DNA from: Rhodospirillaceae bacterium MC!
GTDB taxonomy: Bacteria; Pseudomonadota; Alphaproteobacteria; MC1
Assembly: GCA_002632265.1 (NCBI GenBank)
Contig: NQOV01000011.1
Span: 1-38,565 of the forward strand
Length of the DNA stretch: 38,565 nt
Direction: 5' to 3'
A program made the position numbers and the translations under genes. The notes under the pieces were generated by a model. The model saw only the letters and a program-made list of their open reading frames with translations, was not told the origin of the DNA and searched no databases. Shown here in pieces: positions 1 through 38,565 of this stretch. The first letter of the stretch is position 1. Every line of letters begins with the position of its first letter.

Positions 1-470
1 TTGTCAACTACTTTTTATTTTTTCTTTTCTCTTTATATGTAAGTGTTTGTTTTAGTGTGTATCTATTTTTCAAAACCTCAATAAAAAAGCGATTAAGCAA
101 AATAAAAAAATAGTGTAAAAATAATAACATAGATAATCCCCATCCCACATATGTAATACACAGCAAAAAAATCAGCTTTTTTTCTTTTTTAACGGAGTAA
201 AACGTGTTTAATCTAATTATAAATAAGCTTTAATTTAGGCCAGAAAATAGAAAAACAAGAAATTATAAATACTGATAGTTCTTTATAATACTTATACTTA
301 TAATCACAAGTAAGCTTTTCTTACCACACCCTACCACAGACATATAGCGAATTATTCCCCCATGGCCTAGGAATAGGAAAAATTACCCAATAGGTATTGT
401 CATTCCACATTATAACAGAACATCACAAAGAAAATATGATTGTGTTGTATTCTGCTTATTATTCTAGTTA

Positions 471-620
471 CTGGTCTAAATTAGATATGCAATTAATATA
501 TCTAACAATACTTTAAGTATCTTTTAACAAAATGACTATTTGTAGGTATGCTATTAGTTTATTACAATATATCTAAAATAAGATTACACATACTTATATT
601 ATATATTTAGTTTAGGCCAG
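471..620. repeat. AT-rich MITE-like element with CTGG(T/C)CTAAA ends
   Basis: The left end reads CTGGTCTAAATTAGATAT and the right end, as reverse complement, reads CTGGCCTAAACTAAATATAT. This makes imperfect terminal inverted repeats about 18 bp long around a 150-bp AT-rich body with no coding potential. The same ends recur at 23954-24097 (element), 243 (right end only) and 23837 (left end only). The pattern fits a non-autonomous miniature inverted-repeat element. No transposase is visible and target duplications were not established. Confidence 0.6.
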
Positions 621-630
621 CAATAATAAG

Positions 631-687
631 CAATAAGTAATAAGTAATAAGTAATAAGAATGTAAGGTGTAAGGTGTAAGGTGTAAG
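631..687. repeat. Two adjacent heptanucleotide tandem repeats
   Basis: Four copies of a 7-bp unit (AATAAGT-like) at about 631-659 are followed directly by four copies of another 7-bp unit (GTGTAAG-like) at about 661-687. Both have period seven although their sequences differ. They lie just to the right of the MITE-like element ending at 620. Confidence 0.75.
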
Positions 688-814
688 ATACAATAACAAT
701 ATCTTTAGGCTATACAGTGTAGTATATAGAGACCGCTAACATAAGCACCAACCAAGGCACATAGCAAGTTATTCTCTCTCTCATAGCCTAGGAAGAGGAA
801 AACGTGCCTAATAG

Positions 815-872
815 GTATCTTTAGGCGGTGCGTAGTGTATAGAGATCACTAACATCAGCACCCAGCAAAGGC
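815..872. repeat. Imperfect palindrome downstream of the emrB-like gene
   Basis: GTGCCTAATA near 815 pairs with TATTAGGCAC near 872, enclosing about 40 bases that include TTTAGGCGGT. The element lies just past the minus-strand stop at 904. Read on the minus strand, the right arm is followed by GTTTTCC, so it could act as a transcription end or 3' stabiliser. Its core resembles the palindrome between trpB and trpA (37281-37388), suggesting one repeat family. Confidence 0.5.
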
Positions 873-903
873 ACGTATTAGGCACAGTTTTTCACATCTC
901 TAG

Positions 904-2463
904 TTAGTGGCCGGGTTGGACGCCTGCGAGATTCTGATATTTCATTGTCCATATGATAGGTACTAAGCCGATCATGATAATACCGCATAGCCAGAATACG
1001 TCATTTGCTCCCATTATTACGGCTTGTCCTAGGAATTTGTGAGTAATTACGGAGAATACTTGTTCGGTAGAGAATGAGTGTCCGAGTTTTGTTGATTCGG
1101 ACATATAGGCATCGCTGTGTTTAGTGATGTATTCTTTAAAGCGTTCGAAGTGGAAAGCGGTGCGATTATCTTTAAGAGTGGCAGAGACAGACGCTCCGAA
1201 GCTACCGAATACGGATCTACAGAATCCTGATATCCCTGTGGCCTCTACCATTTCGTGGCCTTTGAATTCTTTTGATATCATATTCATTAAGGGCGGGAAG
1301 AAAAAGGGCATGAATAAGCCTTGAATGGCGTAAGGATGTGTAATTGAGCCGAAATCCATACCTATATAGAATCTTGCTCTATAGATGAACATCCCACCTA
1401 AGCCTAAGAATCCGACAGTTAGAAGAATCCTACCATCTACCCCTTTATTCATCAAGAATCCAGCCAGCGGTAAGGATACGAAAGCACACATACCGAATAC
1501 GGAAGAGGCACTTCCTGACCATGTGGCATTATATCCTAAGCTTTGTTGTAATATGGTTGGTAACAGTACCACTGTACCGAAAAAGCAACCGTATCCTAAA
1601 CTCATCATAATGGTAGACATGGTAAAATTCTTATTTAAGAATAATTTGAGATTTAAAATCGGTTTTTCATACATTAATTCCCAAGCGAATAGGAATATGA
1701 AGCCGACAATACATATGACCGTAAGAATCACTATCAGCGGAGATTCGAACCAATCGAGATCCTTACCCTTATCAAGAATCACTTGCAAAGGAATTACTGC
1801 GATGAAGATTAAAATGATACCGATGAAATCCACGCTTTCATATTTCGGCTTATCGTATTTAAGCAAAGCTAAGCCGACAACAGCAATGGAAATTAAGGCC
1901 ATGGGAATGTTAATATAGAAAATGATGGGCCAACTATAATGATCTGTCAACCACCCACCAATTGGCGGACCTAAAGCAGGAGCAACAAGAACAGTCATAC
2001 CCCATAGAACGGTAACCTTTTGACGATTTTTCGGCAGAACCACCTCGCCCATTAATCCTAAGGCTACAGCTCCGAGAGGTCCTGATGCTAAACCTTGGAT
2101 ACCACGTGAAAGCACTAAGCAAATAAAATTCGGAGCTAAACCGTTAGTAATGGAACATATGCCAAAAATCGTCGCCGATATAACAAAGACATTAGCCATA
2201 CCAAAACGTCGGCTCAACCATCCAGTGATAGGCGTCATAATAGCTAAAGTAATGGTGTATGATGTTACAACCCATATACTTTCCCCTGTACTGATACTCA
2301 TAGCTCCAGCGATGTGAAATAATGCCACATTTACAATGGTAGTATCAAGAATATCCATGAAGTTGGCAAGGGAGCAGGCCATAACTACAATTACCGCCGT
2401 TAAGGGAGTAAAATATTCATAGGTTTCTTTTGCTTTAAAATCTGATGTTGCAACAGCACTCAT
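904..2463 (-). CDS. emrB: EmrB/QacA-type (DHA2) MFS multidrug efflux transporter
   Basis: This 519-residue inner-membrane protein has about 14 hydrophobic segments, as expected for the DHA2 family of proton-coupled drug exporters. Visible motifs are LDTTIVNVA in the first segment, GWLSRRFG (loop 2-3 motif A), RGIQGLASGPLG, and GPPIGGWLTDHYSW (antiporter motif C). The ATG at 2463 has a purine-rich stretch (AAAGAGA) upstream. It follows the EmrA-like gene on the same strand, 237 bp downstream, and the pair probably forms an inner-membrane pump plus periplasmic adaptor. No outer-membrane channel gene is nearby, so a TolC-like partner would be encoded elsewhere. The substrate cannot be told from sequence. 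Confidence 0.9.
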   Translation of the reverse strand: MSAVATSDFKAKETYEYFTPLTAVIVVMACSLANFMDILDTTIVNVALFHIAGAMSISTGESIWVVTSYTITLAIMTPITGWLSRRFGMANVFVISATIFGICSITNGLAPNFICLVLSRGIQGLASGPLGAVALGLMGEVVLPKNRQKVTVLWGMTVLVAPALGPPIGGWLTDHYSWPIIFYINIPMALISIAVVGLALLKYDKPKYESVDFIGIILIFIAVIPLQVILDKGKDLDWFESPLIVILTVICIVGFIFLFAWELMYEKPILNLKLFLNKNFTMSTIMMSLGYGCFFGTVVLLPTILQQSLGYNATWSGSASSVFGMCAFVSLPLAGFLMNKGVDGRILLTVGFLGLGGMFIYRARFYIGMDFGSITHPYAIQGLFMPFFFPPLMNMISKEFKGHEMVEATGISGFCRSVFGSFGASVSATLKDNRTAFHFERFKEYITKHSDAYMSESTKLGHSFSTEQVFSVITHKFLGQAVIMGANDVFWLCGIIMIGLVPIIWTMKYQNLAGVQPGH

Positions 2464-2490
2464 ATGTTATCTCTTTTGTTATTTTGTTAT

Positions 2491-2512
2491 ACTTTATACT
2501 TCATACTTCATA
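2491..2512. repeat. Heptanucleotide tandem repeat (ACTTCAT-like, 3 copies)
   Basis: Three near-identical 7-bp units (ACTTTAT, ACTTCAT, ACTTCAT) lie about 28 bp upstream of the emrB-like start on the minus strand. The period matches the heptamer tracts at 631-687 and 24159-24182. Confidence 0.6.
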
Positions 2513-2562
2513 CTAATAGATATATGTACACTAAATAGATGACTCAAATGTAAGTCTAATCT

Positions 2563-2700
2563 TAAAGGGTGGGAAAAAGTGGTGGGAAAGAATGGTGGAA
2601 AAAAGTGCTTAGTTAATGTTTTTAAGCCATACATGATCCATATACACCCACATAAGCCTCGCTTAAAACTGCGACAATGAGTGCTTTTTCCCAACCCTTA
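2563..2700. repeat. 138-bp imperfect palindrome between emrA and emrB
   Basis: The outer arms TAAAGGGTGGGAAAAAGT and, as reverse complement, TAAGGGTTGGGAAAAAGC bracket 2563-2700. The right arm ends exactly at the emrA-like stop codon (2701-2703). The left half also contains three direct copies of a GTGGGAAAAAGT-like 12-mer. A partial relative (AATGAGTGCTTTTTC) recurs upstream of the parvulin gene near 9725. Within an efflux operon such a structure could reduce emrB expression relative to emrA or stabilise the emrA end of the message; this is inference. Confidence 0.65.
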
Positions 2701-4044
2701 CTAATGACAACCACCAGTTTCAGCTAGGGTAGTACTAATGATTTCAGCTTCTTGTTTTTCCAATCCAGTACTATCAAGCTTGTCGATTTTATAGATATCT
2801 GTTTTGAATAGAGCATGACCTGTACTAACTTGAGCTAGGCTCGTTCCACTTGTATCATGAACATCCACCTTAACGGTAGCCGAATAACCCACACCTATAT
2901 TTACACTTGCTACTTCTTTGGGATCTAATTCAATTCTCACTGGTACACGTTGAACAATTTTGATCCAGTTACCTGTAGCATTTTCCGATGGAATAAGCGA
3001 GAAAGCCGTACCTGTTCCAGCCTCTACCCCTGCAACTTTACCATGTAAAACGGCAGTTTTTCCTAAAGCGTCGATGATCACTTCTGCCTCTTGACCTATG
3101 CGAAGATTAGCCAATTGTGTTTCTTTAAAGTTAGCTTTAACCCATAAGCTTGAAGTCTGCACTACCGACATTACAGGGCTACCCGCTTGAACCATTTCGC
3201 CCACTTCTACACTACGTTTAGCGATCTGACCTGATACAGGACTATAAATATTAGTACGATGTTGTGCTAGCCAAGCATTTACCAGACTAATACGAGCTAA
3301 ACGTACTTCGGTTGAGTTGGCAACCTTACTAGCTAATACTGATTTAGAATCATATTTATGATCGCCAATTTTTGGTAATGCCAAAGGCGACAAGCCAGAT
3401 TTAGACGCTTTTAAAGCCGATAAAGCCTGCTTATACGACGCTTCAGCACTGTGATAATTATCTCTTGAAAGATCAACCTCCTTACGAGTAATTGAACCTT
3501 TTCTTAAAAGTTTTGAATTACGTTCATATTCACGTTTGGTATTTCTCACTTGAATGGATGCGTTTTTCACTGCACTTTCCAATTGATTGGAACTATATTG
3601 CAGTCTACAATATCCTTGAACGGCTTTAGATAAATTAGCTTTGGCTAGTTCAAAATTTAATCTAGCGTCGGTATCGTCGAGCTTAAGCAGTAACTGTCCT
3701 GCTTTTACGTGTTCTGGAGCGTCCGTATGTAAAGAAAGAACTGCTCCTGATGTTCTAGGAGTGATATTTAAGATATTCGCTCTAACATAAGCGTCTTCTG
3801 TTTCCACATAGAATCTTGAATATAGATACCAATAGGCAAAAGCTCCACCACCGATAATAAGAAGTAAGATGATAATAATACTAAAAACCTTAGCTTTACT
3901 ACCTTTTTTCTTCGGTTTGTCTTCCGTGGTAGATTCTGACTTTTTAGATTCTACTGCTTGGGCTTCTTTGGATTCTTCCACTGTAGATTCATTTTCTGAC
4001 TTATTCTCGTCGTTGGATTTATCTTGTGTATTAATATCATTCAT
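2701..4044 (-). CDS. emrA: EmrA/HlyD-family membrane fusion protein of efflux pump
   Basis: This 447-residue periplasmic adaptor has a charged, Glu/Ser/Lys-rich cytoplasmic tail (about 1-50), one membrane helix around residues 53-73, and the family start VETEDAYVRANILNITPRTSG. A biotinyl-lipoyl-like half (KAGQLLLKLDD) and a long helical hairpin (about 130-210) come next, then the second lipoyl half (IYSPVSGQIAKRSVEVGEMV) and beta-barrel domains. The architecture is that of EmrA, which links an MFS exporter to an outer-membrane channel. The tail is longer than in E. coli EmrA and looks disordered. It is first in a two-gene minus-strand operon and divergent from the glutathione-reductase-like gene. 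Confidence 0.9.
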   Translation of the reverse strand: MNDINTQDKSNDENKSENESTVEESKEAQAVESKKSESTTEDKPKKKGSKAKVFSIIIILLLIIGGGAFAYWYLYSRFYVETEDAYVRANILNITPRTSGAVLSLHTDAPEHVKAGQLLLKLDDTDARLNFELAKANLSKAVQGYCRLQYSSNQLESAVKNASIQVRNTKREYERNSKLLRKGSITRKEVDLSRDNYHSAEASYKQALSALKASKSGLSPLALPKIGDHKYDSKSVLASKVANSTEVRLARISLVNAWLAQHRTNIYSPVSGQIAKRSVEVGEMVQAGSPVMSVVQTSSLWVKANFKETQLANLRIGQEAEVIIDALGKTAVLHGKVAGVEAGTGTAFSLIPSENATGNWIKIVQRVPVRIELDPKEVASVNIGVGYSATVKVDVHDTSGTSLAQVSTGHALFKTDIYKIDKLDSTGLEKQEAEIISTTLAETGGCH

Positions 4045-4113
4045 TTAATTCAGATCCTTGTTTATTAAAATATTTTAGTAAATATCTTATGAAAATATAT
4101 ATTGTTTTATTTC

Positions 4114-4198
4114 TGTAAATAGCCTATATTATTATAAGAGTTATAAATAAATATATATAACTTAACACTAGACAAACTAACGCTATTTACATATGTAA
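4114..4198. promoter_or_regulatory. Divergent promoter region with candidate operator repeats
   Basis: The 227-bp gap between the divergent emrA-like and gor-like genes contains TGTAAATAGC at 4114-4123 and its reverse complement GCTATTTACA at 4182-4191. The second overlaps the perfect palindrome TTACATATGTAA at 4187-4198. These symmetric sites, placed between two outward-facing genes, would suit a dimeric repressor or activator. No regulator gene is adjacent. The DNA is very AT-rich, so chance symmetry is possible. Confidence 0.3.
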
Positions 4199-4271
4199 TG
4201 TACTATATGATAGTATTATAGAATAAAATAGTCAAGGTTTAATTATAAAATATAGAATAAAGGTTTCAAGT

Positions 4272-5624
4272 ATGTCAAATTACGATTATGATTTAATAGT
4301 TATTGGTGGCGGATCAGGTGGGGTTCGTACTGCAAGATTAGCAGGATCATTGGGCAAAAAAGTTGCACTCATCGAAAGTAGTAAAATAGGTGGTACATGC
4401 GTACAACGTGGATGTGTACCCAAGAAATTATATGTTTTTGCCTCGCAGTATAATAAATTCTTTAAAGAATCCCAAGGTTTTGGTTGGTCAAAACAATCCC
4501 ATAGTTTTGATTGGCAACACTTGGTAAAAAGTAAAGTAAAAGAATTAACATTTTTAGAATCTATCTACTCAAGCAATATCGAAAAAGCCAACGTTGAAAT
4601 CATCAAAGGATACGGATCATTTGTCGATCAACATACAATTTCAATCGATAACCAACGCACTATCACAGGAGAAAACATCGTGATAGCAGTGGGGGGAACG
4701 CCTTTTGTTCCACCAATGGAAGGCAAAGAGTATACTATTACTAGTGATGAAGTTTTCGATCTGCCAAAATTACCGCAAAAGCCTATTATCATAGGTGGCG
4801 GATACATCGGCTTTGAATTCGCAGGAATCTTTAATGCTTTCGGCTCTGATGTTACAGTAATTAATATTGACGATAAACTAATGCCTAATATGGATGTGCA
4901 AGCCAAAGATTTCGCCATTGAAGCCATAAAGAATTACGGTGTTAATATCCTAACTAATACTACAGTAAAAAGCGTAGAAAAAAATGGCGATATGCTTAAG
5001 GTAACCTTAAATAATGACGAAATCCTAGAAAGCGATTGCGTACTAGTATCCACAGGACGAATCCCCAATGTGGCAAATCTTGAACTGGAAAAAGCAGGAA
5101 TCAAAACTAAAGGACGTGGTACAATCATAGTTGATGATTACTCAAAAACCAATGTGGATAATATCTACGCTGTCGGCGATGTTACAGGACGTTTACAACT
5201 AACTCCAGTGGCTATCCGTGAGGCTGTCGCTTTAGTGGAAACACTCTTTCATAATAATCCGAGCGTTGTAGATTACGAAAACATCCCAACCGCCATATTC
5301 TCCCAACCGTCATCGGCAAAATGTGGCTTAACAGAAGAAGAAGCCAATGAAAAATTCTGTAAAGATAATATTGAATGTTTCACATCCACTTTCACCCCCC
5401 TTAAAGGACGCATAACCCAAGATCTTACTAAGGTATTTGTTAAGGGTATTGTAGATAAACAATCCAATAAAGTTATCGGCGTCCATTATGTGGGCGACGG
5501 TGCAGGCGAAATCATGCAAGGCCTCGGCATCGCCATAAAAGCCGGAGCAACCAAAGACGACTTTAATAACACCATCGGCATCCACCCCACCTCCGCCGAA
5601 GAATTCACAACACTTTTAAAGTAA
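4272..5624 (+). CDS. gor: Glutathione reductase-like pyridine nucleotide-disulfide oxidoreductase
   Basis: At 450 residues this matches glutathione reductases in length. It has the N-terminal FAD fold (IGGGSGGVRTARLAG), redox-active cysteines C43 and C48 in GTCVQRGCVPKK, a second dinucleotide fold (GGGYIGFEFAG, 175-185), the FAD motif YAVGDVTG, and the C-terminal catalytic HPTSAEE (His438, Glu443). The family reduces glutathione disulfide in the cytoplasm with NADPH. Here the two Arg that bind the NADPH 2'-phosphate in E. coli (R198, R204) align with Ile199 and Pro205, and Asp200/Asp201 follow. This raises the possibility of NADH use or another disulfide substrate. The start is supported by AAGG eight bases upstream. 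It is transcribed divergently from the efflux operon. Confidence 0.85.
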   Translation: MSNYDYDLIVIGGGSGGVRTARLAGSLGKKVALIESSKIGGTCVQRGCVPKKLYVFASQYNKFFKESQGFGWSKQSHSFDWQHLVKSKVKELTFLESIYSSNIEKANVEIIKGYGSFVDQHTISIDNQRTITGENIVIAVGGTPFVPPMEGKEYTITSDEVFDLPKLPQKPIIIGGGYIGFEFAGIFNAFGSDVTVINIDDKLMPNMDVQAKDFAIEAIKNYGVNILTNTTVKSVEKNGDMLKVTLNNDEILESDCVLVSTGRIPNVANLELEKAGIKTKGRGTIIVDDYSKTNVDNIYAVGDVTGRLQLTPVAIREAVALVETLFHNNPSVVDYENIPTAIFSQPSSAKCGLTEEEANEKFCKDNIECFTSTFTPLKGRITQDLTKVFVKGIVDKQSNKVIGVHYVGDGAGEIMQGLGIAIKAGATKDDFNNTIGIHPTSAEEFTTLLK

Positions 5625-5675
5625 TTCTATTCACAGAAACAAACCCCTACCCCTATCCCTATCCTACCATACAAT

Positions 5676-5977
5676 CTTGACAGACTGATCCCTAGATCAT
5701 AGCATGAAGTCTTGACAGACTGATCGCTAGATCCTAGCATGGTGTCTTGACAGGCTGATCGCTAGATCATAGCGTGATGTCTTGGCAGGCTGATAGCTAG
5801 ATCATAGCGTGATGTCTTGGCAGGCTGATAGCTAGATCATAGCGTGATGTCTTGACAGACTGATCCCTAGATCATAGCGTGATGTCTTGGCAGATGTCTT
5901 GGCAGGCTGATAGCTAGATCATAGCGTGATGTCTTGACAGACTGATCCCTAGATCCTAGCGTGATGTCTTGGCAGAC
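5676..5977. repeat. 35-bp tandem repeat array (8 full copies plus fragments)
   Basis: The unit starts CTTGACAGACTGATCGCTAG and ends AGCGTGATGT, 35 bp in all. Full copies begin at 5676, 5711, 5746, 5781, 5816, 5851, 5898 and 5933. A 12-bp truncated copy lies at 5886-5897 and a partial one at 5968-5977. Variation alternates between CTTGACAGAC...GATCCCTAG and CTTGGCAGGC...GATAGCTAG versions. The array is richer in G+C than its surroundings and dense in GATC and CTAG. There are no spacers, so it is not CRISPR. Confidence 0.9.
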
Positions 5978-6004
5978 GGTCAGAACAACATTTGTTCGGA
6001 CCGT
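5976..6004. repeat. Hairpin at the end of the 35-bp array
   Basis: ACGGTCAGAACAA (5976-5988) pairs with TTGTTCGGACCGT (5992-6004) with one mismatch and a 3-base loop. It directly follows the tandem array. A G-rich run rather than a T tract follows, so it does not look like an ordinary intrinsic terminator. Confidence 0.6.
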
Positions 6005-6070
6005 GTGGGGGAGTGTGGGGAAAGTGGTTTTGTTTTATATTCTTTTTGCGTATTAATCTATTTCATCATT

Positions 6071-6115
6071 ATTTTATTATTGATGGCCTAAATAATAGGC
6101 CATCAATAATAAAAT
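6071..6115. repeat. Perfect 19-bp inverted repeat with 7-base loop
   Basis: ATTTTATTATTGATGGCCT (6071-6089) and AGGCCATCAATAATAAAAT (6097-6115) are exact reverse complements around AAATAAT. GGCCTAAA at the loop edge recalls the ends of the AT-rich MITE-like elements, so this may be two element ends joined head to head. T-rich DNA precedes the GC core and A-rich DNA follows it, opposite to a terminator on either strand. Confidence 0.75.
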
Positions 6116-6186
6116 ACAATATACACTCACATATACACTAACCCCAATTCCAAATCCATACCAAATTATTCAACACTACCCCTTAT

Positions 6187-6632
6187 GATTGGGAGAAATG
6201 AACTAAGATATACTTGTAAGCGATACGCCGTGTACTTAAATGCTTACACTAATATCGCTTCCAAGTACAGATTAGCCCACTTACCACAATCCGCAAGCCT
6301 TAGGATTGGGATAAATGGGCTAAGATGTGCTTGTAAACGGTACGCCGTGTACTTAATGCTTACACTAGTACCGCTTCCAAGTACAGATTAGCCCATTTAT
6401 CACGATCCTTTAGGATTGGGAGAAATGGGATAAGATGTGCCTTAAACTAGGGCGACGTGTACTCACGTCTACATAAGCCCTAGTTTAAGGTGCAGATAGC
6501 CCACCTATCACAATCCGCAAGCTTTAAGATTGGGAGAAATGGGATAAGGTGTGCTTGTAAGCGGTACGCCGTGTACTTAATGCTTACACTAGTACCGCTT
6601 CCAAGTGCAGATTAGCCCATTTATCACTATCT
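6187..6632. repeat. Array 1 of the ~105-bp nested palindrome (4 copies)
   Basis: Copies lie at 6187-6292, 6303-6408, 6413-6516 and 6527-6632, separated by 4-11 bases such as GCAAGCCTTA. Each begins GGATTGGGAGAAATGGG and ends with an approximate reverse complement, CCCATTTATCACAATCC. Inside is a second stem of two kinds: CTTGTAAGCGGTAC paired with GTACCGCTTCCAAG (copies 1, 2, 4), or CCTTAAACTAGGGC paired with GCCCTAGTTTAAGG (copy 3). A short central hairpin (GACGTG/CACGTC or GTGTA/TACAC) completes the fold. The last copy runs into the stop codon of the exported-protein gene. Confidence 0.9.
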
Positions 6633-7238
6633 TAATAGGGGAAGGAATGTTAGGGCGGATAGCTTAAAGGTTAGGTTTATGGAGTTGTCAGAGGATTTTT
6701 TTATGTTGGGTAGGTTGGTGAGCATTTGGGTATGGCGGAAATCTAGTGAGAGGAAGTACCAGCTTAGACCTGCTCCAAGGGAAAGAGCGTTGGAGCTTTT
6801 ATTTCCTACGCCGAATCCTGCCATGCCGTAGAAAGCGAATCCGTAATCGGCGGTATCTCCGTGGCGGAATGGGTTTGTGGATAGGTAAAAATTAATGCCT
6901 TTTATGTGATTGGTAATGGAATTGCCATTAGTATCTTCCATGCTTAAGGTTTTGTATTCAAATTCTAGCCCTGGGATAAGGGGGGAATAGGCGTTTCTAC
7001 CTGTATTATAAAAACCAGATCCTTGATTGTTATAACTTGATCCTTGATAGGGAAAATTATAAAACATTGCTCCAATGCCAAATTGTTTACTCTGAAAGAC
7101 ATCAGATATGGAAGTCCCGAAACTAATATAGGGATCTAGAAGGCCGTCCAAGTCTTGGGCTTTGGCTGGTGGATTTGTTAGTACAATAATTGCTAGAGTA
7201 GAAATAATTGTCTTTAGTAAAAGTAATATCTTATTCAT
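6627..7238 (-). CDS. Small exported, probably outer-membrane protein (paralog 1)
   Basis: I do not recognise a named family. The 203-residue product has a signal peptide (MNKILLLLKTIISTLAIIVL, cleavage likely after AKA near residue 27). Alternating polar/hydrophobic and Gly-rich segments typical of a small beta-barrel follow. It shares DPYISFG, SPLIPGLEFEYK, and NFYLSTNPFR-like blocks with the next gene upstream (7244-7861) and, more weakly, with the gene at 13336-14043. It starts with ATG five bases after the stop of its paralog, so the two are probably co-transcribed. Its TAG stop lies inside the last copy of repeat array 1. Function unknown. Confidence 0.75.
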   Translation of the reverse strand: MNKILLLLKTIISTLAIIVLTNPPAKAQDLDGLLDPYISFGTSISDVFQSKQFGIGAMFYNFPYQGSSYNNQGSGFYNTGRNAYSPLIPGLEFEYKTLSMEDTNGNSITNHIKGINFYLSTNPFRHGDTADYGFAFYGMAGFGVGNKSSNALSLGAGLSWYFLSLDFRHTQMLTNLPNIKKSSDNSINLTFKLSALTFLPLLR

Positions 7239-7243
7239 TTTTA

Positions 7244-7861
7244 TTATTCATCTTTCTGAAAAAAATCGGATATGCCAAAGGGCATTAGAATTGTAATAGC
7301 TGATAAATTAAAACGTAATTGTATGGAATTATCCACATATTTACTAGCGGAATAGTTTAAAAATTGTGTGCGTCTGAAACCCAGTGATAAGGAATAGAAA
7401 CTCACACCTATCCCCATTGATAGAGCGTTTGAGCCGTTACTTCCCATGCCGTATCCTGCCATGGTATACAGACCAAACCCGCCCCAACTAACGCTATCGC
7501 CTGTTCTGAATAGGTTTGTTGAAAGGTAAAGGTTGGCATTTTTTAGATGATTAGTGAAAATTTTTCCTTGGTTGTTTTTCATCTTGATGTTCTTATATTC
7601 AAATTCCAATCCTGGAACAATCGGCGAATACATATAATATCCTTGAGACGGCTCGTTACGGAGTGGGATATTGTAAAACATCGCCCCAAGGGAAATTTCA
7701 CTATTCACCGCTCCCCTATTGGGCGACATACCAAAACCAATATACGGATTACACAAGCCAACTAAGCGGTAATCCTTACTGGCCTTAGCCGTTGTATTTA
7801 TGAATAGACTAATCGTAAGAATAGTAAGGAGCGCTTTACATAAGAATATGATTGTTTTCAC
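7244..7861 (-). CDS. Small exported, probably outer-membrane protein (paralog 2)
   Basis: This 205-residue product starts with GTG (MKTIIFLCKALLTILTISLF...) and has a signal peptide ending near TAKA-S at about residue 27. The mature part carries NPYIGFGMS, SLGAMFYN, SPIVPGLEFEYKNIKMKNNQG, NLYLSTNLFRTGD and SNALSMGIGVSFYSLSL, all recognisable in the following paralog. Gly/aromatic alternation suggests about eight beta strands in an outer-membrane barrel. It lies 33 bp downstream of the DEAD-box helicase gene and 5 bp upstream of paralog 1, consistent with one minus-strand transcript or a tandem duplication added behind the helicase. Function unknown. Confidence 0.75.
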   Translation of the reverse strand: MKTIIFLCKALLTILTISLFINTTAKASKDYRLVGLCNPYIGFGMSPNRGAVNSEISLGAMFYNIPLRNEPSQGYYMYSPIVPGLEFEYKNIKMKNNQGKIFTNHLKNANLYLSTNLFRTGDSVSWGGFGLYTMAGYGMGSNGSNALSMGIGVSFYSLSLGFRRTQFLNYSASKYVDNSIQLRFNLSAITILMPFGISDFFQKDE

Positions 7862-7894
7862 AATAGTTTATACCTTGAAAAGATTAGGGGGAAT

Positions 7895-9487
7895 CTAGTC
7901 TTCGAAGTTTCTACGGCTACGGCGTTCGCCACCGCCACTTGATGAGCGACCACGTCCACCATCTCGACCGCCATCTCTTCCGCCATCTCGACCGCCATCT
8001 CTTCCGCCATCTCGACCGCCTGTGCGTCCACGACCGCCACGGCCGCCGTCTCTTCGGCTATCGCCACCACGTCCACCGTCTCGTCCACCGCCGAAAGATT
8101 CACGATCTCGATTGCGTGAACGGTTGCCGTCATCTCTTGAACGTCCACCGTCTCGGAAATTACGATCGTCGCCGTTATTATCGTTACGGCCGTTATCGCC
8201 GTCATTATTGCGATTGCGTTCATTACGATCTCTAAAACCATTTCCGCCACGTCTATTTTCCGAACGTCCGCCACGATTTCCGCCGTCTCTAGAACGTCCG
8301 CCACCATCACGACCACGACCGCCACCATTTCCACGGCCACCGCCACCGCCACCACGACCACCACGGCCGCCACGTTTTTTATTTAGTGGAATATATTTTT
8401 CCTTTTCCCCTGTAAGGAAATTTTGAATGTTACGCCATTTGATATCGTCATCACTATTGGAAATCATAGAAATGGCTGTACCGTCGGCATTTGCTCTTGC
8501 GGTTCTGCCGATTCTGTGGACGTAATCTTCAGGATTATCAGGTAGATCGTAGTTGATAACATAGGCAATATGGGGAATATCCAAACCACGAGCGGCGACA
8601 TCGGTGGCCACAAGAATATCAAACTTACCATTTCTAAAATTATTGGTAATGCGTGAGCGTTTAGTCTGACGTACGCCACCATGCAAGATATCAGATTTAT
8701 AACCTGCTTGTCTGATCTGTCCTTCAAGTTTTTCTACACTACGTTGAGTACGAGCGAAAATAATAATACTCCCGCCACATTCTTCTAGCAATTCGAAAAG
8801 AGTAGCATTCTTATTGCCCACATCTTTTAATATGCGTTGTTCGATTTTATCGGCAATGGCATTTAAACTTCCCACTTCAATACGTTCAGGATCAACTAAA
8901 TATCGAGCCGATACTTTAGTGATAGCCTTAGGTAAGGTAGCAGAAAATAACATAGTTTGACGACCGTCAGGAATTTCTGCTACGATGTCATCAATTTGAA
9001 TACCAAAACCCATATCCAACATTCTATCGGTTTCATCTAAGACAAGATACTTACAACTACTTAAATTCAACGTACCTTTTCTTATGTGATCGTTAATTCT
9101 GCCAGGTGTACCTACTATAATACGTGCATGCTGTTTTAGATCTCTGATTTGTCTTCCCATATCTTGACCGCCTATTAAAAGTGCGGTTCTTGTTTTACGA
9201 TCTGTAGATAGTAATTGACGTGCTAAAGCATTTATTTGTTGTGCTAATTCACGGCTTGGAGCTACAATTAAGGCAGATGTCTTGGGATTTTCTTGCAACT
9301 GGTGGATTATGGGAATTAAAAAAGCCCCTGTTTTCCCTGTACCAGTTTGTGCTGACGCTAAAACGTCCTTGCCTGCTAAGACCACTGGAATCGATTGCTC
9401 TTGAACTGGAGTAGGAGTCGTATAACTCATTTGTTCCATAGCATCTAGTAGTTTTTCACTTAAATCATAGTTAGTAAATGTACTCAA
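7895..9487 (-). CDS. rhlE: RhlE-like DEAD-box RNA helicase with long Arg/Gly-rich tail
   Basis: This 530-residue ATP-dependent RNA helicase has the Q motif (TPTPVQ, Q29), motif I AQTGTGKT (46-53), Ia PSRELA, Ib TPGR, motif II, SAT (III), a second RecA domain with FARTQRSVEKLEG and ATDVAARGLDIP, and motif VI HRIGRTAR. Motif II reads DETD (151-154) rather than DEAD. After about residue 375 the protein is almost only Arg, Gly, Asp, Asn and Ser, ending in DGGR tetrapeptide repeats encoded by a 12/24-bp DNA repeat near 7960-8020. Such RGG tails bind RNA and favour condensate formation. The start is TTG: the family N-terminus matches and the next Met (residue 17) lies just before the Q motif. Likely role: ribosome assembly or RNA decay. 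Confidence 0.9.
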   Translation of the reverse strand: MSTFTNYDLSEKLLDAMEQMSYTTPTPVQEQSIPVVLAGKDVLASAQTGTGKTGAFLIPIIHQLQENPKTSALIVAPSRELAQQINALARQLLSTDRKTRTALLIGGQDMGRQIRDLKQHARIIVGTPGRINDHIRKGTLNLSSCKYLVLDETDRMLDMGFGIQIDDIVAEIPDGRQTMLFSATLPKAITKVSARYLVDPERIEVGSLNAIADKIEQRILKDVGNKNATLFELLEECGGSIIIFARTQRSVEKLEGQIRQAGYKSDILHGGVRQTKRSRITNNFRNGKFDILVATDVAARGLDIPHIAYVINYDLPDNPEDYVHRIGRTARANADGTAISMISNSDDDIKWRNIQNFLTGEKEKYIPLNKKRGGRGGRGGGGGGRGNGGGRGRDGGGRSRDGGNRGGRSENRRGGNGFRDRNERNRNNDGDNGRNDNNGDDRNFRDGGRSRDDGNRSRNRDRESFGGGRDGGRGGDSRRDGGRGGRGRTGGRDGGRDGGRDGGRDGGRDGGRGRSSSGGGERRSRRNFED

Positions 9488-9831
9488 AATAAGAATCTTT
9501 CATTATTAAAATATTGTAATTTAAATATATTAACAAATAAAAAATATAAATGATAGGTAAATTTTTATTTTATAATAGGAGTTAAGACAAAAATATATTT
9601 TAACTTAGCTAAAACAATTATTTGACTTCTTTTATTTCTTGTAACATCTTAAAATTATTAATCAAAAAATGTTAAAAACAAACTAAGAGAGAGAAATAAG
9701 AGATGAGAATAAGGAGTGAGAATGAATGAGTGCTTTTTCACGTCCTTTAAACTTTTACCTTGCTTTTAGCTTGGTTTCATGTTACATTATTTTCTAACTA
9801 TAAAATTTTAACATTTAGGAGTTTTTTACAA
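9488..9831. other. Intergenic region between helicase and parvulin genes
   Basis: This 344-bp AT-rich spacer divides divergent genes. The helicase side (9488-9660) is more than 80% A+T with no clear motif. The right half carries a purine-rich imperfect repeat (GAGAATAAGGAGTGAGAATGAATGAGTG) and AATGAGTGCTTTTTC, a half-copy of the palindrome downstream of emrA. The parvulin promoter follows. Confidence 0.55.
9760..9788 (+). promoter_or_regulatory. Candidate sigma-70 promoter of the parvulin gene
   Basis: TTGCTT at 9760-9765 and TACATT at 9783-9788 are separated by 17 bp and lie about 44 bp before the chosen ATG. The same -35 hexamer, TTGCTT, occurs ahead of guaB with an 18-bp spacer. Confidence 0.45.
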
Positions 9832-10803
9832 ATGTTCATTAAAAGTAAATTATTATCAACCACAATTTTATCTGCTGTTTTAGGCGGAGCGTTATTACTT
9901 TCATCTTGTAATGGTAGCGATACTCCCCAAGAACCAGATAACACAAAAGTATTAGCAACTTCAGACGCTGGTAAAATTACACAAAAGAACGTAGATGACC
10001 TTAAAAAAATGTTACCGCCACAATATCTTGCCATGCCTGATTCAAGATTAACACCAATGTTACTAGAAGAGTTAATTACAGAAAGCATTCTTGATAAAGA
10101 AGGCAACAAACGTAAACTAAAAGATTCAGCCGAGTATAAAAAAGAAGTGGCTAAAATCGAAAAACAAGCTCTAAGAAAAATTGTAATTGAAAAATTAAGT
10201 AAAGAAGCGGTTACAGATGAAGCTATTAAATCTGCTTACGATAAAATGCACGCATCAACTAAACCAGTATTAGAAGTTCGTGCTCGTCATATTTTAGTTA
10301 AGACGAAAAAACAAGCCTCATCAATTTTAGCACAGCTTAAAAAAGGTGGTGATTTCGCTAAACTTGCAATGAAAAATTCAACAGGTCCTACAGGTAAAAC
10401 AGGGGGCGAACTTGGTTGGTTCTCTAAGGAAAAAATGGTGCCAGAATTTTCAGCAGTAGCCTTTAAACTTAAAGATAAGGAATTCGGCTTGGCGAAAACT
10501 TCATTCGGTTGGCACGTTATCCAACGAGAAGAACATCGTATACAACCAGTTCCGCCACTGGATGATAAAATGAAAGCAAGTATCAGATCTCAACTAGCTC
10601 CACAAGCTTTACAAGCTCTTGTTAAGAAGTTAAGAGACGCTAGCCACGTTAAAAACATCTACGAAGAAGAATTAGTAGCCAAAGAGAAAAAAGCCCAAGA
10701 CGACGCCGACGCTAAAGCTAAAACCACAGACACAAGCTCAAGCGACAGTAGCAATAAGCAAGAACCAAAAACTGGCGATACTAAAACTAAAACTTCTAAA
10801 TAA
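9832..10803 (+). CDS. Parvulin-type (PpiC/PrsA-like) peptidyl-prolyl isomerase lipoprotein
   Basis: With the start at 9832 the product has 323 residues. This ATG is preceded by AGGAG ten bases upstream and gives a lipoprotein signal (MFIKSKLLSTTILSAVLGGA, lipobox LSSC with Cys26). The upstream in-frame ATG at 9760 would bury that signal. Residues about 35-145 form a helical SurA/PrsA-like N-terminal region. Residues 146-236 are the parvulin domain (RARHILVKTKK, GGDFAKLA, GGELGWFSKEKMVPEF, FGWHVIQ). The tail after about 285 is low-complexity Lys/Asp/Ser/Thr. It probably assists folding of exported proteins in the periplasm from a membrane anchor. A strong terminator follows, so it is likely monocistronic. 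Confidence 0.88.
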   Translation: MFIKSKLLSTTILSAVLGGALLLSSCNGSDTPQEPDNTKVLATSDAGKITQKNVDDLKKMLPPQYLAMPDSRLTPMLLEELITESILDKEGNKRKLKDSAEYKKEVAKIEKQALRKIVIEKLSKEAVTDEAIKSAYDKMHASTKPVLEVRARHILVKTKKQASSILAQLKKGGDFAKLAMKNSTGPTGKTGGELGWFSKEKMVPEFSAVAFKLKDKEFGLAKTSFGWHVIQREEHRIQPVPPLDDKMKASIRSQLAPQALQALVKKLRDASHVKNIYEEELVAKEKKAQDDADAKAKTTDTSSSDSSNKQEPKTGDTKTKTSK

Positions 10804-10860
10804 ACTTTACACATTCACTCCTTAAAGATTATTTAAGGGAAAAGTTAGTTTATAAAATGA

Positions 10861-10898
10861 ATCTCTTAATTTGTGATGAATTAAGAGATCTTTTTTTT
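10861..10898 (+). terminator. Intrinsic terminator after the parvulin gene
   Basis: ATCTCTTAATT (10861-10871) and AATTAAGAGAT (10879-10889) form a perfect 11-bp stem with a 7-base loop. C and eight Ts follow (10891-10898). It lies about 57 bp after the stop codon. Confidence 0.9.
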
Positions 10899-11001
10899 AT
10901 TATCTTGACAATATACAGGCGTGGGCAAAATATCAAGATTAGCAAGTAAGACAAGTAGCAAGTAAGAAAAGTGAAAAGTGGTAAGAATGGAGAGCGATAC
11001 A

Positions 11002-12102
11002 ATGCAAAAAGTACAAACTCATAAAAACAATAGCATATACAAAAAAGTAGCAACGGGAAATAATCCAAGATTGGATTTACTTCCAAAGCTAAAAGCAGGT
11101 ATATTATATTTCTTTATGTTCTGCTCGTTGATGACTTTAACATCCTGTAGTATGAATTTCTCAATCATTGAGCCATGGGCGAGCGAAGAAAGTAAAAGTA
11201 ATATTTTATTTCTCTTAAAAGGAGTATTTGTAACCTTAGAGCTTTCCATATATTCCATATTTTTTGCGGTAATTCTTGGTTTTATCTTTGCCATATTTAG
11301 ATTATCACATAATAAGATATTATCTTCAATCGGTTCAATATATGTTACTATCTTTAGGATTATTCCCTTATTTGTGTTATTACTCTGGGTTTATTACGCC
11401 CTACCCATAAGCTTACAAGAATTACCCGAAAGCGTTAAAGATACACCAATTATGAAATTCATATTTAAATCCTTAACACCATTATTTGCCTCTGTCTTAG
11501 CACTATCTTTAAATGCAGGCTCGTTTTTTACCGAGATATTCCGATCAGGAATCCAAAGCGTTGCTAAAGGACAAATGGAAGCAGGGAAAACCTTAGGATT
11601 AAGCAAATTCCGAATCATGATTCATATTGTCTTGCCCCAAGCCTTTAAGAATGTAGTAGCTCCAACAATCAGCCAATTTATTACCATTGTCAAAGATACA
11701 TCAATGGCCTCAATGATAACTCTATTTGAATTAACTCGCCGAGTTTCCCAACTGCAAGCCCAAACATTCAGACCTTTAGAATTATATACATTCTTAGCCG
11801 TTGAGTATCTTGTATTGTTGGGGACTTTAAGTTATATTGGGCGTCAAGTGGAATTATCTCGTTATAAGATATCAATATTATTATCTTCAATCTTTTCCCT
11901 ATTGATATTATGTTGTTATAACATGAGCTTAACAACAATGAATTCCTACGCCATTCAAGCCATAATAGCTATTTTTTATGTGCTGATTGTAATGATAATC
12001 TTACGATACAAACCTAAATTACATCTTGCGAATTTCGTTTATGTGGGGTTCATATATAATATAATTTATTTAGTAATCAATATCATAGCTTGCGGATTAT
12101 AA
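11002..12102 (+). CDS. Polar amino acid ABC transporter permease with C-terminal extension
   Basis: I chose the ATG at 11002 (366 residues) because GGAG lies nine bases upstream; starts at 10978 or 10987 are possible. The core is a HisM/GlnP-type permease: GVFVTLELSIYSIFFAVILG, FRIIPLFVLLLWVYY, and the EAA loop EAGKTLGLSKFRIMIHIVLPQAF that contacts the ATPase. Such proteins are usually 215-250 residues. This one has an N-terminal extension with a hydrophobic segment ending LTSC, and about 85 extra C-terminal residues forming two or three more membrane helices (ISILLSSIFSLLILC, AIIAIFYVLIVMIIL, FIYNIIYLVINIIA). The ATPase gene follows after 45 bp. No substrate-binding protein gene is nearby. 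Confidence 0.87.
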   Translation: MQKVQTHKNNSIYKKVATGNNPRLDLLPKLKAGILYFFMFCSLMTLTSCSMNFSIIEPWASEESKSNILFLLKGVFVTLELSIYSIFFAVILGFIFAIFRLSHNKILSSIGSIYVTIFRIIPLFVLLLWVYYALPISLQELPESVKDTPIMKFIFKSLTPLFASVLALSLNAGSFFTEIFRSGIQSVAKGQMEAGKTLGLSKFRIMIHIVLPQAFKNVVAPTISQFITIVKDTSMASMITLFELTRRVSQLQAQTFRPLELYTFLAVEYLVLLGTLSYIGRQVELSRYKISILLSSIFSLLILCCYNMSLTTMNSYAIQAIIAIFYVLIVMIILRYKPKLHLANFVYVGFIYNIIYLVINIIACGL

Positions 12103-12147
12103 GAAATTTATAAGAACATTTATAAGAAAAATTAAGGAGAATTAAAA

Positions 12148-12879
12148 ATGAGCGATAGCATAATCAGAATGAAAAACGTTAGTAAATTTTACGGCGAATT
12201 CAAAGCTCTCTCAAACATCAACTTAGATGTGAAAAAAGGCTCGGTATTAGTCATATGCGGACCATCAGGATCAGGTAAATCTACCCTAATACGTACCATT
12301 AATCAGCTAGAACAAATAGATGACGGTGCTATCTTTGTTAACGATATGGAATTCTGTTCCAAAGGTAAAATCATCCCATTAAATGGTAAAGTTGGCATGG
12401 TCTTCCAACAATTTAATTTATTTCCCCATATGACAGTTTTGGAAAATCTAACTCTAGGACAAAAAATCGTTCTCAAACAAAAAAAGCAAAAGGCCATAGA
12501 TTTCGCCATGCAAACCCTAACTCAAGTGCAAATGGAACAACATTCCCATAAGTATCCAGATCAACTATCAGGCGGTCAGCAACAACGTATCGCCATTGCA
12601 AGATCCTTATGTATGCGTCCTGAAGTTCTCTTATTCGACGAACCCACATCTGCCCTTGATCCTGAAATGGTAAAAGAAGTTCTCGACGTTATGGAATCTC
12701 TCGCACGATCTGGTACAACCATGATATGCGTAACCCACGAAATGGGCTTCGCCAAACACGTCGCTGACAAAATCATCTTCATGGACAAAGGCGAAATCCT
12801 CGAAGAAAACACCGCCGAAAACTTCTTCTCCAACCCCCAACACAAACGCAGTAAAGAATTCCTCGAAAAAATCCTATAA
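12148..12879 (+). CDS. Polar amino acid ABC transporter ATP-binding protein (GlnQ/HisP-like)
   Basis: This 243-residue cytoplasmic ATPase has Walker [10 protein letters not shown] (38-46), Q loop [14 protein letters not shown], signature LSGGQQQR (140-147), Walker B LLFDEP with the catalytic Glu165, D loop SALDPE and H loop VTHEMGF. It fits the polar amino acid uptake subfamily, with near-universal conservation and normal length. AAGGAG lies eight bases before the ATG. It would power the permease encoded just upstream. Codons near the 3' end shift strongly to C-ending forms. The second palindrome array begins 21 bp after its stop codon. Confidence 0.93.
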
Positions 12880-12900
12880 ATATATCCTACCCCCCCCTTA

Positions 12901-13335
12901 GGATTGAAAGAAAGATCATGCGACGTCCCTTAAACTAGAGCGACACGTACTCACATCCACATAATCCCTAATTCAAAACCCACCCTAACTTATTTAACGC
13001 AATCCTAAATCCGCAGGATTGGGAGAAATGAACTAAGATGTGCTTGTAAGCGATACGCCGTGTACTTAAATGCTTACACTAGTACCGCTTCCAAGTACAG
13101 ATACCACAATCTGCAAGCCTTAGGATTGGGAGAAATTGGCTAAGATGTGCCTTAAACTAGGGCGACGTGTACTCACGTCTACATAAGCCCTAGTTTAAGG
13201 TGCATATTAGTCAATTTATCACGATCCGCAGGATTGAGAGAAATGAGATAAGATGTGCCTTAACTTAGGGCGACGTGTACTCACGTCTACATAAGCCCTA
13301 AGATAAGGTGCATATTAGCTCATTTATCTCAATCC
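12901..13335. repeat. Array 2 of the ~105-bp nested palindrome (4 copies)
   Basis: Copies lie at 12901-13005 (degenerate), 13016-13111 (right outer arm shortened by a deletion), 13123-13227 and 13231-13335. The second copy carries the CTTGTAAGCG inner stem. The first and third carry the CTTAAACTAG-type stem, degenerate in the first. The fourth carries CCTTAACTTAGGGC with a matching partner GCCCTAAGATAAGG. In the fourth copy both outer arms read ATGAG/CTCAT where other copies have ATGGG/CCCAT, a paired change. The last base is adjacent to the TAA stop of the exported-protein gene on the minus strand. Confidence 0.9.
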
Positions 13336-14043
13336 TTAGCCCATGGGGCGGGGGCCCCAGCTGGCTTGGGAGAAAATAATGGCTAATATTGGTAGGGTTA
13401 CTGCTCCGCCGACGATTATGGTTGGAACTGCTAGGGGTACGTTTACTTTGAACATTATGGATGTGTCGTTTTTAGTGTTTCTGCCGAAGAATGTTGTGTG
13501 TTTTACGCCTACTTGGATAATATCGCCTAAGCCGACGCCTGCACCGACGGAAAAATCATTAGTAACATCGCCTACACCACCGCCTACCATGGCGTATACA
13601 TCTAACAAGTAAAAGGGGTTTGGCCTTAAGAATGTGGCATAACCGTCTAATCCCATATGAGCGGATAGATATAGGTTAGCGTTTACTGTGCTAGTCTTAA
13701 ACATTTCGCCATTATTATCTTTTAACTTCATTTTATTGAATTCTAGTTCGAAAGCTGGGGAAAGATAGTTTGATAAGTGTCCGGGAATTTGGCGTTTATT
13801 TGCACCGTAATTTCGCCAACCTATACTTATACTTCTTTGGTTATCTGAAGAGGACATGCCAAAACCCACATACGGATCAGCCCATATAAGGTAGCTGTCT
13901 GATTGATCGCTAGCATAATGGTGGCGATATTTTGATTGATCTTCTGTTTCATCATCATAGGGATCGCCCATGGCAATGGTGGAATTTACTAGGAATAATA
14001 TACTTGAAAGTATGAATATAAGAATAGATACGTATTTTTTCAT
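13336..14043 (-). CDS. Exported, probably outer-membrane protein (paralog 3)
   Basis: The 235-residue product has a signal peptide (MKKYVSILIFILSSILFLV..., cleavage near IAMG around 25) and an acidic/His-rich mature start. Blocks shared with the proteins at 6627-7861 follow: DPYVGFGMS, LSPAFELEFNKMKLKDNNGEMF, and NANLYLS. Gly-rich alternating segments suggest a small barrel. After the DTSIMFKVNV strand, where paralog 1 ends soon after the aligned DNSINLTFKL strand, it carries a longer hydrophobic C-terminus. This ends WGPRPMG, and its TAA stop touches the last repeat of array 2. The C-terminal extension may derive from non-coding DNA next to the array. Function unknown. Confidence 0.7.
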   Translation of the reverse strand: MKKYVSILIFILSSILFLVNSTIAMGDPYDDETEDQSKYRHHYASDQSDSYLIWADPYVGFGMSSSDNQRSISIGWRNYGANKRQIPGHLSNYLSPAFELEFNKMKLKDNNGEMFKTSTVNANLYLSAHMGLDGYATFLRPNPFYLLDVYAMVGGGVGDVTNDFSVGAGVGLGDIIQVGVKHTTFFGRNTKNDTSIMFKVNVPLAVPTIIVGGAVTLPILAIIFSQASWGPRPMG

Positions 14044-14182
14044 CTTAAAAGTCTAGCATAATTCTATAAATATGTCAATAATATTCCCCATAAAGCTCTA
14101 TGTAAACTTGAATAAACCTTGACTTTAAAAAGAAATAATCATATAATTAACTAAACACTATATAAAATACGAAAGCTAACCC

Positions 14183-14782
14183 ATGACTAAGCACAATAAC
14201 ACAAATAATAAATCCATAGAATATCTAAAAGATAACAACATTATCCAAACTGACGAACATCATCTTATGGATATATCACTCATGACAACCCACAAGAAAA
14301 TCGCCATAATCACCCTGTGCATTTTGTTAATAGTCGCTATAATTCCCATTGGCTTTTTATGGTACATCTTTGGAGCGAACCCTTTAGGCTTAATTATTTT
14401 GATCCTGATTGTTGGTGGTATCTTTTCTTATTCCCTTTTTAAGATCCTAAAAAACACTAAACAAGCTTTAGATCGCTCTAAAAACACTCATTATTTTATC
14501 ACATCCAAACGAGTATATTTTAACCATGATATTACAGGCGAATACACAGCCGTAAATATTGATGATATCGAATACATTGAAGTTCAAATCGAACGCAAAA
14601 CCCACATGAGCAAAAAAGGGAAAAAATATCCCATTGATACTTTCAATAATCTTCTTTTCAAACTCAAAGACAATTCGGAAATCATCATCAGCAAAATAAA
14701 CCGCCAGCCCCTAGAAGACAATGCAGAACTCCTAAATACCACTTTCGGCACTCTTTTCCGCCAACGTATCATCCCCTTATAA
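14183..14782 (+). CDS. Membrane protein with PH-like (bPH-type) domain, hypothetical
   Basis: This 199-residue protein has a hydrophilic start rich in Asn. Two adjacent membrane helices span roughly 50-95 (KIAIITLCILLIVAIIPIGF and LGLIILILIVGGIFSYSLF). A soluble C-terminal part follows with YFITSKRVYF, VNIDDIEYIEVQIE and LLFKLKDNSEIIISKI. That pattern of a small beta-rich domain after a membrane hairpin resembles bacterial PH-domain proteins of the DUF304/bPH_2 type, though I cannot confirm the family by eye. It stands alone on the plus strand, divergent from paralog 3, with only a weak GAAAG ribosome-binding sequence. Function unknown. Confidence 0.7.
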   Translation: MTKHNNTNNKSIEYLKDNNIIQTDEHHLMDISLMTTHKKIAIITLCILLIVAIIPIGFLWYIFGANPLGLIILILIVGGIFSYSLFKILKNTKQALDRSKNTHYFITSKRVYFNHDITGEYTAVNIDDIEYIEVQIERKTHMSKKGKKYPIDTFNNLLFKLKDNSEIIISKINRQPLEDNAELLNTTFGTLFRQRIIPL

Positions 14783-15191
14783 TAAAACTCCCAATATAGA
14801 CTCATTTTGAATCACAGAAAGAAATATCTCATATTCTCAACACACAACCCAACTTATCCACACACTTATCCACAGATTTACTAACATAAGATGTTAACAA
14901 CTTATTAATATTCCTTAACTCAAGCAAGATCTTAACATACACTCAATAAGCGAGATAACAAACTACACATACACATATGAAAGAATGTTTTGATTTTGGG
15001 GATTTGACTGTAGTTATTCTTGGAAGTTTAATCTAAAGGTTAAAGATCTAAAGCATTGTATTTAAATAACTTTACTCTTAAATATAAATTATATAAACTT
15101 TATACTAGACTTCATGTAACAATCGTTATATTATAGAGATAGTCAACTTCAGAAAATTTTTACATAAGATAATAGGATATTTGTTTATATA
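14783..15191. other. AT-rich intergenic region with DnaA boxes
   Basis: This 409-bp spacer has no supported gene. It contains two perfect DnaA boxes at 14854-14874 and long AT-rich runs, especially 15055-15105, that could unwind easily. The GH20-homologue promoter probably lies in 15060-15150, but no clear -35/-10 pair stands out. Confidence 0.6.
14854..14874 (+). promoter_or_regulatory. Two perfect DnaA boxes in tandem
   Basis: TTATCCACA occurs at 14854-14862 and again at 14866-14874, 12 bp start to start and in the same orientation. Both match the high-affinity DnaA consensus exactly. They could titrate DnaA, regulate a neighbour, or be part of an origin. Single perfect boxes also occur inside coding sequence near 7328 and 26355, so only the tandem arrangement in a spacer is notable. 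Confidence 0.65.
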
Positions 15192-18071
15192 ATGAAAAAA
15201 ATCATTTCTATTTTACTAATAATAGTAACAACTTTAATTTCTCTTTTACTATTCTTTTATGTTATTGTTCAGCATGGTACGATTGGTAATAAGCAAGATA
15301 ATATTGTGCGTGCCAATCAACACACTCATCATGTTTTAAGACAATCTTCTAAAATCACGAGGGAACAGGCGTTAATAAAATCTATCAATAGACTTGCTCC
15401 ACAAAAAACTCCTTTGAAAATACCAGGGGATCTGTTAACAAACTTAGCTCATAATATTGAAATCAAAGTCCAACTCACCAGTAAAACGAAGAATAATTGT
15501 CATTTATTGGGTGCTGCTGGTAATTTGTGTTATTCGAGTAGGATATTCATACGCAACACAGGTAATTTTAACATTACTGGACACAATTGGAAATTATATC
15601 TTTATTCCATTCGTCGTATTTTGAGTGTTGATAATCTTTATGTTAATAAGTATCCTAGTATTTACAATTTAAACGGCATTCTAAACAATAAACCCCTAGA
15701 TACAGGCGGACGCTTTAATCTTAAATTTATCACAGGTGGATTGTATGAGATCACACCAACCAAACGTTTTAAGATGTTCGAGCGTCAATCAACTACCTTA
15801 ATAAATCTAACAACGGAATTCCAAAACATATCTTTAACCGATGTCGTACCTTGGTGGTTCTTTAGTGTGAACGGCAAACTTGCTCCAGTATCTAACATGA
15901 CGAATTCCAGTTCGCCTAATAACTATGTGATCAACACATCGACCATTCCCAAAAGTATCATGCCACATGCTCGTTATGCGACCAACAAAAAGTACGATAA
16001 AACCATAACAACCATTACAAAAAATTCCATTATTCCCACAGCGAAAGAAATAAAATACACCAGCACACAACCCACAGACATCCAAGGGGTGGCATTACAC
16101 ATCAAAGGATTATCGCCAGCAAGTATCAAAGCCATCAAGGCTTATTTAGCAGAACAGCACATTAAGATCTCAAAAAATGGCTTGCCAGTCTTTGGGGATG
16201 TTAATCCTGATCTTATGAGTAAAAACTATCAAGAAAAAGAAAGCTATAGCATAAACACCACCACAGAAAAAGCGACCATTCATGGCTATGATCAACAGGG
16301 GTTATTCTATGGTTTGATCTCATTTATTCAATCCATTGACGCTAAAAACTCAAGCTTTCTCACTAGCTCAATCCAAGATACTCCAAGATATCATCATCGA
16401 GAGCAACACATTGACATCGCACGTCATTTCCATTCTGTAGGGACTATAAAAAAGATGCTCCATGAAATGGCTTTCTTAAAATTAAACGTTTTACACTTGG
16501 TCATCGATAATGATGAAGCATGGCGTTTAGAGATCCCTGGCATTCCTGAATTAACAGACGTCGGCTCGAGAATCTGTCTAGATATGACAGAAAGCCAATG
16601 CCTATTGCCACAATTGGGAATTCCTTTACCCACATTTAATAAGGCTCAATATTACACCGCAGAGCAGTATAAGGATCTCATACGTTACGCCCACGCACAT
16701 TTTATTACGATCATTCCTGAAATTGATGTGCCTGCCCATGAGCGTGCGGCGGTGGTATCCATGGAAGCACGTTATAGAAAGTATAAGGATACCAATCCCA
16801 AACTTGCAAACGAATACCGCTTATTTGATCCTGAAGATAACACCAAAGTATTAACAGTACAATTTTATGGGGAAAATAGTTTTGTTAATCCTGCAGTAAA
16901 AGGTACAGCGAATTTTCTTGATAAGGTCATCGGCGAAATAACAAAAATGCACAGTGAGGCTGGCGTGCCTTTAGATGTGTTACATGTGGGGGGCGATACC
17001 GTATTTAATTTCATGTCAACCAACGCTTTTACCACCAAATATGAAGATAACTCAAAGGGATTATTAAATTACACCCTAAATAAACCGCCCCTTTCTTCAT
17101 CGCCACAAATTCAAAAGATTGTAGGATCTGATAACGCTGATGATATTTTATCCGTGTTCATTGATACCCTATCAGCGGCCACCAAAAAGCATAAGATTCC
17201 ACGCATTCAAGCTTGGAGCCAAGATAATAAGATCTTACGTATATATCATGAAAGCAAGGGTTTACAGGTAAATTTCTGGTTTCCCATGTCAAGTGATATC
17301 CAAGAGCGTCTATTGAATGTTGCCAACAATGGGGTAAAGATCATTATGTCCATGCCTGATTATACTAACTTTGATTTCAAATATGAAAACAATCTCGCCG
17401 AGCGTGGATATTATTGGGCAAGTAATAATAACAGTGTCTTTAAGCTATTTTCTTATATGCCTGATAATCTCCCTGCCAACGCCGAAGTGTTCGGAGCAAA
17501 AGACGGTAGCCCCATAAAAGTTATGGGACGTTTTGAGAATCCTAAAGTGTTCGGAATCTCTGCTCAATTGTGGAGTGAAACCTTATATACAGATCAAAAC
17601 ATTGATTATATGCTTTATCCAAGAATGGTAGCACTTGCACAAAAAGCATGGCATAAGAACAAATGGGAGCCTAAATACATCCCCCTACGCACCTATGAAA
17701 CAGGACGAACTCACATAGTGGATCAAAAGGCTTTACATGCGTCATTTAACAGATTTATCAACACTTTATACTATAAACTCCTACCTAGATACGACAAATT
17801 ACATATAAACTATCGAGTGCCACCACCAGGGGCGATGATTAGAAATAAGGTTTTATCTGCCAATTCGGAAATTCCCAACTTGAGCATAGAATATTCCTTT
17901 GATAAAATCATATGGCATAAATATATGGGCAAAACCGCCATGGAAAATCATACAACCGTATATTTAAGATCGCCAAACTTTTCAGGCGATCGCTACGGGC
18001 GAATCGTTACTGTAAAAGCAAATGATCCGAATTTTGATAGTAGTTTATATGAAATGTCGCCACAAGATTAA
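15192..18071 (+). CDS. GH20 beta-N-acetylhexosaminidase (chitobiase) homologue, catalytic Glu replaced
   Basis: This 959-residue protein has the full Serratia-type chitobiase layout: an N-terminal signal anchor (about 4-27), a CHB_HEX carbohydrate-binding-like domain (about 50-215), a GH20b domain (about 285-395), the GH20 TIM barrel from about 397 to 830 (HIDIARHFH, NDEAWRLEIPGIPELT, IIPEIDVPAHERAAVVSMEARY, IQAWSQD, AQLWSET), and a C-terminal domain. The family removes terminal GlcNAc from chitobiose or peptidoglycan sugars. The catalytic pair expected as HxGGDE reads HVGGDT (Asp602, Thr603), so the acid/base Glu is missing. A neighbouring active-site Tyr (DYVYMDF in Serratia) is Asn here. 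It may be inactive and bind sugar only. It is first in a cluster with the next genes. Confidence 0.88.
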   Translation: MKKIISILLIIVTTLISLLLFFYVIVQHGTIGNKQDNIVRANQHTHHVLRQSSKITREQALIKSINRLAPQKTPLKIPGDLLTNLAHNIEIKVQLTSKTKNNCHLLGAAGNLCYSSRIFIRNTGNFNITGHNWKLYLYSIRRILSVDNLYVNKYPSIYNLNGILNNKPLDTGGRFNLKFITGGLYEITPTKRFKMFERQSTTLINLTTEFQNISLTDVVPWWFFSVNGKLAPVSNMTNSSSPNNYVINTSTIPKSIMPHARYATNKKYDKTITTITKNSIIPTAKEIKYTSTQPTDIQGVALHIKGLSPASIKAIKAYLAEQHIKISKNGLPVFGDVNPDLMSKNYQEKESYSINTTTEKATIHGYDQQGLFYGLISFIQSIDAKNSSFLTSSIQDTPRYHHREQHIDIARHFHSVGTIKKMLHEMAFLKLNVLHLVIDNDEAWRLEIPGIPELTDVGSRICLDMTESQCLLPQLGIPLPTFNKAQYYTAEQYKDLIRYAHAHFITIIPEIDVPAHERAAVVSMEARYRKYKDTNPKLANEYRLFDPEDNTKVLTVQFYGENSFVNPAVKGTANFLDKVIGEITKMHSEAGVPLDVLHVGGDTVFNFMSTNAFTTKYEDNSKGLLNYTLNKPPLSSSPQIQKIVGSDNADDILSVFIDTLSAATKKHKIPRIQAWSQDNKILRIYHESKGLQVNFWFPMSSDIQERLLNVANNGVKIIMSMPDYTNFDFKYENNLAERGYYWASNNNSVFKLFSYMPDNLPANAEVFGAKDGSPIKVMGRFENPKVFGISAQLWSETLYTDQNIDYMLYPRMVALAQKAWHKNKWEPKYIPLRTYETGRTHIVDQKALHASFNRFINTLYYKLLPRYDKLHINYRVPPPGAMIRNKVLSANSEIPNLSIEYSFDKIIWHKYMGKTAMENHTTVYLRSPNFSGDRYGRIVTVKANDPNFDSSLYEMSPQD

Positions 18072-18073
18072 TC

Positions 18074-18697
18074 ATGATCTTAAATAAATTAATCCCACCA
18101 TTAACCGATCTTATGGAAGAATGCGAAAGTGCTATTTTTTGCATAAGTTCGGCATCTCATAAATCTAGCTTTTACGATTGCTTTATGAAACACAAACATA
18201 AGTTAAAAAATCTCGTTATCGGTACGCATAATTTTTCCACCACGCCAGATTTTTTAGCTAATATAAGAGATGTGGAAAATACTACCCTATTATTATCCAA
18301 TCCCAACTACATGAAAAAGGATCTCACATTTAATGTGAATTTATATATGTTCTTCATGCCTGATCATAGTTGGATACTCATTAATTCATCCACTGGCTTG
18401 GTTAGTAGCGAGAAAACTCGGAAAATTCTGCAAATGAATTCTCTTTTTGATTCCGAAGATCTCACAACTGACGACGCTAACCAGATAATGTCCACATTCC
18501 TTAGCTCGCTAAAAGAATACATAACCTTGGGCCAGGATCTTAAGGAGCAGAACATCAAGAAATATACAGCACTCTTTAAGAGTCATCATACCTATGTAAA
18601 CAATTACCGCTTAGAAGATCTTACCTCCCAAATGCTCGACACAAGCAAGAGCATTGCAAGCAAAACCCTACAAACCACAGAGAAAATAGAGAAATAA
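18074..18697 (+). CDS. Hypothetical protein between GH20 homologue and RNase G
   Basis: I do not recognise this 207-residue protein. It has no signal peptide or membrane helix. It mixes short hydrophobic strands (ESAIFCISSAS, LKNLVIGTHNF, VNLYMFFMPDHSWILINSS) with a C-terminal helical half (QIMSTFLSSLKEYI onward) rich in Lys, Ser and Thr. The start lies 2 bp after the GH20-homologue stop, and RNase G starts 1 bp after its own stop, so it is almost certainly translated from the same message. In many alphaproteobacteria the gene before RNase G is maf. This protein has similar length but no Maf signature and does not look like Maf. Confidence 0.75.
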   Translation: MILNKLIPPLTDLMEECESAIFCISSASHKSSFYDCFMKHKHKLKNLVIGTHNFSTTPDFLANIRDVENTTLLLSNPNYMKKDLTFNVNLYMFFMPDHSWILINSSTGLVSSEKTRKILQMNSLFDSEDLTTDDANQIMSTFLSSLKEYITLGQDLKEQNIKKYTALFKSHHTYVNNYRLEDLTSQMLDTSKSIASKTLQTTEKIEK

Positions 18698-18698
18698 T

Positions 18699-20081
18699 AT
18701 GCAAGAATTAATAATTCATAACTTCGGCGAGTTTACCCAAATGATCATGATAGAAGATGAAAATCTTAATTGGTATCTACCAAACTTCATCCATAAGGAA
18801 AATGCTCATGTGGGAGAAATCTATTGTGCTAGAATTCATACAATTGTAAAAGCCATTAACTCCGCATTCATTCATTTAGATAACGGAATCGAGGGATTTC
18901 TTCCCTTAAATAGTATCCCACAAGATAACGAGATCCTACATTATCCGAAAAAAATAACTCAAGGGCAAAAAGTACTCGTTCAAGTGAGAAAGGAAAAAAC
19001 TTCCGAAAAAATAGCCGAATTTAGTGCGAACATTCAACTAAAATCCGCCAATGGAGTACTTACACCCTTTAAATCTGGAATAAATGCCTCTAAATCCCTA
19101 AAGGATCAGGCAAGCGAAGAGTTAAAATTTAGTGTTAAGACAATTCTTGAAGATTATCCGCCAAATTTAGGCTTTGTCATTCGCTCATCGGCAAGCCACA
19201 TCAACGATGAAGATATGGCCATGGAAACATCCTTTCTTGCCGAATTATGGACGCAGATTTTAAGCAATTATCAAAATGCCAAAGATCCCATAAAATTATA
19301 CACCCTAGGAGCTGAATCTTCGGCTCTTATCTATCAGCTAAGCCAAAAGCCCGATCAGATAATTACAAATAATATAAGTATAGCAAACACTATTAAAAGT
19401 ATATGTTTAGGCTTGGGGTTTTATTTTGTTGAGAATATCACAACAGAATTACCAAATGTTAATCTAGTAAATAAGTATCATTTACAAGATCAAATTGATG
19501 AGCTATTCTCGCCGATTGTTAATCTGCCATCAGGGGGAAATATTGTTTTTCATCAAACAAAGGCTTTATGCCTGGTTGATGTTAACACCGCAAGCTCCAC
19601 CAATAATAATCAAGGCTTATCATTTTCCGACATCGCCACAAGAACCAATCTAGAAGCCACAGACGCACTAATAACCCACATCGCCCTACGTCAAATCGGC
19701 GGGCAAATTATCGTAGATTATCTTAAGGCAGGTAAAGGCATGCAAAAGCAAATCACCACAAGAATTTTAAAACTCAATAAATATCTCAAACTCCCCCTTA
19801 ATATCTTAGGATTTTCCAAGTTAGGATTACTAGAACTCACAAATAAACGTATGGGAAGCTCCATAGATGAACGTTGTTTATACAATCCCCAACCACGAAA
19901 AAATCTCTCATGGCAATCCTTTGATCTCCTACAACACGCCACCACCAGCAAACAGCAATCCCTAATCCTAACAAAATCCCAATACGACCACACCCACACC
20001 AACCTACAAACCACTCTCAACTTCACAAAAAAATATAACACAACCCTAACCATCACCCACACCAACGAAAACGAAAGCTAA
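18699..20081 (+). CDS. rng: Ribonuclease E/G family endoribonuclease
   Basis: At 460 residues this is the short RNase G form. It has an S1-like RNA-binding domain (GEIYCARIHTIVKAINSAFIHL, about 39-110) and the RNase E/G catalytic core. The metal-binding residues are Asp294 and Asn296 in LCLVDVNTAS and Asp340 in GGQIIVDYLKAG, followed by LELTNKRMGSSIDER. The CPxC zinc-link of classical RNase E/G is not seen; the segment after ERCLYNPQPRK runs into a polar tail. The enzyme processes rRNA and starts mRNA decay. It is preceded by one base of spacing and followed by yacG after 4 bp, the usual RNase G-YacG pair. The 3' end is markedly C-rich. Confidence 0.9.
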   Translation: MQELIIHNFGEFTQMIMIEDENLNWYLPNFIHKENAHVGEIYCARIHTIVKAINSAFIHLDNGIEGFLPLNSIPQDNEILHYPKKITQGQKVLVQVRKEKTSEKIAEFSANIQLKSANGVLTPFKSGINASKSLKDQASEELKFSVKTILEDYPPNLGFVIRSSASHINDEDMAMETSFLAELWTQILSNYQNAKDPIKLYTLGAESSALIYQLSQKPDQIITNNISIANTIKSICLGLGFYFVENITTELPNVNLVNKYHLQDQIDELFSPIVNLPSGGNIVFHQTKALCLVDVNTASSTNNNQGLSFSDIATRTNLEATDALITHIALRQIGGQIIVDYLKAGKGMQKQITTRILKLNKYLKLPLNILGFSKLGLLELTNKRMGSSIDERCLYNPQPRKNLSWQSFDLLQHATTSKQQSLILTKSQYDHTHTNLQTTLNFTKKYNTTLTITHTNENES

Positions 20082-20085
20082 TATT

Positions 20086-20328
20086 ATGACCAACATCAAA
20101 ATAGACCCCAACCAAATCCACATGCCCAAATCCCAAACCCCCAACACCTGCCCCATGTGCCACAAACATCCCCCCACCCCACAATACAAACCCTTCTGCT
20201 CCAACCACTGCTCCAACCTCGACCTCCACAACTGGCTCACCGAAACCTACAAAGTCGAAGACCTAAGCGACAACGCCAACGCCTCCTTCCACGACACCCA
20301 ACTACTCAATGACCCCGAACACAACTAA
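20086..20328 (+). CDS. yacG: YacG-family zinc-binding DNA gyrase inhibitor
   Basis: This 80-residue protein has the YacG zinc knuckle: Cys22, Cys25, Cys38 and Cys42 (CPMC...FCSNHC), followed by NLDLHNWLTETYKV, equivalent to the family's conserved 'C...DLxxWxxExY' segment. E. coli YacG binds GyrB and inhibits gyrase. An N-terminal extension of about 20 residues precedes the knuckle, and an acidic tail ends the protein. It is 4 bp downstream of RNase G. The gene is extremely C-rich on the coding strand, with almost all synonymous sites C, unlike the rest of the window; the conserved knuckle shows it is a real gene. Confidence 0.9.
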   Translation: MTNIKIDPNQIHMPKSQTPNTCPMCHKHPPTPQYKPFCSNHCSNLDLHNWLTETYKVEDLSDNANASFHDTQLLNDPEHN

Positions 20329-20340
20329 CCCCACCAACCC

Positions 20341-20371
20341 CACTTTCAGGGTGAGGGTAGGTTGGAGATTA
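20341..20371. repeat. CCCACTTTCAG-type intergenic repeat, copy 1
   Basis: CCCACTTTCAGGGTGAGGGT followed by AGGTTGGAGAT occurs 12 bp after the yacG stop. Near-identical sequence lies at 23746-23776 after guaA and a diverged one at 31982-32010 after parC. All three are at 3' ends of plus-strand genes. Confidence 0.65.
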
Positions 20372-20398
20372 TAGCTAGGGTATATTAATACATTATCT

Positions 20399-20461
20399 CT
20401 AGCAATTCTCTCATGGCACATCATCGAAAAGCCAGCATTAAGATTGAAAAGATATTTATAA
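20399..20461 (+). pseudogene. Remnant of an acyltransferase-3 gene (C-terminal 20 codons)
   Basis: Read in frame, this stretch encodes LAILSWHIIEKPALRLKRYL and a stop. That is residue-for-residue the C-terminus of the acyltransferase at 33544-34920, and the DNA is nearly identical over about 58 bp. Homology stops abruptly at 20399 on the left and just before the stop codon on the right. It lies between yacG and the guaB promoter and has no start codon. It marks a recombination or deletion event involving the acyltransferase family 13 kb away. Confidence 0.85.
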
Positions 20462-20474
20462 CGATAAAAAGGTC

Positions 20475-20504
20475 TTGCTTTATCTGGTAGGAGTGTGCTA
20501 TTAT
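20475..20504 (+). promoter_or_regulatory. Candidate promoter of guaB
   Basis: TTGCTT (20475-20480) and TATTAT (20499-20504) are separated by 18 bp, about 93 bp before the guaB ATG. The leader includes ATCTAGCT (20519-20526) able to pair with AGCTAGAT (20556-20563) around a run of nine Ts. That might affect leader folding, but no known purine riboswitch pattern is visible. Confidence 0.45.
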
Positions 20505-20596
20505 AAAACGTATTATAGATCTAGCTTGATTTGTAGTACGTTTTTTTTTATTTTGAGCTAGATAATTGAAAATACGAGATATTTAAGGGGTTTATT

Positions 20597-22075
20597 ATGA
20601 CAATACCACAAATAAGAGAAGCGTTGACATTTGATGATGTTTTGTTAGTGCCTGATGAGTCGGATGTTACGCCGAAGGATGTGGATGTAGCTACGGTTTT
20701 AATTAAGGATTTTCCGTTGCACATGCCGATTCTTTCGTCGGCGATGGATACGGTAACGGAATCTAGAATGGCCATTGAGATGGCTCATAATGGTGGGCTT
20801 GGGATTATTCATAAGAATTTCACCATAGAGGATCAGGTAGCAGAGGTTAGAAAGGTTAAAAGGGCGGAGACTGGGATTATAAAAGAGCCGTATTTTCTAG
20901 AAAACACTGCTACGATTTCCGATTATCATGAGAATGTAGCAAAAAACAATGTGAAAACCTTTCCAATTATCGATAAAAAGACGCAAAAAATCATTGGGAT
21001 TGTTTCTAAGGCCGATGTGCGTTTTGCCGAACATCAAGAGCAGTTACTCATAGAAGTAATGACTCCACGTAAGGATCTGATTACGGTATTGCGTCCTATA
21101 GATCGTGAAAACATCCAAGATACCATGAGAAAAACTCGCATGAGTAAGGTTGTGATCATTGATGATCAAGATCATCTTGACGGCATGGTAACAGCGGATG
21201 ATTTCCATAAGATATCGGCTTATCCGAATTCCTTACGTGATGAGCGTAATCGTTTGGTTTGTGGTGGAGCGGTAGGCACTGGGGAAAATGAGTTGGCTCG
21301 TGCTATCGCTTTACTTGATGCCGAAGTGGATATTATTGTGGTTGATACAGCTCACGGACACTCAAAAAATGTTGGTCTTATGGTTAGAAAGATCAAAGAT
21401 CAACGCCCAAATGCTAGGATTATCGCTGGGAATGTGGCCACAGGCAAGGCGGCGAAATTCTTGATTGATTCTGGAGCTGATGCGATAAAAGTAGGTATCG
21501 GACCAGGTTCAATCTGTACTACTCGTATTATTTCAGGTGTTGGCGTGCCACAATTAACCGCCGTTATGGATGTTGTAGAAGTGTGTAAACCCTTAGGAAT
21601 TCCAGTAATTGCCGACGGCGGGATCAAGCAATCGGGGGACATCGCTAAGGCCATTGCTGCGGGTGCTGATTGCGTGATGATCGGATCTATGCTAGCAGGT
21701 ACGGACGAAGCTCCAGGAAGTATCATTTTACTTGGTGGGCGTTCCTTTAAATCCTATCGTGGTATGGGAAGTTTATCGGCCATGGCTAAGGGATCAGCTG
21801 ATAGATATTTCCAAGGAGAAAATCAACACATTAAAGAAAAACTAGTGCCTGAAGGAGTGGAAGGACGTGTGCCTTATAAAGGAACTGTAAACACTATTTT
21901 ACATCAATTGGTAGGCGGTTTGCGTTCGGCTATGGGATATACAGGAAGCCCAACCATTGGCGATCTTCAAGGGAAAACTTTCGTTAAGATCACTAACGCA
22001 GGCTTACACGAAAGCCATGTACACGATATCACCATAAGTCGTGAAGCTCCAAATTATACAACCCTAAAAAGTTAA
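20597..22075 (+). CDS. guaB: Inosine-5'-monophosphate dehydrogenase
   Basis: This 492-residue enzyme oxidises IMP to XMP with NAD, the committed step to GMP. It begins with the family signature [18 protein letters not shown]. It carries two CBS domains inserted at about 95-205, the NAD-binding DTAHGHS, the catalytic loop [11 protein letters not shown] with Cys307, and the active-site flap [10 protein letters not shown]. The length is normal and all key residues are present. The start follows AAGGGG. guaA comes 27 bp later on the same strand, so both GMP-synthesis steps are probably co-transcribed from the promoter near 20475. The codon pattern changes from T/G-ending at the 5' end to more C-ending at the 3' end. 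Confidence 0.97.
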
Positions 22076-22102
22076 TAAAAGCAGTCCTTTGGAGAATAAA
22101 TT

Positions 22103-23635
22103 ATGCGTAAGAATAGTATTGTTATTTTAGATTTTGGCTCGCAATATAATCAGTTGATTACTCGTAGAGTGAGAGAATTGGGAGTATATGCCGAGTTGTT
22201 GCCCTATCATATTTCGCCTGAAGAGTTGAAAAAACATGAGCCGTTAGGGATTATTTTATCAGGAGGTCCAGCGTCTGTCTATATGGATAATGCACCGAAA
22301 ATCCATGCAGATATCTTAGCTATGGGAATTCCCATTTTAGGTATCTGTTATGGTATGCAACTACTTGTTCATATGAACGGTGGCGAAGTGGAGCAGGCCG
22401 ACAAACAAGAATTCGGCAAAGCTAAATTACAAGTTTCCGCACATCCGCTCTTTAAAGATGTGGAAAATAATTCCACCGTGTGGATGAGCCATAACGATCA
22501 TGTTACCAAAACCCCTGCAGGATTCCAAGGAATAGCTAGCACAAATAACTCGAATGCCGCCATTGCTGACGATCAAAAGAAATTCTACGGCTTACAATTT
22601 CATCCAGAAGTTACTCACTCGCAACATGGGCATAAAATGATAGAAAACTTTATCTTTAATATTTGCTCGTGCAATAAAAATTGGTCCATGGCCAACTATG
22701 CAGAAGAAACCATTCAAAATATAAGAAAAACCGTAGGAGATCAAAAGGTTATTCTAGGATTATCAGGCGGTGTCGATAGTTCGGTCTGTGCAGTTTTAAT
22801 CCATAAGGCCATCGGCGATAATTTAACTTGTATCTTCGTTGATACAGGCTTGTTACGTCTTAACGAGGGCAAGCAAGTTATGGAAACTTACGGCGAACAT
22901 TTCCACATGAATATCATTTACGTGGACGCTGAAGAAAGATTCCTAACTCATCTAAAAGGCGTGAAAGATCCTGAACAAAAACGTAAACTTATTGGCGGAG
23001 ATTTCATTGAAGTCTTCAAAGAAGAAGCCGAAAAACTCAAAGGGGCCGAATTCCTAGCACAAGGGACAATATATCCCGATGTTATTGAATCTATTTCCAT
23101 AAATAGTGGCGGTACAACCATAAAATCCCACCATAACGTTGGCGGATTGCCTGAAAAACTTGGCTTTAAATTATTAGAACCCTTAAGGAATTTATTTAAA
23201 GATGAAGTCCGTAAACTCGGCGAAGAGTTAGGCATAGAACGTAAAATGATCTATCGCCACCCTTTCCCAGGCCCTGGCTTAGCAATTCGCATTATTGGCG
23301 AAGTTACAAAACCTTACGCCGATATCCTACGCAAAGCCGACGCCATATTCATAGAAGAACTCTACAATCACGATCTTTACGACAAAACCAGCCAAGCATT
23401 CGCAGGCTTACTCCCAATCCACTCTGTCGGCGTAATGGGCGACATCCGCACCTACGAACAACCCGTCGTCCTCCGTGCCGTCTCAACCTCCGACTTCATG
23501 ACCGCCCACTTCACCCCATTCTCTAACGAATTCTTAGAAATAGTATCCACAAGAATAACCAACGAAGTAAAAGGAATTAACCGTGTCTTCTTCGACATAA
23601 CAAACAAACCCCCAGCAACTATCGAATACGAATAG
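22103..23635 (+). CDS. guaA: GMP synthase (glutamine-hydrolysing)
   Basis: This 510-residue enzyme aminates XMP to GMP using glutamine and ATP. The N-terminal class I amidotransferase domain has the nucleophile Cys82 in GICYGMQLL and the HPE motif (QFHPEVTHS). The ATP-pyrophosphatase domain has the PP-loop GLSGGVDSSV (about 218-227). The C-terminal dimerisation domain ends with the usual NKPPATIEYE. All catalytic parts are present at normal length. TTGGAGAA lies before the ATG. The last 300 bases use mostly C-ending codons, in contrast to the T-ending 5' part. A palindromic repeat lies downstream. Confidence 0.97.
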   Translation: MRKNSIVILDFGSQYNQLITRRVRELGVYAELLPYHISPEELKKHEPLGIILSGGPASVYMDNAPKIHADILAMGIPILGICYGMQLLVHMNGGEVEQADKQEFGKAKLQVSAHPLFKDVENNSTVWMSHNDHVTKTPAGFQGIASTNNSNAAIADDQKKFYGLQFHPEVTHSQHGHKMIENFIFNICSCNKNWSMANYAEETIQNIRKTVGDQKVILGLSGGVDSSVCAVLIHKAIGDNLTCIFVDTGLLRLNEGKQVMETYGEHFHMNIIYVDAEERFLTHLKGVKDPEQKRKLIGGDFIEVFKEEAEKLKGAEFLAQGTIYPDVIESISINSGGTTIKSHHNVGGLPEKLGFKLLEPLRNLFKDEVRKLGEELGIERKMIYRHPFPGPGLAIRIIGEVTKPYADILRKADAIFIEELYNHDLYDKTSQAFAGLLPIHSVGVMGDIRTYEQPVVLRAVSTSDFMTAHFTPFSNEFLEIVSTRITNEVKGINRVFFDITNKPPATIEYE

Positions 23636-23712
23636 GGATATGTTTGCCTGTCCATAAGCCCCACCTTGACAGACACTCCCCTACTCGAGCAGATACCTTA
23701 ACAAAACAGCCC

Positions 23713-23813
23713 AAACATACCAACATTACACAAAACTTGTTCAATCCCACTTTCAGAGTGGGGGTAGGTTGGAGATGGAGATGGGTAAGTGTGTGTGTAA
23801 TGTTGGTATGTTT
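23713..23813. repeat. 101-bp inverted repeat with inner CCCACTTTCAG hairpin
   Basis: AAACATACCAACATTACACA (23713-23732) and its exact reverse complement at 23794-23813 form a 20-bp stem. The loop holds the family segment CCCACTTTCAGAGTGGG (23746-23762), itself a 6-bp hairpin. The stem sequence resembles the inverted repeat after parC (AACATACCGATGTTGT). It could end or protect the guaA message. Confidence 0.8.
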
Positions 23814-23953
23814 TATTGTTTGGGTTTTAGTTGTTGCTGGCCTAAAGTAGATGTATTATAAATATGGTTATTGCTATTTTAAGTGTGCTTTAATTAGATG
23901 GTGGTTTTATATTCTAATTCTATATTATATATTTTCTATTGTTTATACTTACA

Positions 23954-24097
23954 GGTCTAAATTAAATCTAATATAAATATATATAGTACCACTTTCGATG
24001 TTTTATAAGAAATTGATGATATATCTAAAAACTGTTGTTTTATTAAGTCATACTTAAAATAGTGGTAGGTGTATTTATATTAGATTTAATTTAGGCC
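23954..24097. repeat. AT-rich MITE-like element with 26-bp terminal inverted repeats
   Basis: The left arm at 23954-23979 starts GGTCTAAATTAAATC. The right arm at 24072-24097 ends GATTTAATTTAGGCC. They match as reverse complements at 25 of 26 positions. The 92-bp interior has no coding potential. CTGGCCTAAA at 23837 and TTTAGGCCAG ending near 24099 are also exact inverted ends, so a larger 263-bp element with this one nested inside is possible. Confidence 0.75.
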
Positions 24098-24158
24098 AGA
24101 AAATATAATAACAAACACAATATAAAACAACTCTTTTTATGTGTGATGTTCTGTTATA

Positions 24159-24182
24159 ATATGGAATATGGAATATGGAATA
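24159..24182. repeat. Heptanucleotide tandem repeat (TATGGAA, about 3 copies)
   Basis: Three successive TATGGAA units follow the segment shared with 400-478. The period is the same as in the tracts at 631-687 and 2491-2512. Confidence 0.65.
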
Positions 24183-24329
24183 TAAAATAACAATATATGA
24201 TAAGTATTTTTATTTGTGTTTCTATTATTGTGTGTGCTTATCTTTGCGGGTCTACATGGTAGTAAAAGAAAGATCTTAAAAAAAAGTGGTTTTTTTTCTT
24301 AAGGTCTTGGTTTTTTTGGGGGTGGTTTT

Positions 24330-24932
24330 TTACTTCTTATGTTTATTCTTGCGGTTATGGGCGATTTTTAGGACTTTGATGAGTTCTAGGGCTAGGGATT
24401 TGGCTTGTTTTATTTCGGATTTTGACATGTGGGGTTCGAGTTGGGAGTGGAGGACGTTGGTTTTTAGGTTGGAGTTGTGCATTGATACGTATGCCCAGGC
24501 GTAGGCGTTTATGTAGCTTTTTGTTGTGCCTTGGCCGTTGATGTACATGCCTGCTACGATGTCTTGGTCTCGGACGTTGCCAGCTTTTGCGGATTCGGTG
24601 TACCAGTATAGGGCTTTTTTGTAGTCTTGTTTGATGTCTTTGCCTTGGAAGTATAGGCGTCCTAGGGTTGATTGGGCGTAGATGTTTCCGCCGTTTGCGG
24701 ATTTGGTGTACCAGTATATGGCTTGTTTTGTGTCTTTTTTTACGCCGTGTCCGAAAGCGTAAAGAACGCCTAAATTAAATTGAGCTTTGGTGTTGTTTTT
24801 CTTGGCTAATTTGGTCATACATGCGAGTTTCATTTGGCTTTTATTGCACAAAGCTACAGCCTTATCTACCTTAGAGAATGCTAAAGTAGGTAATAATAAT
24901 ATACATAATAATGTTATAATGATTTTTTTCAT
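24330..24932 (-). CDS. Exported Sel1-repeat protein
   Basis: The 200-residue product has a signal peptide (MKKIIITLLCILLLPTLAFS) and three or so Sel1-like TPR repeats: AQFNLGVLYAFGHGVKKDTKQAIYWYTKSA, AQSTLGRLYFQGKDIKQDYKKALYWY, and a weaker DQDIVAGMYINGQGTTKSYINAYAW. Two Cys occur before the repeats. Such proteins scaffold protein-protein contacts in the periplasm, including envelope signalling and host interaction, but no partner is evident. AGGA lies eight bases before the ATG. The 3' half is strikingly C-rich on the coding strand while the 5' end is AT-rich. The basic tail ends NRKNKHKK. Confidence 0.87.
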   Translation of the reverse strand: MKKIIITLLCILLLPTLAFSKVDKAVALCNKSQMKLACMTKLAKKNNTKAQFNLGVLYAFGHGVKKDTKQAIYWYTKSANGGNIYAQSTLGRLYFQGKDIKQDYKKALYWYTESAKAGNVRDQDIVAGMYINGQGTTKSYINAYAWAYVSMHNSNLKTNVLHSQLEPHMSKSEIKQAKSLALELIKVLKIAHNRKNKHKK

Positions 24933-25038
24933 GGTTTTTCCTAGAATGTAAGGTTTTAGTATGCTTTTATACTATCAAAATCTTCAAGAAATATCAAGTA
25001 AAATATTAAGTATTACTAATTAGGGGCGAGAAAATGAG

Positions 25039-25707
25039 TTAATATATAAAAGGGATTAGTTTTTTGGTGGTGGCCATATAAATAGGGAAATCGTCGGAGT
25101 ATTGTTCAGCGAGATCTTTATTTAATGTGGGGATGTGATAATATATGAAAGATAGCACCATAACAATCGGCAGAATTAAGGATGTGAGATTTAATAAAGT
25201 TCCCAAACCTAACAAACAAAAGCCCCAGCACCAAATAACATCGCCGAAGTAATTGATGTGCATGGAATATTTAAATAAGCCTTTAGTATATAAACGTCCT
25301 TGGCTTGTGGGTAATTTTTTCCATTTGTAACGTTGATATTCTGCATAAGTACCGATAAATAAACCAAAAACATATAAGATTATCGCCATGGCGTCCAATA
25401 TGCCGACAGAGTGGGGATTTGTCATGGCACTAAGGGCGAAAATAATTTCAATAAGTGCGATCCATAGGGAAACGCCGATTACTTCCACATAGGATAATTT
25501 TCTTTTCATAATGATAAAATTAGTAAAAGCTAAACGTAAGATATAAAGCATAATAAAGCCTAAAACTATCAACATTCTTAGGACGTTACTACGACTAAAA
25601 AACATCCCATATAAGAATAGAACAACAAAAAGTATAACTATATTTAGTAACATAAATAGGATTTTTGCCTTAGTGGATTCGCTTGTGCTTTTGTGTATAT
25701 TTTCCAT
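25039..25707 (-). CDS. DUF1295 / isoprenylcysteine methyltransferase-like membrane protein
   Basis: This 222-residue integral membrane protein has about six hydrophobic segments and a conserved C-terminal block: GLFKYSMHINYFGDVIWCWGFCLLGLG, then EQYSDDFPIYMATTKKLIPFIY. This matches the 'G-L-(W/F)-x-Y-(S/T)-x-H-x-N-Y-F-G-E' pattern of DUF1295 proteins, which are related to steroid 5-alpha-reductase and isoprenylcysteine carboxyl methyltransferase. In this family the block is thought to bind SAM or NADPH and act on a lipid. The Pro usual in RHPNYFG is Ile here. It starts 2 bp after miaB and is likely cotranscribed. The substrate is unknown. Confidence 0.75.
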   Translation of the reverse strand: MENIHKSTSESTKAKILFMLLNIVILFVVLFLYGMFFSRSNVLRMLIVLGFIMLYILRLAFTNFIIMKRKLSYVEVIGVSLWIALIEIIFALSAMTNPHSVGILDAMAIILYVFGLFIGTYAEYQRYKWKKLPTSQGRLYTKGLFKYSMHINYFGDVIWCWGFCLLGLGTLLNLTSLILPIVMVLSFIYYHIPTLNKDLAEQYSDDFPIYMATTKKLIPFIY

Positions 25708-25709
25708 GA

Positions 25710-27059
25710 TTATATAACCAACTCCCCTTCAAGGCTAAATTTAGAGGCACTGATAATTTTTAAATTTACTAGCTGATTCATGTAGCTCTCATCCATAAGA
25801 CAATGCACCGCTTGCATATAAGGGCTACGTCCTACGAGTTGGCCGTCTCTTCTGCCTGTGGATTCCATAAGAACGCTTAGGGTTTTTCCCACTAGATTAT
25901 CATTAAATGTCTGTTGGCTTTCGCTGATTGCTTGTTGTAAAATGGATAATCTTTCGGCTTTTATCTGATCGTTAACTTGCTTGGGTAAAACCGATGCGGG
26001 AGTGCCTGGGCGTGGGCTATAAGTAAAGGAATAGGCAGAGGCATAGCCTACTTTTTTCACTACACCAAGGGTATCTTGGAAATCCTGTTCGCTTTCGCCT
26101 GGGAAGCCGACGATAAAATCTCCCGATAGGGCGATATCGTGGCGGACGTTTCTTAAACTCTCAAAGATATTTAAATATTCTTCAACTGTATGATTTCGAT
26201 TCATGGCCTTGAGTATCTTATTACTACCGCTTTGAATTGGTAGATGTAAATAGGGCATTAGTTTTTCGATATTCCCATGGGCATCAATGAGATCTTGAGT
26301 CATTTCTGACGGATAGCTAGTAACATAGCGGATTCTTTTAAGATCTTTAATCTCGGCAAGTTTGTGGATAAGTTCGCCTAAATTCTCTTCTCTACCGTGC
26401 TTGCCTACGCCGTGCCAATTGTTGACATTCTGACCCAATAGGGTGATTTCCATGACGCCGTTATCTACTAGATGTTGAGCCTCATCCATAATCGCTTGAG
26501 TTGAGCGAGAATATTCCGCTCCACGAGTGTAAGGAACAACGCAATAAGTGCAGAATTTATCACATCCTTCTTGAACGGCTAAAAAGGCGGCTTTGCCTTC
26601 TACTCTTGGCTTGGGCATGTGATCAAACTTAATTTCTTCTGGGAAATCCGTATTGAGTACGCCTTTACCGTCAACCTTTCGCATGGTTTTTGCGATCATT
26701 TCTGGTAATTTGTGATAGGATTGGGGGCCAAATACCATATTTACCCACGGCGAGCGTTTCATGATCTCTTCGCCTTGGGCTTGGGCGACACATCCTGCAA
26801 CGGCGATGATCATATCTCCGCCCTTATCGAGCTTTTTCTTTTTAATTCGTCCTAATTCGGAAAAAACTTTCTCACTTGCCTTTTCTCGAATGTGGCAGGT
26901 GTTTAATATTAATAAGTCGGCCTCTGCGTCGTTTTCTGTGATTTCATAACCGAGCGGTAAGACGATATCTTCCATGCGTGAACTATCGTATACATTCATT
27001 TGACAACCGTAAGTTTTAATGTGTAGCTTTTTCTTCTCCATATTCTTAGTATGCTCCAT
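25710..27059 (-). CDS. miaB: tRNA-2-methylthio-N6-isopentenyladenosine synthase MiaB
   Basis: This 449-residue radical-SAM methylthiotransferase adds the 2-methylthio group to i6A37 of tRNAs. The N-terminal domain has Cys19 (TYGCQMN), Cys55 (NTCHIREKA) and Cys90 (AGCVAQ), which bind one 4Fe-4S cluster. The radical-SAM cluster ligands are Cys166, Cys170 and Cys173 (EGCDKFCTYCVVPYTRG). GDFIVGFPGE follows, and the C-terminal TRAM domain (GKTLSVLMEST...GRSPYMQAVH) ends the protein. The length is typical. A second in-frame ATG six codons on (27041) is a possible start. The DUF1295-like gene follows immediately. MiaA is not in the window. Confidence 0.95.
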   Translation of the reverse strand: MEHTKNMEKKKLHIKTYGCQMNVYDSSRMEDIVLPLGYEITENDAEADLLILNTCHIREKASEKVFSELGRIKKKKLDKGGDMIIAVAGCVAQAQGEEIMKRSPWVNMVFGPQSYHKLPEMIAKTMRKVDGKGVLNTDFPEEIKFDHMPKPRVEGKAAFLAVQEGCDKFCTYCVVPYTRGAEYSRSTQAIMDEAQHLVDNGVMEITLLGQNVNNWHGVGKHGREENLGELIHKLAEIKDLKRIRYVTSYPSEMTQDLIDAHGNIEKLMPYLHLPIQSGSNKILKAMNRNHTVEEYLNIFESLRNVRHDIALSGDFIVGFPGESEQDFQDTLGVVKKVGYASAYSFTYSPRPGTPASVLPKQVNDQIKAERLSILQQAISESQQTFNDNLVGKTLSVLMESTGRRDGQLVGRSPYMQAVHCLMDESYMNQLVNLKIISASKFSLEGELVI

Positions 27060-27169
27060 TCTTATTAATTATGAAATCAATGCTTATGATCCTAATAAAG
27101 GCTTATAAACTTGGGTTCAACTCTTACCTTAATCCCTTAGGATTCACTGGCTTGAGCCTATTGGCTCTC

Positions 27170-27285
27170 GGTTCTCGGTTACTCGGTTGACTTTTGGGCC
27201 CACTGACTCGTTAATCTGTTGACTCTTAAGTCCGCTGACTCTTGGGTCCGCTGACTCTTGGGTCCGTTGACCCTTGACTCTCGGA
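27170..27285. repeat. Degenerate 7-bp and 16-bp tandem repeats upstream of miaB
   Basis: TCTCGGT-like heptamers near 27175-27200 are followed by three 16-bp units beginning TGACTCTT at 27220, 27236 and 27252, with diverged copies on both sides. They lie between the DUF4167 gene stop and miaB. This interval has higher G+C than the flanks. No terminator or promoter is clear. Confidence 0.7.
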
Positions 27286-28614
27286 TTAGTCGGGTTTTGG
27301 GTTTTTTCTTGGGCGACCTCTAGGTCTTGGAACTTTTACTACTTCTTCTTTAGCTTTGGCTGTTTTAGCTTTAACAGTCTTTTTAGCGGTTGCGGTTGTT
27401 GTTGCTTTAGGCTTTCTCCCTCTTTTTGCCTTAGGCTTTTCAGCTGTCTCAACTGCTGTTGTATCAACCGATACTACTTTAGGCTTTCTCCCTCTTTTTG
27501 CTTTAGGTTTTTCGGCTGTCTCAACTGTTGTTGTATCAACCGATACTACTTTAGGCTTTCTTCCTCTTTTTGCCTTAGGTTTTTCGGCTGTCTCAACTGC
27601 TGTTGATTTAACTGATGTTGTCTCAATCGCTGTTGATTTTTTGGCTTGGGTTTTGGAAGTTTTTGCAGTTGCTGATTTTTTCTTGTAAGGTCCTCTCTTG
27701 GCTCTTTTTGTCCCTGTTGTGGTTTCCTTGGTATCTTTCGATTTTACATCTGTTGACCCTTTAACATCTGTTGATGTCTTAATATCCGCTGTCTTAGTAT
27801 CTGCTGATTTTAGCTCTGCCGATGTAACATCCGCTGATTTAACATCCGCTGATGTTTTTGGGCTTGACAGTTTGAAACTACGACGTTTTGGAGTGGTGGT
27901 TTCCTCTGTAAGTGGTTTGCTTACAAGACTATCACTGGTAGATTTACGAGGTCTGCCTCTTCTTAAGACTTTAGGTTCGTCGTTATCTAAAACGGTTTTA
28001 TTATTTCTAAAGCGAGTATTTGGCTCTCTTTTACCCACTGGTTTATCGTCTGATTTGATCTTAATGGTTTTTATAACTCGTTTTCTTGCTGATGAGCTTT
28101 CACTTTGTGAATCATTATCATCATGAGAATGAGAATGTAAATGCGACGAAGAATGCGAATGAGACGAAGAATGAGACGAAGAATGCGAATGAGACGAAGA
28201 ATGAGACGAAGAATGCGACGGAGCATGAGAATGGGATGGAGTGTGATGACTCGAACCATTAAAAGAACTTGAATCATCACTAAAATCGTTATTATTATGC
28301 TCATCGGATGAATAATCATCATCAAAGGAAGATTTAAGACCTTTATATACGCCATTTTCTGTATTATTGGCTAATCTTTTATAATAATCAGCAAATTGGA
28401 ATAATTCTTCTTTTAATAGGGCGTCGTTTAGAGTTTCATAAGCGAGAGATCTATATTTATCTGCCAACTGCTTGGCTGTACCTTTTAATCTCCCTGTAGG
28501 TCCATTACTATCAAGCACTCGTATTTGGCGGTTGCTTTGATAATTACGGTTGTTATTTCTCATGCCTCTTTTATTATTATGAGTAGTGTGCTTCATTTTA
28601 TATGATCTTTCCAT
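27286..28614 (-). CDS. DUF4167 protein with His/Ser-rich linker and AT-hook tail
   Basis: Up to 442 residues long. The start at 28614 has no clear ribosome-binding site; an ATG at 28596 has GGAAAG ten bases before it and may be preferred. Residues about 20-90 are a DUF4167 domain: basic Asn/Arg-rich lead, then RVLDSNGPTGRLKGTAKQLADKYRSLA and ELFQFADYYKRLAN. This family is largely alphaproteobacterial. Next comes a Ser/His linker (SHSSSHSHSS-type repeats). The C-terminal half is Lys/Thr-rich with AT-hook-like RRGRPRK, RGRKPK (three times) and RGRPRK, including near-identical 23-residue repeats (69-bp DNA repeats near 27400-27600). The tail resembles histone-H1-like DNA-binding proteins. It probably binds nucleic acid; the exact role is unknown. 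Confidence 0.85.
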   Translation of the reverse strand: MERSYKMKHTTHNNKRGMRNNNRNYQSNRQIRVLDSNGPTGRLKGTAKQLADKYRSLAYETLNDALLKEELFQFADYYKRLANNTENGVYKGLKSSFDDDYSSDEHNNNDFSDDSSSFNGSSHHTPSHSHAPSHSSSHSSSHSHSSSHSSSHSHSSSHLHSHSHDDNDSQSESSSARKRVIKTIKIKSDDKPVGKREPNTRFRNNKTVLDNDEPKVLRRGRPRKSTSDSLVSKPLTEETTTPKRRSFKLSSPKTSADVKSADVTSAELKSADTKTADIKTSTDVKGSTDVKSKDTKETTTGTKRAKRGPYKKKSATAKTSKTQAKKSTAIETTSVKSTAVETAEKPKAKRGRKPKVVSVDTTTVETAEKPKAKRGRKPKVVSVDTTAVETAEKPKAKRGRKPKATTTATAKKTVKAKTAKAKEEVVKVPRPRGRPRKNPKPD

Positions 28615-28823
28615 ATGGTAATAATAAGTTATAGGGAATAATAATTAATTCTAGATTAATTGTTTTATGTGGTCTTGATAAACATATCAACAATCCTATA
28701 AATGTGATTAATTTAAGAATACACTAAAAAAAATTATATTTCAAGTATATTTTACTTATTCCTTTACATTACTTTATATTCCAAAGAAAATAAGAGTTGT
28801 TATCTTATAATTTATAGACTATA

Positions 28824-29600
28824 ATGATAAATATGAAGTATATAGATCAAGGGATAATTATCCATAAAATACCCTATATGGAAAATGATTACATACTATC
28901 CATTTTTAGCGAAAAGAATGGGATAATAAAAGGCGTATGTAAATATGCTAACACGAAAAAAAATAAAAATAACTACGAAGTGGGAACGCTCGTCGATTAT
29001 ATCTGGTCAGCAAAGTTGGAAAATAATTTGGGAACATTCCAAATGGAAGTAATAAAAAACTATCCTGCTTTAGCTTTTAATAATCTGCTTGCCATGTTGG
29101 GAATCCAGTCTCTTTGTGCTGTATGCTACGATATCTTACCAGAACGAGCAGAAAATACCAAACTCTATCATGGATTAATTACCATTTTTGATAATATACA
29201 TGATGATCATATCTGGCTTGCTCTGTTCATCCGCTGGGAGATCCAACTTTTAGCAGAACTGGGCCAGCCCTTAAATACAAAAGAATGTGCCTTAAGTGGT
29301 AAAAGTGATAATATCCGCTATCTTTCGCCAAAAACAGGGGACGGGGTTTCGATCAATTTAGCTACTCCGTGGATTGATAAATTACTAACCGTTCCCTATT
29401 TTATAAGTAACAATCTTGATGATAAAATAAGGGCAGATTGCGAATACTTTCAAGAAGTAGTTTACGGTTTAGAGCTTACAGAATTCTTTTTAATCAAGAC
29501 CTTACAAGAATATAATAAAAATAATTTGCCAAATGCTAGAAAAATGTTATACTCTAAACTGTTAAAAATAAAACAAGAATGTAATACATCATTAAGTTAG
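28824..29600 (+). CDS. recO: DNA repair protein RecO
   Basis: This 258-residue protein has the RecO layout. An N-terminal OB fold (YIDQGIIIHKIPYMENDYILSIFSEKNGIIKGVCK) is followed by a helical domain (LAMLGIQSLCAVCYDILPERAENTKLYHGLITIFD) and LFIRWEIQLLAELGQPLN, ending with a family-like KECALSGKSDNIRYLSPKTG. RecO loads RecA on SSB-coated DNA with RecR in gap repair. The zinc-finger cysteines of some RecOs are absent. An ATG three codons later (28833) matches the usual family start better; neither has a strong ribosome-binding site. parC follows after 145 bp, an order common in alphaproteobacteria. Confidence 0.88.
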   Translation: MINMKYIDQGIIIHKIPYMENDYILSIFSEKNGIIKGVCKYANTKKNKNNYEVGTLVDYIWSAKLENNLGTFQMEVIKNYPALAFNNLLAMLGIQSLCAVCYDILPERAENTKLYHGLITIFDNIHDDHIWLALFIRWEIQLLAELGQPLNTKECALSGKSDNIRYLSPKTGDGVSINLATPWIDKLLTVPYFISNNLDDKIRADCEYFQEVVYGLELTEFFLIKTLQEYNKNNLPNARKMLYSKLLKIKQECNTSLS

Positions 29601-29745
29601 CCATATTAAATTAGATATTCTAAATTTAATTTGGAATAGTTAAATGAGATAAGTAAAGTAAATGAAATGGGTTGTATTTTCAATTCTATCATTCTACAAC
29701 TAAGTATTTAAAACTAAGTATTTAAAATTAGGGACGAATTTTAAA

Positions 29746-31959
29746 ATGAGCAATGACACAAACGTTATAGATATTACTTTAAAAAAAGCACTAAGTGAAC
29801 GCTACTTAAGTTATGCTTTATCAACTATCACCGCCAGATCCTTACCAGATGTAAGGGACGGCTTAAAGCCTGTACATCGCAGATTATTATACGCCATGCG
29901 TCAATTACGCCTTAATCCAGAATTCGGCTTTAAAAAATGTGCAAGAGTGGTAGGTGATGTTATCGGTAAGTATCATCCCCATGGCGACGCTTCTGTCTAT
30001 GAGGCACTTGTCCGCCTAGCTCAAGATTTTTCCGTAAGATATACTTTAGTCGAAGGTCAAGGAAATTTCGGTAATATCGATGGCGATAGCCCTGCAGCCA
30101 TGCGTTATACGGAATCCAAACTAACTATAGCGGCCTCTCTACTTATGGACGGCTTGGACGAAAACGCTGTCGATATGATCCCAACCTACGACGGCGAAGA
30201 CAGTGAACCATATGTTATGCCTTCTGCATTCCCCAATGTATTAGCCAATGGCTCAACAGGTATCGCCGTGGGTATGGCTACCAACATCCCACCGCATAAT
30301 ATGTCCGAACTTCTTGACGGATGTTTACAGATCTTAAAAAATCCTGATATATCAGTGGATAGCCTGTGTAAATACATTCCTGCTCCCGATTTCCCTACAG
30401 GGGGAATTCTAATCACTCCTAAGGAAAGCATAATCAATGCCTACAAAACAGGACGAGGTAAATTTGTGACTCGCTCCAAATGGGAAGTGGAAGAACAATC
30501 TCGTGGGGCTTACAAGATCATTGTTACAGAAATCCCTTATTTAGTAAAGAAATCTAAACTAATCGAAAACATCGCCACTTTACTAATCGATAAAAAATTA
30601 CCCCTACTTGCTGATATCATGGATGAATCGGCAGAAGATATCCGTATCGTATTAGAACCACGTAACAGATCGGTAAAACCTGAACAGTTAATGGAGCAGT
30701 TGTTTTCTGCCACCCAATTACAGACAAGTTATTCCATGAATCTAAATGTAATTGATATTGATCAAACGCCAAAAGTTATGCCCTTAAAGGATATCTTGCA
30801 ATCCTTTTTAACTCATAGACAAAATGTCTTAACTCGTCGTTCTCAATTTAGATTGGATAAGATCCTTTATCGTTTGGAAATTTTAGCTGGTTATTTAATC
30901 GCCTATAAAAATCTTGATGAAATCATCCGTATCATTCGAGAAGAAGATGAGCCAAAAGAAGAACTAATCGCCACTTTTAGCTTAACAGATCTGCAAGCGG
31001 ATTCCATTTTAAATATGCGTTTGCGTGCCTTAAGAAAACTCGAAGAAGATAAAATCAAAACAGAACATGAAGATCTCTCAAGCGAACGTAAGGAAATCGA
31101 ATCCCTATTAGCAAGTGAAGATATGCAATGGGCTTGCATAAAAGATCAACTTAGCGAAACTAAAAAACTCTTTTCGAAAAAAACCGCTCTCGGAAAAAGA
31201 AAAACTATCATAAGCGATGCTCCTGATATTGATTTCGATCCTAATGAAACATTCATCGAAAAAGAACCAATTACCGTAGTATGTTCGAAACTCGGTTGGA
31301 TTCGCTCCTTTAAAGGCCATGATATCAGCCAAGATACCATAAAATACAAAGACGGCGACGAAGAAAAATTCGTAATGAACGCCTATACCACAGATAAGGT
31401 CTTGATCCTTTCAAGTACTGGTAAATTCTATACTGTCAACGCCGATAAACTGCCACACGCTCGAGGCCACGGCGAACCAATTAACCTAATCATCAACACC
31501 GAAGGCAACGAAAAAATCCTCCATATGTTCATTTATACTAAGGATTCTAAATTGCTTCTGGTATCTCAAGAAACCAATAAAGGCTTTATTGTTGAAGAAA
31601 ATAGCGTCATAGCTCAAACCAAAAACGGTAAGCAAGTCATGGTTAACGGTACTCCAGCTTTCTGCCTACCTGTAACCGAAGATCACATCGCTATCATGGG
31701 TACAAACCGCAAAATGCTAATCATCCCCACCGACACAATCCCAATCCAAACCAAAGGCCAAGGCGTTATCCTCCAAAAATACAAAAGTGCAAAAATGTCC
31801 GACATCATCTGCCTAAACATAACCGAAAGCCTTACATGGCGTACCAACACCACCTTACGAGAAGTCAAAAACCTCGACCTCTGGCTCGGCAAACGCTCCC
31901 AAATCGGACAAACCGCCCCCCACGGCTTCCCTAAAGATAATAAATTCTTTAGACCGTAA
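29746..31959 (+). CDS. parC: DNA topoisomerase IV subunit A
   Basis: This 737-residue protein is the DNA-cutting subunit that, with ParE, separates daughter chromosomes. It starts with [37 protein letters not shown]. It contains the [19 protein letters not shown] quinolone-region motif and the catalytic Tyr121 in [10 protein letters not shown], followed by the tower and coiled coil, and a C-terminal beta-pinwheel of about 220 residues. The residue aligned with E. coli Ser80 appears to be Ala82, which I recall as common in alphaproteobacterial ParC. Length fits ParC rather than GyrA, and no GyrA box was seen. It lies downstream of recO. The 3' end becomes rich in C-ending codons. Confidence 0.95.
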
Positions 31960-31981
31960 AAACGTTATACCCACATAACCA

Positions 31982-32047
31982 CCCTACTTTCAAGATGTGG
32001 ATAGGTAAATGTGTACAACATCGGTATGTTTAACATACCGATGTTGT
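31982..32047. repeat. Intergenic repeat plus perfect 16-bp hairpin after parC
   Basis: A diverged CCCACTTTCAG-family segment (31982-32010) is followed by ACAACATCGGTATGTT (32015-32030), one T, and the exact reverse complement AACATACCGATGTTGT (32032-32047). The hairpin sits between the convergent parC and acyltransferase genes. It may serve both as a transcription end, though no T tract follows on either strand. The stem resembles that of the repeat after guaA. Confidence 0.8.
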
Positions 32048-32075
32048 ATTGGAAAGATCAAGAGTTAAACTTATC

Positions 32076-33455
32076 TCAAAGATACTTTTTCAATCTTAAT
32101 ACTGGCTTTTCGATGATGTGCCATGAGAGTATTGCTAGGGCTAGGATGATTGCATAAAGGAAAATTAGCTCTATGGTTGGGTTGTGAAATATGCGGAAAA
32201 CTGGCAAAAACAATATGGGACAATGTATTAAATATATACCATAGCTATAATCTCCGTATTTTGTCCATAACTGGATTCTAAGAAGAGATCCGCAAGCTAT
32301 GGTTAAGTAGGGTATTATAAACATCTGACCTATGGTAAATGCCGTAGGGCTATTGCGTCCTATTATTAAAACAATAAACAAATAGGCAAAAATCACACAT
32401 AAAATCACATGCTTATTACATATAATGTGATCTTTATATAAATACATTAACGCACCAACCATAAAACACGGAAACAAACCGAAGAAAGCATAGTTATGAT
32501 TTTTCTCATGCAATGTATTCATTAATGTATTATCCGCCCCACTAAAATGAAAAATATTTGTGCCATGAAGATATAAAATTAAATCTAAAGCTATAAATAA
32601 ACAAGTTGCTATTAATATAAAAATTCTATTTTTATTAGATATTGTATATAATACTAGTAAAACTAAATAACTTAAAAATTCTATTTTTAAGGTCCAAGAT
32701 GAACCAAAATTAAATACTCCTATATTTACAACACCATTAAAAGCTTGCAAAAAAACTTGCCCTCTAAATGCTTGTATATTATGACCATAAAACATCCAAG
32801 CTACAATTACTACTGTAAGAAACAAAGGAAAAACCCTTAAAACTCTTTTTAATAAAAATTCTTTACTAGTTTTTGAATTGTCCAAACTTTGCACCATAAA
32901 AAAACCACTTATAGCAAAAAAACCATACACAGACAAACAACCAATATCATATGGAAATAAATTACTAAATAAGCTTATATTTAGCGAATGAAAAAGAAAA
33001 TAAACATGACACAAAAAAACACAAGTAGCCAAAATAAATCTCAACAAATTAAAACCATTATTTTTATAATCATAAACATCGGATAAAGTTTGGGGGTTAG
33101 TAGTGGAATCTTTTTTTAAAGTGAATAACCAAAATAGCAGACCGAAGAATATTATAAAAGACAAAATAATGTCAGGAACATAATGAGAGTGGCGGTCTCG
33201 GTATTCGAAGGCGAAGAGGATTGAGAATAAAAACAAACCACAAAATAACTTTTTAGTAGAATGCTTTAGTTGTTCTAAAAGGAATTGGTCGACGTAGATA
33301 TATACAGCGATGAAAATAATAGGCATAAAAAAAACTAGATTGCTTTTTAAGTGGGGTAGGTGGTGGATTTTGTGGTATAGGGAAAAGAATGAGATTATTG
33401 AAATTAATAACAATAGGCCATACTTTAGTTTGTATGATAAGATCTTGTTTAGCAT
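32076..33455 (-). CDS. Acyltransferase-3 (OafA-like) membrane protein, copy A
   Basis: This 459-residue multi-spanning inner-membrane protein has an unusual N-terminal block of about four membrane helices (1-130). An acyltransferase-3 domain follows: NLLRFILATCVFLCHVYFL (with the conserved Arg and His), GFFAISGFFMVQSLDNSKTSKEFLLKR, RVFPLF, SSWTLKIEFLSYLVLL (with the conserved Glu), GDYSYGIYLIHCPIL, and the C-terminus WHIIEKPVLRLKKYL. The family transfers acetyl or other acyl groups to sugars of lipopolysaccharide, capsule or peptidoglycan. It is the last of three tandem paralogs. Blocks of DNA are identical to copy B (32601-32767 against 34063-34229), pointing to gene conversion. Confidence 0.88.
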   Translation of the reverse strand: MLNKILSYKLKYGLLLLISIISFFSLYHKIHHLPHLKSNLVFFMPIIFIAVYIYVDQFLLEQLKHSTKKLFCGLFLFSILFAFEYRDRHSHYVPDIILSFIIFFGLLFWLFTLKKDSTTNPQTLSDVYDYKNNGFNLLRFILATCVFLCHVYFLFHSLNISLFSNLFPYDIGCLSVYGFFAISGFFMVQSLDNSKTSKEFLLKRVLRVFPLFLTVVIVAWMFYGHNIQAFRGQVFLQAFNGVVNIGVFNFGSSWTLKIEFLSYLVLLVLYTISNKNRIFILIATCLFIALDLILYLHGTNIFHFSGADNTLMNTLHEKNHNYAFFGLFPCFMVGALMYLYKDHIICNKHVILCVIFAYLFIVLIIGRNSPTAFTIGQMFIIPYLTIACGSLLRIQLWTKYGDYSYGIYLIHCPILFLPVFRIFHNPTIELIFLYAIILALAILSWHIIEKPVLRLKKYL

Positions 33456-33543
33456 AATTTTTTCCTGTGAGTATGTTTTAGAGATGATGTATTAAAACAT
33501 ATTCATAGTAGAAGATCAAGGATTATTTATAGTTAAACTTGTC

Positions 33544-34920
33544 TCAAAGATATCTTTTCAATCTTAATGCTGGCTTTTCAATGATGTGCCATGAGAGAAT
33601 TGCTAGGGCTAGGATGATTGCATAAAGGAAAATTAGCTCTATGGTTGGGTTGTGAAATATGCGGAAAATTGATAAGCCTAATACGGGAAAATGTATCAAA
33701 TATATACCGTAGCTATAATCTCCAAATTTTGTCCATAGTTGGATTTTAAGGAGAGATCCGCAAGCAATTACTAAAAAAGGTATTATAAATATTTGAAGAA
33801 TAGTGAATACAGTAGGGTTATTATTCCCTATTATTAAAATAATAAACAAATATGCTAGAAAAAAGCACAATACTACATGCTTGTTACATATAATTTTATC
33901 CTTATACAAATACATTAATGAGCCAACCATAAAGCAAGGAAATAAACCGAAGAAAGCGTAATTCCCCTTTCCATCATGCAATGTATTCATTAATGTCATC
34001 CTAGTATAATAGAAACTATTTGTACCATGAAGATATAAAATTAAATCTAAAGTTATAAAAGAACAAGTTGCTATTAATATAAAAATTCTATTTTTATTAG
34101 ATATTGTATATAATACTAGTAAAACTAAATAACTTAAAAATTCTATTTTTAAGGTCCAAGATGAACCAAAATTAAATACTCCTATATTTACAACACCATT
34201 AAAAGCTTGCAAAAAAACTTGCCCTCTAATTTCTTGTACATGATGACCATAAAAAATCCACCCTACTACTACTAGTGTAAGAAATAAAGGGAAAATTCTT
34301 AATACTCTTTTTAATAAGAATTCTTTACTAGTTTTTGAATTATCCAAACTTTGCACCATAAAAAAACCACTTATAGCAAAAAAACCATACACAGACAAAC
34401 GACCAATATCATATGGAACCAAAGTATTGATTAAGTCTAAATTCACTAAATTAGAAAAAAGACCTGCATGCAAAAGGAAAACCATAGAGGCTAATATAAA
34501 TCGCATAAGATTAAAACTATTATTTGTAAAATCGTATACATCTGATAAAGTTTGAGATTTAGTAATAGAATTTTTTTTAAAAGTAAAAATCCATATTAAC
34601 AAGCCAAACCCTATTACAAAAGACAATAAAACATCAGGGAAATAGTGAGAATGGCGAGATCGATATTCAGAAGCAAATACAATAGAAAACACAAATAAAC
34701 CTATCAACAATTTTCTAGTGGCTGTTGATAATTGTTCTAAAAGAAATTGATCTACATATATGTATACCGCTATTAATATTATAGGCATAATAAAAACTAA
34801 ATTCGTTATCACACTTGGCATATGATGAATTTTATGATATAAGGAGAAGAAAGATAGTACGGAAATAGTTAAAAACAAACTATACTTTAACTTTTGCTCT
34901 AAATAAGTGTTAAACATCAA
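33544..34920 (-). CDS. Acyltransferase-3 (OafA-like) membrane protein, copy B
   Basis: This 458-residue paralog has the same order of parts: an N-terminal extension of about four helices with YHKIHHMP and YVDQFLLEQL, NLMRFILASMVFLLHAGLF (Arg/His motif), FFAISGFFMVQSL, SSWTLKIEFLSYL, GDYSYGIYLIHFPVLG and SWHIIEKPALRLKRYL. It differs from copies A and C mainly in the loop after the His motif and in the region after FILIATC, places likely to face the substrate. The start is ATG at 34920 with AAGGAAA upstream; an in-frame Met2 follows. A C-terminal fragment nearly identical to this gene lies upstream of guaB (20399-20461). Confidence 0.88.
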   Translation of the reverse strand: MMFNTYLEQKLKYSLFLTISVLSFFSLYHKIHHMPSVITNLVFIMPIILIAVYIYVDQFLLEQLSTATRKLLIGLFVFSIVFASEYRSRHSHYFPDVLLSFVIGFGLLIWIFTFKKNSITKSQTLSDVYDFTNNSFNLMRFILASMVFLLHAGLFSNLVNLDLINTLVPYDIGRLSVYGFFAISGFFMVQSLDNSKTSKEFLLKRVLRIFPLFLTLVVVGWIFYGHHVQEIRGQVFLQAFNGVVNIGVFNFGSSWTLKIEFLSYLVLLVLYTISNKNRIFILIATCSFITLDLILYLHGTNSFYYTRMTLMNTLHDGKGNYAFFGLFPCFMVGSLMYLYKDKIICNKHVVLCFFLAYLFIILIIGNNNPTVFTILQIFIIPFLVIACGSLLKIQLWTKFGDYSYGIYLIHFPVLGLSIFRIFHNPTIELIFLYAIILALAILSWHIIEKPALRLKRYL

Positions 34921-35006
34921 TTTATTTCCTTGAATATGTAATGGCCTACTAATATGGTATAGCTCATTTAAACATACTAGTAATATAATAGCAAGAATTT
35001 TTTATG

Positions 35007-36380
35007 TTAAAGGTATCTTTTCAACTTTAATGCTTGTTTTTCTATGATGTGCCATGATAGAATAGCAAAAAATATTATAACAAAAGAAAGAAATACTAAT
35101 TCAATAGTAAGATTTTTAAATATACGAAACATAGGTAAAAATAATATGGGGTAATGTATTAAATATATACCATAGCTATAATCTCCATATTTAGTCCACA
35201 ATTTAATCTTAAATAAAGACCCGCAAGAGATTACTAAATAAGGTATTATCAATAATGGTACCATAGTAAACGCTATAGAGTTGTGATTGCCTATTATTAA
35301 AATAATAAATAAATAAGCTAGTAAAACACATAAAATCATATGTTTATTACATATAATTTTATCTTTGTATAAATACATTAACGAACCAATCATAAAACAA
35401 GGAAATAAACCAAAAAAAGAATAGTTAGTAGTGCCATCATGTAGGGAATTCATTAGTGTGTTGTTCCACGTAAAATATAAAACATCTGTACCATAAAGAT
35501 ATAACATTAAATCTAAAGCTATAAAAGAACAAGTTGCTATTAATATAAAAGTCTTATTTATATTAGATATGTTATATAAAATAAGCAAAAATAAATAACT
35601 TAAGAACTCTAACTTTAAAGTCCAAGAAGGACCAATTTTAAAAATTCCTATATTTAAAACTCCACTAAACGCTTGTAAAAAAACTTGCTCTCTAAGTTCT
35701 TGTATATGCTGACCATAAAAAAGCCACCCTATAATGACCAATGTAAAAAATAAAGGAAAAACCCTTAACACTCTTTTTAATAAGAATTCTTTACTAGTTT
35801 TCGAATTTTCTAAACTTTGTGCCATAAAAAAACCACTAATAACAAAAAAACTATAAACGGCAAAAATAGCAGAATTCCTTGGAAATAAAATATTGAATAA
35901 ATTAAAATTAATTTTTAACACGGCATCAGCATGCCCTAAAAAAACAAAAGTTGCTAAAATAAATCTTATTAAATTAAAGCCGTTATTTTTATGGTCATAA
36001 ATATCTGCTAATGTTTGGGATGTAATGGTGGAATCTTTTTTTAATGTGAAGAGCCAAAATAACAGACCGAAGAATATTATAAAAGACAAAATAATGTCAG
36101 GAACGTAATGGGAGTGGCGGTCTCGGTATTCAAAAGCGAAAAGGATTGAGAAAGAAAATAAGCCTAAGAATAGTTTTTTAGTGGTGGTTTTAAGTTGTTC
36201 TAAAAGAAATTGATCTACATAAACATATACAGCGATTAGGATCATAGGCATAAGAAAAACTAGATTGGTTCTTAGGTGGGGTAGGTGGTGGATTTTGTGG
36301 TATAGGGAGAAGAATGAGATTGTGGATATTATTATGAATAGGCCATACTTTAAGTTGTATGATAAGATCTTGTTTAGCAT
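35007..36380 (-). CDS. Acyltransferase-3 (OafA-like) membrane protein, copy C
   Basis: This 457-residue paralog is first in the tandem set. It contains NLIRFILATFVFLGHADAV, FFVISGFFMAQSLENSKTSKEFLLKR, GPSWTLKLEFLSYLFLL, GDYSYGIYLIHYPILF and SWHIIEKQALKLKRYL. Glu-Lys-Gln replaces Glu-Lys-Pro near the end. Its 5' part (about 36040-36380) is almost identical in DNA to that of copy A, whereas the middle and 3' parts are diverged, a mosaic pattern. The three genes are spaced by 86-88 bp. No glycosyltransferase or other surface-sugar gene is adjacent, so the acceptor is unknown. Confidence 0.88.
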   Translation of the reverse strand: MLNKILSYNLKYGLFIIISTISFFSLYHKIHHLPHLRTNLVFLMPMILIAVYVYVDQFLLEQLKTTTKKLFLGLFSFSILFAFEYRDRHSHYVPDIILSFIIFFGLLFWLFTLKKDSTITSQTLADIYDHKNNGFNLIRFILATFVFLGHADAVLKINFNLFNILFPRNSAIFAVYSFFVISGFFMAQSLENSKTSKEFLLKRVLRVFPLFFTLVIIGWLFYGQHIQELREQVFLQAFSGVLNIGIFKIGPSWTLKLEFLSYLFLLILYNISNINKTFILIATCSFIALDLMLYLYGTDVLYFTWNNTLMNSLHDGTTNYSFFGLFPCFMIGSLMYLYKDKIICNKHMILCVLLAYLFIILIIGNHNSIAFTMVPLLIIPYLVISCGSLFKIKLWTKYGDYSYGIYLIHYPILFLPMFRIFKNLTIELVFLSFVIIFFAILSWHIIEKQALKLKRYL

Positions 36381-36448
36381 GGGTTTTCTCTTTGAGTGTG
36401 ATTTTATAATAATATATTAAAACACACTTAAAAAGTAAAGTCAAGAAA

Positions 36449-37240
36449 TTATACGAAATCCTTACAGAAATTATAGACGGTTTCTGGGATGTTTTGGTTG
36501 GTGGTGTGGGCGTGTTGCATTGCCTTAATAAGGGCTGATCCGATGATTACGCCGTCGGTGTGGTGGTTAAGTTCGTTTGCTTTTTGGGGGGTGGAGATGC
36601 CGAAGCCAGCGATTAGGGGGACGTCGGTAAGGGTGCGGGCTTGGGATACGGTGTTTGCTATTAGGTTATTTTCGGCGGTTTTTGAGCCTGTGATGCCTGC
36701 GAATGCTACCAAGTAGATGAAACATTCGGATTGTAAAGTGATCTTTTTAAAGCGTTCGGGGGTTGTGGTGGATGTTAGGAAAGTTACAAGGGCGATATCT
36801 AAAGGGTTTAGGGCGTCTTTTAGGGGTTGGGATTCTTCTAAGGGAACATCAGGGACGATAACGGCGGAAACGTTTACGGATTGCATTTCTTTGGCGAAGT
36901 TTTCCAAGCCGTATTTAAAGATAGGGTTGTAGTATCCCATCCAAATAATCGGTAATTTTCCGCCTTGTTTGCGGAATTCTTTTAGAACGGCGATGTGGCC
37001 TTTAACGCTTGAGCCTGATTCTAAGGATTCAAAGCCTGTTTTTGCGATGATTTCGCCGTCGGCTGATGGATCGGTGAAAGGCATACCGAATTCAACGGCG
37101 GTAACGCCTGCTTTTTCTAAGGCGTGCAGAACTTCCAAGGTTTGCTCATAACCATTCCAACCGCCCATAATATAAGGCATAAAGGCTTTTTTGTTTTCTT
37201 TTTTTAGCTCTTGAAGTTTGTTTGTTAAGATATTTGTCAT
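36449..37240 (-). CDS. trpA: Tryptophan synthase alpha subunit
   Basis: This 263-residue TIM-barrel enzyme cleaves indole-3-glycerol phosphate to indole and glyceraldehyde-3-phosphate in the TrpA2B2 complex. The catalytic residues Glu50 (AVEFGMPF) and Asp61 (DPSADGEII) match E. coli Glu49 and Asp60. It also has IWMGYYNPIFKYG, VIVPDVPLEES, and the phosphate-binding AGFGIST and GVIIGSALI. Normal length. AAGGA lies before the ATG. It follows trpB after 138 bp, a gap filled by a large palindrome. The 3' part is C-rich on the coding strand. Confidence 0.96.
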   Translation of the reverse strand: MTNILTNKLQELKKENKKAFMPYIMGGWNGYEQTLEVLHALEKAGVTAVEFGMPFTDPSADGEIIAKTGFESLESGSSVKGHIAVLKEFRKQGGKLPIIWMGYYNPIFKYGLENFAKEMQSVNVSAVIVPDVPLEESQPLKDALNPLDIALVTFLTSTTTPERFKKITLQSECFIYLVAFAGITGSKTAENNLIANTVSQARTLTDVPLIAGFGISTPQKANELNHHTDGVIIGSALIKAMQHAHTTNQNIPETVYNFCKDFV

Positions 37241-37280
37241 AATGATGATTTTCCTTATTTAATGTTTTAAAGTAATCTCA

Positions 37281-37388
37281 AGAATTGTAAGAAAGTACCC
37301 AGATAGGTGCTTTTAGGCGGTTCGTACATGTATATGAACTACCTAAGAACCGTCTAAAGACGCATAATGGGTGCTTTCTTACAATTCT
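37281..37388. repeat. 108-bp palindrome between trpB and trpA
   Basis: AGAATTGTAAGAAAGTACCC at the left and its near-reverse complement GGGTGCTTTCTTACAATTCT at the right enclose a second stem (TTTAGGCGGTTC with GAACCGTCTAAA) and a central ATGTATAT loop. The right arm includes the last codons and TAA stop of trpB (37379-37381). It could lower or buffer trpA expression relative to trpB, or protect the trpB 3' end. Its core resembles the palindrome near 815-872. Confidence 0.8.
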
Positions 37389-38557
37389 TCGCCTAGGTGT
37401 TCGGCTACTGTGAATATATCCTTATCGCCACGGCCGGATAGGTTGATAACTATGCTTTCAGTTTTGGGGCGGGTTTTGGCGTATTTCATAGCGTAGGCGA
37501 CGGCGTGGGATGATTCTAAGGCTGGGATAATTCCTTCGATTTTGCATAGAAGTTGGAAAGCGTCTAGGGCTTCTTTATCGGTTGCGGATTGGTATTCGGC
37601 TCTGCCGATGTCGTGTAAATGGCTGTGAACGGGGCCGACGCCTGGATAGTCAAGACCTGCAGATATGGAATGGGGTTCGATGATTTGGCCGTCGTCATCT
37701 TGGATGAAATAGCTTTTCATTCCGTGGAAAACTCCCACTGTGCCACGGCTGATAGTGCCTGCGTGTTTATCAGTATCCAAGCCAAGACCTGCGGCCTCGA
37801 CGCCGATTAATTTCACGCTTTCATCTTCTATGAAGTTGGCAAATGAACCGTAAGCGTTTGAGCCACCACCGACGCAGGCAATAACGGCATCGGGCAGTTT
37901 ATTTTCTAGCTCTTGGTGTTGGATCTTTATTTCTTCACTGATGATCGATTGGAAACGTCCGACCATTTCAGGGAAAGGGTGAGGGCCAACTACCGAGCCA
38001 AGTAGATAGTAAGTATCATGTACATTTGCGGCCCAATCTTGTAGGGCAGAGTTTACGGCATCTTTTAAGGTACGTGATCCGCTAGTTACTGGGCGAACTT
38101 CTGCTCCGAGTAATTTCATACGGAAGACATTCGGACGTTGGCGGATTGTATCAATTTCCCCTTGGTAGACAATACATGGTAGATCAAGCAAGCTACAAAC
38201 TGTAGCACTTGCTACGCCGTGCTGGCCTGCTCCTGTTTCGGCGATAATGCGAGTTTTTCCCATGCGTTTGGCAAGAATGGCTTGACCTAAACAATGGTTT
38301 ATCTTATGAGCTCCTGTGTGGTTGAGATCTTCACGCTTTAGATATATCTTAGCTCCGCCCACATGAGCAGTTAAACGCTTGGCATAATACAAAGGCGACG
38401 GACGGCCAGTGTAATATTTATTAAACTCGCTCAACTCATGCCAGAATGTTGGATCGTCTTTAGCTTCGTTCCACGCCTTTTCAAGTTCTTCTAGAACTGG
38501 CATTAATAATTCTGGAACAAATGTCCCCCCAAATTCTCCATACTTCTTAGCTATCAT
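37379..38557 (-). CDS. trpB: Tryptophan synthase beta subunit
   Basis: This 392-residue PLP enzyme condenses indole with serine to form tryptophan. It begins [22 protein letters not shown]. The PLP lysine is Lys85 in [24 protein letters not shown] and [10 protein letters not shown] (phosphate loop) follow, and [11 protein letters not shown]-type [10 protein letters not shown] lies near the end. Length and residues are normal for the trpB1 class. The chosen ATG at 38557 is eight bases from the window edge, so the upstream neighbour (often trpF) cannot be seen. Its last codons lie inside the palindrome before trpA. Confidence 0.96.
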
Positions 38558-38565
38558 TTTCTCAT

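Follow-up and report, generated by a model that had tools for sequence, protein, structure and literature searches.

The locus and its neighbourhood

Within the window, a stretch of 38,565 nucleotides of Rhodospirillaceae bacterium MC! DNA that covers positions 1-38565 of its contig, one gene encodes a 959-residue protein related to bacterial chitobiases. Its reading frame, first described as uninterrupted over 959 codons, is indeed open throughout. The genome is 2.05 Mb in length and 95.5% complete, the window has a G + C content of 37%, and this protein is the only GH20 match that the genome contains. No 16S gene was found in the assembly; a DUF4167 match points to the Alphaproteobacteria. 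Positions of the gene, its diagnostic codons and the genes that follow it are collected in Table 1.

The 207-residue frame is closely flanked by the GH20 gene and a gene for a divergent RNase E/G-like protein, and the three may form an operon, although one with no evident functional link. The RNase E/G-like protein keeps both catalytic Asp positions (aligned with D303 and D346 of E. coli RNase E), lacks the CPxC zinc-link motif, and scores 206.9 against TIGR00757, which is below the cut-off of 325.95. Elsewhere in the window, three consecutive proteins of the acyltransferase-3 family, similar in size (459, 458, and 457 aa), are encoded in tandem at 32076-36380 on the minus strand. At 7858-9487, also on the minus strand, the mechanical list of open reading frames contains a frame for a 530-aa DEAD-box helicase (7895-9487) that overlaps a 171-aa frame on the same strand (7858-8373).

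Table 1. Features of the GH20 locus, with positions in the window.
Feature	Position	Strand	Basis
GH20 chitobiase-like putative pseudoenzyme, 959 aa	15192..18071	+	Pfam domains, alignment, AlphaFold2 model
N-terminal hydrophobic segment, aa 1-25, likely an uncleaved membrane anchor	15192..15266	+	hydropathy
Arg411 codon, kept (Serratia R349, which binds the -1 sugar at O3/O4)	16422..16424	+	alignment, PMC8098473
Asn440 codon (Serratia D378)	16509..16511	+	alignment
Asp602 codon, kept (Serratia D539, acetamide-polarising)	16995..16997	+	alignment
Thr603 codon ACC, in place of catalytic acid/base Glu540	16998..17000	+	alignment, codon comparison
Asn726 codon AAC, in place of -1 site Tyr669	17367..17369	+	alignment, codon comparison
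Trp742 codon, kept (Serratia W685, +1 subsite)	17415..17417	+	alignment, PMC8098473
Gln817 codon CAA, in place of invariant Glu760 (AER motif)	17640..17642	+	conserved-column count
207-aa protein without a known family, 2 bp after the GH20 gene	18074..18697	+	no Pfam hit above the cut-off
Divergent RNase E/G-like protein, 1 bp beyond the 207-aa gene	18699..20081	+	profile match

Domain architecture, predicted fold, and location

Four Pfam domains are recognized in the protein: CHB_HEX (aa 90-247), GH20b (279-396), the GH20 barrel (400-822), and CHB_HEX_C (864-937). The Glyco_hydro_20 match reaches 241.9 bits against a curated Pfam cut-off of 22.3, and the combination of the barrel with the three accessory domains is that of the chitobiase subtype. 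The best solved relative is the chitobiase of Serratia marcescens (1qba, 499 bits), a GH20 enzyme of the same four-domain architecture represented by PDB entries 1qba and 1qbb and by mutant entries (1c7s, D539A; 1c7t, E540D). An AlphaFold2 model of the 959 residues has a pLDDT of 83.4 and superimposes on 1c7t with a Z score of 52.6 and an rmsd of 1.9 Å over 831 residues; comparisons with the Serratia enzyme give Z scores of 50.8-52.6, with 34% identity over about 830 residues. Judged by sequence and predicted fold, the protein is a member of GH20, and its original description as a full-length chitobiase homologue is upheld by the complete Serratia domain set and the matching fold. The loop past D602 is modelled at low confidence (pLDDT of ∼60 for the block 601-610).

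The N-terminus forms one strong hydrophobic segment, where the 19-residue hydropathy maximum of 2.98 falls at residue 4. No lipobox Cys is found at the N-terminus, the only cysteines of the protein being 103, 113, 462, and 470. Because this segment occurs without a lipobox, the sequence suggests a membrane-anchored, periplasmic protein; the Serratia enzyme, in contrast, has a signal peptide that is cleaved. A low-confidence linker follows the segment to about aa 78, with pLDDT values below 50 at 28-55 and 68-78. The cysteines matching 505 and 578 of the Serratia enzyme have both been lost, and the pairs 103/113 and 462/470 have both been kept, a pattern that fits a folded, exported protein.

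Substitutions in the active site

Active-site positions were compared with those in 90 relatives, drawn from genome contigs, plasmid records, and a genome search, and in 11 GH20 proteins of the same class from a sample of 385 genomes, some of which overlap with the 90. The motif HVGGDT (residues 598-603) aligns without gaps to HFGGDE of the Serratia enzyme, confirming that the catalytic Asp-Glu pair of functional GH20 β-N-acetylhexosaminidases reads Asp602-Thr603 in this protein. Alignment and structural modelling, two of the checks proposed with the initial annotation, recovered both the replacement of E540 by Thr and the chitobiase fold. A second residue of functional enzymes, the -1 site Tyr669, is replaced by Asn726 (DYTNFDF, compared with DYVYMDF in Serratia). 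The initial annotation was right about this substitution; the residue, there called adjacent, is near the catalytic pair in the active site and not adjacent to it in sequence. Both positions are otherwise without exception, with Glu at the first and Tyr at the second in 90/90 relatives and 11/11 same-class proteins.

In the Serratia enzyme, sugar is contacted by R349, D539, E540, W616, W639, Y669, D671, F672, W737, and E739 in the -1 site, and by E540 and W685 in the +1 site (PMC8098473). With the exception of E540 and Y669, all of these are retained, as R411, D602, W675, W696, D728, F729, W794, E796, and W742. This contradicts an earlier suggestion that a +1-site Trp had been lost, since PMC8098473 places the +1 site at Trp685 and Glu540, and Trp685 survives as Trp742. 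What is missing after NFW is instead the counterpart of W644 (Ser701 here), a Trp that is present in 74 of the 90 relatives and is not among the listed sugar contacts. Asn440, at the position of D378, is not unique, as Asn also occurs there in 7/90 relatives, including an Aeromonas protein.

Wider comparison of conserved columns places these changes in context. Of the 25 columns that never vary among the 90 relatives, three are altered here (E540T, Y669N, and E760Q), and two of the three are active-site residues. Two divergent members of the set (L003 and L012) also differ at 2-3 columns that are otherwise invariant, though E540 and Y669 are never among them. By this alignment, the number of altered invariant columns is not unusual; which columns are altered is unusual. 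The protein keeps 55 of the 69 columns conserved at the 95% level, and its pocket residues are not retained clearly more often than conserved columns generally. On the basis of its catalytic residues, the protein cannot be counted among the functional hexosaminidases.

Relatives and maintenance of the gene

The branch leading to the protein is very long, at 2.98 compared with a median of 0.23, and its placement inside the chitobiase clade is uncertain. A single-protein scan of genome contigs found no relative, nor did a scan of viral contigs, and nothing closer than about 41% local identity was found in the class and phylum samples. No orthologue with Thr603 and Asn726 was found in the genome contigs, in the class and phylum samples, or in the order, for which the protein's own genome was the only one covered, so this state is known from one divergent sequence.

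An assembly or sequencing error at the catalytic codon could account for Thr603, and the sequence does come from one assembly only. We rejected this as highly improbable: ACC differs from GAA and GAG at all three bases, which a single read error cannot alter, no gaps interrupt the alignment of the flanking frame, and the active site carries a further substitution.

The codon change, which needs at least three substitutions, also bears on the idea that the gene was recently inactivated and is becoming a pseudogene. A long branch, a sole known copy, and a small, AT-rich genome would all be in keeping with such decay. Against this, a three-base change has accumulated at codon 603, yet no stop or frameshift is present in 959 codons. 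At 0.05 substitutions per site, the chance of a triple hit on one given codon is about 1e-4; a neutral simulation at this divergence produced a mean of 6.4 in-frame stops, with 0/300 replicates remaining open, giving an open frame a near-zero probability at the divergence needed. Because neutral drift brings stops first, the frame was presumably selected during most of the change at codon 603, unless the change itself was selected; a caveat is that the codon could have changed stepwise while the protein was otherwise under selection. Recent inactivation therefore seems improbable. That the gene is not simply decaying, as was initially proposed, is supported by the intact frame, the four domains, the predicted fold, the retained pocket residues, the paired cysteines, and the three-base codon change.

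A putative pseudoenzyme

We favour the interpretation that the protein is a periplasmic, probably membrane-anchored GH20 pseudoenzyme that has lost hydrolysis and most likely still holds terminal GlcNAc, and assign this a probability of roughly 0.55. It draws on the two lost residues and the retained pocket residues in the sequence, and on the fold class by prediction; inactivity, sugar binding, location, and role are what we infer. Replacement of the general acid/base Glu by Thr would abolish substrate-assisted hydrolysis, and replacement of the Tyr in contact with the -1 sugar at its reacting end would be a second lesion to catalysis. The remaining -1 pocket (the Arg, three Trp, Asp, Glu, Phe, and the polarising Asp), together with the +1 Trp, would capture a non-reducing terminal GlcNAc, which would sit on a chito-oligosaccharide or peptidoglycan fragment and be held there. 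The role may then be one of sensing, capture, or scaffolding.

Experiments on the GH20 GlcNAcase of Vibrio harveyi/campbellii (PDB 6ezr) are informative here, as its engineered E438A and E438Q variants mimic the acid/base loss. These are laboratory mutants of a shorter enzyme, about 24% identical to the protein described here. The E438A change reduces kcat from 28 to 0.11 per second (about 250-fold), with a Km of 128 compared with 92 µM; about 0.3% of efficiency is kept, a turnover defect in which Km is little altered. The D303N change lowers efficiency 55-fold. As the Vibrio acid/base mutant is nearly inactive and the Tyr has also been lost, these relatives indicate that the protein is very unlikely to hydrolyse sugars by the usual substrate-assisted mechanism. 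As the pocket residues are kept and the Km of E438A barely changes, binding of chitin or peptidoglycan sugars, initially raised as an option, is plausible.

Retaining glycosidases that lack the acid and act on activated aglycones exist, such as myrosinase. The protein might likewise still be an enzyme, either through another acid at the site or by using a substrate that needs no proton donor (an activated leaving group, an oxazoline, or a transfer reaction). The retained polarising Asp602 and, in the stretch that follows it, two acidic residues (E618 and D619) are compatible with this, but the concurrent loss of Tyr669 and the near-inactivity of both Asp and Glu mutants of the Vibrio enzyme make it an unlikely explanation. 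The different mechanism that was first offered as an option has gained no positive support.

Genome content is relevant to a further alternative, in which the GH20 fold serves a purely structural or protein-binding role, for example with a partner in the cell envelope, and no longer functions in binding sugar. No GH18 was found in the 95.5% complete genome, and the sole GH3 match is of the large, BglX-like type. NagZ was considered as a remaining hexosaminidase and rejected, since that single GH3 is not NagZ-like. With no GH18 found and the only GH3 not NagZ-like, a chitin-degrading pathway is not evident from the sequence. A PF01182 match could be 6-phosphogluconolactonase instead of NagB. 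The lack of a visible chitin pathway, the long branch, and a pocket retention that does not clearly exceed the conserved-column background all favour a scaffold; retention of the pocket Trp residues, Arg, Asp, Glu, and polarising Asp all together argues against one, and we regard it as a rather unlikely role.

Comparison with known systems and wider significance

The Serratia chitobiase shares its architecture, predicted fold, and -1 and +1 contacts with the protein, two contacts excepted. It is distinguished by Glu540, Tyr669, and Glu760, which are Thr, Asn, and Gln here, and by the cysteine pair 505/578, which is absent here. GH18 provides well-known cases of a sugar pocket kept after catalysis was lost, and its lectins such as CHI3L1/YKL-40 have a glycosidase fold, are non-enzymatic, and bind chitin (PMC7490424). 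They offer a functional analogy only, being eukaryotic members of another GH family with a documented function, whereas binding by the protein described here is putative. None of the open-access papers searched was found to describe a GH20 pseudoenzyme that occurs naturally.

A more specific and tentative proposal is that the putative pseudoenzyme is a naturally evolved, membrane-anchored bacterial GH20 lectin, which would sense or sequester GlcNAc-terminated glycans, either host chito-oligosaccharides or the cell's own muropeptides. The protein represents a rare form within an enzyme family that is well known. If it is indeed a pseudoenzyme that binds sugar, automatic annotation of this GH20 gene as a β-hexosaminidase would be wrong, and GH20 would have taken the same route from enzyme to binder in a bacterium.
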